From positions 1 through 51,455 of the forward strand of contig PEAK01000027.1 of NCBI GenBank assembly GCA_002753515.1: 51,455 bases of DNA. The letters run 5' to 3'. The translations under genes were made by a program, and so were the position numbers. This DNA comes from Magnetococcales bacterium. Its GTDB lineage: Bacteria > Pseudomonadota > Magnetococcia > Magnetococcales > UBA8363. Below the pieces are notes generated by a model. That model saw only the letters and a list, made by a program, of their open reading frames with translations. It was not told the origin of the DNA and made no database searches. Positions within the stretch are counted from its first letter, which is position 1, and every line of letters starts with the position of its first letter. This document shows, piece after piece, positions 1 through 51,455 of this stretch.

Positions 1-860
1 GGTTGCGGCGTCGGTTCCGGCGTCGGTTCCGGCGTCGGCTCCGGCGTCGGCTCAGGCGTCGGTTCCGGCGTCGGTTCCGGCGTCGGCTCAGGCGTCGGTT
101 CCGGCGTCGGCTCAGGCGTTGGCTCCGGTGTCGGCTCAGGCGTCGCCGCTGCCGTAGGTTCCGGCGTCGGCTCAGGCGTCGGTTCCGGCGTCGGTTCCGG
201 CGTCGGCTCCGGCGTCGGTTCTGGCGTTGGCTCCGGCGTCGGTTCCGGCGTCGGTTCCGGCGTCGGCTCAGGCGTCGGCGCTACCGTCGGTTCAGGGGTC
301 GGCGCTGCCGTAGGTTCAGGCGTCGGTGCTGCCGTAGGTTCCGGCGTCGGCGCTACCGTCGGTTCAGGAGTCGGCGCTGCCGTAGGTTCAGGCGTCGGTG
401 CTGCCGTAGGTTCCGGCGTTGGCGATGCCGTAGGTTCCGGCGTCGGCGATGCCGTAGGTTCCGGCGTCGGCGCTACCGTAGGTTCCGGCGTCGGTGCTGC
501 CGTAGGTTCAGGCGTCGGTGCTGCCGTCGGTTCCGGCGTTGGCGCTGCCGTAGGTTCCGGCGTCGGCGCTACCGTAGGTTCAGGGGTCGGCGCTACCGTA
601 GGTTCAGGCGTCGGCTCAGGCGTCGGCTCCGGTGTCGCCGCTGCCGTAGGTTCAGGCGTTGGCGCTGCCGTTGGCTCCGGTGTCGCCGCTGCCGTTGGCT
701 CCGGTGTCGCCGCTGCCGTAGGTTCAGGCGTTGGCGCTGCCGTTGGCTCAGGCGTCGGTGCTGCCGTTGGCTCAGGCGTCGGCGCTGCCGTTGGCTCAGA
801 GATCGGCACTACCGTCGGCTCAGGCGTTGGTGCTGCCGTTGGCTCAGGTGTCGGCGGGTT
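1..860. repeat. Tandem repeat, 24-nt and 12-nt periods, coding
   Basis: The array encodes the PTPEPT spacer on the minus strand. Roughly 270-860 is built of 24-nt units (PTPEPTAA with A/V/S/P substitutions). Roughly 1-270 is mainly 12-nt units (PTPE), interrupted once near 144-160 by an AA insertion. Unit length is always a multiple of 3, so expansion or contraction keeps the frame. There are no unique spacers between units, so it is not a CRISPR. Confidence 0.9.
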
Positions 861-1376
861 GGTAACCGGAGGAGCGGTCACCGCAGGCGTTTCCCTGACC
901 GCAGCATCCGCAACCGGGATACCCACATCGGGTTGATTTCCAGGTAACGTCGTCGGTTCCACCCTTTCTGGAGCAACCGGTTGACCCTCAGGGGCACCCG
1001 AAACCGGAAATTGGATCGGTTCATACTCGGGAACATGGGTCGGTGGTGGTGGCACGGGATCCTCAGCCCCACCATTCGGGTTGTCAATAGGCGGTACAGT
1101 CGGCAATGGCGATGCTTGATCCTCAACAACACCAACACCACGCAGTCCAACCTGATGTACCTCCTCCTCCCGGGGAGGTGCTTCAAACTTGACGAAGTCG
1201 GGCTGCAAATTGGCCTTGTCAGAATGGTCGGAAGCATCAATACGACCCGCATGCTCAATAGCATCTCCAGGTCCCGATTCCGCCGTGTTCGCATGGCTGA
1301 GGGATGTCAAATCGTCCAAAACCTGGGCAGATTCTTTTTGTTCAGCAGTCACAGTGTTTTGATTGTCTTCAGCCAT
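1..1376 (-). CDS. Giant Pro/Thr/Glu-repeat protein, N-terminal part (runs off window)
   Basis: An open frame reads leftwards from ATG at 1376 to the window edge with no stop, giving at least 458 residues. The first about 170 residues are acidic and non-repetitive, beginning MAEDNQNTVTAEQKESAQ, with no signal peptide or membrane segment. From about position 860 the protein becomes an uninterrupted array of PTPEPTAA-type units that later collapses to pure PTPE. Such Pro-rich spacers are common in very large surface or type I-secreted adhesins, which also lack an N-terminal Sec signal. That role is inference, because the C-terminus with any calcium-binding or secretion motifs lies outside the window. 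The plus-strand Arg-rich reading of the same repeat is an artefact. The upstream 311 nt are AT-rich and probably hold the promoter. Confidence 0.72.
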   Translation of the reverse strand, partial: MAEDNQNTVTAEQKESAQVLDDLTSLSHANTAESGPGDAIEHAGRIDASDHSDKANLQPDFVKFEAPPREEEVHQVGLRGVGVVEDQASPLPTVPPIDNPNGGAEDPVPPPPTHVPEYEPIQFPVSGAPEGQPVAPERVEPTTLPGNQPDVGIPVADAAVRETPAVTAPPVTNPPTPEPTAAPTPEPTVVPISEPTAAPTPEPTAAPTPEPTAAPTPEPTAAATPEPTAAATPEPTAAPTPEPTAAATPEPTPEPTPEPTVAPTPEPTVAPTPEPTAAPTPEPTAAPTPEPTAAPTPEPTVAPTPEPTASPTPEPTASPTPEPTAAPTPEPTAAPTPEPTVAPTPEPTAAPTPEPTAAPTPEPTVAPTPEPTPEPTPEPTPEPTPEPTPEPTPEPTPEPTPEPTPEPTAAATPEPTPEPTPEPTPEPTPEPTPEPTPEPTPEPTPEPTPEPTPEPTPQ

Positions 1377-1810
1377 TGTAAGATCCCTCACAAATTATCA
1401 TTATTTATTATACAATTGCCCTTGCAGCATCCCTGTCACCCCATCGATGTGCATCCAACCACGGCTACACCGATCTAGTGTGCATAGTATTTGTTGCAGA
1501 TGCAAAATTCCATGTGCCATTGGTTATACTATTTTTTAATAGTTGAACCAGCCCCCTGTGCCATGTTAACATATCAAATTGATATTGCTTGAATTATTCT
1601 ACGAATTTTAGAAGCATATCCAAGAACGATTTCATTCAACACTAAGAAAAATGCCAACGAACGTGACCCATCCCGAACAGCAAAACAGTGACGTATTGCT
1701 TGACTTGGGAACGGACAGCGGTATATCCACATTCTGCAGGCTTTGGGCGGGTCTGCCATCATCACAGTCCGATCATGCGTGGTCGTGCACGTCATAAGGT
1801 TCCCCCACCG
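1377..1810. other. AT-rich intergenic region between divergent genes
   Basis: This stretch separates the giant repeat protein (-) from the helicase gene (+). It is clearly more AT-rich than its surroundings, with TATTTATTATACAATT-like stretches near 1400-1415 that could hold the promoter of the minus-strand gene. The open frame of the helicase extends upstream to 1688, but that part shows no family similarity and is treated as untranslated. No RNA gene or hairpin terminator was recognised. Confidence 0.45.
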
Positions 1811-3199
1811 ATGGTTCGCATTGAATTCGACCAGGGTACGTTGACACTCCATGGCAACCCCGATGCCTTGGCCCCGGTTGCACAATACGTCCTGTGGGAC
1901 GAACGAACCCAATGTTTCCGTTCCGAGGGCATCCATTACGGCCCCATCCTGCTCACCCTGCACAAACTTAAAATCCCCTTTACCGACAATGCTCGACGTT
2001 TTGCGACCCACCCTCTGGCCCCGCACAACGATCCCCCCCCGCGACCACACCAGAAAGAAGCCATCGAAGCCTGGATTGCTGCTGATAGACGTGGGGTGGT
2101 CGTACTCCCCACCGGAGCCGGCAAAACGCTGGTCGCCCACATGGCCATCGCCCATGTGCGCCGTGATACCCTTGTGATCGTCCCCACCATTGATCTTATG
2201 ATGCAGTGGCACGACCGTCTGGGCCAAAGTTTTGGGCTGACGATCGGGCTGTTGGGAGGGGGTAGCCGAACCCTGGAAACCATCACCGTCAGCACTTACG
2301 ATTCGGCCATTATCCATATGGATCGCATCGGCAATCGCTTTGGCCTGATTATTTTTGACGAATGCCACCATCTCCCCGCGACGAGCTCCCGTCTCATGGC
2401 CACCATGGCCATCGCCCCCTTCCGCCTGGGACTCACCGCCACGCCCGAACGCAGTGATGGTACCGATGGTGATTTGATTCATTTGATCGGCCCGCTGTGT
2501 CATCGTTCGGAAATTGCGGATTTGGAAGGAGAATTTTTATCCCCCTATCTTTTGGAATCCATTCCCATTTATCTGGATGACGATGAGCGGACCGCCTACG
2601 ATGCCGCTTACCAACAATACTATGAGTTCAAACGGGCCAGTGGCATCAGTTTTCGCGACCCTCACGGGTGGAGTCAGTTTGTCAAATTATGTGCCCGCTC
2701 CCAGGAAGGACGCCAAGCCTACGCCGCATACCGCATGCAGAGAAAAATCGCCTTTGCCAGCCGCGCCAAGTTACGCGCCATCTGGCGTCTGCTGGTCCGC
2801 CATCGCCAGGAGCGCATTTTGCTGTTCACCGATGACAATGCCACCGCCTATACCATCGCCGAAACCTTTTTTTTACCGGTTATCACCCACAACACCCGCG
2901 CCGGTGAACGCGCCCGACTGTTGGAAGCCTTTCGCGATGGCAGCCTGCCCTATCTCGTCAATTCCCGTATCCTGAACGAGGGCATCGATGTCCCGGATGT
3001 GGCCGTGGGTATTATCGTTTCGGGTCGTGGGTCGGTGCGCGAACACGTACAGCGCCTGGGAAGGATTCTCAGGCCCCGAGCCGGCAAACAGGCCATTTTG
3101 TATGAAATGGTTTCTGAAGATACCCGGGAAACCTTTACCGCCGAGCGCCGACGCCAACATGCCGCCTACCAAAAATCCACCCCGGAAATCACCGGGTAA
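1811..3199 (+). CDS. XPB/Ssl2-like superfamily 2 DNA helicase
   Basis: This is an ATP-dependent DNA helicase of the XPB type, 462 aa from the chosen start. Motif I (PTGAGKT) is at about residues 100-107, the DEAH-like box appears as DECHH near residue 182, motif III reads LTATPER, and motif VI reads QRLGRILRP near the C-terminus. An in-frame upstream ATG at 1688 would add 41 residues of unlikely sequence, so MVRIEFDQGTLTLHG at 1811 is preferred. The next gene starts 11 nt after the stop and encodes a DUF790 protein. In archaea the homologue of that protein, Bax1, is a nuclease that binds XPB. A joint role in DNA repair or foreign-DNA processing follows by inference. Confidence 0.88.
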   Translation: MVRIEFDQGTLTLHGNPDALAPVAQYVLWDERTQCFRSEGIHYGPILLTLHKLKIPFTDNARRFATHPLAPHNDPPPRPHQKEAIEAWIAADRRGVVVLPTGAGKTLVAHMAIAHVRRDTLVIVPTIDLMMQWHDRLGQSFGLTIGLLGGGSRTLETITVSTYDSAIIHMDRIGNRFGLIIFDECHHLPATSSRLMATMAIAPFRLGLTATPERSDGTDGDLIHLIGPLCHRSEIADLEGEFLSPYLLESIPIYLDDDERTAYDAAYQQYYEFKRASGISFRDPHGWSQFVKLCARSQEGRQAYAAYRMQRKIAFASRAKLRAIWRLLVRHRQERILLFTDDNATAYTIAETFFLPVITHNTRAGERARLLEAFRDGSLPYLVNSRILNEGIDVPDVAVGIIVSGRGSVREHVQRLGRILRPRAGKQAILYEMVSEDTRETFTAERRRQHAAYQKSTPEITG

Positions 3200-3210
3200 A
3201 GGCTTGAACC

Positions 3211-4437
3211 ATGCTGACCAAGGAATTGCTCCGTTTCAACCGTCGCCGGGATGGACGCATCCTGCCCCGCTTCATCGACACCAAAAGTCGGGATTATCTG
3301 AATCTCGCTGATGAATTGATCACCATTTACAGCCAGTCCATCGGACTTGGCCACGACGAAATCAATGAGATCATCCAACCAGTCATGGATGCCAGTCGAT
3401 CTTCGCTGATCGCCAAGGGGATCAACAAACTCTTGCTGGACCGTTGCGAATTCCTGGAACCCGATCCCAAATTGGAAGAAATCCGCTGGGCCACGTTCAA
3501 GGAAGCCGCCCAACGCCTCTCCGCCCCGATCGTGGGTCACCTGGAAGCCTTTCGCGAAGGGGTGGCGCAAGCGATGGGGATGACCACGGAGAGCTTGACC
3601 ACGACTTTGTTTTCCGACCTGGCCAATCGCCAAACATTACAATCTTTTCGCCCCCTGAAAGGGCAACAAGTGTTACACCGCTACAACATGGCCCTGGCGC
3701 AGGGTCTCCTGTTGGGAACAAGCCATCTGGAATTGGAAATCGTTTCCCCCGATGTGGGGCGGCTGCGGCAATTTTTCCGGCAACTCAAATTTTTCCGCCT
3801 GCTGGCAACCATTCGTCCACTGGCGCCGGACCATTATCACATCATCCTCGATGGCCCTTTAAGTTTGTTCGACATGGTGCGTAAATACGGCCTGCAATTC
3901 GCCTCCATCCTGCCGGCGGTCTGCCATCTGGAGAAATGGTCGTTGAAAGCCGAAGTCCGACCCGCCGGCCAAGGGGCGGGTCAGTTACTGCTGGATCAGG
4001 ATTCGGGTTTGGTATCGCACTATTCGGCCAGCAGCAGTTACGTCCCCCCGGAATTTGCACGCTTCGCCACGCAATTCACCACGGAAGCCACCGATTGGAC
4101 CATCCTGCCTGAAGTCCATCCCCTGCACCTGGACGCCAATGATCTCATCGTTGCCGACTTCACGTTTCGTCACGTCTCCAAACTCATCGTCCACATGGAA
4201 CTGTTTCACCATTGGCACAAGGCCCCCCTCCTCCGGCGCTTGTCACAATTGGAAACGATCAAAAAAAGAAAATCCACCCCCAACCTCATGGTTGCGGTGG
4301 ATCGATCCCTGGCCAAAAACCCGGAAATCACCGAAACATTGCAGCAATCCCCTTATTTCCAAAAGTTTGGCCTGCCGTTTAACGAATTCCCTTCGGTCAA
4401 ACGGGTGGTCAAAACACTCGAAAGCTTTCTGCCATAA
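3211..4437 (+). CDS. DUF790 / Bax1-like nuclease, partner of XPB helicase
   Basis: This 408-aa protein matches the DUF790 family, whose archaeal member Bax1 is a structure-specific endonuclease working with XPB. The N-terminus (MLTKELLRFNRRRDGRILPRF) is typical. The C-terminal third carries the nuclease core: LIVADFTF with Asp316 and MELFHHW with Glu330, a spacing that fits a PD-(D/E)xK-type metal site. It follows the helicase by 11 nt and is almost certainly cotranscribed and cofunctional with it. Biochemical activity in bacteria is not shown here. The stop is followed by a 150-nt gap before the next gene. Confidence 0.82.
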   Translation: MLTKELLRFNRRRDGRILPRFIDTKSRDYLNLADELITIYSQSIGLGHDEINEIIQPVMDASRSSLIAKGINKLLLDRCEFLEPDPKLEEIRWATFKEAAQRLSAPIVGHLEAFREGVAQAMGMTTESLTTTLFSDLANRQTLQSFRPLKGQQVLHRYNMALAQGLLLGTSHLELEIVSPDVGRLRQFFRQLKFFRLLATIRPLAPDHYHIILDGPLSLFDMVRKYGLQFASILPAVCHLEKWSLKAEVRPAGQGAGQLLLDQDSGLVSHYSASSSYVPPEFARFATQFTTEATDWTILPEVHPLHLDANDLIVADFTFRHVSKLIVHMELFHHWHKAPLLRRLSQLETIKKRKSTPNLMVAVDRSLAKNPEITETLQQSPYFQKFGLPFNEFPSVKRVVKTLESFLP

Positions 4438-4533
4438 GTGATCGATGTCGCACCCTCATGGCACGGGAATGGTCACATCGGGGCACAATCTTTGCTTTGG
4501 CCCCGGGCCATTGGTAATACGAGAAAGCTCTAC

Positions 4534-4559
4534 CGTACACTGCCCGTACATGGTATCAT
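4534..4559 (+). promoter_or_regulatory. Possible operator/-10 of the TA operon
   Basis: CGTACA occurs twice (4534-4539 and 4545-4550), 11 bp apart, which is one helical turn. TATCAT at 4554-4559 could be a -10 box. TacA-type antitoxins usually autoregulate by binding repeats at this position. No good -35 box was seen, so this remains a suggestion. Confidence 0.3.
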
Positions 4560-4587
4560 GGTCCCAAAGACCAAGGAGGAAAGCATC

Positions 4588-4893
4588 ATGACCACGATAA
4601 ACCACGCGATAGCAACGTCACGGAATGAACGCATCGATTTGCGCGTTACCACCGAACTGAAGAGCATATTGGTTCGGGCTGCATCCCTGGCCGGGATGTC
4701 CGTTTCCAGTTTTTTGGTCTCTGCCGCATCGGACAGGGCCAGGGAAATTCTTGCCGAGCATGAGAAGATCACCCTTACGCCACAGGATTGGCAGGTCTTC
4801 CTCGCCGCCCTGGACCGTGACGATCCTCCCAGCCCCCGGTTGCGGGAAGCAGCCCAAAACTATCTGGAGCGGCGTCAGGGCAATGGCTCCTGA
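4588..4893 (+). CDS. DUF1778 (TacA-like) antitoxin
   Basis: This is a 101-aa ribbon-helix-helix antitoxin of the DUF1778/TacA family. The N-terminus (NERIDLRVTTELKSILVRAA) forms the DNA-binding RHH fold. The C-terminus (LTPQDWQVFLAALD) is the toxin-neutralising tail typical of the family. The start at 4588 has a strong AAGGAGG Shine-Dalgarno at 4573-4579; the frame is open upstream to 4438 but that part is not family-like. Its stop overlaps the start of the GNAT gene by 11 nt, the usual arrangement for these modules. Confidence 0.9.
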   Translation: MTTINHAIATSRNERIDLRVTTELKSILVRAASLAGMSVSSFLVSAASDRAREILAEHEKITLTPQDWQVFLAALDRDDPPSPRLREAAQNYLERRQGNGS

Positions 4894-5398
4894 TTGGCGC
4901 ATCGAGCCCCTGGCACGTCATCACCCGCGAAAACACTTTGCCTGCGGGGAACCGGAACTGGACGACTATCTGGCCCGTTATGCCCGCCAACACCAGGAAT
5001 CGGGAGTGGCGCGCATTTTTTTGGCGGTGGACGATGCCCAACCGGAACGGGTGTTGGGTTACCACGCCTTGGCCATGGGAAGTATCGCCAAAACCCATCT
5101 TCCTGCGGAGGATGCCAAACGCTTTCCATCGTTTCCCCTCCCTGTGGCTCGTGTGGTACGGTTGGCGGTGGATCGATCGGTGCAAGGCCAGGGACTTGGG
5201 GACCACCTGTTGATGGACGCTTTGTTCCGTTGCCTGCGGGTTGCGAATGACGTGGGCTTGGTGGCGGTGGTGATCGACGCCAAACACGAACGGGCACGTT
5301 CCTTCTATGCCCGTTATGAGTTCACCCGCCTTCCCGGTCAACCCCTGACCTTGTGGCTGCCGATAACCACCCTGAGGTTGCTGTTTGCAGGTCAGTGA
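4883..5398 (+). CDS. GNAT-family (TacT-like) toxin
   Basis: This is a 171-aa GCN5-related acetyltransferase. TacT-type toxins acetylate the amino group of aminoacyl-tRNA and block translation. The acetyl-CoA loop is visible as DRSVQGQGLG (Q-x-x-G-x-G), and the conserved Tyr appears in SFYARYEF near the C-terminus. The N-terminal FACGEPELDDYLARYA segment is characteristic of the toxin subgroup. It overlaps the DUF1778 antitoxin by 11 nt. Which tRNA it targets cannot be read from the sequence. Confidence 0.9.
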   Translation: MAPDWRIEPLARHHPRKHFACGEPELDDYLARYARQHQESGVARIFLAVDDAQPERVLGYHALAMGSIAKTHLPAEDAKRFPSFPLPVARVVRLAVDRSVQGQGLGDHLLMDALFRCLRVANDVGLVAVVIDAKHERARSFYARYEFTRLPGQPLTLWLPITTLRLLFAGQ

Positions 5399-5472
5399 AA
5401 GATGACAACGTCACCTGCCGGAACAGCGGGTTTCAAGACGAAAAATGTGGTATGTCTTGTTCCACAAACCAA

Positions 5473-6555
5473 TCAACCTCCTGACGATTGCCCCACCTTG
5501 TCCAATGTTTCCCGGGCAATGCGATAACCGATCTCAGAACGCTTCAAGATGGTTTCTCTGGTGAAATCGGTCCCGGGAACCAAAGCCAACTCACGGAGGG
5601 AATATTTTTCCGTCAACTCAATAAAAACCGGAGGGGGAACGGGTTGATAAGACAAAAGATCCTTGAAACCCGGATCCTCACGCAGGGGACTATCCGTGGG
5701 GAGACCCCGGTCCATTTTTTGGGCGAACTCACGGAATCTGTTTATTTTTTCGTACATTTTCCGGTCGAAATCAATCTTGGACTCAAAAGAGATGCTCATT
5801 TTACGGTCGTTCACCTCCAACATATTTTTCGGCACCACGCCGCGATGGGGGAACAATGAGAACACATAGACCGACCGCCGGTATTGTTTGTCAGACGTAT
5901 TTTGATACCCGTTCAAAGCCCGGAACGCTGGCTTGAGAGGCGTATTGTCGAACAAGCCACCATCCCAATAAAATTGGTGATCGATTTCCACCATGGGAAA
6001 GCCGGGTGGTAGAGCGCCGCTGGCAAGGATGTGCAGGGCGCTGATCCGCCGACGCTTGCTCGGTCCATCACCCGTTGCGGCCGCCCCGTCATAATTGGCG
6101 AAGACTTCCAGCAATCCTGTCTCGACATTGGTGGCCGTCACCGCCAAACGCATGGGGCCATCGTTCAGTTTGTCCCAATCGACCAAGTCGTTCAGGGTGT
6201 TTTCCAACAAGGTGGTAACGGCAAAATGGGTTTGCGTCAGAGGGGAAAAAAACAAACCCGGATTGGTATAATACATGCCGGGATTGAAAGAGAGTGACAA
6301 CAGATGATGCAACCCTTGTGGAAGCCCGGGCATGGGCACCGCACTGATACGACTCCACAACGCATCCAAAGCCGCTGGTGGATCATTATTACGGCACCCC
6401 GCGACAACCGCCGCATTGACCGCCCCAATGGAGACCCCGGTCACAATGTTGGGCGTCACCCCCTGATCCCACAAAGCCTTGAAAGCCCCATACTCATAGG
6501 CACCAAAGGCACCGCCCCCCTGAAATACCATCGCATTGATCGTTTCCATTGTCAT
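5473..6555 (-). CDS. Patatin-like phospholipase
   Basis: This 360-aa patatin-family acyl hydrolase uses a Ser-Asp dyad. The oxyanion loop GGGAFG lies at residues 13-18, the nucleophile elbow GVSIG holds Ser42, and the catalytic Asp198 is in the DGG motif (WDGGLFDNTPL). No signal peptide is seen, so it is probably cytoplasmic or delivered by another route. The start at 6555 is supported by GGAG 9 nt upstream. It is convergent with the toxin gene and divergent from the PEP-mutase-like gene. It could act in membrane lipid turnover; the substrate is unknown. Confidence 0.88.
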   Translation of the reverse strand: MTMETINAMVFQGGGAFGAYEYGAFKALWDQGVTPNIVTGVSIGAVNAAVVAGCRNNDPPAALDALWSRISAVPMPGLPQGLHHLLSLSFNPGMYYTNPGLFFSPLTQTHFAVTTLLENTLNDLVDWDKLNDGPMRLAVTATNVETGLLEVFANYDGAAATGDGPSKRRRISALHILASGALPPGFPMVEIDHQFYWDGGLFDNTPLKPAFRALNGYQNTSDKQYRRSVYVFSLFPHRGVVPKNMLEVNDRKMSISFESKIDFDRKMYEKINRFREFAQKMDRGLPTDSPLREDPGFKDLLSYQPVPPPVFIELTEKYSLRELALVPGTDFTRETILKRSEIGYRIARETLDKVGQSSGG

Positions 6556-6789
6556 CGTGACTGCTCCACAGTTCCTTTTCGCTATTTTAACAACAACTGG
6601 CGATTGGAATATATCAAAAATATTTCAATTGCAAAATAAAAAACTCACTTTGCAAAATATCATACGAACACGATGCCTCCCGAATCCCACATCGTTGCTT
6701 CCGATGAGCCGATGTGGAAGACTGGTTGCTCAGGATCGCGAAGCCTGTAGTTCACGTTGGCATCCGCCACAACCATTCGGGAGTCACCC

Positions 6790-7656
6790 ATGACAGCAGG
6801 ACAACGATTGCGGCAGGAGCTTGGCCAACCCGGGATCAGGATTGCGCCAGCCGTCTATGATTGCCTGGGTGCCATCATCGCCGAGCAGGTGGGATTTGAC
6901 TTGATATTTTCGGGTGGGTTCAGCATTTCCGCCTCAAGATTGGGAAAACCCGACTTGGGGTATCTCACCGCCACCGAAATGATTGACACCGTCAGCGCCA
7001 TTACCCGGGCCACCAATCTGCCCGTCATCGCCGATATGGATACCGGGTATGGCAATCCCCTCAACGTCATACGCACTGTGGAAGATGCCCTGGGTGCCGG
7101 GGTGGGGGGTATCATTCTTGAGGATCAGGCTTGGCCCAAACGTTGCGGCCACATGGAAGGCAAACAGGTCATCGATTGTTCCGAACACGTTGAAAAGATT
7201 GCCGCCGCCCGCTTCGCCGCCGCCGACAGCGGTCTGGTCATCGTCGCCCGTACCGATGCCCGCGCCATCCACGGCCTTGAAGAAGCCATCCGACGGGGGG
7301 AACACTACCTCAAGGCGGGAGCGGACATGCTGTTCATTGAAGCGCCCCGGTCACGGGACGAACTGGCCACCATCGCCCGGCATTTCACCGGGCATCATCT
7401 TTTTGCCAACATCATCGAGGGTGGCAAGACACCCAATCTTTCCGCACAGGAACTCGAAAGCATGGGTTACAAGGTGGTTGTTTTCGCCCTCTCCGGCCTT
7501 TTTGCGGTTACCGAGGCGTTACAACAGTGTTTCACCCATCTGAAAAATCATGGGACAACTCGTGGGCTGGCCCACACCATGGATTTCAGCGCCTTTGAAC
7601 GGGTCATCCAGTTGGACAAACACCAATCCCTGGAGCGCAGGTTCCGGACCAAATAA
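6790..7656 (+). CDS. Isocitrate lyase / PEP mutase family enzyme
   Basis: This is a 288-aa (beta/alpha)8 enzyme of the isocitrate-lyase/phosphoenolpyruvate-mutase superfamily. Signatures seen are FSGGFSISA (substrate loop), ADMDTGYGNP (metal-binding acidic residues), the LEDQAWPKRCGH active-site loop with the family KRCGH motif, and ARTDAR. Its length fits oxaloacetate decarboxylases, 2-methylisocitrate lyases and carboxyphosphonoenolpyruvate mutases, which cannot be separated without phylogeny. The ATG at 6790 has GGGAG just upstream and is preferred over an in-frame TTG at 6757. No methylcitrate-cycle neighbours are present. Confidence 0.85.
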   Translation: MTAGQRLRQELGQPGIRIAPAVYDCLGAIIAEQVGFDLIFSGGFSISASRLGKPDLGYLTATEMIDTVSAITRATNLPVIADMDTGYGNPLNVIRTVEDALGAGVGGIILEDQAWPKRCGHMEGKQVIDCSEHVEKIAAARFAAADSGLVIVARTDARAIHGLEEAIRRGEHYLKAGADMLFIEAPRSRDELATIARHFTGHHLFANIIEGGKTPNLSAQELESMGYKVVVFALSGLFAVTEALQQCFTHLKNHGTTRGLAHTMDFSAFERVIQLDKHQSLERRFRTK

Positions 7657-7704
7657 CCAATCGACAGACAAAACTCACCAGGGATGGTCCGGCATTCCCC
7701 GATT

Positions 7705-8553
7705 TCAGACATTATCCCACCCACACCGGGCCAAGCGTCGCACCATCTCGGGAGTCATTCCCCCTTGCCGCATCTGTCGCAAGGAAACAGCGCCATCGCG
7801 TTTGGCCAGCCTGCGCCCCTGGCCATCAACCAGGAGGGGATGATGCCAATATTCCGGAGTTGCCAATCCCAGCAACGCCTGGAGCAACCGGTGGACATGG
7901 GTTGCGGCAAACAAATCCTCACCGCGAATAACATGCGTGATGCCCTGGATGTGATCATCCACGGTGACCGCCAAATGGTAACTCGTCATGATATCCTTGC
8001 GCGCCAACACCACATCACCCGGCAGCACCACAGGTACCCATCCCTGGCTTATGTCGTGCCAACGCAAGGGGCCGGTCACAGCCAACGCCTTGGCAACATC
8101 CAGACGCAAAGCATACGCCGCACCACTCACCATTCTATCCTTTCGCAGGGATGCATCCAGGGAACGGCAGGTACCGGGATAAATCCAACCATCAGGACCA
8201 TGGGGGGCCTGTCCCGATGTCGCCACCTGCTCCATGATTTCCCGACGGGTACAAAAGCAAGGATACAGCACCCCTTGGCCCGCAAGGATTTCCAGGGCGG
8301 AGGCGTAGTCCCCCAGGCATTCCGATTGGTGCCGGATCGGCTCCCGCCAGGTCAATCCCAGCCAGGTCAAATCCTCCACCAGGGCCGAGGTAAACTCGGA
8401 GCGACAGCGCCCGGCATCGATATCTTCGATGCGCAAGATGAAACACCCGCCCCGCCTGCAGGCGAAATCAAAGGAGAGTAAAGCCGAACAGGCATGACCC
8501 AGGTGCAGCAACCCCGTCGGACTCGGTGCGAAACGTGTTGTTACAAGCGACAT
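7705..8553 (-). CDS. gluQ: Glutamyl-Q tRNA(Asp) synthetase
   Basis: This 282-aa paralogue of the GluRS catalytic domain lacks the anticodon-binding half. GluQ-RS glutamylates queuosine at position 34 of tRNA(Asp). Motifs seen are RFAPSPTGLLHLGHA (HIGH box), LRIEDIDAGR, a zinc-site-like stretch with CFC and a later YPGTC, and LAKRDGAVSL in place of KMSKS. It is convergent with the preceding enzyme gene (48-nt gap). Full-length gltX at 22999 supplies the true GluRS, which supports this assignment. Confidence 0.93.
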   Translation of the reverse strand: MSLVTTRFAPSPTGLLHLGHACSALLSFDFACRRGGCFILRIEDIDAGRCRSEFTSALVEDLTWLGLTWREPIRHQSECLGDYASALEILAGQGVLYPCFCTRREIMEQVATSGQAPHGPDGWIYPGTCRSLDASLRKDRMVSGAAYALRLDVAKALAVTGPLRWHDISQGWVPVVLPGDVVLARKDIMTSYHLAVTVDDHIQGITHVIRGEDLFAATHVHRLLQALLGLATPEYWHHPLLVDGQGRRLAKRDGAVSLRQMRQGGMTPEMVRRLARCGWDNV

Positions 8554-8760
8554 GGAAGCATGTCAACCGCTCATTGCGGTTGCTTCATGATGGGTTGTTA
8601 AAACGCCTGATCGACGTTGTTTCCCATGGACAAAATCAAATCGATGACATAGCCTCTAGGACAGCGTTCTTCAGTTAAGGAAAGGAAACATCCGATTCCC
8701 ATGGGGAGCCCCTGCATCCCGGTTCGATCTTCCCCTGGAATATCATTTTTTTTGGATTGA

Positions 8761-9915
<1,155 letters not shown>

Positions 9916-10006
9916 AAAACCGGTCGCCAGCGTATCCTGAAACGATCCCACTTTCGTTGACCCGGTCTGACAGACTATGGCCTGAACCTGGGGATGCTTT
10001 TGCAAC

Positions 10007-10885
10007 ATGGACCGGAATAACCCGCCCTTCTTCACGAACGATTCCCTGGATGATACGTTTTTCAAACGTCTCAGCACCGAGATTCATGACCGTTTCGGCA
10101 TCCGACTGCCCATCACCAAAAAAAGCCTCTTGGCCTCGGGGTTACAGAGGCGCATGCACAGCCTTGGCCTCACCAGCCTGTCGGAATACAACGCCATTTT
10201 GTTCAGCCCGGAAGAAAATGACCAGCGGGAGTTCGTGTTGCTGCTGGATGCCATGACCAGCTACACAACCAAATTTTTTCGCAATTCCAGGCAATTTGAG
10301 TTTCTGGCACAAACATCGCTCCCGGAATTGATCAAGACCCATGGTGCCGGCATCAGTCGGGTACTCAATATTTGGAGTGCCGGATGCGCCACTGGTGAAG
10401 ATTCCTATACCCTGGCCATGGTTCTGTGCGAATTTGCCAATCATTACCCCGGGATTCCATTTAAATCGCAAATATTGGCAACAGATGTCAGTCCAAAAAT
10501 ATTGGAATTTGCCAAAAACGCCATTTACGAGATGGAAAAGGTCCAATCCATCCCGGATGCGTTGAAGAAAAAATATTTACTCAAAAGCAAGGATCATCGC
10601 AAAAGTCTCGCCCGGGTGGTCCCCCCGCTTCGGGCCATGGTCAACTTTCGCCGCCTGGATTTCATGGATCCCTCGTTCGGCTTGCGGGAAAAGATGGACG
10701 TGATCTTTTGCCGCAACATCCTCAGCTATTTTGACCGGGACACCCAGGAACACCTGGTCAACAAACTGAGCCGTCACATGGTCCCTGGGGGGTATCTGTT
10801 CGCTGGCCCTTCCGAATCTCTGCAAAGCTTGGCCACCCCTCTGACCCCCCTGGCCCCCGCGATTTACCAACTCCCCAATTGGTAG
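10007..10885 (+). CDS. cheR: Chemotaxis protein methyltransferase CheR
   Basis: CheR (292 aa) methylates chemoreceptor glutamates using S-adenosylmethionine. The N-terminal helical domain (about 1-90) precedes the SAM domain. Signatures are TTKFFRN (family motif TxFFR), IWSAGCATGEDSYTLAM (SAM loop), ILATDVS, and FCRNILSYFD. The C-terminal GPSESL motif is present. It pairs with cheB just upstream. The C-terminus lacks the pentapeptide-binding or TPR extensions found in some CheR proteins. Confidence 0.96.
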   Translation: MDRNNPPFFTNDSLDDTFFKRLSTEIHDRFGIRLPITKKSLLASGLQRRMHSLGLTSLSEYNAILFSPEENDQREFVLLLDAMTSYTTKFFRNSRQFEFLAQTSLPELIKTHGAGISRVLNIWSAGCATGEDSYTLAMVLCEFANHYPGIPFKSQILATDVSPKILEFAKNAIYEMEKVQSIPDALKKKYLLKSKDHRKSLARVVPPLRAMVNFRRLDFMDPSFGLREKMDVIFCRNILSYFDRDTQEHLVNKLSRHMVPGGYLFAGPSESLQSLATPLTPLAPAIYQLPNW

Positions 10886-10922
10886 CTTCCCTGAAAGGTT
10901 CTCCAGGTAATTGTCTTGTTTG

Positions 10923-11513
10923 TTAGTTGGCGACACTTTTGAGAAAGACTTGCTCGGAAACCTCGTCGCGCTGTTTGATGATACCGTCGATTTGTTGCAG
11001 AATGGCCGTGATCTCCTGTTGGGCATTGGCGATTTCCCCACGAACCTGGGGCACCTTATTGGTCAACATTTCAATCTGTGCCTTGCGCTTGCTGACGACG
11101 GATTCGTTCGCCTCCTTCACCTTGACAACCTCCAACCGCTGTGTTTCCGTGGAGATCATGGGGTCTATGAGGGAAGCCTCCTGCGCCTTGCGGTATTTGT
11201 TGATAGCCTCGGCGACCGGACGTTCCTCAACCAGCAAGGTCTTTTGGGCAGCGGCAAGTTCCGCTTCCAGGTCAACCAACGCCTTTTGCGCCATTTGCAT
11301 GCGTTGCTGCTGTTGCATGTGGGCATTGCTCAGGTTGGCCAGGGCCCCATTCAACGCCTGGATGTTTTGCATCCTGGACGCCGAATTTTCAGGGTACGTC
11401 CAGGCCCCTGTTCCAAATGCGTCCGGGTGGGGTGCAACGATCCATGTTGCCGCCGCCAGGAGGGCACAGGCAATGGCCATCCGATAACCCGAGAGGTACT
11501 TCTTGAAGTTCAT
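10923..11513 (-). CDS. Secreted coiled-coil protein of unknown function
   Basis: This is a 196-aa protein with an N-terminal signal peptide (MNFKKYLSGYRMAIACALLAAATW, cut probably after the Ala/His-rich region). A long predicted coiled coil rich in Ala, Gln, Glu and Lys follows (for example MQQQQRMQMAQKALVDLEAE). The start at 11513 has GGAG 7 nt upstream. No domain was recognised. It resembles periplasmic coiled-coil adaptor or OmpH-like helices only in composition. The gene is convergent with cheR and divergent from the AI-2E permease, so the context gives no function. Confidence 0.68.
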   Translation of the reverse strand: MNFKKYLSGYRMAIACALLAAATWIVAPHPDAFGTGAWTYPENSASRMQNIQALNGALANLSNAHMQQQQRMQMAQKALVDLEAELAAAQKTLLVEERPVAEAINKYRKAQEASLIDPMISTETQRLEVVKVKEANESVVSKRKAQIEMLTNKVPQVRGEIANAQQEITAILQQIDGIIKQRDEVSEQVFLKSVAN

Positions 11514-11615
11514 GGTTTTTCTCCACATCGTTCTAGACACGTCATGATACCGGGATCAACACCGGCCGTCGCAAAGCCCGTCCCCATTCCACAACCCAAT
11601 TATACAAAGAAACCC

Positions 11616-12758
11616 ATGCCCGCCAGTTTACACCCGGACACACCCCTGCAATCAAACCTTCCACACCAGAACGGGTTTTTACTCCTTTTGATCGCCTTGG
11701 CCATCGCCGGGTTGCTATGGCTGTTCACCCCTTTCCTGCCAGGTCTGTTCCTGGCGGTATTGCTGGCAACAGCCACCTTCCCGATGTATCGACGCCTCAC
11801 CCGGTACCTGTCACTAGGATCGGACAAAGCAGCCCTGATCATGACTGTTTTGATCTTACTCCTCGTCATTTCCCCCATCCTGTATCTGTTGTCAGCCAGC
11901 GCCATCATGGCCAGTGATGTTGTCTTCAGCCTGAAAAACTGGGCAACCGGACTTGAAAACCATACCGTCCTGGTGGAAACGCTGAGAACCCTCCTCCAGG
12001 CGCTCCCCATCCCTGAAGTGTTCCAAAATTTTCTCACGGAGCAAATAACCAACAATCAGGAAACCTTGATTCACTCGGCAACCAACGGATTGCTGTTTTT
12101 GTTCAAGGGTATCACCAACAACAGCTTGTCCTTCATCACGTCTCTGATCCTGGTGGTTTTTTCCCTGTATTTTTTATACCGGGATGGCCCCGCCATGGTT
12201 CGCAAAGTACGTCTCTTGACCCCATTACCCAACCATTTCGATGATTTTTTATTACATCGCTTCGCCGGCCTCGCCACGGTACTCACCATAAGCACCGTGG
12301 CCATCTCCCTGATCCAGGGCATTTCTTTCGCCGCCATCACCGCCATATTCGGTCTGCACTGGTTCTTTTTCGGCGTCAGCATGGCAGTCGCCTCCTTCAT
12401 CCCGGTCATCGGTGGCCTGATCATCTGGGGCCCCGTCTCCTACTACCTGTTTTCCATTGGCAGGGAAGGGGCCGGGTTGTTTTTGGTGTGTTGGAGTGCC
12501 ATCGTCAACGGATTTCTCATCGATAACGTCTTACGTCCTTTCGTCATAAGCTATCTTTCAACCTGGTTCAGCACGGATGACCCCGACGATAATCTTTCCG
12601 CACTGGATCATACCCTGCTCACAACCCTGGCAACATTGGGCGGCATCATGGATTTCGGCATTCTCGGGCTGTTTTTCGGACCCGTCATCGCCGCCATGGC
12701 CATTGCCGTTTTTGAACTCTACGAAAAAATCTACCAGAACCAACTCGATCATTCCTGA
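11616..12758 (+). CDS. AI-2E family (PerM/TqsA-like) membrane permease
   Basis: This 380-aa integral membrane protein of the AI-2E/PerM transporter family has about 7-8 hydrophobic segments. The first pair lies at about 15-60. A hydrophilic region at about 100-160 separates them from a block of four or more helices containing SFIPVIGGLIIWGP, a hallmark of the family, and the C-terminal GGIMDFGILGLFFGPV. Members export small molecules such as autoinducer-2 or act as Na+/H+ antiporters, so the substrate is open. Starts at 11544 or 11616 are possible; neither has a strong Shine-Dalgarno, and the shorter one is given. Confidence 0.86.
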   Translation: MPASLHPDTPLQSNLPHQNGFLLLLIALAIAGLLWLFTPFLPGLFLAVLLATATFPMYRRLTRYLSLGSDKAALIMTVLILLLVISPILYLLSASAIMASDVVFSLKNWATGLENHTVLVETLRTLLQALPIPEVFQNFLTEQITNNQETLIHSATNGLLFLFKGITNNSLSFITSLILVVFSLYFLYRDGPAMVRKVRLLTPLPNHFDDFLLHRFAGLATVLTISTVAISLIQGISFAAITAIFGLHWFFFGVSMAVASFIPVIGGLIIWGPVSYYLFSIGREGAGLFLVCWSAIVNGFLIDNVLRPFVISYLSTWFSTDDPDDNLSALDHTLLTTLATLGGIMDFGILGLFFGPVIAAMAIAVFELYEKIYQNQLDHS

Positions 12759-12918
12759 CTTTCGTTCTTTTGCCAACTCACTGCCAAAAAACGAAATTAT
12801 TTGACAGGATCATTATTCTCCGTGGACTTGGACCCAGCCTTCGGGTATGGTTGGGTCGGAAAGTGAGTGAGACTTGAAACCAGGGCCAACCGCCCTATCA
12901 TGGTCATAAGGAAGGGTC

Positions 12919-13188
12919 ATGCCCACGGAAACCGTCCTGCAACTCGTCATTGACGCCTTGAAAACCGCCCTGCTCATCTCCGCCCCCATGCTCCTCACCG
13001 CGCTCGTGGTGGGTATCGTCATCTCCCTGTTTCAATCCGTGACCCAAATCCAGGAAATGACCCTCACCTTCATCCCGAAAATATTGGCAACTTTCCTGGC
13101 CCTCTCCCTCACCCTCCCATGGATGCTGGAAACCATCATGGATTACTTCAAGCGACTCTTTGACTCCATCCCCAGCATCGTCAATTAA
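12919..13188 (+). CDS. fliQ: Flagellar export apparatus protein FliQ
   Basis: FliQ is a small inner-membrane subunit of the flagellar type III export gate (FliP5Q4R1). The protein is 89 aa, the family length, with two hydrophobic hairpin helices (about 16-38 and 50-75) and the conserved VGIVISLFQSVTQIQE turn. An AAGGAAGG Shine-Dalgarno precedes the start. It heads fliQ-fliR-flhB; fliP is not immediately upstream, where the AI-2E family gene lies instead. Confidence 0.96.
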   Translation: MPTETVLQLVIDALKTALLISAPMLLTALVVGIVISLFQSVTQIQEMTLTFIPKILATFLALSLTLPWMLETIMDYFKRLFDSIPSIVN

Positions 13189-13208
13189 TCATCCGCCGGA
13201 GAACCACG

Positions 13209-14006
13209 TTGGATCCCCTCGCTCTCATCGACTTTCTCGGTTTTTCGGTCGGTGAAGTGGAACGGGCCATTTTGATCCTCGCAAGACTGACAGGCCTGTT
13301 CCTTTCCGCCCCGTTTTTCTCCCGTGCCGCGGGTCCGAGTCGCATCAAAGCCGCGCTCCTGTTGGCCCTGACCGTTGTCATTTTCCCCCTGGTGGCCCCG
13401 TGGAGCGGTGAGAATAAGAGTCACGTACCCGCCATGTTCGCCGCTGCCATCACGGAAACCGTTGTCGGTGCCACCATGGGCATGCTGGTCCACTGGGTAC
13501 TCGTCTCCGTCCAGGTGGCCGGCAATGTCATCGGTTTCCAGATGGGCCTTTCCATGGCCATGGTCATGGATCCAACGTCGGGAATCCAGGAAGGTGTGTT
13601 GTCCAATCTGCTCTACCTGACCGTTCTGGTCCTGTTCATTTCCGTTGGTGGCCATTTCCTCCTGCTTGAAGCCGTTACCCGCTCCTTCCAGGCCATCCCT
13701 TTGGGGGGCGGACTGCCCCATGCCGGAAACGCCCTGGAATCCGCACTCAAAGCACTGGCCGCCATGTTCAATCTGGCCTTGCTGATCTCCGCCCCCATTC
13801 TGGTCGCCACAACACTGCTTTACATCGGGTTGGGTCTGATCAACCGCGCCTCCCCACAAATCCAGGTGTTCTTCCTCTCCATGCCCATGGCTCAAATGAT
13901 GGGCTTTATCATCCTGGGACTCACCATGGCACTCTTTGCTCGCGTCATGCTTCGGGAAATCGATACTTTTTTTACCTTCGCCTTCCACTCGATCGGATTT
14001 CAATGA
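13209..14006 (+). CDS. fliR: Flagellar export apparatus protein FliR
   Basis: This is the FliR export-gate subunit (265 aa), with about six hydrophobic segments and the family stretch GFQMGLSMAMVMDP. It starts at a TTG at 13209, preceded by GGAG about 7 nt upstream, 20 nt after the fliQ stop. FlhB begins 8 nt after its stop, so the three genes are an operon. In the gate FliR caps the FliP/FliQ helix and contacts FlhB. Confidence 0.95.
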   Translation: MDPLALIDFLGFSVGEVERAILILARLTGLFLSAPFFSRAAGPSRIKAALLLALTVVIFPLVAPWSGENKSHVPAMFAAAITETVVGATMGMLVHWVLVSVQVAGNVIGFQMGLSMAMVMDPTSGIQEGVLSNLLYLTVLVLFISVGGHFLLLEAVTRSFQAIPLGGGLPHAGNALESALKALAAMFNLALLISAPILVATTLLYIGLGLINRASPQIQVFFLSMPMAQMMGFIILGLTMALFARVMLREIDTFFTFAFHSIGFQ

Positions 14007-14014
14007 GCTGACCC

Positions 14015-15085
14015 ATGGCAGATGATGTCGATCAAGAATCACGTACCGAAGACCCAACTTCCAAACGGATGTCGGACGCCCGTGGCAAAGGTCAGGTCAC
14101 CACATCCAGAGAGGTGGGAACGGCTCTACTGCTTCTGGCCACAACGACGCTGTTCTTCTTTCAGGGTGAAAAGCTTTGGTTTGCGATGCAAAATAAAATG
14201 CGCTTTTTCTTGAGCGGTTTTATGAGCGACAGCATCCAACCCCAGGGAATCGTCGTCTTGTTGCAGGATATTATCGTCTCTTTTATCCTCGACATGGCCC
14301 CATTTTTCATACTCCTGATGATCATTGCCATTTTGAGTTCCACCATCCAGCACGGCTTCCTGATCACCATTGAGCCCATCATGCCCTCCTTCTCCCGGCT
14401 CAATCCAATTCAGGGCATCAAGCGTCTTTTTTCCTTCAAATCCATCATCGAACTGATTAAATCCATCATTAAACTGTTCATCATCTCCATTGCCGTCTAT
14501 ATCTCCCTTAAAAACAGCGCCTTGGAAATATTTGGACTCACAGATACCAATCTGGGACATGTCATCCGGGTCCTTGGCAATGATATTTTCCATCTGATGG
14601 TATTGGTAACCATCGCCTTTCTGAGCTTGGCAGTTGTCGATTTCATGTATCAGCAGCACGAATATATCAAAGGGCTGCGCATGACCAAACAGGAAGTCAA
14701 GGATGAGCAAAAGCAGATGGAAGGCGATCCGATGGTCAAAGGGCGTATCCGGCAGATTCAACGGGAAATGGCCCAGCGCCGCATGATGGAGGAAGTCCCC
14801 AAGGCTGACGTTGTCATCACCAACCCGACGCATTATGCGGCGGCGCTGCTCTACAAACAGGGCGAAATGGCGGCCCCCAAGCTGGTGGCCAAAGGGCGGG
14901 GACGCACTGCGGAGAGAATTCGGGAAATTGCCAGAGAAAACAAAGTTGTCCTGGTAGAAAACCCCCCATTGGCCCGCTCGCTTTACAGCGATGTGCCCCT
15001 GGATGCGGTTATCCCGCCGCAACTCTTCAAGGCTGTTGCGCAAGTCCTGGCCTACGTCTACAGCCTAAGGCGCAGCAGACGATGA
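14015..15085 (+). CDS. flhB: Flagellar biosynthesis protein FlhB
   Basis: FlhB (356 aa) is the substrate-specificity switch of the flagellar export apparatus. The N-terminal half has four hydrophobic segments. The cytoplasmic half carries the self-cleavage motif NPTH at Asn270-Pro271, with the typical NPTHYAAALLY surroundings. The N-terminus (SRTEDPTSKRMSDARGKGQV) is canonical. FlhA does not follow; instead the 3' end overlaps by 21 nt the 3' end of a minus-strand adaptor gene, so the operon ends here. Confidence 0.96.
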   Translation: MADDVDQESRTEDPTSKRMSDARGKGQVTTSREVGTALLLLATTTLFFFQGEKLWFAMQNKMRFFLSGFMSDSIQPQGIVVLLQDIIVSFILDMAPFFILLMIIAILSSTIQHGFLITIEPIMPSFSRLNPIQGIKRLFSFKSIIELIKSIIKLFIISIAVYISLKNSALEIFGLTDTNLGHVIRVLGNDIFHLMVLVTIAFLSLAVVDFMYQQHEYIKGLRMTKQEVKDEQKQMEGDPMVKGRIRQIQREMAQRRMMEEVPKADVVITNPTHYAAALLYKQGEMAAPKLVAKGRGRTAERIREIARENKVVLVENPPLARSLYSDVPLDAVIPPQLFKAVAQVLAYVYSLRRSRR

Positions 15086-15871
15086 GGGGGATGCGGCCTC
15101 AAACACCACGGGACCACTCATCCCCGGAATCAGATCCTCCTTGACGTCCAGCATCCTGGCCACAACCCGCACCGTCTGACCCGCCGGGTTGATGCGTCCT
15201 CCGATGTTCTTGACCTGGGCATGGTAACACCCTTTGGTTTCATCCAGCATCACAGCCACCCCGCCACCCATCTTGATCCCCGACAACAGGTTGGCAGGGA
15301 GAATCACATGTACCTCAAACGGGGAATTACCGACGATATCCAACAGGGGCTGACCCGCATTCACCGATTCAAACGGTTTGACCAAACGTTCGGCAACTCG
15401 TCCGGCAAAGGGGGCAGTAACGACACATTTTTCAACCTCGGCCTGCTGAATGGCCACTTCGGCCACAGCCCCCAGCCGTTCCGCCTCCAATAGTTCCACA
15501 TCCAAGGTGCTTGTTGAACGCAACTCCACCAACTTGCGATGCACAGTCAGACGTTGATTGATCCCCTCTAATTGCGCCTTAGCCTTTTTTAAACGCGCCT
15601 CCCGATCGGGACAATGAAACCGAACCAGGACTTCCCCAGCCTTGAAACTTTGGCGCAGTTCATGGCGAATCTCCAGGATACGCCCCGCCAACTCGCTGGA
15701 CAGGATGGCTTCCTGGGAGGCCACCAAAAGGCCGCGCAAGGATTCTCCCGCCCCGCTCTCATCCTGAAGCAAAGGCATTTTGGCACAGGGAAATTTCAAT
15801 TCGCCGGCCACTCCGCCCCCCCCTGCCAAAGCGGCGATCACCATCAGCGCAAATGCGAGAAATAGTTTCAT
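15065..15871 (-). CDS. Periplasmic adaptor (membrane fusion) subunit, HlyD/RND type
   Basis: This 268-aa protein has a signal peptide (MKLFLAFALMVIAALAGGG) and a compact membrane-fusion-protein architecture: a lipoyl/barrel half-motif (GRILEIRHELRQSFKAGEVL), a short alpha hairpin (about 90-150), then VTAPFAGRVAERLVKPFESV, the second lipoyl half. It is short for the family, with the membrane-proximal domain reduced. Its start overlaps the stop of the upstream TolC-like gene by 4 nt (ATGA), so the two are translationally coupled. No inner-membrane pump follows; the next gene (flhB) is on the other strand. Confidence 0.82.
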   Translation of the reverse strand: MKLFLAFALMVIAALAGGGGVAGELKFPCAKMPLLQDESGAGESLRGLLVASQEAILSSELAGRILEIRHELRQSFKAGEVLVRFHCPDREARLKKAKAQLEGINQRLTVHRKLVELRSTSTLDVELLEAERLGAVAEVAIQQAEVEKCVVTAPFAGRVAERLVKPFESVNAGQPLLDIVGNSPFEVHVILPANLLSGIKMGGGVAVMLDETKGCYHAQVKNIGGRINPAGQTVRVVARMLDVKEDLIPGMSGPVVFEAASPSSSAAP

Positions 15872-17403
15872 CCAGCCGCACCTGACACACGCATATTATC
15901 CAAGGATCCCCACTCCATCTCACCCGAACCCCAGCGACGAATCACCCCCTTCAGCATCGCGGTCAAGGCATCCAGATCACACACTTCAAGCTTTTCCGGA
16001 AGTGGGTCCATACCGATGGAAACAAAAATTTGACCGGCTGAATTTTGCAATTCGGCATAGGAAAGGCCCAATTGCAAGCGCCGGTATATCGCCCGTGCCT
16101 GCGCCTGAATCACATCCAAACCCGTCATGGTCTGACGCGCCTCATTGGAAAAGTGCTGAATCTTGTCAGCCGTTTCACTCATATTTTTGACCAGTTCATA
16201 CTCCTCCAACGTTTGATTGTAACGTATCAACGCCACATGAACCTGGGTCAAAATAGCCATCCCCATGGAAAGACGCCGCATATCCCCGGACTCTTCCCGG
16301 ATCGATGTCACTTTGAGGGAATCGCCACCTGCGGCCAAGTTGATCAAGTTCCAGGCCATCTTCAAACCACCATCCGCCCATTGTTTGTTGAACAGGAAAC
16401 TGTTGTCCGCCCCATGCACCCCCGCCTGAAAGCTCAACACTGGTAACGCTTGCAACAAAGTCGCCTTGGTCTCCGCCACATCGATCCTTTTTTGATAATC
16501 CTCCTCACGCAATTCAGGGCGGAAAAAGAGGGCCATCCGCTCCAACAGGTCGGTGTCATGGGGGACATTCGGGGTTGTCATGGCCTGCCGCTCCGGGACC
16601 TCCAGGCGAAAATCCTCCTTGAGATCCTGGTTCATCAAAGCGGCCAACTGGGTTTTGGCAACGGAAAGATCACGTTGCAACGTCACGATTTGATAGACTG
16701 TTTCCAACAGGCCCATACGGTATTTCAAGGTATCCAGCGGAGGTTGCAGCAAGGTATCCCCCGATTTTTTGGCATCTTCCAGGGCCAGGTTGGCCTCCGC
16801 CAAAAACGTGGCGATATCTGGCAGCAGCTCCTGGGCAACCACCGCCCGCCAATAGGCCTGCCGGACCTCCTGAATAATGTTTTGCACCACCTTGCGCCGC
16901 CGTTGCTCCGTCACCAGATAGCGATCCGCCTGCTGTCTGGCTTTGAAATAGCTGACGCCAAAATCCAATATATTCCATGTCATGGCCAAATCAACATCGC
17001 CATTGGTCCTGTCCGAGGAGGTCGAGTATTGCAGACTGGTATCACCGGTGAGCAACGAACGGCTGGAAGAACCCAGGGCATTGCTACGCCCGGTATAACC
17101 CGCCTGCAGCGTCACCTGGGGCAAAAGCTGATAGCCGGCCAACGTACTCTGTCCCAAGGAGAGTGCCGACTCCATGGTTTTAAGACGGTGGTCCAAATTG
17201 TAACGAATGGCACGCGCCATGGCCTCTTCCAGAGGGATGGCCCGGACGATCGGTTGCATATCTTTGTGGTAGCTCTCCCGATCCCCCTGGACCCGTTGCA
17301 AGGTGCTGGACAAGGGGAATGGTTCCGGTTTGACGGCGCAAGAGACGAGCAACGACGACAATACAACCAGCAGACACGTAACGCGAAGTGTAGACAATGC
17401 CAC
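15868..17403 (-). CDS. TolC-family outer membrane efflux lipoprotein
   Basis: This is a 511-aa outer-membrane factor of the TolC/OprM type. The N-terminus has a lipoprotein signal ending LLVSC, so it is probably lipid-anchored like OprM. Two repeated outer-membrane-efflux halves can be followed: the helical segments around RAIRYNLDHRLKTMES and RVDVAETKATLLQALPVLSF-like regions, each with long Gln/Ala-rich helices. Such proteins form the exit duct for tripartite efflux or type I secretion. Its coupling to the adaptor gene suggests one system; the energy-coupled component must lie elsewhere. Confidence 0.86.
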   Translation of the reverse strand: MALSTLRVTCLLVVLSSLLVSCAVKPEPFPLSSTLQRVQGDRESYHKDMQPIVRAIPLEEAMARAIRYNLDHRLKTMESALSLGQSTLAGYQLLPQVTLQAGYTGRSNALGSSSRSLLTGDTSLQYSTSSDRTNGDVDLAMTWNILDFGVSYFKARQQADRYLVTEQRRRKVVQNIIQEVRQAYWRAVVAQELLPDIATFLAEANLALEDAKKSGDTLLQPPLDTLKYRMGLLETVYQIVTLQRDLSVAKTQLAALMNQDLKEDFRLEVPERQAMTTPNVPHDTDLLERMALFFRPELREEDYQKRIDVAETKATLLQALPVLSFQAGVHGADNSFLFNKQWADGGLKMAWNLINLAAGGDSLKVTSIREESGDMRRLSMGMAILTQVHVALIRYNQTLEEYELVKNMSETADKIQHFSNEARQTMTGLDVIQAQARAIYRRLQLGLSYAELQNSAGQIFVSIGMDPLPEKLEVCDLDALTAMLKGVIRRWGSGEMEWGSLDNMRVSGAAG

Positions 17404-17495
17404 ATTCCCTTCCTCAAGAGTTGCCTCTCATCCGGGAAAGGGTATCGGTTGTCCTGGAAAAAATGATAATATCTTTTTTTGCTTGTGATAATGAA

Positions 17496-17774
17496 TCAGT
17501 GCATCTTGATGATGGCCGCAAGTGCGCCAAAACCCGCAATCATGAGCCCGCCAAGTTTAAAGGTGAGCCGGTATTCAAGCTCGCGCATTTCGGCTCTGAT
17601 TTCGCGCATTTCAGATTTAAGCACGGTAATATCGCCTTTGGTGGCCAAGTCGTTCAACTGTGACTCCTGGACCTTTTTAAGCGCCCCCACCATGCCTTTG
17701 GCTTGTGCGTCATCAAATCCAGAAGCCTTCAGTTCTTCAACAAATTCCAATGTGTCAAATGTTGCTGTCGTCAC
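17496..17774 (-). CDS. Small coiled-coil, membrane-anchored protein (DUF1640-like)
   Basis: This is a 92-aa protein with an N-terminal helical part (TLEFVEELKASGFDDAQAKG), a coiled coil (ITVLKSEMREIRAEMRELEY) and one C-terminal membrane helix (LGGLMIAGFGALAAII). This layout matches DUF1640/CCDC90-like proteins. GTG at 17774 is chosen because AAAGGAG lies just upstream; the frame is open to 17831 but without a ribosome site. The function is unknown. It lies between the Aas-like gene and the TolC-like gene on the same strand. Confidence 0.7.
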   Translation of the reverse strand: MTTATFDTLEFVEELKASGFDDAQAKGMVGALKKVQESQLNDLATKGDITVLKSEMREIRAEMRELEYRLTFKLGGLMIAGFGALAAIIKMH

Positions 17775-17836
17775 GGCTATTTCTCCTTTGTCTGAAGCAT
17801 ACCACAAAAAATCCCCCCTTTCGATTGCCAAACGAC

Positions 17837-19927
17837 TTAAGAGGATTCTCTGGTTTCACCTCCCTCCTCTATGACCAACTGAGCCAGTTTGACCCAATCC
17901 AACTTGCCCGAAGCCAATACCGGCAGACCATCGCAATAGATGAAACGCGAAGGCAGGAGCAATGAACTCAATCCCCGATTTTTCAAGGCTTGGGTGAACG
18001 ATTGCCGGGTCATGGTGCGGTCATCGGTCACCATCACCAGGATCTCTCCCCGCTTGGGATCGGCAATCGCCACCACCCCATGCAAACCATCCGGCCATGC
18101 GTCCGCCGCCACCACTTCCACCTGCGCCAGGGAAATCATTTCCCCGCCAATCTTGGCAAACCGTTTGCTGCGCCCCAGAATCCAGACAAAGCCCGCCGCA
18201 TCCACCCGCACCACATCGCCCGTATCGTACCACCCAACCCCCTCTTCGGCTTGCGGCGGCTGCACAACACCAGGATTGTCCTCCCGCACATAGCCCATCA
18301 TGATGTTGGGTCCGGACACCATCAAACCACCCCCTTCAACCACTCCCGGGATCGATCGCAAACGCCAACGCACCCCCGGCAGCAAACGACCCACACTCCC
18401 CGCACAATGCCCCTCCGGACCATTGACCGCCAGGACGGGTGCCGTTTCCGTTGCCCCGTACCCCTCCAGTATGCGAATGCCGAACTTTTCCATCCACAGG
18501 GTGCTGGTCGCGGCCCGAAGTGGTTCGGCCCCGGCGAAACAATATCTGATGGAAAGAAAATCACTGGGTTGCGCCATCCGGCCATATCCCCTGAGGAAGG
18601 TGTCGGTCCCAGCCAATACCGTAGCACCGATTTTCCACGCCAGTCTGGGAACGGCACGGTAATCCAAAACAGCTGGGTGACAATACACCCGCATGCCCGC
18701 CAGGAGCGGTGCCAATGTCCCCACCGTCAAACCAAAGGCGTGAAACATCGGCAGGACACTGAGCAGGGTATCCCGGGCACCCAGGTCAAAACGGGAAACG
18801 ATTTGCGTAACATTGGCCAGCAGGTTGGTGTGCGACAGAACGACCCCCTTGGGTGTCCCCTCGGAACCCGAAGTGAACAGCACGACCGCCGCCTCCTGCA
18901 TCTTATCCGCCACCCCCCGGGGGAAATGAGAGAAGAACCAAGCATGCAATAGCTTCCACGGAGTCACAGCGGGTCGCACATCTTCCAGGTAGAGGATGTC
19001 CAGACCGGTCATAGCGTCGATCACGCTGGAAAGATTGGCCTTTTGAACGAATTGCCGGGACGTGACAACCACCCTGATGCGGGCGATCCGACAGGTGGCA
19101 ACGATGGTGTTCGGACCCAGGGAAAAATTCAGCATGACGGGTGTCCGGCCACACACCTGCAAGGCAAAAAAAGTAAGCACCGCCCCAACGGTCGTGGGCA
19201 GCATGACCCCTACCCGGGTTTCCAAGCCGATGCGTGACTTAAGCAAGCCCGACAAAAGGATCACTTTGAAAAACAAACCACCATAGCCCAACCGTTGCCC
19301 CTGTTCGTCTTCCAGGATCACCCGACCTCGACCATGGCGGCGTGCCGCTCCAATCAACGCTTGCCAAACCGTTGCACCCAAAGATTGAGATGCCAGTTTC
19401 GCCCGCCCCAACCCCTCCTGTAAATGTCGCGCACCCTGGTCAACCTGCGACTTCAGAGTGACAACCGTCAGGTCAATTTTTGGCAACCAGCAGCGTTTGC
19501 TGTAGGTGGTATTGGGGGAAAAAGGCCAGCGTTCGCTGCCTTCCACGGCCATCACGCCACGGGGACAGGAAACGTCATAGGAGAGCGTGATGTTACGCAA
19601 CCAACCCGACGTCGGTGACAACGGCTCAGGGGAATAAACCACCGTGTGGCCATGATTGACCGCCTGGGCCAGGAGCAGCGGATCCACCCGTTCTTCGGCA
19701 ACGAAGTGGATCCAATGGCACCAGGAGCGGATCAGCTTGAACGGTACATCCCCTGCGGGCAGGATGATCCAGGATCCCTCGTTGAGAAAAGGCACCCAAA
19801 GCAACCAGTCCCACTTGGAAAACCGATTCGCCGCGATCAATCGGCCAGGAAGGTGTTCGAGGCCAAGGGTCCGGACGCGAAACACCCTCCTGATCAACCA
19901 GCGACTCACCGCATCACGCCGGATCAC
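17837..19927 (-). CDS. Aas-like acyl-ACP/acyl-CoA synthetase with degenerate acyltransferase domain
   Basis: This 696-aa protein has the architecture of Aas (2-acylglycerophosphoethanolamine acyltransferase fused to acyl-ACP synthetase). Residues about 1-200 align with the PlsC-type domain, but the HxxxxD motif reads NRFSKWD (His to Arg) and the PEG block reads SPEPLSP, so acyl transfer is probably lost. Residues about 210-696 are an intact AMP-binding enzyme: TSGSEGTPKG (P-loop), GYGATETAP, WYDTGD, GRSKRFAKIGGE and the C-terminal ASGKLDW lysine motif. A GTG start with a GGGGGG stretch upstream is used. It follows aspS by 42 nt. It may activate fatty acids only. Confidence 0.84.
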   Translation of the reverse strand: MIRRDAVSRWLIRRVFRVRTLGLEHLPGRLIAANRFSKWDWLLWVPFLNEGSWIILPAGDVPFKLIRSWCHWIHFVAEERVDPLLLAQAVNHGHTVVYSPEPLSPTSGWLRNITLSYDVSCPRGVMAVEGSERWPFSPNTTYSKRCWLPKIDLTVVTLKSQVDQGARHLQEGLGRAKLASQSLGATVWQALIGAARRHGRGRVILEDEQGQRLGYGGLFFKVILLSGLLKSRIGLETRVGVMLPTTVGAVLTFFALQVCGRTPVMLNFSLGPNTIVATCRIARIRVVVTSRQFVQKANLSSVIDAMTGLDILYLEDVRPAVTPWKLLHAWFFSHFPRGVADKMQEAAVVLFTSGSEGTPKGVVLSHTNLLANVTQIVSRFDLGARDTLLSVLPMFHAFGLTVGTLAPLLAGMRVYCHPAVLDYRAVPRLAWKIGATVLAGTDTFLRGYGRMAQPSDFLSIRYCFAGAEPLRAATSTLWMEKFGIRILEGYGATETAPVLAVNGPEGHCAGSVGRLLPGVRWRLRSIPGVVEGGGLMVSGPNIMMGYVREDNPGVVQPPQAEEGVGWYDTGDVVRVDAAGFVWILGRSKRFAKIGGEMISLAQVEVVAADAWPDGLHGVVAIADPKRGEILVMVTDDRTMTRQSFTQALKNRGLSSLLLPSRFIYCDGLPVLASGKLDWVKLAQLVIEEGGETRESS

Positions 19928-19969
19928 ATCGTCCCCCCATTGTCGGACACCAAGCCGCGAGCCGTTACG

Positions 19970-21790
19970 TCAGGCCGAATCCCCCTTGGGACGCACCACC
20001 CGGCGTAAGTACAACTCCCTGAGTTGTAGTTCGTCCACCTCCGAAGGGGCCTGGGTCAAGGCACAACCCGCCTTTTGGGTTTTGGGGAAAGCGATCACAT
20101 CGCGGATGGACTCCGAACCGAGCATGAGAGCCATCAAGCGATCCATCCCCAACGCCAAGCCACCGTGGGGTGGGGCACCATATTCCAAGGCTTGCAGCAG
20201 GAAACCGAATTTACGTCCCGCCTCTTCTTCATCGATGTGCAGAAGGGCAAGGATTTGCTTTTGCATCTGGGTATCGTGGATACGAATCGACCCCCCGCCC
20301 ACCTCAATGCCGTTGAGGACCAGGTCATAGGCGCGGGAACGCACCTGCAATAGATCATACACATCCGTGGATTGCAGGAGCGGCAGGTCTTCTGGAGACG
20401 GTGCGGTAAACGGATGATGTACCGATACCGGACGTTTGGCCTCGGGATCCCAATCCAGCAGGGGGAAATCGGTGACCCAGACCAGGGAGAACGGTTTGTC
20501 TTCGACCATGTTCAGGTCGCGACCCAGGCGCACCCGCAACCGTCCCAAGGATTCATTGACGATTTTGTGGGTATCGGCACCGAAAAACAGCAGGTCACCC
20601 GCTTCCACCCCGGTTATTTCCTGAATGGCCGCCTTTTCGGCAGCGGAAAAATGCTTGACGATCGGCGACTGCCAGCCATCCTGATCCCATGGACCGTTGA
20701 TCTTGATCCATGCCAAGCCTTTGGCCCCGTACACGGCAACAAAACTGCCATAATCATCAATCTGTTTGCGGCTCAAACGTTGCCCACCCCCGGGAACGCG
20801 CAACACCTTGATGACACCCCGTGGCCGACCGTTTTGATCAACACGGGTCTGGTCGGCGAACACCTTGAACCCGGTCTGCGCCATGATTCCAGTAATGTCC
20901 TTCAATTCCATCGGGATGCGCACATCCGGGGCATCCAAACCATAGCGCGCCATCGCTTCGGCATAGGTCATCCGCGGAATGGGTCTGGGGATCTCCAGGG
21001 AGAGGCAATGATGAAAAATGCCGGCAACCACCTGTTCGGTCAGCGCCATGACATCGTCCGGCCCGACAAACGACATTTCCAAATCCAGTTGGGTGAATTC
21101 GGGCTGCCGGTCGGCACGCAAATCTTCATCACGAAAACAACGGACAATCTGAAAATACCGATCATAACCCGAAATCATGAGCAATTGTTTGAACAATTGC
21201 GGGCTTTGCGGCAACGCATAAAATTGCCCGGGATTGACGCGACTCGGTACCAGGTAGTCTCGCGCCCCCTCGGGCGTGCTGCGTGTCAGCATGGGTGTTT
21301 CGATTTCCAAAAATCCCGCTTCGTCGAGAATGCGGCGCACCACCTGATTGGCCCGATGGCGGAATTGCAGATTTTTTTGCATTCTGGGGGTGCGCAGATC
21401 CAGATAACGATATTGCAACCGGACCCCTTCCCCAACATCGGCATCGTCCAGTTGAAAAGGCAACGGTTTGGAAACACTCAAGATGACCAGTTGCCGAACG
21501 ATGACCTCAATCATCCCCGTGGGCAGGTTTGGATTTTCCGTTTCCCGGGGACGACGTGCGACTTCCCCATGGATTTCCACGACGAATTCACTTCTGAGTT
21601 CATGGGCTTGACGGTGTACTTCCGCATTGTGTTCGGGGCTGAAGACCACTTGAACCAAGCCGGTGCGATCCCGCAAATCGACAAAAATCACCCCCCCATG
21701 GTCACGCCGGCGCTGCACCCAACCCATCAAACAAACACTTTGACCCAACAAATGGTCCCGAACATCATTGCAATAGTGGGTTCTGATCAT
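19970..21790 (-). CDS. aspS: Aspartyl-tRNA synthetase
   Basis: This is a class II AspRS of bacterial type (606 aa) with the OB-fold anticodon domain ([19 protein letters not shown]), motif 2 ([19 protein letters not shown]), the bacterial GAD insertion (about 290-410) and motif 3 ([15 protein letters not shown]). His31 in the RDHGG loop is a residue associated with non-discriminating AspRS, which also charges tRNA(Asn); this is only a hint. The start overlaps the stop of the SEC-C gene by 4 nt (ATGA), indicating coupling. Confidence 0.97.
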
Positions 21791-22791
21791 GACGTGTGGC
21801 CCTGAGGTGCCGTTTCCGCAGTGGCGGCCCCCCCCTCCTCCGTGGTAACGATCTCTTCATCGTCCAAGGGTTTATGGTTTCTGGCACGCACCAGGGATTC
21901 GGCCACCAGATCCATCATGTACACTTTTTCCTCATCCCGGAAGCCCGCCATCAATTGTTCGGCCCGTTCGTAGGATTGAACCGCCTCATCCCAGGATTCC
22001 ACATAGTGCAGCAACATCCCCTTGAGATAATGGTTGAAGGGATTATCAGCGTTACCCTCCATGGCGGCGTTGACCCAGGTGTCGGCATTTTCCGTATCGC
22101 CAAGGTCGATATAAAACGCTGCCAATTTTTGCGCCACCTGCCACGGGGCCACTTTGCGCGGCTGGTCGAATTCATCCAGGAGAAATTTTTCCCCTTCCTT
22201 TTCCCGCCCCGCCTCCACCAACCATTCGGCATGGCGTGCGATCCAGTAATCCCACAAAATATAAGGATCGTCGCGATCACCGGCCAACACATCGGCCAAA
22301 AGATCCAGGGCCGTCTCCACCTCATTATGATCATGGTAGGTGGCGGCCATTTCCGCCAGCACCATGTCACTGGCCCGATCCAAAGGCACTTTATCCAAAA
22401 CCTCCAAAGGGCATTCGTGAATCAAACGGGAGGTGGCCATGGCACGAATCGCCGGAGTCGGCGATCCCAACTTCCAAGCCGCCGTATTTTCCTGGCCCAA
22501 ATGACACTGCTTAAATTTTTTGCCCGAACCACAAGGGCAGGGATCATTGCGGCCAATTTTGGGTTGCTGCGACGAGCGCCGATCACGTATGGCGAAACCA
22601 TGCTCGGGATCGGGAGCCATGTCCATCAGGCGCTCGGCGAAATGCAGATACCATTTCCAGAACGGACCACGATCCGCCTCGGGATCATCCGCCAGCCAGC
22701 AAGCCAAGACTTTGGCATCGCCCATTTTGGCTGCTTGGTACAGGGCTTCGGCGTACACTCCGGGATTATTCAAATCTTTTGGTGTTCCCAC
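21787..22791 (-). CDS. SEC-C zinc-motif protein with TPR-like repeats
   Basis: This 334-aa protein has a SEC-C metal-binding motif ([16 protein letters not shown]) at about residue 80, like the C-terminus of SecA. An N-terminal helical part and C-terminal TPR-like helices ([20 protein letters not shown] and following) flank it. SEC-C motifs bind zinc and often serve ribosome or SecB contacts; the role here is unknown. GTG at 22791 has AAGGAG 9 nt upstream and is preferred, although the frame is open to ATG at 22851 without a ribosome site. Coupled by 4-nt overlap to aspS. Confidence 0.8.
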
Positions 22792-22998
22792 GGCTACTGG
22801 CTCCTTTTCCTTTCCTTGGAAGAGATTTTCGACCCTTTGACGAAAAACCATCGGGCCGGCGACTTGAGGGTGATTCTAATCAACCCCTGGCGCAGACGCC
22901 AGGATGCAAGAACATGACACACGCGTTCCGATCATGTATCCTCGGATGGTTTTTAACTCGGGACGCACCTGTTTTATAGGAAAGGTTGAAAAGTTTCC

Positions 22999-24441
22999 AT
23001 GGCCCTCAGAACACGATTCGCCCCTTCTCCCACGGGATTTCTCCATATTGGTGGTGCCCGCACCGCTTTATTCTGCCATCTGCACGCCCGTGCCCACGGC
23101 GGAACCACCGTTCTGCGCATTGAGGATACCGATCGGCAACGTTCCTCCCAGGCGGCGGTGGATGCCATTCTGGAGGGTATGCGTTGGATGGGACTCGCTC
23201 CCGACGAAGGCCCTTTTTTCCAATCGGACAGCTATCAGCGTCATCTGGCGGAAGCCCACCGGCTCCTGGCCGAGGGACGTGCGTACCGCTGTACCTGTAG
23301 CGTCGAAGATCTGGACGCCATGCGCGAAGAGCAACGCCAAAAAGGGCTCAAGCCACGCTACGATGGCCGGTGCCGTCATCGCGACCCCGGACAATCCTCG
23401 GACAGCCCTTCGGTTATCCGCTTTAAAACGCCGCAATCGGGAGAAGTCTCCTGGCACGACCTGATCCAGGGCGATATTCGGTTCGCAAACGACGAACTCG
23501 ACGATCTGGTTCTGGTACGTTCCGACAACTCACCCACTTACAACTTGGCCGTTGTCGTGGATGATCACGACATGAACATCACACTGGTATTACGCGGTGA
23601 GGATCATATTTCCAACACCCCGCGCCAGATTCATCTCCTGGAAGCCCTGGGCTACCAACGCCCGCACTATGCCCACATGCCCCTGCTGCACGGATCCGAT
23701 GGGGCCAAGCTTTCCAAACGTCACGGAGCGGTGAGCGTCCTGCAATACCGTGAGAACGGTTTCCTCCCTGCCGCCGTCAACAACTATCTGGCCCGTCTCG
23801 GCTGGTCGCACGGTGATCAGGAATTTTTCACCATGGAAGAACTGGAGCGTTTGTTCGACGTGACCCGTCTGGGACGTTCGGCCACCATTTTCAACCAGGA
23901 AAAATTACTCTGGCTCAACGGCCAACACATACGCACGGCCAAGCCGGGAGATCTGGCGGCGGAACTATCCTGGCACCTGAACCGCATGGGGCTGCCCGAC
24001 CCCGGCCCAGAGCGTTTGACCGTCCTCGTTCCCCATTTCCAGGAACGCAGTAAAACCATGGTGGAGATGGCCGAAAAATGCCACTTTTTGTTAGTGGACG
24101 ACCTTCCGTCCTACGATACAGCAGCTATCGACCACCATTGCACCCCCGACTTGCTCGCACCCATGTCAAAACTGTGCGACCACCTGCAATCACTCGATGC
24201 AGCCTCCTGGCAGGCCGGTCATCTTGAAACCATTTTCAAAACGGTTCTCGCCGACCATGGACTGAAAATGGGTAAATTGGCACAACCCGTGCGTATCGCC
24301 TTGACGGGAACAACGGTCTCGCCGGGAATTTACGAAACTTTACTTCTTTTGGGAAGGGATAAGTCCCTCTCAAGACTGCAACTGGGATTGAAAAAGTTCT
24401 TCAATCGCACCCCGGAAGGGATGGAAAATCCAGGGCAATGA
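22999..24441 (+). CDS. gltX: Glutamyl-tRNA synthetase
   Basis: This is a class I GluRS (480 aa). The HIGH box appears as PTGFLHIGGARTAL and the KMSKS box as KLSKRHG. The LRIEDTD loop and the C-terminal anticodon-binding helical domain are present. A family-typical CTCSVEDLDAMREEQ stretch follows the catalytic core start. The gene is divergent from the SEC-C/aspS operon and is followed by a 356-nt non-coding stretch. Confidence 0.97.
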   Translation: MALRTRFAPSPTGFLHIGGARTALFCHLHARAHGGTTVLRIEDTDRQRSSQAAVDAILEGMRWMGLAPDEGPFFQSDSYQRHLAEAHRLLAEGRAYRCTCSVEDLDAMREEQRQKGLKPRYDGRCRHRDPGQSSDSPSVIRFKTPQSGEVSWHDLIQGDIRFANDELDDLVLVRSDNSPTYNLAVVVDDHDMNITLVLRGEDHISNTPRQIHLLEALGYQRPHYAHMPLLHGSDGAKLSKRHGAVSVLQYRENGFLPAAVNNYLARLGWSHGDQEFFTMEELERLFDVTRLGRSATIFNQEKLLWLNGQHIRTAKPGDLAAELSWHLNRMGLPDPGPERLTVLVPHFQERSKTMVEMAEKCHFLLVDDLPSYDTAAIDHHCTPDLLAPMSKLCDHLQSLDAASWQAGHLETIFKTVLADHGLKMGKLAQPVRIALTGTTVSPGIYETLLLLGRDKSLSRLQLGLKKFFNRTPEGMENPGQ

Positions 24442-24797
24442 CGTTGGGAGGCGATCGGGATGAAATGTAGAATGCAATGATTTTTCTTCATTTTTTCTTG
24501 CTTGTGATCCTGGATTGCATTTTCTTGTTGACAACAAGATTCCCATTGTGCCACAATCCCGCCACTCTGGAGTTTGTGCCTGAGTGCTGAATTTCCCGTG
24601 CGAGTCGTTTGTTGCAGATCGCAGTGGTTTTTTTGTCTGTTGTTACGCGATTTTTTTCGTCGTTTTCGTTGTGGTCGCGGCGGTTTTCTGTTATTTATTT
24701 GCTGTCTTGAATCTTCAAGAGGAATTTTAACAGCGTTCAATCACGTTCGGACTATCCCCTGCATGGGGACTTCAATCTACAAAAGGAGTGATCTACC
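24442..24797 (+). promoter_or_regulatory. Long leader upstream of Ser-rich lipoprotein, with promoter-like palindrome
   Basis: This is a 356-nt T-rich non-coding stretch. A perfect 7+7 palindrome around a single A (CTTGTTG A CAACAAG) lies at 24524-24538 and contains a consensus -35 (TTGACA, 24528-24533). CACAAT follows after 18 nt as a possible -10. The remaining about 230 nt would be an untranslated leader. It is rich in T and G on the coding strand but no clear riboswitch fold was recognised. A repressor could block the -35 through the palindrome. Confidence 0.4.
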
Positions 24798-26705
24798 ATG
24801 GAACAATGGGGAATGAATACCATGTCCAAAAAAGCAAGTGTTTTAGCCTTGGCAGCAGCTTTCACCATCGGTATTGGTGCCTGCGGTGGCGGTGGCGGTA
24901 GTTCGTCGTCTTCGTCTGGAACCGTAGCCGGTGTCGCCATCGACGGTCCGGTGACCAGCGGTTCCATCATCGTCTACAACGCCGATGGGACAACCTGCTC
25001 TTCCGCCGCATCCTCGTCCGATTCCAGCGCCAAGTTCTCTTTGAATCTCGGCTCCTGTACCCTGCCGGTCTCCCTGGAACTCTCGGGTGGTACCGACGTT
25101 GTGCACAGCAGCTTGAGTTCGACCTATCCCCAGCCGAACATGCGCTCCCTCATCGGCTCGTCCACTCAGACCGTTGCCAATATCTCCCCCTTCTCGACCC
25201 TCATCTTCTATTCGATCGTCAAGGGTAACGGCAACAACCTGACCGCCGCCGGGGTGACCACCAGCAATGCCGCCAGCAGCATCACCACCCAGGCTTCGAC
25301 AATCCTGAAGGCCTTCGGTTTCGGTGCCGACCTGAACACGGATGGCAGCTCTGACAGCAATTTCAATCCCATTACCAGCTCCTTGGGCACCTTGAACCTG
25401 GCGACATTCACCAGCGCCAGTGAAGCCCTTTCCGAAACCATCCGTCGTGTCGCCAAAGCGGCTGGTGGTGTCAGCACAACCAACGTGGGTCAGCTCTTCA
25501 TTGCCCTCGGACAAGATCTTTCCGACGGCACCCTGGACGGTAGCATGGGAAGCTCCTCCATCAGCTCCCCGATCAGTGGCTTCAGCATGGATAGCGTTCG
25601 CGCTTATGCCATGTCCAATGCCCTGTTCGTGTTGAACGAAATGTTCTCTTCCACCGGTTTGACGGTCACTGACCAATCCGGCTCCCAGAAGTCGGCTCTG
25701 TCCGCCATCAAAACTGCGACAACGACTGTCAATTCCAGCGCCACGACCAGCTTTGACAGTGTGAAACCCAACACCAACCTCACGTCGCAATGGACGTCTG
25801 CCAAATCCACGGCGTTGACGTTGTTGGGTAAGAGTTCGCTGTCCGATCTCGGTATCAGTTCCGATCTGACGACCTCCGCCTCCATCAGCAGCCGTGGGTC
25901 CCTGTCCGTCAACTCAACCCTGGCAGCGGCTTTGGCCGATTCCAGTCAAGTGGCGACCTATTCGGCCAATGTGAAGAATGCCAACAACTCATTCGTCAGC
26001 TCCTCCACGTTCAACGTGGCACTCAGCTCCATCACGTTGACCGACTACCCGAGCAACACGGCATCCACCTTGACCCCGTCCACCCCTTCGGTCTCTTCCG
26101 GGGTATTGACGGTAACACTGCCGTCAGCGACCACCGTCAGCGCCTCCAATCTGGGTCTTTTGAATTCCACATCGGCCAGCACTGCCTCCGCTACACCGCC
26201 GGTATTGAATTTCACCCTGAAGAATCTCCCACAGGGTAGCGGTACCGCTGGGGTTACCATGACCCTTCTGGACGGCAGCAACAGCACCAGGGATTCCGGG
26301 GAGCGTTACATTTCCGCCACCTTCAATCTCCCCTGGACCAGTGACGGAACGACTCTGACCTTGAAGGATGCTTCATCCGCTTCGGTTTCTTACTATGCCG
26401 CTCCCGACTCCTCGGCCTCCAGCGCCAGTTTGTCGCAAAGTGCCGTGGGCAGCTTGGCAGTCACATCGTCTGGTGTGAGTGGTAATTCCAGCACCCAAAC
26501 CACCCTCAAGATGAAGATCGCGCAGTTGTTTAACACTGCTGCAACGAACGGGAATTCCACGTTGGCCAAAGCCATGACGTCCGGTACGCCCGCTGGTTCC
26601 TACTACTACTCGGTCAGTTTCAGCGGTATTTCCCTCGCTGCAACCGACTCCAGCAGCAATACGTCCGCCTTCAGCTCTGTGCAAGGTACCTTCACAGTCA
26701 AGTAA
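24798..26705 (+). CDS. Ser/Thr-rich surface lipoprotein of unknown function
   Basis: This 635-aa protein has a lipoprotein signal peptide ending IGAC (Cys29) followed by a Gly/Ser tether (GGGGGSSSSSSG). A beta-rich domain follows directly (GTVAGVAIDGPVTSGSIIVY), resembling carboxypeptidase-regulatory-like or Ig-like insertions. The rest is remarkably rich in Ser, Thr, Ala and Asn with few charged residues. The start has AGGAG 9 nt upstream. A strong terminator follows, so it is a single-gene unit with a long leader, suggesting high expression. It is probably an abundant outer-membrane or surface lipoprotein. Confidence 0.8.
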   Translation: MEQWGMNTMSKKASVLALAAAFTIGIGACGGGGGSSSSSSGTVAGVAIDGPVTSGSIIVYNADGTTCSSAASSSDSSAKFSLNLGSCTLPVSLELSGGTDVVHSSLSSTYPQPNMRSLIGSSTQTVANISPFSTLIFYSIVKGNGNNLTAAGVTTSNAASSITTQASTILKAFGFGADLNTDGSSDSNFNPITSSLGTLNLATFTSASEALSETIRRVAKAAGGVSTTNVGQLFIALGQDLSDGTLDGSMGSSSISSPISGFSMDSVRAYAMSNALFVLNEMFSSTGLTVTDQSGSQKSALSAIKTATTTVNSSATTSFDSVKPNTNLTSQWTSAKSTALTLLGKSSLSDLGISSDLTTSASISSRGSLSVNSTLAAALADSSQVATYSANVKNANNSFVSSSTFNVALSSITLTDYPSNTASTLTPSTPSVSSGVLTVTLPSATTVSASNLGLLNSTSASTASATPPVLNFTLKNLPQGSGTAGVTMTLLDGSNSTRDSGERYISATFNLPWTSDGTTLTLKDASSASVSYYAAPDSSASSASLSQSAVGSLAVTSSGVSGNSSTQTTLKMKIAQLFNTAATNGNSTLAKAMTSGTPAGSYYYSVSFSGISLAATDSSSNTSAFSSVQGTFTVK

Positions 26706-26733
26706 GCGGCAGTTTTTGCTTCATGCAGGTTCA

Positions 26734-26766
26734 AGGGGCGTACTTCAGTACGCCCCTGTTTTTTTC
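26734..26766 (+). terminator. Intrinsic terminator of lipoprotein gene
   Basis: A perfect inverted repeat AGGGGCGTACT / AGTACGCCCCT (26734-26744 and 26747-26757) is followed by a G and a run of T. It ends transcription 29 nt after the lipoprotein stop and isolates the downstream TA pair. Confidence 0.93.
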
Positions 26767-26801
26767 TTATAAAGTACCTTCTCATCGAAGAGGGCTATAC
26801 T

Positions 26802-26984
26802 GTGAACGTCAAAGAGCAGGTTTTAGAAATGACAAGGAAATTGCCGGCGGACGTCTCCATTGAAGAAATTATGAGACGTTTGTACCTGATGCAAAAGGTA
26901 GAGAAAGGCTTGGCCCAGGCCGATGATAACGTGACAATCACGCAGGAAGAAGCGAAAAAAAGAATGGAAAAATGGCTTGGGTAG
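26802..26984 (+). CDS. Putative antitoxin of ParE/RelE-type pair
   Basis: This is a 60-aa acidic, helical protein starting at GTG 26802. A helical segment EEIMRRLYLMQKVEKGLAQ is followed by an acidic tail ending in EEAKKRMEKWLG. It overlaps the start of a ParE/RelE-like toxin by 13 nt, which is the main reason to call it an antitoxin. No classical RHH or AbrB domain is obvious; the pattern resembles the short antitoxins that accompany plasmid-stabilisation ParE proteins. Confidence 0.72.
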   Translation: MNVKEQVLEMTRKLPADVSIEEIMRRLYLMQKVEKGLAQADDNVTITQEEAKKRMEKWLG

Positions 26985-27286
26985 TTTGGACCCGGCAAGC
27001 ATTGGATGATTTGGATGCGATTTGTTTGTTTATTTCGCGGGATTCCTTTTATTATGCGCGCTTATTCGCACAAAGGGTTTTTGCTGCTACGGATCGATTG
27101 AAAATTTTTCCAATGTCTGGTCGTGCGGTGCCAGAGTTGGAACAGGAGTCGATACGGGAAATCATTCTGGATGGTTATCGGATCATCTACCGCATGTCCC
27201 AGGAAACAGTAGCCATTTTGGCTGTTCACCATGGTGCCAGAGAAATAGACGAATCCTTGACGAATTGGTTGTCGTTTAATCGATAA
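26972..27286 (+). CDS. ParE/RelE superfamily toxin
   Basis: This is a 104-aa toxin of the ParE/RelE fold. Family features are VVWTRQALDDLDAICLFISR (helix pair at the N-terminus), the PMSGRAVPEL loop, REIILDGYRIIYRM (beta sheet with Arg/Tyr), and AVHHGAREI at the C-terminus. ParE members poison gyrase and RelE members cut mRNA at the ribosome; the sequence favours the ParE/plasmid-stabilisation branch but does not decide. Translation is coupled to the antitoxin by a 13-nt overlap. Confidence 0.86.
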   Translation: MAWVVWTRQALDDLDAICLFISRDSFYYARLFAQRVFAATDRLKIFPMSGRAVPELEQESIREIILDGYRIIYRMSQETVAILAVHHGAREIDESLTNWLSFNR

Positions 27287-27375
27287 TGCCCGGAAGGTAT
27301 ACCGTCTGGAACTATGCATTGCTATGGGTCGTTTATTAGAATTATCGTATGTATCTTCTCAGTTCGGGTAGACCA

Positions 27376-29307
27376 CTAGACCGAACACTCCCCACGCACA
27401 ACCCGCTGTAACTGGAAAACAATCGCCTCGATCACTGCCTGCCATCCCCCGGGTTGGGATTGCCGGAATAACCGTACCGATGGATACCAGGGACTCTCCT
27501 CTCTATCCAACAACCAACGCCAGTCCGGAATGTATGGCAACAGACCCCATGCCGGTCGTCCCAACGCCCCAGCCACATGCAGGACAGCCGTATCCACACT
27601 GATCAGCAAATCCAAACAAGCCAATGCACTGGCAGTGTCGGCAAAATCAGTCAGCTCCGCGCTCAGGTCAATACATCCCTGGGAAAAAAGCTCCCGATCC
27701 CCATCCTGAACCTCTTTTTGCAAACTGACGAACGAACACCCGGTAACAGCGAGCAACGGAGCCATCATGGACGCGGATGTGGAACGGATATGGTCGTTTT
27801 TATAGCGCGGGTTGCCACGCCATACCAAGCCAACCTTCAAACCAGGGAGCAAAAAGAGCTTTTTCTTAATAGTGTCGCTACATTCCCCTGTCAGGTAAGA
27901 AACAGGGGCGGGAATCGATTCGAGGGTAATAGCAAAAATTCCGGCAAGACTCATCAAGGGTACTTGATAGTCGCAACGGGGAATATCCTCCAGCCGACTC
28001 ACCAAAAGATCAATGGCTTTGATCTGGGAAAACAACCTATACAAAGAAGGGGGACAAATAACGACCACCGTCCCCCCCTTTTCTTTGACCATGGGGATGA
28101 AACGGATAAATTGCACGCTGTCGCCCAGACCCTGTTCGCAATGAAGCAAAATACGGCGACCTGTCAAAGGGGTGCCATCCCACAAAGGTTGCTGGTGGCC
28201 GTGGGGTTGAAAGCCTTTGGTGCGCCAACGCCATTCATAATTTTGCCATCCCGTCTGATAATCGCCCAGCAACAACTGCGTCAGACCGGCACCAAAATAA
28301 GCTTCTGCAAAGTGGGGATCATTGACCTGCGCCTGGAAAAAGTGGTGTAAGGCCTCTTCCATCCTGCCCTGTTTGTGCAACAGGCTCCCCAAATTGGACA
28401 AGGCCTCAGGGGAGGATGGATTCATGGCCAAAGCCGCATGCAACGCTTCCTGCGCTTCGGTTAATCGTTCCATACTGAGCAAGGCACCACCCAAATGCGA
28501 CAGGGCCTCGGGAAATTGGGGACGTAGGCTCAAAGCCCGCTGATACTTTTCCATGGCGCCAAGGAGATCACCCGCATCCTGTAACGCCACACCCCAGCGC
28601 GACCACGCCTCGGGATAGCCGGGACGAATGGTCACCGCCCGTTGGAATTGTTCCCGGGCCCGGGACAAGTGGCCTTGCTCCTGGAGCATCAAGCCCCAAT
28701 TTACCAAAGCCTCGGGATAATCGGGGCGCAGAACCAAAGAGTGCCGATAACACTCCGCCGCTTCCTCAATCCTTTTCCGGGCGTGCAAGATGCTTCCCAT
28801 GTTCAGATACGCTTCGGCAAACTCGGGATATAGTGTAACCGCCCGGCGATAACTCTCCAGGGCCAACTCCCACTGGCCCAAGGCTTTACAGGCATTGCCC
28901 AAATTGTAACAGGCAACGAAAAAGTCTGGTTTGTAACGCAAGGCGGATCGATAACACGTCACCGCCTCGGCAAAGCGACCTTGTGCCAGCCAAACATTAC
29001 CCAAATTATTGTGGGCCTCGGCAAAATCGGGTTTGATTTTAAGTGCCTTTTCAATCCACGACACCGCCTGGGCATACTGACCCATTTCGCTGAACACCAC
29101 CCCCAACAGATGTGTCGCCTGGAGATGTGCGGGATCATCGCGAAGTATTTCCCGGTACAGGGATTCCGCCTGCGCCAACTCCCCCCGTTTCTGGGCTGCC
29201 AAAGCGTTCTCCAGTATGGTTTGCCCAGGAGAGCAGGAGGGCGTGTTTTGCCGACCAAGCGTCGATTTCACACTCTTTTTTTGCCGACGTCTCAAGGCAC
29301 GGCTCAT
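27376..29307 (-). CDS. TPR protein with C-terminal glycosyltransferase-like domain
   Basis: This is a 643-aa protein. After a basic N-terminus (MSRALRRRQKKSVKS) come about ten tetratricopeptide repeats of 34 residues (for example AEAHNNLGNVWLAQGRFAEA) to about residue 375. The C-terminal part (LLHCEQGLGDSVQFIRFIP, later VGLVWRGNPRYKND and LLISVDTAVLHVAGALGRP) matches the GT9-like domain often fused to TPR arrays. It may glycosylate proteins or use the fold for binding. GGGAGG 7 nt upstream fixes the ATG at 29307. It lies downstream of pnp but behind a terminator. Confidence 0.86.
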   Translation of the reverse strand: MSRALRRRQKKSVKSTLGRQNTPSCSPGQTILENALAAQKRGELAQAESLYREILRDDPAHLQATHLLGVVFSEMGQYAQAVSWIEKALKIKPDFAEAHNNLGNVWLAQGRFAEAVTCYRSALRYKPDFFVACYNLGNACKALGQWELALESYRRAVTLYPEFAEAYLNMGSILHARKRIEEAAECYRHSLVLRPDYPEALVNWGLMLQEQGHLSRAREQFQRAVTIRPGYPEAWSRWGVALQDAGDLLGAMEKYQRALSLRPQFPEALSHLGGALLSMERLTEAQEALHAALAMNPSSPEALSNLGSLLHKQGRMEEALHHFFQAQVNDPHFAEAYFGAGLTQLLLGDYQTGWQNYEWRWRTKGFQPHGHQQPLWDGTPLTGRRILLHCEQGLGDSVQFIRFIPMVKEKGGTVVVICPPSLYRLFSQIKAIDLLVSRLEDIPRCDYQVPLMSLAGIFAITLESIPAPVSYLTGECSDTIKKKLFLLPGLKVGLVWRGNPRYKNDHIRSTSASMMAPLLAVTGCSFVSLQKEVQDGDRELFSQGCIDLSAELTDFADTASALACLDLLISVDTAVLHVAGALGRPAWGLLPYIPDWRWLLDREESPWYPSVRLFRQSQPGGWQAVIEAIVFQLQRVVRGECSV

Positions 29308-29341
29308 GGATAGGCCTCCCAAAAATCAGATAAAAACCCAC

Positions 29342-29380
29342 AAAAAAAGGCGTCTGTCAGAAACAAACGCCCGTTTTTTT
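29342..29380 (-). terminator. Intrinsic terminator after pnp
   Basis: A 9-bp stem with one G-U pair (29349-29357 with 29363-29371) is flanked by an A run on one side and a T run on the other. It therefore works on the minus strand after pnp (47 nt beyond its stop) and could also work on the plus strand. It separates the translation operon from the TPR-glycosyltransferase gene. Confidence 0.88.
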
Positions 29381-29427
29381 AATGCACCGTGGGAACGAAT
29401 CCCCCCGGATATCAACGTTCCATTGCA

Positions 29428-31512
29428 TCAGGAATCGGCAATTTCCTTCATGGTCAGCTTGATACGCCCCTGGCGATCAATATCCAACACTTTGACCTTA
29501 ACCACATCCCCTTCCTTAACCACATCGGTCACCTTGGCGACACGCTTATTGGCCAATTGCGAAATATGAACCAAACCATCCTTGTTGGGCAATATGTTGA
29601 CAAAGGCCCCAAAGTCGGTCACCCGCACCACCTTGCCTTCGTAGATCTGTCCCACTTCAACGTCGGACACAATGCGCTTGATGATGGCCTCCGCCATGGA
29701 CGCGCTCTCACCATTGACCGCAGAGATGGCGATGCTGCCATCATCCTCAATATCAATCTGACATCCGGTCTCCTCGGTAATGCTACGGATGACCTTACCG
29801 CCGGTGCCAATGACATCCCGTATTTTATCGGGATTGATTTTGATGGTGAAGATGCGCGGTGCGTACTGCGACAGTTCCTTGCGACTCTCAGAGATACCTT
29901 TTTTCATTTCTTCCAGGATATGCAGCCGACCTTCACGCGCCTGTCTGAGCGCCACTCCCATGATTTCCCGGTTGATGCCGGTAATTTTAATGTCCATTTG
30001 CAGCGCCGTGATGCCATCGGCATTGCCCGCTACCTTGAAATCCATATCCCCGAAATGGTCCTCATCGCCGATGATATCCGACAGGACGGCGAACCGATCC
30101 CCTTCCTTCACCAAACCCATGGCGATACCCGCCACCGATGTCTTCAGGGGCACGCCGGCATCCATCATGGCCAACACCGAACCACACACGGTTGCCATGG
30201 ATGACGAGCCGTTGGACTCGGTGATTTCCGATGTCACCCGAATGGTATACGGAAAGACCTCTTTGTCCGGCAGGATGGCTGTCAACGCCCGGGTGGCCAG
30301 TTTACCGTGGCCGATTTCCCGACGTCCCGGGGCACCGATCCGCCCCGTTTCCCCGACGCTGTAAGGCGGGAACGTATAATTCAGGTAAAAGCCATCGCGA
30401 AACTCACCATCCAATGTTTCCACAATCTGTTCATCACGGCCAGAACCCAGGGTCACCGCTGCCAACGCCTGTGTTTCACCCCGGGTGAAAAGGGCAGTCC
30501 CGTGGACCCGGGGCAGGATTCCGACTTCACAGACGATCTCCCGCACTGCGGTCAAGGAGCGGCCATCGATGCGTTTGCCTTCCTCAAGGATGCGCGTGCG
30601 AATGACTTCCGACTCCAACTTTTTCATCATGTTCCGGACATCGTTGGCATGGGCCTTTTCCGGTCCGCCAAAGGCATCCACGGCATTTTTCTTCAGCGTC
30701 GACATGACTTCCTGACGCTTCAGTTTGTCGATGATTTCATAGGCATTGCGGACATCCGCCAAAAAGCGCTCGCGCACCTCGTTTTTCAAGGCGGCATCCA
30801 CCACCGGTTCTTCGACGTGCATCCGTGGTTTGCCGCATTCAGCCGCCAATTCCCGTATCGCCGCCACCACCGGTTGATACGCCTCGAAGCCCGCCGTAAT
30901 GGCATCCAACATTTGCACTTCGGTCAGGAAATCAACTTCTGATTCCACCATGGTCACCGCATCGGCTGTGCCGGCGACAACCAAGTCCAGACGTGTTTCC
31001 TCCATCTCTTTGGGGGTGGGATTGATGACAATCTCATTATTGATAAAACCCACCCGGGCCCCGCCGATGGGACCATCAAAGGGCAACCCGGAAATCGCCA
31101 GCGCCGCCGAGGCCCCGATCATCGCCACGATGTCGGATGAATTTTCCCCATCGTAAGAGATCACTGTGGCAACCACCTGGGTATCCAGATAATACCCTTT
31201 GGGGAACAACGGCCTTAAGGGGCGGTCAATCAATCTGGAAGTCAGGATTTCTTTCTCAGAGGGCCGGGTTTCGCGTTTGATGAATCCCCCCGGGATGCGC
31301 CCAGCCGCCCAGGATTTCTCCTGATAATGGACACCCAGTGGAAAAAAATCCATGCCCGGTCTGGGCTCCTTGTCCGCTGTTGCGGTCACAAGGACCATGG
31401 TTTCCCCCATAGTCGCCAACACCGCCCCATCCGCCTGGCGCGCAATGCGCCCCGTCTCAAGGGTCAGGGTTGAACGCCCGAATTGAACCGTTTTTTTGTG
31501 AATTTTAAACAT
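29428..31512 (-). CDS. pnp: Polynucleotide phosphorylase
   Basis: This is PNPase (694 aa), the 3'-5' phosphorolytic exoribonuclease of the degradosome. Two RNase PH domains (N-terminal about 1-230, C-terminal about 310-540) surround a helical domain. The second core includes [19 protein letters not shown] and the [13 protein letters not shown] active-site region. A KH domain ([17 protein letters not shown]) and a C-terminal S1 domain ([19 protein letters not shown]) complete it. It is preceded by rpsO, the usual order, and ends at a terminator. Confidence 0.98.
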
Positions 31513-31567
31513 TATTTTCTCTTTTCCCTAAGTGCGCGGACGAACCGATGCCAGCGCCGGCTTACAA

Positions 31568-31837
31568 TCATTTACGCAGATTCAGTCTTTGGATCAAACT
31601 TTGATACCGCCCCTTGTCTTTCTCTTGGACATACGCCAGCAGGCGTCTGCGCAACCCGACCATTTTCAACAATCCCCGCCGTGAATGATGATCTTTGACG
31701 TTCTGGCGCAAATGTTCTGTCAAATTATTAATTCTTTCCGTCAACAAGGCCACCTGGACTTCCGGCGAACCGGTATCCTTTTCCTTGATGGCGAAATCCT
31801 TGATGAGCTGTTGCTTCCTCTCGGGCGTCATCGACAT
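31568..31837 (-). CDS. rpsO: Ribosomal protein S15
   Basis: S15 (89 aa) binds the central domain of 16S rRNA. The sequence is fully canonical: [30 protein letters not shown], the DHHSRRGLL rRNA-contact loop and [13 protein letters not shown]. The start at 31837 has AAGGAG upstream. It lies between truB and pnp as in most proteobacteria; in E. coli S15 represses its own translation through a pseudoknot, which was not resolved here. Confidence 0.98.
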
Positions 31838-31887
31838 CGGGCATCTCCTTATAAGTAATGAATAGAACTGACCTTTATGCTCTGACA

Positions 31888-32820
31888 TCAGGCAAAATGA
31901 AACAGACGTTTAAGCTTGCATAACCGCCTGGGACTGTCGGTACCACCGCCCTCCAAATCACCCAGAGCGGCAAACCGTCCATCGGGATCCAAAAGGCGAA
32001 CCGCTCCCGATGCGAATCCCTCGGCGTCAAGCCAAACCGCCTGGCCATTTTTCACCTTATGCCAGACATCAACCCGCAGACGTAGTGCCGGGATGTCGTC
32101 CAGCACCCTATCCAAGGGAAATAACACTTCTTGAAGACGGTCATCACGAACCATGCCATCCAACTGGTCCAATGTAACCCCCTCCTCCAACGAAAACCCC
32201 AACGTACGCGTCCTGAGCAAACGTTCCAGATGTGCCGGGCACCCCAGATACCGTCCCAGATCCCGTGCCAAAGCCCGCATGTAGGCCCCCTTGCCACTGC
32301 GCACCAGGATATGTGCCACGGGACCTTCCATGCTCTCCAGGCCGATATCGTGGATGACGATCTTGCGGGGTTCCATTTCAAAGACTTCCCCACGACGGGC
32401 CCTTTCGTAGGCTCGTTCGCCATCGACATGAATCGCGGAATAGATGGGTGGCACCTGATCAATTTCACCGCGAAACCGTTCCAGTGCTGCGGTAATCGCC
32501 GCCGCACCGGGGATTTCCCCACCCTCGCGCACCACCGAACCCGTGGGATCACAGGTATCGGTCTCCGCACCGAAACGGACCCAACACCGATACCCTTTGT
32601 CACCTTCCAGTACATGGACAAGCGTTTTGGTGGCTTCGCCCAGGGCCACTGGCAACAAACCCTCAGAAAAGGGGTCCAAAGTGCCACCGTGACCCGCCTT
32701 GGCGGCGCGGGTAATATGCCGTACCCGTTCCACAACCTGGGAAGAAGTCATGCCACGACTCTTATGGATGGCCAACCAACCATGGATCGACTTACCACGA
32801 CTTTTCCCACCACGTCCCAT
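31888..32820 (-). CDS. truB: tRNA pseudouridine(55) synthase TruB
   Basis: TruB (310 aa) makes pseudouridine 55 in the T loop of tRNAs. The catalytic Asp49 is in [19 protein letters not shown], and other family blocks are [10 protein letters not shown] and [16 protein letters not shown]. The start is ATG 32820, or GTG 32823 directly before it; GAGGAG is upstream. It follows rbfA by 12 nt on the same strand. Confidence 0.96.
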
Positions 32821-32832
32821 CACACCATCTCC

Positions 32833-33210
32833 TCAGTCACTCGTCGCAGGTATGGTCAAAGAACCCAATAACTTTTCCATACGATTGCCGTACTCCAAGG
32901 AGGTATCTTCCTTGAAACGCAACTCCGGCACCTTGCGCAACCGCATCCGCCGGCCCAATTGGCTGCGGATATAGCCCGATGCCCGTTGCAATGCCTCAAT
33001 GCCGTGCAACTCGGCTGGCGGACCACCCTCCGATTTTTTGTCACCGTAAGCGGTCACATAAACCGTTGCCACCTGCATATCGCCACTGACCATCACCTCG
33101 GTCACCGAGATCAGCCCCTCACCGCGAACGCTGTGGATCTCACCCCGGAGGAGCATCTCGGCAATTTCTCTTTGAATCTGGCCCCCAACCTTTTGGGCTC
33201 GGACACCCAT
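32833..33210 (-). CDS. rbfA: Ribosome-binding factor A
   Basis: RbfA (125 aa) is a KH-like 30S maturation factor. It starts MGVRAQKVGGQIQREIAEML and has the family segments ISVTEVMVSGDMQVATVYVT and GYIRSQLGRRMRLRKVPEL. ATG at 33210 shares its A with the TGA of the DUF503 gene, so translation is coupled; an in-frame extension to 33249 has no family similarity and overlaps DUF503. Confidence 0.96.
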   Translation of the reverse strand: MGVRAQKVGGQIQREIAEMLLRGEIHSVRGEGLISVTEVMVSGDMQVATVYVTAYGDKKSEGGPPAELHGIEALQRASGYIRSQLGRRMRLRKVPELRFKEDTSLEYGNRMEKLLGSLTIPATSD

Positions 33211-33494
33211 CAAAGCATCTCCACGCGATAGTCCACGATCACGACACACCCTTCCGTTTCAACAAACCGCACCACCTTGCTCAAGACACCCTGTAACCAG
33301 ACCGCATCAGCACTCACCGCCACAAAGGCCACATCGGCAGTTCCCCAAACATCCTGACTCCCGACCTCGGAGACCGCCACATGAAAGCGATGCCGCACCC
33401 TCTCCAGGAGGCTTTTGACGATGCTGCGCTTCTCCTTGAGCGACCCGACGCCATGCAAGGCCAAACGTATCTCCAACAAACCCACGCGTGTCAT
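33210..33494 (-). CDS. DUF503 family protein (YlxP-like)
   Basis: This is a 94-aa DUF503 protein, a small ferredoxin-like fold found beside infB and rbfA in many bacteria (YlxP in Bacillus, linked to ribosome assembly). Family features are VGLLEIRLALHGVGSLKEKR and VAVSEVGSQDVWGTADVAFV. It overlaps the infB stop by 4 nt (ATGA) and the rbfA start by 1 nt. Confidence 0.93.
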   Translation of the reverse strand: MTRVGLLEIRLALHGVGSLKEKRSIVKSLLERVRHRFHVAVSEVGSQDVWGTADVAFVAVSADAVWLQGVLSKVVRFVETEGCVVIVDYRVEML

Positions 33495-36400
33495 GCGGAT
33501 ATGGTCTGACGAACCTCCTCGATCATGAAGGCCTCAAGGACATCACCAGTTTTGAAATCATTGAATTTTTCAAGACTGATACCGCAATCCTGTCCCTCAC
33601 GCACTTCCTTGGTATCATCCTTGAAGCGCTTCAAGGCCAACAGTTTGCCGTCATACACGACGACACTATCCCGCACGACGCGGATTCGGGATTTGGATGG
33701 GATAACCCCATGGGTTACCACGCACCCGGCCACATTACCCACCTTGGAAATGCGGAAGACCTCGCGAATGGAAGCACTGCCCAGGAATATTTCGCGTTGT
33801 GTCGGGGCCAGTTTCCCTTCCATCGCCCGCGTCATATCCTCAAGCAAATCGTAGATCACCGTATAAAATCTCAGGTCGATCTTTTCCCGCTTGGCCATCT
33901 CCCGGGCCTTGGCATCGGCACGTACATTAAACCCGAGGATCACCGCGTCAGAAGCCATGGCCAGCATGACATCCGATTCGTTGATACCACCCACGCCGGT
34001 GTGTATCACATTGAGGCGGATCTCCGGGTGTTCGATTTTCATCAAGGATTCCGCCACCGCCTCAACGGAGCCGCGCACATCCCCCTTGACAACAACCTTG
34101 ATTTCTTCCAGTTCGCCCTTTTGGATCTGACTGAACAAATCATCCAGTTGGGTCGGCTGGGCGGTACGCAAATGCTCCTGTTCCTTTTGCTTGATCTGGC
34201 GAAACGAGGCGATATCCTTGGCCCTTTTTTCATCCTGAACCGTAATCAGTTCGTCACCCGCCTCCGGGACTCCCGACAGACCGATAATTTCCACCGGCAT
34301 CGCCGGCCCCGCCTTTTGAATAGTTTGGCCGCGATCATTGATCAGGGAACGGACCTTGCCCCATTGCTGGCCAACGACAAAGATATCCCCCTCCGCCAAC
34401 GTGCCGCTCTGAACCAGGCAGGTTGCCACCGCCCCCCGGCCTTTGTCCAACTTGGCCTCGACGATCGTCCCACGGGCATTTTTATTGGGATTGGCCCGGA
34501 GTCCGAGAACTTCCGACTGCAACAAGATCATCTCTTCCAAGCCTTCAACCCCGGTACCATCCAATGCCGATACATTGGCGAAAATGGTCTGTCCACCCCA
34601 CTCCTCGGGAATCAATTCGTATTCCGTCAACTGTTGCTTGATCCGGTCCGGATTGGCACCAACCTTGTCGATTTTGTTGACCGCGACAATGATGGGAACC
34701 TTGGCATCCTTGGCATGGCTGATCGCCTCCACCGTCTGCGGCATCACACCATCATCCGCAGCCACGACCAGGACCACGATGTCGGTCACCTTGGCACCCC
34801 GCGAACGCATGGCGGTAAAGGCCGCATGCCCCGGCGTATCGATGAACGTAATGGCGGCCCCGCTCTTCAAGGTCACCTGGTAGGCACCAATATGCTGGGT
34901 GATGCCGCCATACTCCCTGGACGCCACATCGGTCTGCCGGATCGCATCCAACAAGGATGTCTTACCATGATCCACGTGACCCATGATGGTCACCACCGGG
35001 GGACGGAAAATCAACTGATCTTCGCTATCGGTGACCTCGGTCAGTTCCGCGACGATATCCGCCTCTTCCGAAACCGTCTTGGGACGATGCCCCAACTCCT
35101 CGACCACCAACACCGCCGTATCCTGATCCAAGACCTGGTTGATGGTCACCATCATCCCCTGGTCGAACAACAGTTTGACCACCTCGGAGGCCTTGACGGC
35201 CATCCGACTGGCCAATTCCGCCACCGTGATCACATCGGGAATCACCACATCGCGCACCACGGGTCCGACCTGCATCGCCTGTTGGCCCGCATACAGTTCT
35301 TCGCGCCCACCCCGACCCTTGCCCCGACCGTGTCGACCCTTGCGCGGACTCAAAGCCTTCTCGGCTTCAGAGTCCACCGACTTGCGTCCCTTCCTTTTGA
35401 CCTTGGTTTTCAGGGTTTTACGCCCCTGCCCTTCCTCGGTTTCGTTCTTTCGCCGCTCTTCCAACAAGCGTTTTTGCTCACGCAACTCTTCAAGTTGCGC
35501 CAATCGTTTGGTCACCAAAGCTTCGGTTTTTTTGCGCGCCACATCCTCTTTCTGCGCCCGGGTCATCTTTTTCTTTTGGGCACCCGATTTATCCCCGTCC
35601 TCCTCCGGCAAACCACCCAAATTTTTGATCGGATCCGCCACTCTGCCCGGTTCCGCCGCTCTGACCGGTTCCGTTGCTCTGACCGGTTCCGCCGCCCTGC
35701 CCGGTTCCGCCATCGTGCGCATGGGACGCGGCGGCTCGGATTGCTTCGGTCGCACAGGGTCCACGCGCACCTCACGCATCTCTTCCCGCTGGGGCTGGCT
35801 CTCTTCCACCACCCGTTCCGGATCGCCCTGCACCTGGTCGGACACAGGTGCCCTGTCTTCCGTGCCACTCTCCGGTTCCTGTGTTGGCTCCTCCACCGGG
35901 GTCACCGCCGCCGCCCCAACCGCGACTAGCTTTTGCGCCGGTTCGACGACATCCACCGCCTCCTCAACGCCCGCTGTGTCAGTCGACTCCTCGGACAGGG
36001 TCACTTCCTCTCCGTGCCCTTCCTCCACCGCCTCGGCGTCACCCCCATCCGCGGATTCCTCAGCGTCCTGAAGATCCTCAGCCGCAGCGGCCTCAGCAGA
36101 CTCGGCAGAGGTCGTATCCTCCTGCTGTTCCAACCGATACCCCGACTCTTCCTGTTCATAGGTGAACATGGAATCATCGCCAGGGGCGGTCTCCAATTCC
36201 TGACGCTCCTCCTGCTCCTGACGCATCCGTTTACGCTCTTCCGGAGTCAAAGGAGTCAAAATCTGGTGCCTGGAGCGATCCTGGGCGTCCGAACCCGCAC
36301 CCCTGGAGGCATCGCCACCCTTGTGCCCAGCCGCCTGGGTGTGTTCGGAGCCCGCCATTCCGGCTGCATCCTGAGGCTCACCGGCTTTCACGAACGTTTT

Positions 36401-36571
36401 CTTCCGGCGCACCTCCACCACAACGCTTTTACTTCTCCCATGGGAAAAGTTTTGCTTGATGGAACCGCCTTCAACGGTCTTCCTGAGCACGATACGCCGT
36501 GGTGCCTTGAGACGTAACTTGCCCTCACCTTCTTCGATCTTCTTAGACTCACTCAAAAGATCAATCTCCAC
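33491..36571 (-). CDS. infB: Translation initiation factor IF-2
   Basis: IF-2 (1026 aa) delivers fMet-tRNA to the 30S subunit. A long charged N-terminal extension (about 1-430) is rich in Glu, Ala, Arg and Pro and contains a short repeat of AEPVRA/ATEPVR type. It is followed by the IF2-N domain and the GTPase: G1 GHVDHGKTSLL, G3 DTPGHAAF, G4 NKID. The C-terminal domains that bind the initiator tRNA are complete. GTG at 36571 is the start; no clear Shine-Dalgarno was seen. A 135-nt gap without features separates it from ylxR. Confidence 0.97.
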   Translation of the reverse strand: MEIDLLSESKKIEEGEGKLRLKAPRRIVLRKTVEGGSIKQNFSHGRSKSVVVEVRRKKTFVKAGEPQDAAGMAGSEHTQAAGHKGGDASRGAGSDAQDRSRHQILTPLTPEERKRMRQEQEERQELETAPGDDSMFTYEQEESGYRLEQQEDTTSAESAEAAAAEDLQDAEESADGGDAEAVEEGHGEEVTLSEESTDTAGVEEAVDVVEPAQKLVAVGAAAVTPVEEPTQEPESGTEDRAPVSDQVQGDPERVVEESQPQREEMREVRVDPVRPKQSEPPRPMRTMAEPGRAAEPVRATEPVRAAEPGRVADPIKNLGGLPEEDGDKSGAQKKKMTRAQKEDVARKKTEALVTKRLAQLEELREQKRLLEERRKNETEEGQGRKTLKTKVKRKGRKSVDSEAEKALSPRKGRHGRGKGRGGREELYAGQQAMQVGPVVRDVVIPDVITVAELASRMAVKASEVVKLLFDQGMMVTINQVLDQDTAVLVVEELGHRPKTVSEEADIVAELTEVTDSEDQLIFRPPVVTIMGHVDHGKTSLLDAIRQTDVASREYGGITQHIGAYQVTLKSGAAITFIDTPGHAAFTAMRSRGAKVTDIVVLVVAADDGVMPQTVEAISHAKDAKVPIIVAVNKIDKVGANPDRIKQQLTEYELIPEEWGGQTIFANVSALDGTGVEGLEEMILLQSEVLGLRANPNKNARGTIVEAKLDKGRGAVATCLVQSGTLAEGDIFVVGQQWGKVRSLINDRGQTIQKAGPAMPVEIIGLSGVPEAGDELITVQDEKRAKDIASFRQIKQKEQEHLRTAQPTQLDDLFSQIQKGELEEIKVVVKGDVRGSVEAVAESLMKIEHPEIRLNVIHTGVGGINESDVMLAMASDAVILGFNVRADAKAREMAKREKIDLRFYTVIYDLLEDMTRAMEGKLAPTQREIFLGSASIREVFRISKVGNVAGCVVTHGVIPSKSRIRVVRDSVVVYDGKLLALKRFKDDTKEVREGQDCGISLEKFNDFKTGDVLEAFMIEEVRQTISA

Positions 36572-36706
36572 CGGTTTGAATGACTTGTAACAACCCCACC
36601 GCTCCTAAACCCCGCCCCCGACAACTTCAAAAGCGACCGTTCCATCTCTTCAAGGGACTTCTGCCACTTAACATCGCCCTGGATACCGCTCCGGGTTGAG
36701 AGGACA

Positions 36707-37351
36707 CTACCCACCGTCCCACGCCCGATCCCGATAAAACGTCAACCAGCGCAACGCATCTGTTTGAATCCTGTGTTCCAAACCCGCATCGTGAATCGCC
36801 AAAACCACCGAAGGTGACCAACCGCAAGCCGACCCAAGGCTTTCGCTATCCAACAATTCCAACCACTCCCCTTGCCAAGCGTACCGGCGCACGACACTTG
36901 TCACCTTCTGCCTGGTATTGTCGGAGATATCCTCAGCCACAATCACCAATGGCCTGCGTCCCGTCTGCAACAATTCCTCCAGTTCCCGCACCCCCCTTTG
37001 CACCACCCCCGCACGTCTGGCCAAACCCAAACCATCGAGGAAACGCCTGGATAACGCCACCCCACAGCGTTGGACCAAGGTCTCCAAAGCGCCACCGGAA
37101 CCATGCTTCTTCAACAAGCGCTCGACGTTGGCCGCAGTCGGCCACACATAAAGTCCACGTCCTGGCAACCGTCCCGCCACATCTTCCACCAACGTCCCCT
37201 CCGGTGCCCTGACGAACCGCAACAGGCGCTCCCGGGGACAACTCACACGACTCAAGCAACAGGAACGAACCGCCCCCTCATGATTTAGCCGCTGCTGCGT
37301 GTTGCGATGCTTCTGCGTCAGATTTTTTCTCCGCGTCCCCTTCATTTTCAA
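36707..37351 (-). CDS. YlxR (DUF448) - L7Ae-like fused RNA-binding protein
   Basis: This 214-aa protein fuses an N-terminal YlxR/DUF448 domain (VRSCCLSRVSCPRERLLRFV, later GRGLYVWPT) to an L7Ae-like fold (LDGLGLARRAGVVQRGVREL, then RPLVIVAEDISDNTRQKV). The fusion is common in alphaproteobacteria, while many other bacteria keep two genes. Both domains bind RNA. The start is uncertain: ATG 37351 lies inside nusA (74-nt overlap) while the domain itself begins near 37275; a TTG or GTG inside is possible. Confidence 0.85.
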   Translation of the reverse strand: MKMKGTRRKNLTQKHRNTQQRLNHEGAVRSCCLSRVSCPRERLLRFVRAPEGTLVEDVAGRLPGRGLYVWPTAANVERLLKKHGSGGALETLVQRCGVALSRRFLDGLGLARRAGVVQRGVRELEELLQTGRRPLVIVAEDISDNTRQKVTSVVRRYAWQGEWLELLDSESLGSACGWSPSVVLAIHDAGLEHRIQTDALRWLTFYRDRAWDGG

Positions 37352-38843
37352 ACCAACCCGCCTGTTTTCTAGCCTCCAGGATCAACGCTTCCGCGGAGGC
37401 GGTATCCAGCAACTCGCCTGTGGCTTCGAGGAGTTCATCGGTCGCCAGATCGGCCAAATCTTCCAGACTGGAAATGCCCTTTTCCGCAAGGGCGATTGAC
37501 ATGGCATCCGTCAATCCCGGCAAACGGACCAGTCGGGGATCCACCCGCAACTCCGCCTTGCGCTCTTCGGTTTCCAACGCCCGTTGCAGCAGGTGATCGC
37601 GGGCACGATTGCGCAGTTCCTGGGCGATTTCCTCATCAAAACCATCGATGGACCCCAACTCTTCCAGGGGAATATAAGCCACCTCCTCCAGGGAGGAAAA
37701 CCCCTCATGAACCAGTGCCCCTGCAACATCTTCATCGATGTCCAGGTGGGTCATGAACTCTTTGGTGAGGGCCTGGAACTCCTCGACCCGAGTCGATGAT
37801 TCCTCCGCTTCGGTAATGATATCGATGCGCCAACCGGTCAGATCCGAGGCCAAACGAACGTTTTGCCCCCGACGACCGATGGCCAGCGACAACTGGTCGT
37901 TGGCAACCACCACGCGAATGTTCCTGTCCTCTTCGTCCACCACCACCTTGGCGACCTCAGCCGGGGCCAGGGCGTTGCAGACGAAACCCGCCGGATCCGA
38001 CGACCATTCGATGATATCGATGCGTTCACCCTGCAATTCGGTCACCACACCCTGAACGCGGGAGCCCCGGATACCGACACAGGCACCAACCGGGTCAACG
38101 TGGGGATCGTTGGAGCGGACGGCGATTTTGCTGCGATAGCCCGGATCCCGCGCCACTGCCCGAATTTCAACGATACCGTCGTAAATCTCAGGCACTTCCA
38201 TTTCGAACAGGCGCATCACCATCATCGGCTCGGTACGCGACAGGATGATTTGCGGTCCGCGGCTCACATCCCTGACTTCGTGTATGAAGGCACGGATGCG
38301 ATCACCCTGGCGATAATGTTCCCGAGGCAATTGGTGTTCGTGGGGCAAAAATGCGGAAGCACGTCCCAGATCGACGTAAATATTGTTGCGTTCCACCCGT
38401 TTGACCACCCCGTTGACCAATTGCCCCTTGCGGTCGATGTACTCCTTGTAGATGCTCTCCCGTTCCGCTTCCCGGACCTTTTGCACAATGACCTGTTTGG
38501 CGGTCTGTGCCGCGATGCGGCCAAATTCGATGGGAGGCAACTCTTGCGCGATGAAATCGCCCAGTTTGGCATCGGGATTCAACACTTTGGCCGCTGCCAG
38601 ATCGATATGGGTGTCCTCGCTTTGATAGTCCTCCGAATCCTCCGATTCCACAACCTCACGCAACTGGCTGATACGAAACATCCCAGCTTTATTATCGAAG
38701 CTGGCTTTGATGTTTTTGTTGGCTCCATATTTTTTCCGCGATGCCGTTTCGATAGCCACTTCCATGGCCTCAATCACCACCTCGCGTCGGATCCCCCGTT
38801 CCCTGGCCAGTTGTTCGGCGTACTGCAAAATCTCCACACTCAT
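37278..38843 (-). CDS. nusA: Transcription termination/antitermination factor NusA
   Basis: NusA (521 aa) binds RNA polymerase and RNA and modulates pausing, termination and antitermination. The order is N-terminal RNAP-binding domain (about 1-130), S1 domain ([20 protein letters not shown]), KH1 and KH2 ([39 protein letters not shown]) and two C-terminal acidic repeats (about 360-500). It lies 30 nt after rimP and overlaps the ylxR start region. Confidence 0.97.
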
Positions 38844-38873
38844 GTAAGGCTGTCCATTTTGATTGGATGTTTT

Positions 38874-39362
38874 TTAAAATTCCAATTCCAGATTGGCTTT
38901 GCCAATCACCGCAAGGGGTATCGCCAACCGCATCCCCTCAACCATGATGACCACATCATCCTCTTCGACACCGTGCAAAACACCCTTGAAATTGCGACGT
39001 TTCTCGTCAGCCGACCCCGAATCCCCCAGAGAAACGCCCTGTAAAGATTGTATGGCGACCTTCCGACCGGTGAAACGGAGGAAATCTTCCCGTTTTTTCA
39101 GCACCCGATTGAGCCCGGGAGAAGAGACTTCCAGGCGATAGGCGTGCGGAAGGGGATCGTTAACGTCCAAAAGCCCTTCCATGTGGTCGCTGACACGGGC
39201 GCAATCCTCAAGGGTCGGAGAAGCCCCTCCTTCGCGTTCCACGAACAAACGCAAATACCACGTCCGACCGTCCTTGACATACTGCACATCCACCAGTTCG
39301 CAGCCAGCCGTCTGGACGGCCTGTTGGGCGAGCGTTGTCACTTTTTCCAATAAACTGGACAC
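38874..39362 (-). CDS. rimP: Ribosome maturation factor RimP
   Basis: RimP (162 aa) assists 30S assembly. Family features are ELVDVQYVKDGRTWYLRLFV, SDHMEGLLDVNDPLPHAYRLE, VSSPGLNRVLKKREDFLRF and the C-terminal VVIMVEGMRLAIPLAVIGKANLELEF region. GTG at 39362 is chosen from the family N-terminus (SSLLEKVTTLAQ); the frame stays open for 80 codons upstream but crosses a terminator hairpin. It opens the nusA-infB-pnp operon. Confidence 0.93.
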   Translation of the reverse strand: MSSLLEKVTTLAQQAVQTAGCELVDVQYVKDGRTWYLRLFVEREGGASPTLEDCARVSDHMEGLLDVNDPLPHAYRLEVSSPGLNRVLKKREDFLRFTGRKVAIQSLQGVSLGDSGSADEKRRNFKGVLHGVEEDDVVIMVEGMRLAIPLAVIGKANLELEF

Positions 39363-39402
39363 GGTCAGGGACTGAAATCCTTGGTAAAAAAGCCTGTTAA
39401 GT

Positions 39403-39428
39403 AAAAAAAAAGCCGGCAAAGCCGACTT
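39403..39428 (-). terminator. Intrinsic terminator / possible attenuator upstream of rimP
   Basis: Read on the minus strand, AAGTCGGC TTT GCCGGCTT forms an 8-bp stem with one G-U pair (39421-39428 with 39410-39417) followed by a run of seven or more T. It ends only about 40 nt before the rimP GTG, with no complete gene upstream on this strand. It may terminate leader transcription of the nusA operon. Confidence 0.78.
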
Positions 39429-39615
39429 TCCAACGGACCGGTGGAGAGGCCCGAAACGAACCAAACGACAAACCGCAGAGTCAAACCACGCCACCAGAAT
39501 TGAGCCACAAAGCCAACGCTCGTGGGTATTGTTGGGGAAAAACGCGATCAATGCAAGGAAAAACAGGAACAATGCAAGGAAAATTCCCACCCCGCCCATC
39601 AACCTTATCCCATGC

Positions 39616-39821
39616 TAAACCGCAACCAACGCGGGACACGTAGTTTTCTAGCGTCATTCCCGCGAAAGCGGGAATCCAGAAAGTCAGAGAAAGGTGTGTA
39701 AGTCCCCCCCGATTCAGGCATTCGGGGGCAGGCTCTGGGTCCCCGCTGAAGCCTGCCCTCGAATGCTTTAATCGGGGGCGTAGATGACAAGAACTACGAA
39801 TCCCAAGATAGCTGCGGTTTA
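39616..39821. repeat. Foldback (MITE-like) repeat element
   Basis: Ends are inverted repeats TAAACCGCA (39616-39624) and TGCGGTTTA (39813-39821). Inside, CGTAGTT (39639-39645) pairs with AACTACG (39792-39798) at an identical 14-nt distance, then GTCAT with ATGAC. The core holds ATTCCC-N8-GGGAAT (39656-39675) and a hairpin of about 28 bp with small mismatches (39706-39734 with 39750-39778). No coding capacity is seen. This structure fits a non-autonomous mobile repeat. Confidence 0.75.
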
Positions 39822-39972
39822 AAGCAACCCGGCACGCTTGTAAATGGCAAGTGAAACCGGCTACAGTGCCCCAGAGCTGGTTGTCGCCAATCGTTATGAG
39901 AAGGGAATGCCGTCAACCTCATCCGAGCAAGTTGCCGCTCCTATCTCGCTTAACCTGGGAGAGCCTGATTGC

Positions 39973-41244
39973 ATGTTGATAGAATTCAGTGTTGCCAACT
40001 ATCTCTCATTCTGTGAACGCCAGACCCTCAGCATGGTGGCTTCGGGATCCTACCGGGAGCTGCCCCATAATCTCATCACCTCGGGTATTTCCGGTCTTCC
40101 CAATCTGCTGGTTTCCAGCCTGATTTACGGCCCGAACGCCTCGGGCAAAAGCAACCTCATCAACGCCGCCATGTTCATGTGGGATTTCGTCCTCAATTCC
40201 GCCAAGGGGCAGGCAGGGGACCGCATTGATGTCCACCCCTTTCTCCTCAACAGCCGCAACGCCGAGGAACCCTGCCTGTTTGAAATGATCTTCGTCGTCG
40301 AGGAAACCCGCTATCAATACGGTTTCGGTGTCACATCGGAAAGGGTCAATCATGAGTGGCTCCTGGCCTACCCCAAGGGGCGTCCACAGCGTTGGTTTGA
40401 GCGCTACTACGATCCCGAATCGGGTCAGGAAACCTGGAATCTCCATAAAAAATTCCTGCCGGGCAATCGCGAAATATGGAAGGACGCGACCCGCGGCAAT
40501 GCCCTGTTCCTCTCCACCGCCATTCAACTTAACAGTGCCCCGTTACGGCCTGTATTCGATTGGTTTGACAAGCGGTTACGCATCTTCAGACCCCATAACG
40601 AGATCAGTCGCGAATTCACCGCCACCTTGTGCAAGGATCCTCAGGGACGCATGGAGGTCATGAAGTTTCTCAACCAGGCCGACCTGGATATCGAAGGAAT
40701 TCACCTGGAGACCCGATCTTTGGGCGACCTGGGCATGGACGACTTGCCCGATGGTGTACGAGCCGCCCTGAAAAGGGAAATGGCCACCCAAATGGTTACG
40801 GAAATTCGTCTGGAGCGTTCCACCGCGGACACCGGCAACCCGGTTCTCCTGCCCTGGGAGTCGGAATCAAAGGGAACGCAAAAGTTTTTTGCCTTGGCTT
40901 GGCCTCTGATCAACATGTTGCGTCAAGGACACGTGCTGTTTCTCGACGAGATGGACGCCAACCTGCACCATAATCTGGTGCGTTTCCTCTTTGGATTGCT
41001 GCATGACCCCCAGGTCAATCGCACCCAGGCGCAACTGGTTTCCACGACGCACGATACCGCCTTGCTGGACAACGATGTTTTTCGACGCGACCAATTCTGG
41101 ATGATTGAAAAAACCGGCGATCGTTGCAGTGAACTCTACCCCATTTCCGATTTCGATCCCGTCCGGGGAGATCCCTTGAACCGTCGGTACCTGGAAGGCC
41201 GTTTTGGCGCGTTACCCATACTGAAGCGGTTTGAAGGATGGTGA
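39973..41244 (+). CDS. RloA-like AAA (ABC-type) ATPase, candidate defence protein
   Basis: This 423-aa ATPase of the AAA_15/RloA group has an N-terminal strand MLIEFSVANYLSFCERQTLS, Walker A GPNASGKS at about residues 53-60, an ABC-like signature region ESKGTQKF, Walker B VLFLDEMDANL and the switch TTHD (STTHDTALLDN). Such ATPases act as sensors in OLD-, PARIS- and RloAB-type systems. ATG 39973 gives the family N-terminus and has GGGAG upstream; the frame is open to 39844. It overlaps the next gene by 7 nt, indicating a two-gene unit. Its start lies 150 nt from the foldback element. Confidence 0.85.
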   Translation: MLIEFSVANYLSFCERQTLSMVASGSYRELPHNLITSGISGLPNLLVSSLIYGPNASGKSNLINAAMFMWDFVLNSAKGQAGDRIDVHPFLLNSRNAEEPCLFEMIFVVEETRYQYGFGVTSERVNHEWLLAYPKGRPQRWFERYYDPESGQETWNLHKKFLPGNREIWKDATRGNALFLSTAIQLNSAPLRPVFDWFDKRLRIFRPHNEISREFTATLCKDPQGRMEVMKFLNQADLDIEGIHLETRSLGDLGMDDLPDGVRAALKREMATQMVTEIRLERSTADTGNPVLLPWESESKGTQKFFALAWPLINMLRQGHVLFLDEMDANLHHNLVRFLFGLLHDPQVNRTQAQLVSTTHDTALLDNDVFRRDQFWMIEKTGDRCSELYPISDFDPVRGDPLNRRYLEGRFGALPILKRFEGW

Positions 41245-41927
41245 ACCCTCATTCCCACAGGAGACCCGATGCCCCCCGGCAGCGCCTGCTGGAGACCCTA
41301 GACCGGCATCGAAGTCCGCACGCACCGGTCGAGCGTATGCTCATCACCGCCCCAAGTGGTGCCCTGACTTATCTGCAAGCCCTCCTACAGCATTTTTCTT
41401 TGGCGGACACCACCACCGTGATCGCAGATCATTCCCGCCTTCCCGGGGAATTCATGGCCAGGATCCAGGAATTGCACCAACAAACGGGTCCCTTCCGTAA
41501 ACTGTTCGCCATCCTGGATTTACCAGAAGGAAAAACCGCCTTCGAGAACCATTACAAAGGGATTGGCGCGCTGGTCCGCCACCATGACCTTTCCGGCACC
41601 GTGTTGTTCCGCTCCCTGTTTTCCCGCCCCGATTTTTCCCTGTGGCTCTCTCTGCACATGACACTCCCCGGCATTCCCGGCGACCCTTCCCGGTATCAGC
41701 AATGGCTGCAGCAAGCCCTGCAAGCTGGACACTCCCTGTTCCCGAGCCACGAAGACCCCACCCCATGGCACAACGCCCCGCATCTCCTCGAAACCGCCGT
41801 CAAGCAAGCCCGACAACTGGCCCGTGAACGAGCCCTGCGCCCCGATGATCACCATCTCCCCTTTACCGAAGTCCATGAATTGTTGACCTATCTGTCGCGC
41901 ATGGCGCAGCGCCGTCACCTTCGTTAA
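41238..41927 (+). CDS. RloB-like protein with degenerate TOPRIM-type site
   Basis: This is a 229-aa protein aligning by eye with RloB: basic N-terminus (RRPDAPRQRLLETLDRHRS), then RMLITAPSGALTYLQAL where RloB has an I-V-C-E-G-E block, FAILDLPEGKTAFENHY where RloB has F-D-x-D-E, and SRPDFSLWLSLHM where RloB has SNPCFELWLLLHF. The topology is kept, but the catalytic Glu is gone and only one Asp of the DxD pair remains. It is coupled to the ATPase gene by a 7-nt overlap and is probably the effector of the pair, perhaps without nuclease activity. The family call is from pattern similarity. Confidence 0.62.
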   Translation: MVNPHSHRRPDAPRQRLLETLDRHRSPHAPVERMLITAPSGALTYLQALLQHFSLADTTTVIADHSRLPGEFMARIQELHQQTGPFRKLFAILDLPEGKTAFENHYKGIGALVRHHDLSGTVLFRSLFSRPDFSLWLSLHMTLPGIPGDPSRYQQWLQQALQAGHSLFPSHEDPTPWHNAPHLLETAVKQARQLARERALRPDDHHLPFTEVHELLTYLSRMAQRRHLR

Positions 41928-42082
41928 CTTTCAATAGTTTACTGACATATCCATCCCCTGCCGTCACTTTTTTTTCGGCGCAGTGCATTTTTTTGTTAAC
42001 CTCCTACTGCGTAATTCCGATAAATTGAATAGAGAGAGTGTTACACAAAAAATTTATTCTCCCAATGACCAGGAAGAAGACC

Positions 42083-42859
42083 ATGGCGGACACAGCTGAT
42101 CAAATTTTGGACAATATTCTGGCCCGGGTCCAAGGCATATGGGCCTCCCCCATCCCCACGGAGCATTTCAATTTCGAGTTGCACCGCATGGTTCGTACCA
42201 CCAAGGAACATCGACGCAAGGAGCCCACACGCGCCTTCTATCTCCTGGGATTGTTGGCAACACTCCTGGAGAACGATCACTCCATGCGTGCCAATTTCAA
42301 AAACGCATTGATCCATTCCGGCAACGATTTCGATGTCCGGCATGGCTATGGTTCCTGTTTGGCACGCCTGGGTTTTTTCTCCGAAGCACGTGTGCAGTAC
42401 GAACTCCTGTTCCGGGAAAATCCCGACGACCTGGATGTCCTGGCGGAACTGATCGTCGCCACACTCGCCTCCGGGCGTATTCAGGAGGGTGTCAAATGGA
42501 TCCATTGCTGGAGTTCCCTCAATCCGGATCGACCGTTTGAAGAGGCGGAAACCATCGCCAAGAGCGGTGCCCTGTTGGAAAAATTCGGGGTCTCCGACGA
42601 CCAGGTCGAACGGTTGCAAAACCTGGCACTCAAAATACTTGAAAAAGAGCGTAAAGAGGTTAAAACCATCAATTATCGCGGCATGCCGGAGGAAGATCCC
42701 CAATGGATCGACGCCAGTCTGGTTCTGGATGAACCGGACGACGTTGTCGAGGATCTCAACAGCAAGCTGGCCTCAGCGCTTTCAACCACATCAACGCCTC
42801 GCAAGGTCGCCGACCTGGTTGTCTTCAACTATGCCAAGGAGCATCAATCGGTCTCGTGA
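42083..42859 (+). CDS. TPR-like helical protein of unknown function
   Basis: This is a 258-aa soluble protein, mainly helical, with TPR-like pairs (RHGYGSCLARLGFFSEARVQYELLF, then LDVLAELIVATLASGRIQEGVKW). There is no signal peptide. AGGAAGAAG just upstream favours ATG 42083 over in-frame starts at 42038 or 42065. A strong terminator follows. It lies downstream of the RloAB-like pair after 155 nt that include a T-rich stretch; whether it belongs to it is unclear. Confidence 0.72.
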   Translation: MADTADQILDNILARVQGIWASPIPTEHFNFELHRMVRTTKEHRRKEPTRAFYLLGLLATLLENDHSMRANFKNALIHSGNDFDVRHGYGSCLARLGFFSEARVQYELLFRENPDDLDVLAELIVATLASGRIQEGVKWIHCWSSLNPDRPFEEAETIAKSGALLEKFGVSDDQVERLQNLALKILEKERKEVKTINYRGMPEEDPQWIDASLVLDEPDDVVEDLNSKLASALSTTSTPRKVADLVVFNYAKEHQSVS

Positions 42860-42899
42860 CCTGCCTACCCGTTTTCGCGACTGCCATCGCGCATCTTCC

Positions 42900-42929
42900 G
42901 GGGCTTGTTTCGACAAGCCCCTTTTTTTT
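42900..42929 (+). terminator. Intrinsic terminator with TTCG tetraloop
   Basis: The stem GGGGCTTGT / ACAAGCCCC closes a TTCG loop (42900-42921) and is followed by eight T. It ends the TPR-like gene, 41 nt after its stop, and separates it from convergent prmB. Confidence 0.95.
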
Positions 42930-42947
42930 ATCCCGGACGAGCAACCG

Positions 42948-43904
42948 TCATATCCTGACCTGATCCGGTATGGTATCCCGTTCCAGGGCGAAAACGCCAC
43001 TGGCACCGAAATGAAAAGCGATCCATTCCCCGGGGAAATCAGGCCAAAGTTGCATCAGCGTCTCTTCCCCCTGATCCCCAACTTCGCAAATCAGCACACC
43101 CCCGGGTCGCAGGTACTCCCGGGCCTGGCCAATGATGCGGCCAACCAGATCCAGTCCCGTTGCCCCGCCATCCAGGGCCATGACCGGTTCGTGGCCATAT
43201 TCCCGGGGCAGATCCCGGAGGATGTCCCGGGACACGTAGGGGGGATTGGTGAGGATCATGTCGTATCCCGTTTTGGGCAGGTCGGCGAATAAATCACTGG
43301 CGAACAGCGTGACCCGTTGCGCTAGGCCGAATTGTTCGACGTTGATGCGTGCCACATCCAGGGCATCGGCTGACCTGTCCGAGGCATGGACCCGGGCCCG
43401 GGGAAAAGCCAGGGCCAGGGCCACGGCCAAACACCCACTCCCCGTACACAGATCCAGCAATACGGGGTTCTCCGGCAACGTCACCCATGGGGTGAAACCC
43501 GCCTCATCGTCGAAAATATTTTCGATACGGGAGCGCGGGATCAACACCCGCGAATCAACCCGGAAACGGTGTCCGGCGAAAAAAGCTTCCCGGGTGATAT
43601 AGGCGGCGGGCAACCTTTGGGCCATGCGTTGATCGATGATGGGTGCCATGCGCGTCCTGGCATCGTCCGGAGCGGTGGTGTGCAGGGCGGAATCCAACGA
43701 TTCCATGGGGATTGAAAAGGCAAACGCCGTCAGATATTCGGCTTCGTGGTACGGGTTTTGCATGCCGTTTTCGAAACTCAGGTCGGAGCGCGCCAAGTGC
43801 CGCGCCAAAAATTGTATCCACTGCAAAACCGTGGCGCGCCGACCCGGGTATTTTTTGATTTTAACATTGTAATTTAAACTATTAGATGATTCCATCGTCA
43901 TCAT
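42948..43904 (-). CDS. prmB: Ribosomal protein L3 glutamine methyltransferase
   Basis: PrmB (318 aa) N5-methylates a glutamine of ribosomal protein L3. The SAM-binding motif VLLDLCTGSGCLAVALA and the catalytic NPPY (MILTNPPYVS) are intact, with the N-terminal helical domain typical of the PrmB/PrmC family. The longer N-terminus and YITREAFFAGHRFRVDSRVLIPRS segment point to PrmB rather than PrmC. ATG 43904 is one of several close starts. It is divergent from the sigma-54 activator gene. Confidence 0.92.
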   Translation of the reverse strand: MMTMESSNSLNYNVKIKKYPGRRATVLQWIQFLARHLARSDLSFENGMQNPYHEAEYLTAFAFSIPMESLDSALHTTAPDDARTRMAPIIDQRMAQRLPAAYITREAFFAGHRFRVDSRVLIPRSRIENIFDDEAGFTPWVTLPENPVLLDLCTGSGCLAVALALAFPRARVHASDRSADALDVARINVEQFGLAQRVTLFASDLFADLPKTGYDMILTNPPYVSRDILRDLPREYGHEPVMALDGGATGLDLVGRIIGQAREYLRPGGVLICEVGDQGEETLMQLWPDFPGEWIAFHFGASGVFALERDTIPDQVRI

Positions 43905-44017
43905 GATCCCGTACCAGGAGGGGGAGCGCGTAAAAAAAACTGTGACAAATTAAAAAAAGCAACTTGTTGATGAGACGATATTGTCGTACCCTCGCGTTGG
44001 AATTTTGACACAAGTGG

Positions 44018-45091
44018 ATGCCCGACTCCCAGGGTTACCAGGGGACAAGGCCCTCAAAACAACACATAAAACGCCTGCCTGTCACCATGTACGGAATCAT
44101 CGGCCAATCACCTCGAATGGAAAAGTTGTACAGGATGATCGAAAAGGTCGCCCTCACCAGTTCGACCGTCCTGATCCATGGCGAAAGCGGTACCGGCAAG
44201 GAGTTGATCGCCAAGGCATTACACGAACTCTCCCCCCGCCACGAAAAACATTTCATTGCCGTCAACTGCGGTGCCATACCCGAAGACCTCCTGGAATCGG
44301 AATTATTCGGACATGTGCGTGGCTCCTTCACCGGTGCCGTGCAAAACCGAACCGGACGCTTTGAACATGCCAGCGGCGGTACCTTGTTCCTGGACGAAAT
44401 TGGCGACATGAGCCCCAAGCTCCAAGTCAAAATGCTGCGTGTTCTCCAGGAACGCAAGGTGGAACCGGTGGGGGCCACCAAGTTCATCGAGGTGGATGTG
44501 CGGGTCATCGCCGCCACCCATAAAAATTTGGAAGTCGAGGTGGCGCAAAATCGTTTTCGGGAAGATTTGTTCTACCGCCTCAATGTCGTTCCCCTCAATG
44601 TCCCCCCCCTGCGGGATCGCGTCAGCGATATCCCCATGCTGGTCGAACACTTCCTGAAAAAAACCGGGGCACCCGTTGCCAAAGATTTCATCGGTGGGGA
44701 AATTATCGATATTTTCAAAGGTTATCAATGGCCCGGCAACGTACGCGAGTTGGAAAACCTGGTCGAAAGACTCACCATTTTGGCCGATGGCAAAGTCAAG
44801 CCGGAAGATCTCCCGGCCAAGATCCATCCCGTCGACGCCATCGATAACGCCGATGATGACGACATGCTGCCCCTGTTGCCGATGTCCAACTTCGTCCATA
44901 ACCCCATCGTCACCGAAGGGATCGATTTCAACACCGAAGTCGCCAATTTTGAAAACAATCTCATCCTGTCCGCTCTCAATTCCACGGGTTGGAACAAAAA
45001 CAAAGCGGCGCGACTGTTGAACCTGAACCGAACCACCCTGGTCGAAAAGATCAAAAAGAAAGGACTGGAACCAGCGGGGACGGAATCATGA
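44018..45091 (+). CDS. Sigma-54-dependent activator without receiver domain
   Basis: This 357-aa bacterial enhancer-binding protein drives sigma-54 RNA polymerase. The AAA+ core has Walker A GESGTGKE, Walker B LFLDEIGD and the L1 loop GSFTGA, a variant of GAFTGA. The C-terminus has a FIS-type HTH (NKNKAARLLNLNRTTLVEKI). There is no N-terminal regulatory domain, so activity must be controlled by another protein, as in PspF. An alternative start is ATG 44087. It overlaps the next gene by 4 nt, forming an operon with a large TPR protein and a second activator. Confidence 0.93.
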   Translation: MPDSQGYQGTRPSKQHIKRLPVTMYGIIGQSPRMEKLYRMIEKVALTSSTVLIHGESGTGKELIAKALHELSPRHEKHFIAVNCGAIPEDLLESELFGHVRGSFTGAVQNRTGRFEHASGGTLFLDEIGDMSPKLQVKMLRVLQERKVEPVGATKFIEVDVRVIAATHKNLEVEVAQNRFREDLFYRLNVVPLNVPPLRDRVSDIPMLVEHFLKKTGAPVAKDFIGGEIIDIFKGYQWPGNVRELENLVERLTILADGKVKPEDLPAKIHPVDAIDNADDDDMLPLLPMSNFVHNPIVTEGIDFNTEVANFENNLILSALNSTGWNKNKAARLLNLNRTTLVEKIKKKGLEPAGTES

Positions 45092-47910
45092 CACACTTCC
45101 CATCGGGCGATACCTTGAACGTGCGGTACCGCGTCCGTTTGTCGGTCGCGTTGTGGATCGTGCTGGGTTTTCTGCTGATCCCGCTCCACGAGGCACGCGC
45201 CTTTTTCACCACCCTGAAATATTCGACCGCCGATCATGGAAACCGGGAAGTTTTTTCGTTTGCCATCCCCCCCGGGGCACAAAAACCAACTCTGGAACTC
45301 AAAGAACCCGACCAATTGCTGCTGACCATACCCGATATTTTGGCGCTGCCGGCCAGCGCCTTCAAGCTCAGCCAATCCAAATGGGTTAAAACCTTCTCGG
45401 TGGAAACCATTCCCCAAAAGAAAATGGGGCTCTGGGTCACCTTGGGGCTGAAAAAAAGCAATCTGAGTTTCCGCGAATCCCTGGGAGCTGAAGATCCGGT
45501 CAATGGTTCGGTGTTCCAATTCGAGATCGACGAACAACCCAAGCCGGACCCCGCCAGCCCCATGCGTATCAAGGAGGGGCTCATTCTCCCGGGGCGCGAT
45601 GGCACTTTGTTTGTCATTTCACACACCGGATCCACCGAAATTCAGAAAAATTTGGAAAAGGGCAGCAATCCGGTGGTGCGCATCCACATGAAAGCGGCAC
45701 GCCTCGCCGATACCTGGCGACCTGTCAATCCCGCCGGCCTGGTGGAAAATATTTTCGTCTATGAATTCCCTGAAGGTCATGCCGAGCTGGAAGTGTTGCT
45801 CAACGAGAAAGCCAACAGCGTCCACTTCCACGAAAGCACCAAGTCGGGTTATTTCATCGTCGAGATCCTCGGGGCACGGGACATCGGTCGCAGCAACGAT
45901 GCCAAGCAAATCATCGCGATGCGGGAAGCCGATTTGGAAAAGGGGATTGTCAAACCTTTGAATCGCTTATTCCCCCTGTACGAACCGGGTACCGAAAAGA
46001 AGGTCCTGGCCGGTAAAAGCATCACGGAAGATTTTTTTTGGAAAGAGGCACGCAAGTTGGAACAGGACCACCATTATGACAAAGCGCGGGGGTTCCTGGG
46101 CAATCTGCTGGAAGTGTTCCCCGACACCCCCAATCGGGAAGTCATTGATTTCTGGCGTCTCGACCTCGCCCGGCAGATGGATTGGAAACCCGGATGGCTG
46201 CTCAATGAATTGGAAGCGGCGAACGCTCGCCACCCCAATTCCGCCAACTATGCCCAGCACCGCCTTTGGGAATTGCGTCTCCTCAACGATGCCGGTCGTT
46301 ACGAAAGCGCCTTGGGGATGATGTGGGACCCCAACCTCCCCAGGGAAAAAGGGGCGTTGTGGCTGGAACGCGCCAAGGCCAATATCGGCTTGGCCAATGC
46401 CCACCCGAATGAGCCCAAATTTTTCAAGGATGCCGAAGAGGCCCTGCAACAACTGCGGACCCTTTCCGGTGGCAAAGGCGAACATGCCGCCCTGGCCCTT
46501 TATCTCCTGGCCGGTTTGCACGACCTGAAGGATGATCGTGACGCCGTTCTGAAGACCCTGGATCAGATCACCCCTGAATTTTTGGCCCATTTGAGCAGGG
46601 ATCCTGATCGCGTCTTGGGAATTGCCGACGATTATTATAAATATGGCAATTATTTCAAGGCATTCAAATACTACGCCATGTTCATGGATGCCTTCCCCAC
46701 CCGAACACAAGCCATTCCCTGGGCCATGCTGCGCGCTGCGGAATCCAGCCATCAAATGTCGCGTAAAGCCGAAGAGAGCAAGGAACCCGTTGCCGCCAAG
46801 GAACACTTCAACGATGCCAAAAGGCTTTTTGACCGGTTGCAAAAACAATATCCAAACTCCGATGCCGCTGTTTGGGGCAAAATTTTTCAATTGTCCCTGG
46901 ACCGGGAACTCTCTTACAAAGAGCGCTTGGAAAAGTTGGATAAAGTCATTAAATCCATAGCCCTTCCCAACGCCCTGGCGGAAGCCTATCTGGCCCGGGC
47001 GGAACTGCTGGGCAAGGATGGACAATATCTCCCGAGCATTGAAACCTTGAACCGTTTGCTCAACATGACGCAAAACATGGCTGTCATCCGTCGGGCCAAC
47101 CGCCTGAAGAAAAATGTCCTTGTCGAAGGGATGACGATTTCCCTGGATGAGGGGCGTCCCGAATTCGCCGCCCTCCTGGGGGAGAGCTACGGACTGGACT
47201 GGCGCAAGGATCCCGAATTCAATCAAGCCCGTGTCCTCCTGGCCGAATCCCTGATGCAGATGGGTAGCAACAAGGCCGCCCTGGAAGTATTGGACAGCAT
47301 GGATGCCAACGCCGCCGAGGCCTTGCGCCAGTTCGGACAATCCATGGAAAAAGAGGATTGGTTGCAGTCGGCACGCAAAGAAGGGAAACTGGGCGGCATC
47401 ATGACCCGGGAAGTGGCCAGGGTTCGCTTGGCAGAGGCGGGTCGTCTGTTGGCCAAAGAGGAGTGGGAGTCGGTGCATCTGTTACTGGATTCCGTGCCGG
47501 AAGGATTGTTGAATGAACGCGATAACGATCAACGTTTGCGTTTCCTGGCCAAAGCGGAATTGGGGCGCGGTCGATTCCCCCATGCGGTCAAACACCTTGA
47601 ATTCCTCCTGGGGAACCGATCGATGGGCGATGGTGCCGATTATTACAGTTACGCCTCGGTGATCCAACTTTGGAAGGGTGACGACAAAGCCCTGGCACCT
47701 TTCATTAAAGTTGCCGACGAAGCCACCGATAAGGAAATACGGGCTTTGGCCAATATACGCGTCGGTGATATCCTCCAGAAGGAAAACAAACTGAACGAGG
47801 CCATCGGTCGTTACCGTCAGGCAGCCGAATTGGTGCCCGGTACAACCTGGGCCAAGGTGTCTGCGGAAAATGCATCACAATTGGAAATGGCTATGAAGGT
47901 CGGCAGGTAA
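45088..47910 (+). CDS. Large exported TPR protein
   Basis: This is a 940-aa protein with an N-terminal signal sequence or anchor (VALWIVLGFLLIPLHEARAF). A beta-rich region follows at about 30-280, perhaps AMIN-like, then many TPR-like helix pairs to the C-terminus (for example DKARGFLGNLLEVFPDTPNRE, and NEAIGRYRQAAELVPG at the end). It is coupled by ATGA overlap to the receiver-less sigma-54 activator and is followed 5 nt later by the second activator. It may act in envelope or flagellar assembly, possibly relaying to the activators. Confidence 0.82.
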   Translation: MTHFPSGDTLNVRYRVRLSVALWIVLGFLLIPLHEARAFFTTLKYSTADHGNREVFSFAIPPGAQKPTLELKEPDQLLLTIPDILALPASAFKLSQSKWVKTFSVETIPQKKMGLWVTLGLKKSNLSFRESLGAEDPVNGSVFQFEIDEQPKPDPASPMRIKEGLILPGRDGTLFVISHTGSTEIQKNLEKGSNPVVRIHMKAARLADTWRPVNPAGLVENIFVYEFPEGHAELEVLLNEKANSVHFHESTKSGYFIVEILGARDIGRSNDAKQIIAMREADLEKGIVKPLNRLFPLYEPGTEKKVLAGKSITEDFFWKEARKLEQDHHYDKARGFLGNLLEVFPDTPNREVIDFWRLDLARQMDWKPGWLLNELEAANARHPNSANYAQHRLWELRLLNDAGRYESALGMMWDPNLPREKGALWLERAKANIGLANAHPNEPKFFKDAEEALQQLRTLSGGKGEHAALALYLLAGLHDLKDDRDAVLKTLDQITPEFLAHLSRDPDRVLGIADDYYKYGNYFKAFKYYAMFMDAFPTRTQAIPWAMLRAAESSHQMSRKAEESKEPVAAKEHFNDAKRLFDRLQKQYPNSDAAVWGKIFQLSLDRELSYKERLEKLDKVIKSIALPNALAEAYLARAELLGKDGQYLPSIETLNRLLNMTQNMAVIRRANRLKKNVLVEGMTISLDEGRPEFAALLGESYGLDWRKDPEFNQARVLLAESLMQMGSNKAALEVLDSMDANAAEALRQFGQSMEKEDWLQSARKEGKLGGIMTREVARVRLAEAGRLLAKEEWESVHLLLDSVPEGLLNERDNDQRLRFLAKAELGRGRFPHAVKHLEFLLGNRSMGDGADYYSYASVIQLWKGDDKALAPFIKVADEATDKEIRALANIRVGDILQKENKLNEAIGRYRQAAELVPGTTWAKVSAENASQLEMAMKVGR

Positions 47911-47915
47911 CCACC

Positions 47916-49295
47916 ATGACGGATCGCAATGAAATCATCCTGATCGGGAGTACCACACCAGCACTGCAAAGACTGGCCGAGCAAGTCAAAGCATCTGGGT
48001 GCCGTCCCATCATCACCCCCTTCGGGGATGAAACCCGAATACGGGTTGGGGGTAGCAGTGTTGGCATGGTCATCGTCGCCCTCGGTCCGGAAAATGAAGC
48101 GCTGGAATGGATACGGGAAATCAATTTTCTCTATCGTGGTCTCCCCGTCTTGGCCGCAGCCGTTCAAGGCAGCGTCACCGGAGCCAGGGAAGCTATTGGC
48201 GTCGGAGCTGCCGACTACATCTTACTGCCCATCGAGGACGATCTCCTCAAAACCCACTTGAGCAATTATCTGGCCCGCTATTTTGACCCGGAACTGGGCA
48301 ATGGTCGTCGCCTGCTCTCCAGCGATCCCAACATGAAGCGGCTGCTCAACCAGATCCGGCGCGTGGGCAAATCCCAGGCAACGGTTCTCATCCAAGGGGA
48401 AAGTGGCACTGGCAAAGAGTTGATCGCCCGTTTCGTCCATCAAGTATCGGACCGCTCCAGCCAAGCCTTCGTCGCGCTCAATTGCGCCGCCCTGCCGGAA
48501 AATCTATTGGAATCGGAATTGTTCGGCCACTCCAAAGGGGCCTTCACAGGAGCCATCACCGATCGCAAAGGTAAATTCTTGCAAGCCAACGGCGGGACGA
48601 TTTTTCTCGATGAAATTTCGGAAATGTCCCTCAACCTCCAGGCCAAACTGTTGCGCGTCCTTCAGGAACGCGAAGTCGATCCGGTTGGGGGTCGCGGAGC
48701 CGTTCCCCTGGATGTCCGCGTGGTCGCCTCGACCAACCGCGACCTCAAGGAATGGGCCGAGGATGGCAAGTTTCGTGAAGATCTCTATTATCGGCTTAAC
48801 GTTTTCCCCGTCTCACTGCCCCCCTTGCGCAAGCGCCCGGGCGATATCCTATTGTTGGCCAACCATTTCCGTAAACGGTTCATCGCCGAACTGGGGCGCA
48901 ACGACATCCCCTTTTCCGCATCCGCCTTGGCCGCCATGGAAAACTATTCCTGGCCGGGTAACATTCGCGAGCTGGAAAATGTCATTCAGCGCGCCTTGTT
49001 GATGGCCGAGGGGCGCACTGTCGAACCCGAAGATTTAATGATTGACTACGACCCCGGTGCCGAAGACGATGATGATGCGCCAATCCCCTCGGGTCACCAG
49101 CACAGTGCCGTGCCGCTGGGTGACAATGCCGAGGCCATTCGCCTGCCCATCGGCACCACGGTGCGGGAAATGGAAGAAATCCTCATTCATCGCACACTCG
49201 ATGAGGTCAATGGCAACCGGACCCGGGCTGCGGAACTCCTGGGGATTTCCATACGCACACTGCGTAACAAATTGAATGAATACGCCACCCGCTGA
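47916..49295 (+). CDS. FlbD/FlrC-like sigma-54 activator with degenerate receiver
   Basis: This is a 459-aa enhancer-binding protein. An N-terminal receiver-like fold (about 1-120) lacks the phospho-acceptor Asp: the expected position reads MVIVALGPENE. The AAA+ core has GESGTGKE, the intact GAFTGA loop and IFLDEISE. The C-terminal HTH (GNRTRAAELLGISIRTLRNK) is typical of FlbD, FlrC and FleR, which switch on late flagellar operons. It overlaps the following lipoprotein gene by 20 nt. Confidence 0.9.
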   Translation: MTDRNEIILIGSTTPALQRLAEQVKASGCRPIITPFGDETRIRVGGSSVGMVIVALGPENEALEWIREINFLYRGLPVLAAAVQGSVTGAREAIGVGAADYILLPIEDDLLKTHLSNYLARYFDPELGNGRRLLSSDPNMKRLLNQIRRVGKSQATVLIQGESGTGKELIARFVHQVSDRSSQAFVALNCAALPENLLESELFGHSKGAFTGAITDRKGKFLQANGGTIFLDEISEMSLNLQAKLLRVLQEREVDPVGGRGAVPLDVRVVASTNRDLKEWAEDGKFREDLYYRLNVFPVSLPPLRKRPGDILLLANHFRKRFIAELGRNDIPFSASALAAMENYSWPGNIRELENVIQRALLMAEGRTVEPEDLMIDYDPGAEDDDDAPIPSGHQHSAVPLGDNAEAIRLPIGTTVREMEEILIHRTLDEVNGNRTRAAELLGISIRTLRNKLNEYATR

Positions 49296-49797
49296 GGTAG
49301 ACGCTCCCAGTGCCGTTGCCGCTCCCCCCACGACGGGATGGGGACGCCGTTTGTGCATCCTTTTTTGTTTGTCCCTGCCTCTGTTCCTGCTCGCCGGTTG
49401 TGGACAGAAGGAGGGTATTGAGACCACCCCGGAACTCCTCGCAGGGGATGGATGGATCGATGCCAGCAAGAGGATCCTGTTCCCATCGATCTATTGGCGC
49501 ACCAAAGCGGCGCAAATGAGCCAACGGATCATCGAAGAGCGTCAACGTCTTCGCGAAACCCAACAAGCCTATCACCAAATTTTGCAGAACCGACGTTTGG
49601 ACATCAATCGTGAAGTGGCATTGGCCCTGAAAGAGGGTCGGGAACCTTCCCTGGCCCGCCGGGATGTCGTTCAACGCTATCGCGATCAACTCAACCCATT
49701 GCGGGATCAATCCAGGCAATGCGGTCGCGCCGTCAATCAGGCAACGGCGTTGATGCTCAAGGCACGGAAAAACCTGGAAATAATCCTGACCCGCTGA
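49276..49797 (+). CDS. Small coiled-coil lipoprotein
   Basis: This 173-aa protein begins with a 25-residue Pro-rich stretch, then a hydrophobic segment ending LLAGC, a lipobox, although unusually far from the N-terminus. The mature part is helical and charged (QRIIEERQRLRETQQAYHQ, LEIILTR), a probable coiled coil. The overlap with the flagellar-type activator suggests cotranscription. A shorter start inside the hydrophobic part is possible. Function unknown. Confidence 0.7.
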   Translation: MNTPPAEVDAPSAVAAPPTTGWGRRLCILFCLSLPLFLLAGCGQKEGIETTPELLAGDGWIDASKRILFPSIYWRTKAAQMSQRIIEERQRLRETQQAYHQILQNRRLDINREVALALKEGREPSLARRDVVQRYRDQLNPLRDQSRQCGRAVNQATALMLKARKNLEIILTR

Positions 49798-49854
49798 TAT
49801 CCGACAATACGGATGCATTGGCGTCTCAAGGATCATACCTGATGGAGGGGGGGC

Positions 49855-49947
49855 ATGCAGCGTCTGTTTATCGTCGTCGGTTTCATTCTGGTAATGATTG
49901 CTACCTCAAGCGCTTCTGCGTGGGCGGGAACCCGTTTATTAAACTGA
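49855..49947 (+). pseudogene. Secreted-protein gene truncated by insertion sequence
   Basis: ATG 49855 has GGAGGGGGG directly upstream and begins a clean signal peptide (MQRLFIVVGFILVMIATSSA, SAWAG cleavage region). The frame stops after 30 codons at TGA 49945-49947, where the sequence becomes AT-rich and IS-like. It is the remnant of a periplasmic or outer-membrane protein gene that was last in the sigma-54 activator operon. The rest probably lies beyond the IS, outside the window. Confidence 0.7.
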
Positions 49948-51455
49948 AGTTCCCCCAAATAAATCATACAACCTATTGAAATTTAAAGATACTATATCTT
50001 GGGAGCATGTGTTTTCTGCCTACATTATGGCTCCAGGATTGATGCCGAGGAGACGAAAAGCCTTTGATTGAAGAGAAGTCTCTTTGGTGATTACAGGAAA
50101 AGTCAAGGTAGTGTCGGCTCCCATGCGTACAGTGTTGTAGCACACCGTTGCCAAATTTGTGAGGAGCGAACGAAAGCTCTGGACCGGAAAACCTGCATCC
50201 GTCTGCTTCCTGGCGGCCTTGTCCAAAGCCTCCTTTGATCGCGTGGACGGGGCCACTGGATCGGGTCGGGATGCCTTGGCTGCAGTCTTGTCATTGTCAT
50301 CAAAAAGCAGAGGAGCCAAGGCTGGGCGCATATGCCATTCCACGTAATAGGCCAGCATGCACAAAAACACATGGGCTTTCACACGTTTGGTCAGGTGATG
50401 GAAAATCGGTCGCACTTTGAGATCAACAGTCTTGATGCTGCGAAATGCGCGCTCAACCCCGGATAAACTCTTGTATATATTGACCACGGCATTGGTCGCA
50501 ATCGCCTCGGTTTCGACGCTGGTGCGGATCACGTAGAACCCGTCGAGCAATCCTTCCTTGGTAATAGCATCTTCCTTTCGCTGCCAGGATAAATTATCGT
50601 CCGTGATGGTGACTTCGAAGTGCTTGGCCATCTTGTATTTGCCAATCACAGCCCCAACCTTCAAGGCGATTTTGTCACGCCCATTGAGCCTTGCTCGCGT
50701 CCGCTGCGTCGCTACTTGGATTTTCTCCAGCTTTTGTTCAGTCACGGCAAGAAGTTCCAGACGTTTTTTCTTTCGTAGAACGGCCAAGTCAGGGTTGCGA
50801 CACACCACCAGTCTTTCTCCCGGATAATCCGGTGAGGTTATTTCGGCCAACCGGCGTTCATCGAACAGCGACGGTTGAAACCTGTCATTGGCAACAAGCG
50901 ATTGGATTTCCGTGGATTTCAGAGCCGTGATCCAGTCAAGCCCTGCTGGTTTCAGATCCTGGGTAATTCGGGCACTGGTGATCATTCCCCGGTCCCCAAC
51001 CAGAATAATTCGGTTCAGATTGAAACGGTTGGCGAGCTTTTCAATCTGGGTGGCAAGGGTCGTTGGATCGGCGGTGTTGCCTTCAAAGACCTCAACAGCG
51101 ACCGGGCAACCTTCAGAATTGCACAACAGGCCAAAGACGATCTGCAATTTGTCCTTTTTTCCATCCCGACTGTAGCCCCGCTTTGCAATCGGGCATTTTT
51201 TCCCTTCAAAATAAGTCGAGGTCAAATCGTATAGTACCAAGTCGCCGTCCTTCAAATGACGCCTTGAAAGGGCTTTTTCAATGCCGGGTTGGCCTTCCAA
51301 CAGGCTGTCCAACGCTGCGTAAAGCTCATCCTCATCTACTTCTACTTTGTCACATTTAACCTTTTGATTTGTTACGGATATGTTACAATATTTGCATCCT
51401 TAAACGCAAGGTCAGGAACTCGAAAAGAATGAGCGGAGCAGACCCACCAACAAAC
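49925..51455. mobile_element. IS1634-family insertion sequence (right end outside window)
   Basis: The element carries a DDE transposase on the minus strand and interrupts the gene at 49855. Its left boundary lies between about 49925 and 49980, where GC-rich host sequence changes to AT-rich sequence. The other boundary lies beyond the window or close to its end, so terminal inverted repeats and target duplication could not be defined. Confidence 0.78.
50020..51312 (-). CDS. IS1634-family transposase, N-terminus lacking or frameshifted
   Basis: This 430-aa DDE transposase of the IS1634 family shows LVLYDLTSTYFEG, YSRDGKKDKLQIVFGLLCN, EVFEGNTADP, ILVGDRGMITSARI and the C-terminal AFRSIKTVDLKVRPIFHH with the acidic catalytic residues. 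Family members are usually about 550-600 aa. The frame can be extended upstream only to a stop near 51400 and the missing N-terminal about 130 residues are not in this frame. Either a frameshift lies near 51380 or this copy is truncated. TTG 51312 is a nominal start. Confidence 0.85.
   Translation of the reverse strand: MDSLLEGQPGIEKALSRRHLKDGDLVLYDLTSTYFEGKKCPIAKRGYSRDGKKDKLQIVFGLLCNSEGCPVAVEVFEGNTADPTTLATQIEKLANRFNLNRIILVGDRGMITSARITQDLKPAGLDWITALKSTEIQSLVANDRFQPSLFDERRLAEITSPDYPGERLVVCRNPDLAVLRKKKRLELLAVTEQKLEKIQVATQRTRARLNGRDKIALKVGAVIGKYKMAKHFEVTITDDNLSWQRKEDAITKEGLLDGFYVIRTSVETEAIATNAVVNIYKSLSGVERAFRSIKTVDLKVRPIFHHLTKRVKAHVFLCMLAYYVEWHMRPALAPLLFDDNDKTAAKASRPDPVAPSTRSKEALDKAARKQTDAGFPVQSFRSLLTNLATVCYNTVRMGADTTLTFPVITKETSLQSKAFRLLGINPGAIM

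Follow-up and report, generated by a model that had tools for sequence, protein, structure and literature searches.

Aas2: a paralogue of bifunctional Aas in the Magnetococcales, with a degenerate acyltransferase half

What does a bifunctional lipid-repair enzyme still do once the catalytic histidine of its acyltransferase half has been replaced? The question is raised by a gene in a stretch of 51,455 nucleotides from a Magnetococcales bacterium (contig PEAK01000027.1; this whole stretch is referred to as the window). In Escherichia coli, the synthetase half of Aas makes acyl-ACP and the transferase half hands the acyl group to a lysophospholipid (PMC11416262). The window gene, named aas2 here, has a GTG start and runs on the minus strand from 19927 to its stop codon at 17837-17839 (Table 1). 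It begins 42 bases downstream of aspS on the same strand, a G-rich, Shine-Dalgarno-like stretch lies 5' of the GTG, and in a relative with 95% identity (G001) the gene starts at the same position.

Table 1. Features of the aas2 locus and related loci. Coordinates refer to the window unless a locus handle is given.
Feature	Coordinates	Strand	Basis or remark
aas2	17837..19927	-	696 aa; PlsC-like and acyl-ACP synthetase halves; paralogue of Aas
PlsC-like half, residues 1-185, probably catalytically degenerate	19373..19927	-	No Pfam Acyltransferase match; AlphaFold2 model; fold match
HxxxxD slot, N34-R35-F36-S37-K38-W39-D40	19808..19828	-	Alignments; R and D the same in all eight genus members
PEG slot, S99-P100-E101-P102-L103	19619..19633	-	Alignments; all eight genus members have PEP
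Acyl-ACP synthetase (AMP-binding) half, residues 186-696	17840..19372	-	PF00501, E = 5e-59
Adenylation P-loop LFTSGSEGTPKGV, residues 350-362	18842..18880	-	Motif scan and invariant columns
Likely catalytic A10 lysine K675 (GKLD)	17903..17905	-	Conservation
aspS	19970..21790	-	NCBIfam PRK00476 above cut-off; immediately upstream of aas2
TolC-like outer-membrane efflux protein	15868..17403	-	Downstream; adjoins aas2 in 6/8 genus members
HlyD/RND-type periplasmic adaptor	15065..15871	-	Follows TolC in those 6 genomes
Glycosyltransferase (PF13524) loci before Aas2	L165 8152-9513; L169 8182-9525; L166 8076-9341; L167 4151-5410; L020 2390-3745; L123		

An Aas-type protein with an altered acyltransferase site

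Two NCBIfam models of Aas align to the protein, PRK06814 over residues 7-688 (665 bits) and PRK08043 over residues 8-688 (498 bits), neither of them reaching its equivalog cut-off (1349 and 886, respectively). The PRK06814 model covers 1140 positions of a protein fused from three parts, so the two-part Aas2 is not expected to attain its cut-off. The best NCBIfam model of a long-chain acyl-CoA ligase outside the Aas type yields 198 bits. Judged by these matches and by the tree of the synthetase half, the nearest relatives of the window gene are Aas-type enzymes and not FadD-type ligases. All adenylation motifs are present (TSGSEGxPKG, YGxTE, YxTGD, GRxKR and the catalytic lysine). Among 63 Aas and Aas2 sequences, T352, S353, G354, E356, P359, K360, G361 and G674 are invariant and K675 is kept in at least 90%; K675 presumably acts as the A10 catalytic lysine of the ANL superfamily. 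Going by its motifs, nothing is missing from the synthetase half, which is conserved.

The N-terminal half differs from that of intact Aas at the sites of acyl transfer. In an alignment with the intact Aas of the same genome (L113), R35 (codon CGG, 19823-19825) stands opposite the histidine of NHVSFLD and PEP stands opposite PEG; large alignments return the same pairing, with R35 on the catalytic histidine. The original paper on this conserved histidine is that of Heath and Rock (1998). Beyond these two sites, the spacing has changed: the distance from His/Arg to the proline of PEG/PEP is 65 residues in all eight members of the genus versus 68 in nearly all intact Aas, and from that proline to block IV it is 28 residues in the same eight versus 33 in all intact Aas. 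A 3-residue deletion between blocks I and III and a 5-residue deletion between blocks III and IV are thus common to the genus. The block IV proline is also missing from the window protein. The Pfam Acyltransferase profile, which recognises 53 of the 63 relatives, gives no match to the window N-half.

The original prediction had read N-R-F-S-K-W-D at the HxxxxD motif, with His replaced by Arg, and S-P-E-P-L at the PEG block. Both readings hold (residues 34-40 and 99-103), although S99 is private to the window species, the other seven genus members reading FPEP. Its statement that both key sites are lost needs a correction: the histidine and the PEG glycine are gone, while the aspartate of HxxxxD (D40) is retained. 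Likewise, the AMP-binding half is intact as predicted, whereas the length of the acyltransferase domain is not, with three plus five residues missing in 8/8 genomes. That the protein is a homologue of Aas whose acyltransferase half is disabled is supported by the Aas-model matches and the motif loss, together with a precedent in E. coli: the H36A substitution of Aas is reported to abolish lysolipid acylation (PMC11416262). From this precedent, we infer that Aas2 lacks acyltransferase activity.

Three simpler explanations for the altered site were rejected. A sequencing or assembly error behind R35 is ruled out because the change is common to eight genomes and the codon is CGG. An intact HxxxxD elsewhere in the N-half is ruled out by a motif scan, which found one HxxxxD in the whole protein, HPAVLD; it lies in the AMP-binding half (residue 417). 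An unrelated N-terminal domain is ruled out by the Aas-model alignment over residues 7-688, the profile matches and the PlsC fold match.

This fold match was obtained with a separate model of the N-half, since a fold search with the whole protein gave AMP-binding enzymes only. AlphaFold2 predicts the whole of Aas2 with confidence (pLDDT 89.4) and the N-half alone similarly (88.6). The best solved structure for the N-half model is PlsC of Thermotoga maritima (PDB 5kym; TM 0.64, E 1e-4), and the family profile, too, has this protein as its top match among PDB sequences (1.9e-19). A profile built from only the eight N-halves with arginine (the R form) has no match among PDB sequences; against the intact Aas of the window genome, it gives a match at 4e-9. 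Residues 99-122, following the PEP site, are modelled as coil without a helix.

Distribution and decay of Aas2 in the Magnetococcales

The placement of the window gene in a Magnetococcales paralogue clade, for which we use the name Aas2, is well supported by phylogeny. When the synthetase halves were placed in a maximum-likelihood tree, the clade received bootstrap/SH-aLRT values of 100/99 and the R-form genus subclade 100/100; a larger quick tree gives 99. E. coli Aas was included in alignments and trees for orientation, and no conclusion depends on it. A single Aas2 occurs in 35 of the 48 Magnetococcales genomes and an intact Aas in 28. Outside the clade, the combination of His, Asp and PEG is kept in 105 of 106 Aas (30 from the order and 75 of 76 from other bacteria), and the R/D/PEP combination in none of the 106. 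Seven further genomes of the same genus carry an Aas2 orthologue (59-95% identity), and R, D and PEP are found in 8/8, so that the arginine is indeed common to close relatives. A search of 398 genomes of the phylum with the R-form N-half profile returned the eight genus members at E < 1e-77 and all others at 1e-25 or weaker.

In the remainder of the clade, the transferase site has been altered in other ways. Families f9 and f5 have lost PEG and kept His and Asp, family f7 has ASG, PSG or PAG at the PEG position, genus g17 has lost the Asp, and family f12 has lost both His and Asp. One member (L019) keeps His, Asp and PEG and misses the Arg after PEG. In genome G022, Aas2 is a stand-alone synthetase whose ATG lies 3 bases past the stop of a glycosyltransferase-like frame; the N-half was looked for upstream and not found. 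In its close relatives L020 and L026, the same glycosyltransferase is followed by a full-length Aas2. At least one lineage can therefore do without the N-half, an argument against its being an essential sensor. Related genomes thus show the steps of decay: PEG first in many lineages, His in the window genus, Asp in another genus and the whole half in G022. As a separate observation, an in-frame TGA cuts the PlsC-like half off from the rest of Aas2 in L014 (G039:C3:38797-40899).

Intact Aas accompanies Aas2 in 8/8 genomes of the genus. The window genome, too, encodes an intact LplT-PlsC-ACS fusion elsewhere, and the window Aas2 is not fused to LplT. An LplT-like sequence is present in 26 of the 28 genomes with intact Aas and absent from 17 of the 20 without it (Fisher p = 3.8e-8), while LplT and Aas2 are independent across the 48 genomes (p = 0.52); these p values are a guide only, because the set includes incomplete drafts and genomes of shared ancestry are not independent points. 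Fourteen genomes, including the single-contig, 4.7-Mb G018, have Aas2 and neither Aas nor LplT, absences that rest partly on incomplete drafts.

The genes around aas2 (Table 1) were set aside as a clue to function because their order is confined to the genus, with different arrangements in other families. No RND pump gene was seen in the examined flanking stretch around the TolC and HlyD genes (15065-17403). Between the TolC gene and aas2, a small coiled-coil ORF (17496-17831, minus strand) is CCDC90-like, with PF07798 just below cut-off; about 320 bp are missing at this site in G001, which looks like a recent insertion or loss. Further along the window, a 635-aa ORF (24798-26705, plus strand) has relatives in the genus and no Pfam or NCBIfam match, and a DDE transposase gene (PF01609; 50020-51312, minus strand) lies near the contig end. 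In other lineages, a PF13524 glycosyltransferase gene lies directly 5' of Aas2 (families f5 and f12), a possible link to glycolipid or envelope synthesis, and in genus g17 two tandem FimV/HubP-like genes lie directly downstream of Aas2 (L163 2366-5906).

Possible roles of the retained half

Within the genus, the two halves evolve at different rates. The mean identity of Aas2 is 0.505 for the N-half versus 0.659 for the synthetase half, and the order is reversed for intact Aas of the same eight genomes (0.841 versus 0.766). In simple Nei-Gojobori counts, with dS near saturation for most pairs, dN/dS of the Aas2 N-half is mostly 0.2-0.4; this exceeds the synthetase-half value by a factor of about 1.5 to 2 and is well below 1. 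The faster N-half with a dN/dS below 1 indicates that catalytic constraint is gone and that some constraint remains. Around the old active site, R35, W39, D40, W41, P100, E101 and P102 are invariant in the genus.

Our preferred reading, to which we assign a probability of roughly 70%, is that Aas2 makes acyl-ACP without coupling this to the acylation of lysophospholipids, while its PlsC-like half persists as a scaffold or membrane anchor with no catalytic role. If the chemistry is that of E. coli Aas, Aas2 can only make acyl-ACP. It would load free fatty acids onto holo-ACP, driven by ATP, and, unlike E. coli Aas, would be unable to hand the acyl group to a bound lysophospholipid. Family placement and phylogeny are what point to acyl-ACP, and not acyl-CoA, as the predicted product. 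While acyl-ACP bound to E. coli Aas is normally not released (PMC5693948), that formed by Aas2 may be set free for other acyltransferases or fatty-acid synthesis, as with AasS and AasC. Lysolipid repair would be left to the LplT-PlsC-ACS fusion elsewhere in the genome, and the PlsC-like half may have been retained in most lineages as a structural or peripheral-membrane module. The distribution, in which LplT follows intact Aas and not Aas2, agrees with Aas2 as a maker of acyl-ACP only.

The original prediction had instead suggested that the dead half may be a membrane or lipid sensor tethering the synthetase. Such a half might control the synthetase, for instance by binding a lysophospholipid without acylating it. 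In favour of this idea, purifying selection acts on the retained half, its predicted fold is confident, residues at the old active site are invariant in the genus, and in E. coli the flippase LplT docks on Aas at the transferase half by a contact that survives H36A (PMC11416262). Nonetheless, LplT does not track Aas2, nothing was found that points to a ligand, the half is missing in G022, and the pocket motifs have decayed differently per lineage, which fits one conserved ligand poorly. We therefore regard this alternative as rather unlikely: its sensor part lacks support on these grounds, while a tether is possible given the PlsC fold of the half and the purifying selection on it. AUP1 was considered as an earlier example of an LPLAT domain without catalysis and dropped, as the AUP1 paper does not establish inactivity.

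Purifying selection and the invariant residues at the old active site also mean that the N-half may hold a more specific role than that of a scaffold. The genus-specific RxSRWDW...PEPLSP site may be a repurposed, non-acyltransferase pocket for a lipid or for acyl-ACP that regulates or positions the synthetase. We consider this unlikely; if true, it would make Aas2 an acyl-ACP synthetase under the control of a genuine pseudoenzyme.

Conversely, the N-half may be a functionless, decaying relic, kept merely through its in-frame fusion to a useful synthetase. Its divergence is faster than that of the synthetase half, its motifs were lost in a lineage-specific manner, and it is fully lost in G022 and separated by an in-frame TGA in G039. 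A dN/dS well below 1, the same block spacing and invariant motif residues in 8/8 genus members, and a well-folded model make such neutral decay quite improbable. Acylation of a different acceptor through a non-canonical Arg-Asp pair is very unlikely: R35, D40, E101 and P102 do not vary among genus members with as little as 59% identity, and D40 persists at a site that full decay might have erased, but the active-site histidine is absent, there are two deletions between the blocks, the half evolves faster than the synthetase half, other Aas2 lineages have lost Asp, PEG or everything instead, and H36A kills acylation in E. coli Aas (PMC11416262).

Comparison with known systems

Under the preferred reading, in which acyl-ACP synthesis is uncoupled from acylation, Aas2 presents a duplicated bifunctional lipid-repair enzyme whose acyltransferase half appears to have been put out of action by substitutions and not by removal. 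Members of the Aas2 clade are probably misnamed when annotated as 'acyl-ACP-phospholipid O-acyltransferase', and the clade may serve as a natural series for testing the need for the PlsC half in acyl-ACP synthesis and membrane binding. A literature search, with most subscription journals outside its reach, found no description of a dead transferase in Aas.

With bifunctional Aas of the E. coli type (PRK08043) and the LplT-Aas fusion (PRK06814), Aas2 shares the two-half architecture, the synthetase motifs and the family tree. It differs in having RxxxxD for HxxxxD, PEP for PEG, no block IV proline and the deletions of 3 and 5 residues, in lacking both fusion to and co-occurrence with LplT, and in scoring below both equivalog cut-offs. 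The N-half shares the PlsC/LPLAT fold of T. maritima PlsC (5kym), without the catalytic histidine and the PEG glycine, and the helix between blocks III and IV is missing in the model. AasS of Vibrio harveyi, AasC of Chlamydia and AasN are acyl-ACP synthetases without a coupled transferase (PMC11271967; PMC5693948), and Aas2 resembles them in its predicted production of acyl-ACP without coupled lysolipid acylation. AasC has been called a relic of bifunctional Aas (PMC11271967), and the PlsC-type protein of Chlamydia is separate (CT775; PMC5693948). In these three systems, the PlsC half is absent or a separate protein, whereas in Aas2 it is kept, apparently disabled by substitution, and gone only in G022. 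Most likely, Aas2 has thus converged with AasS and AasC in outcome by a different route, on which the transferase half was kept and disabled.

Follow-up and report, generated by a model that had tools for sequence, protein, structure and literature searches.

A probable IS630-type MITE with CGTC-type REP palindromes in a Magnetococcales draft genome

Genomic locus and structure of the M1 element

The window, i.e. the whole stretch of 51,455 nucleotides analysed here, corresponds to contig C72 of a 4.33-Mb draft genome of a Magnetococcales bacterium that is 97% complete. It contains a 206-bp foldback element, named M1, located, as described in the earlier note, between the nusA operon and a candidate defence gene pair (Table 1). 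To the left of M1, RimP-, NusA- and IF2-like ORFs were recognised by eye on the minus strand, and to its right lie genes for an AbiLi/AriA-like AAA_21 ATPase and for a weak RloB/AbiLii-like protein, which represent a candidate AbiL-type defence pair (39973-41927). The ATPase gene probably starts at 39973, as similarity to relatives begins there, so that M1 would end about 150 bp upstream of it. Two terminator-like sites were detected, both to the left of M1, and no promoter-like or terminator-like site was found within the element. The contig itself opens (positions 1-200) with short, GC-rich units of the type GGTTCCGGCGTC repeated in tandem.

All the symmetries previously described were found in M1. 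They include the terminal repeat TAAACCGCA (39616-39624) and TGCGGTTTA (39813-39821), the inner repeat CGTAGTT (39639-39645) and AACTACG (39792-39798), both halves of which lie 14 nt inward of the terminal repeat, and a long central hairpin, the 29-nt arms of which (39706-39734 and 39750-39778) are 90% complementary. The motif ATTCCC-N8-GGGAAT has a single exact occurrence in the window (39656-39675), where 0.30 would be expected even allowing one mismatch. In folding terms these symmetries are far above chance, with z scores of the folding energy of -8.5 (RNA) and -7.6 (DNA) and none of 200 shuffled sequences being equally stable. None of the listed ORFs of at least 80 amino acids lies inside M1, in agreement with the statement that it encodes nothing. 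No Rfam family matched the window at the gathering score, and a plasmid collection gave zero matches.

Table 1. Coordinates of M1 and of its parts in the window
Feature	Position	Strand	Remarks
Whole copy of MITE M1	39616..39821	+	Both TA dinucleotides included; matches in the own genome begin and end here; empty sites retain one TA
M1 proper	39618-39819		Without the flanking TAs
Left TA	39616..39617	+	One of the two copies of the target; both flanks TA in 67/76 parsed copies
Right TA	39820..39821	+	Other copy of the duplicated target; same TA-flank count as left TA
Left end common to M1 and IS630 parent	39616..39648	+	Identical bases 31/33 (G006) and 28/33 (G023); best IS-interior match 18
Right end common to M1 and IS630 parent	39791..39821	+	27/31 bases identical to G006 and to G023
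REP 1 (P1)	39653..39679	+	CGTC-1 type palindrome with ATTCCC-N8-GGGAAT; family described in the text available of PMC3733652
Hairpin Q, first copy	39707..39734	-	Just before REP 2; missing there in basic copies (e.g. L026, L029)
REP 2 (P2), first half	39735..39746	-	Unbroken in basic copies
Hairpin Q, second copy (Q')	39750..39777	+	In REP 2 loop; pairs with first Q copy to form the long central stem; one orthologous insertion occurs with and without Q
REP 2 (P2), second half	39778..39788	-	Stem bases changed

Dispersed copies, empty sites and IS630-type ends

The earlier note had proposed to search the same genome for dispersed copies, and 95 BLAST matches to M1 were found there, with 40 of the 258 first-look candidates scored; as each match represents a BLAST piece, the number should not be read as a copy count. 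When one mismatch was allowed, the terminal pattern AAACCGCANCNANC matched 249 and 251 times, compared to 112 and 103 times for the reversed pattern. From the fetched loci, 79 end-to-end copies were parsed, four of which are likely false pairings (C107:59857, C11:36871, C16:15595 and C8:59990). The most common size is 150-151 bp (38 of the 79 copies), followed by 177-180 bp (19 copies), whereas the window copy is one of three that make up a 206-bp class. Among the 76 copies with both flanks, 67 have a TA on both sides, and the nine exceptions are these four likely false pairings and five copies in which one or both TAs are changed. The TA is preceded by T or C in 67 of 77 cases and followed by A or G in 75 of 78, and the target is therefore YTAR, with duplication of the TA.

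Other features were noted at some M1-type loci. Tandem M1 copies share a TTTAAA junction at L134, L155 and L062 (own genome and G037), and members of a second MITE family, M2, are inserted within M1 copies at L136, L254 and L255 or flank one at L158. A group II intron (Rfam RF00029) breaks M1 copies beside the REP 1 palindrome at L287 (C21) and at L289 (C41), and to the left of an M1-type end at L054 (G006:C24), repeated SQSPFMRGDDFR-coding units were recognised by eye as a CRISPR-like array.

Empty sites, which the earlier note had also suggested looking for, were present in related genomes. At the window locus, alignment scores to relatives were compared after removing the element and leaving one TA. 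The scores without and with M1 were 51 and 8 in G004, 41 and 4 in G005, and 29 and 5 in G006; in G007, which has another sequence inserted, they were 23 and 20. The corresponding intergenic region of G004 and G005 is without M1, and M1 is thus not the single-copy sequence conserved with its flanking genes that, according to the same note, would have pointed to a structured RNA. A joint query of 22 M1 sites, including that of the window, was run against the closest relative, G001 (75% complete), in which 10 of the 22 sites are unoccupied and matched across the junction. Site 13 is occupied, sites 8 and 9 are matched by halves on different contigs, and no match across the junction was found for the remaining sites in this 75% complete genome. 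A base-by-base comparison showed a single TA at six of the ten empty sites (C87, C104, C99, C9, C74 and C8, the gap at C8 having been shifted by one base by the aligner), while the other four have CA (C121), TC (C123) or small junction indels (C82 and C93).

IS630-family insertion sequences duplicate a TA and have short terminal inverted repeats. A longer repeat starting with an M1-type end is cut off after about 76 bp by the ends of several G006 contigs, as expected of a multi-copy IS. On G006:C57, an ORF for the C-terminal part of an IS630 transposase extends into an M1-type end and terminates within it (ORF ending KLRIPK); in the IS630 parent, the right end encodes the last transposase codons and the stop codon. 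The G006 fragment is matched in 18 of 48 genomes of the order that were searched, and a search with it did not find the parent in the own genome (97% complete draft). A complete element is present on G023:C71, where M1-type ends delimit a stretch of 1,234 bp, TAs included. Its ORF 1 encodes a helix-turn-helix domain (95 residues from the ATG as typed) and overlaps, in another frame, ORF 2, which has 307 codons and HTH_33 and DDE_3 domains. The two ends of M1 match those of the G023 element at 28/33 and 27/31 bases and those of the G006 element at 31/33 and 27/31 bases, compared to a best match of 18 in the IS interior. Transposases with matching ends, the third check proposed, were thus found in IS630 elements, the parent coding for a DDE_3 transposase and M1 being without coding sequence.

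Other candidate parents were rejected. An IS1-like fragment adjoins an M1-type end in G005, but another copy of this IS1 ends at GGAACACCACCCA, so that it had landed inside an M1-type element. Similarly, the IS630 fragment next to an M1 end on G037:C296 (L100) is an insertion, as L098 shows this IS ending in ...GTGCACCACTA before unrelated sequence, and the IS630 fragments of the own contigs C84 and C108 (L099 and L096) have ends that differ from those of M1.

The element in the window, which is short, non-coding and bounded by the terminal inverted repeat TAAACCGCA, which has dispersed copies with target duplication and which shares 27 to 31 of the 31 to 33 end bases with autonomous IS630 elements, can be assigned securely to the MITEs on these sequence grounds. 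Its status, target and parent family are settled as far as sequence allows, and the dispersed copies, empty sites and matching ends support the earlier reading of a MITE moved by a transposase encoded elsewhere. Mobilisation would occur in trans by an IS630 transposase; since no parent transposase was found in the 97% complete draft, present-day mobilisation in this genome is presumptive.

REP palindromes and hairpin Q within MITEs

The earlier note had likened the ATTCCC-N8-GGGAAT motif to the dRS3 repeat of Neisseria, and the pattern printed for dRS3, ATTCCC(N8)GGGAAT (PMC3898611), agrees in form, although the name belongs to Neisseria. According to the text available of Di Nocera et al. (2013, PMC3733652), dRS3 are CGTC-1 REPs. 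Positions 39652-39679 of the window read CGTCATTCCCGCGAAAGCGGGAATCCAG, with a CGTC head, an 8-bp stem, a 4-nt loop and a CCA tail, so that P1 has the characteristics of a CGTC-1 REP. P2 of the window copy departs from this type, having Q' in its loop and changed stem bases, whereas P2 of basic copies has the 4-nt loop and an intact stem. Basic M1 copies contain the two REPs in inverted orientation with their heads outward, and a basic M1 is made of IS630 ends around two inverted CGTC REPs. The three layers of symmetry described previously are real; what had gone unnoticed is that the core palindrome is a separate repeat common to unrelated MITEs. Likewise, the long central hairpin is present but had not been recognised as a later arrival that interrupts another palindrome of this kind.

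Compared to basic M1, the window copy has two additional copies of a 28-nt hairpin, Q (AGCCTGCCC-Y-CGAATGC-Y-T-N-AATCGGGG), one of them in the REP 2 loop, and the long central stem results from the pairing of Q with Q'. According to script labels, Q is in the REP 2 loop in 10 of the 79 copies (177-178 bp), in the REP 1 loop in 2, before REP 2 in 6 (178-180 bp) and in both of the positions found in the window copy in the 3 copies of the 206-bp class. A REP is in turn found inside Q at L003, L006, L022 and L024. One MITE insertion contains Q in the own genome (C30:3646) and lacks it in G001 (C41), indicating that Q is not fixed. In G016, of the same order, one of two neighbouring and nearly identical repeats has Q in the REP loop and the other lacks it, and contig C28 of this genome has a REP-plus-Q compound at 2813-2866. 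One exact-pattern scan of the GTDB collection for the compound returned 40 stretches: 14 from Magnetococcales, 19 from Burkholderiales or Betaproteobacteria, 3 from Lysobacter or Lysobacteraceae, 1 from Thiobacillus, 1 from Omnitrophota, and 2 titled Bordetella parapertussis, which are metagenome bins of doubtful label. Among 41 compound matches, the script classified Q as tail-first in 23, head-first in 3 and undecided in 15, whereas inspection by eye gave 39 and 2, so that Q has a preferred direction within the REP. As to the origin of REP 2, the IS of G006 reads CCCTGGATCCC and that of G023 CCCTTGATCCC where M1 copy L026 reads CCCCTGGATCCCC; derivation of REP 2 from the IS itself is a lead only.

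The own genome contains 464 REPs (up to two mismatches), compared to none for the reversed control. The first 100 of these in contig order, which are not a random sample, were assigned to MITE families, the ends of M2 and M3 having been recognised in the same loci that were then used for counting. In 86 cases the REP lies between both ends of one family (M1 55, M2 22, M3 9), 13 lie beside one MITE end, and 1, at a contig end, is unassigned. Random positions in the window fell between both ends in 0 of 1,968 cases and beside one end in 88 of 1,968, so that some of the 13 one-end REPs could be due to chance. The ends are TTCTACTTTGTCACA in M2 and GGCCTTGATCATCGTTTCG in M3, the REP heads point inward in both, and 4-bp duplications (TTAA, CTAA, CTAT, ATAA and TTAT) were seen by eye for M2. 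The REP is the sole part common to M1, M2 and M3, as judged by eye. Position 51340 to the end of the window (51455), together with L288 on own contig C22, shows both contigs ending in one longer repeat that starts with an M2-type end (TTCTACTTTGTCACA); it is probably the left end of the autonomous M2 parent.

In G019, which belongs to another family, 60 of the 100 REPs listed are arranged in pairs with their heads outward and a spacing of 122-130 bp. Five copies were read, four of which are bounded at either side by inverted ends of the TATA type and the fifth on the left only, and these pairs are probably a fourth REP-carrying MITE. G051 has a bare REP pair with no visible MITE ends, and carriage by MITEs therefore need not hold everywhere. 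REPs as cargo shared between MITEs are solidly established for the sampled REPs of this genome, and the data are suggestive for the order.

Origin and spread of the REP-carrying elements

We conclude that M1 is very probably a non-autonomous IS630-type MITE and that the REPs, which have no transposase of their own here, are passengers of M1 and of at least two unrelated MITE families. A full-length IS of about 1.23 kb, the DDE_3 transposase of which seems to be encoded in two frames that overlap, would bind the ends it shares with M1, excise M1 and paste it into a YTAR target, thereby duplicating the TA. The interior has kept no transposase gene and contains two CGTC-1 REPs that are inverted relative to each other. 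Q may have entered the REP loop or an adjoining spot in some copies, giving rise to the nested symmetry. The REPs would thereby spread with each of their carriers.

That M1 is instead a structured RNA or a cis-regulatory element of the nusA-operon/defence-gene region might be thought from its very stable fold and its position in a divergent promoter region, but this is most improbable given the dispersed copies, the relatives without M1 at the same place, and the lack of Rfam matches in the window and of promoter-like or terminator-like sites in M1. REPINs have two inverted REPs, as does M1, and a RAYT (Y1 transposase) could thus be imagined to act on the palindromes of a REPIN-like element. 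This is hardly tenable either: the only Y1_Tnp match in the own genome is a broken, IS200-like one, which led to the rejection of a RAYT as mover, the head is CGTC and not of the GTAG type that goes with a RAYT gene, and both the boundaries and the TA duplication of M1 lie outside the REPs.

Alternatively, the REPs could be the mobile units, inserting preferentially into MITE interiors, with the MITEs as targets and not vehicles. One REP occurs in three MITE families whose ends and spacers are unrelated, in both relative orientations, and must therefore have entered at least three times; moreover, flanking palindromes are treated as REP targets in the text available of Di Nocera et al. (2013, PMC3733652). 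However, among the first 100 listed REPs, 99 could be placed within a MITE or next to one, which copying with the MITE explains better than repeated targeting, REP positions are constant within each MITE family, and a REP transposase was not found in the own genome, making this alternative unlikely. Somewhat less doubtful, and possible, is that REPs pass from one MITE family to another when recombination or template switching takes place at their palindromes, as suggested by L277, in which the left end is that of M1, the right end that of M3 and the two are joined through REPs, and by L267, which mixes M1 and M2 pieces. Only one or two such chimeras were seen, and plain nested insertion of M2 in M1 is more common. 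Such a transfer is compatible with the passenger explanation, as the step by which a REP enters a MITE.

The 26-bp inverted repeats of the Correia elements of Neisseria differ in sequence from the M1 ends. In other respects these elements resemble M1, being MITEs of 100-155 bp with inverted repeats and TA duplication in a dRS3-rich genome, and the available part of that description contains no statement that dRS3 lie inside them (PMC3898611). A REP within a MITE has a precedent in QMITE2 of Coxiella burnetii, in which, according to the portion available, the REP is also a target for further insertion (IS1111); unlike M1, QMITE2 has a GTAG-type REP and 7-11 nt direct repeats and is one family, compared to the CGTC type, TA duplication and several families here (PMC5896051). 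The CGTC-1 REPs, as far as described in the accessible text of the 2013 survey, share with those of M1 the head GTC, the 8-bp stem ATTCCCGC, the 4-nt loop GAAA, the CCA tail, the inverted pairs and the lack of a dedicated transposase, whereas here they lie inside MITEs of at least three families and can have a 28-nt hairpin in a loop given there as 4-5 nt, other CGTC loop lengths being mentioned for Bradyrhizobium and two other species (PMC3733652). All CGTC-1 dimers of H. neapolitanus are within 41-bp palindromes in the same text, and we suspect that these are MITE ends too. No statement that CGTC REPs are carried by MITEs was recognised in the open-licence literature searched.

It is quite possible, if still tentative, that CGTC REPs generally are passenger modules shared by unrelated transposons, swapped between MITEs at their palindromes, and a loop-specific landing place for Q, a smaller hairpin that is mobile-like. 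IS end, REP and Q would then be nested at three levels, an arrangement recurring across distant bacteria. For CGTC REPs, which lack a transposase, the available text of the 2013 survey left the route of spread open, the REPs either dying out or being moved by a broad spectrum of transposases (PMC3733652). REP carriage in this genome favours the latter alternative and makes it testable, as REP copy number should track MITE activity. A second hairpin can be gained by or lost from a REP loop while the insertion stays the same, and this genome shows how a palindrome may persist by riding several unrelated transposons. REP carriage by MITEs may thus explain the spread of transposase-less hairpins.
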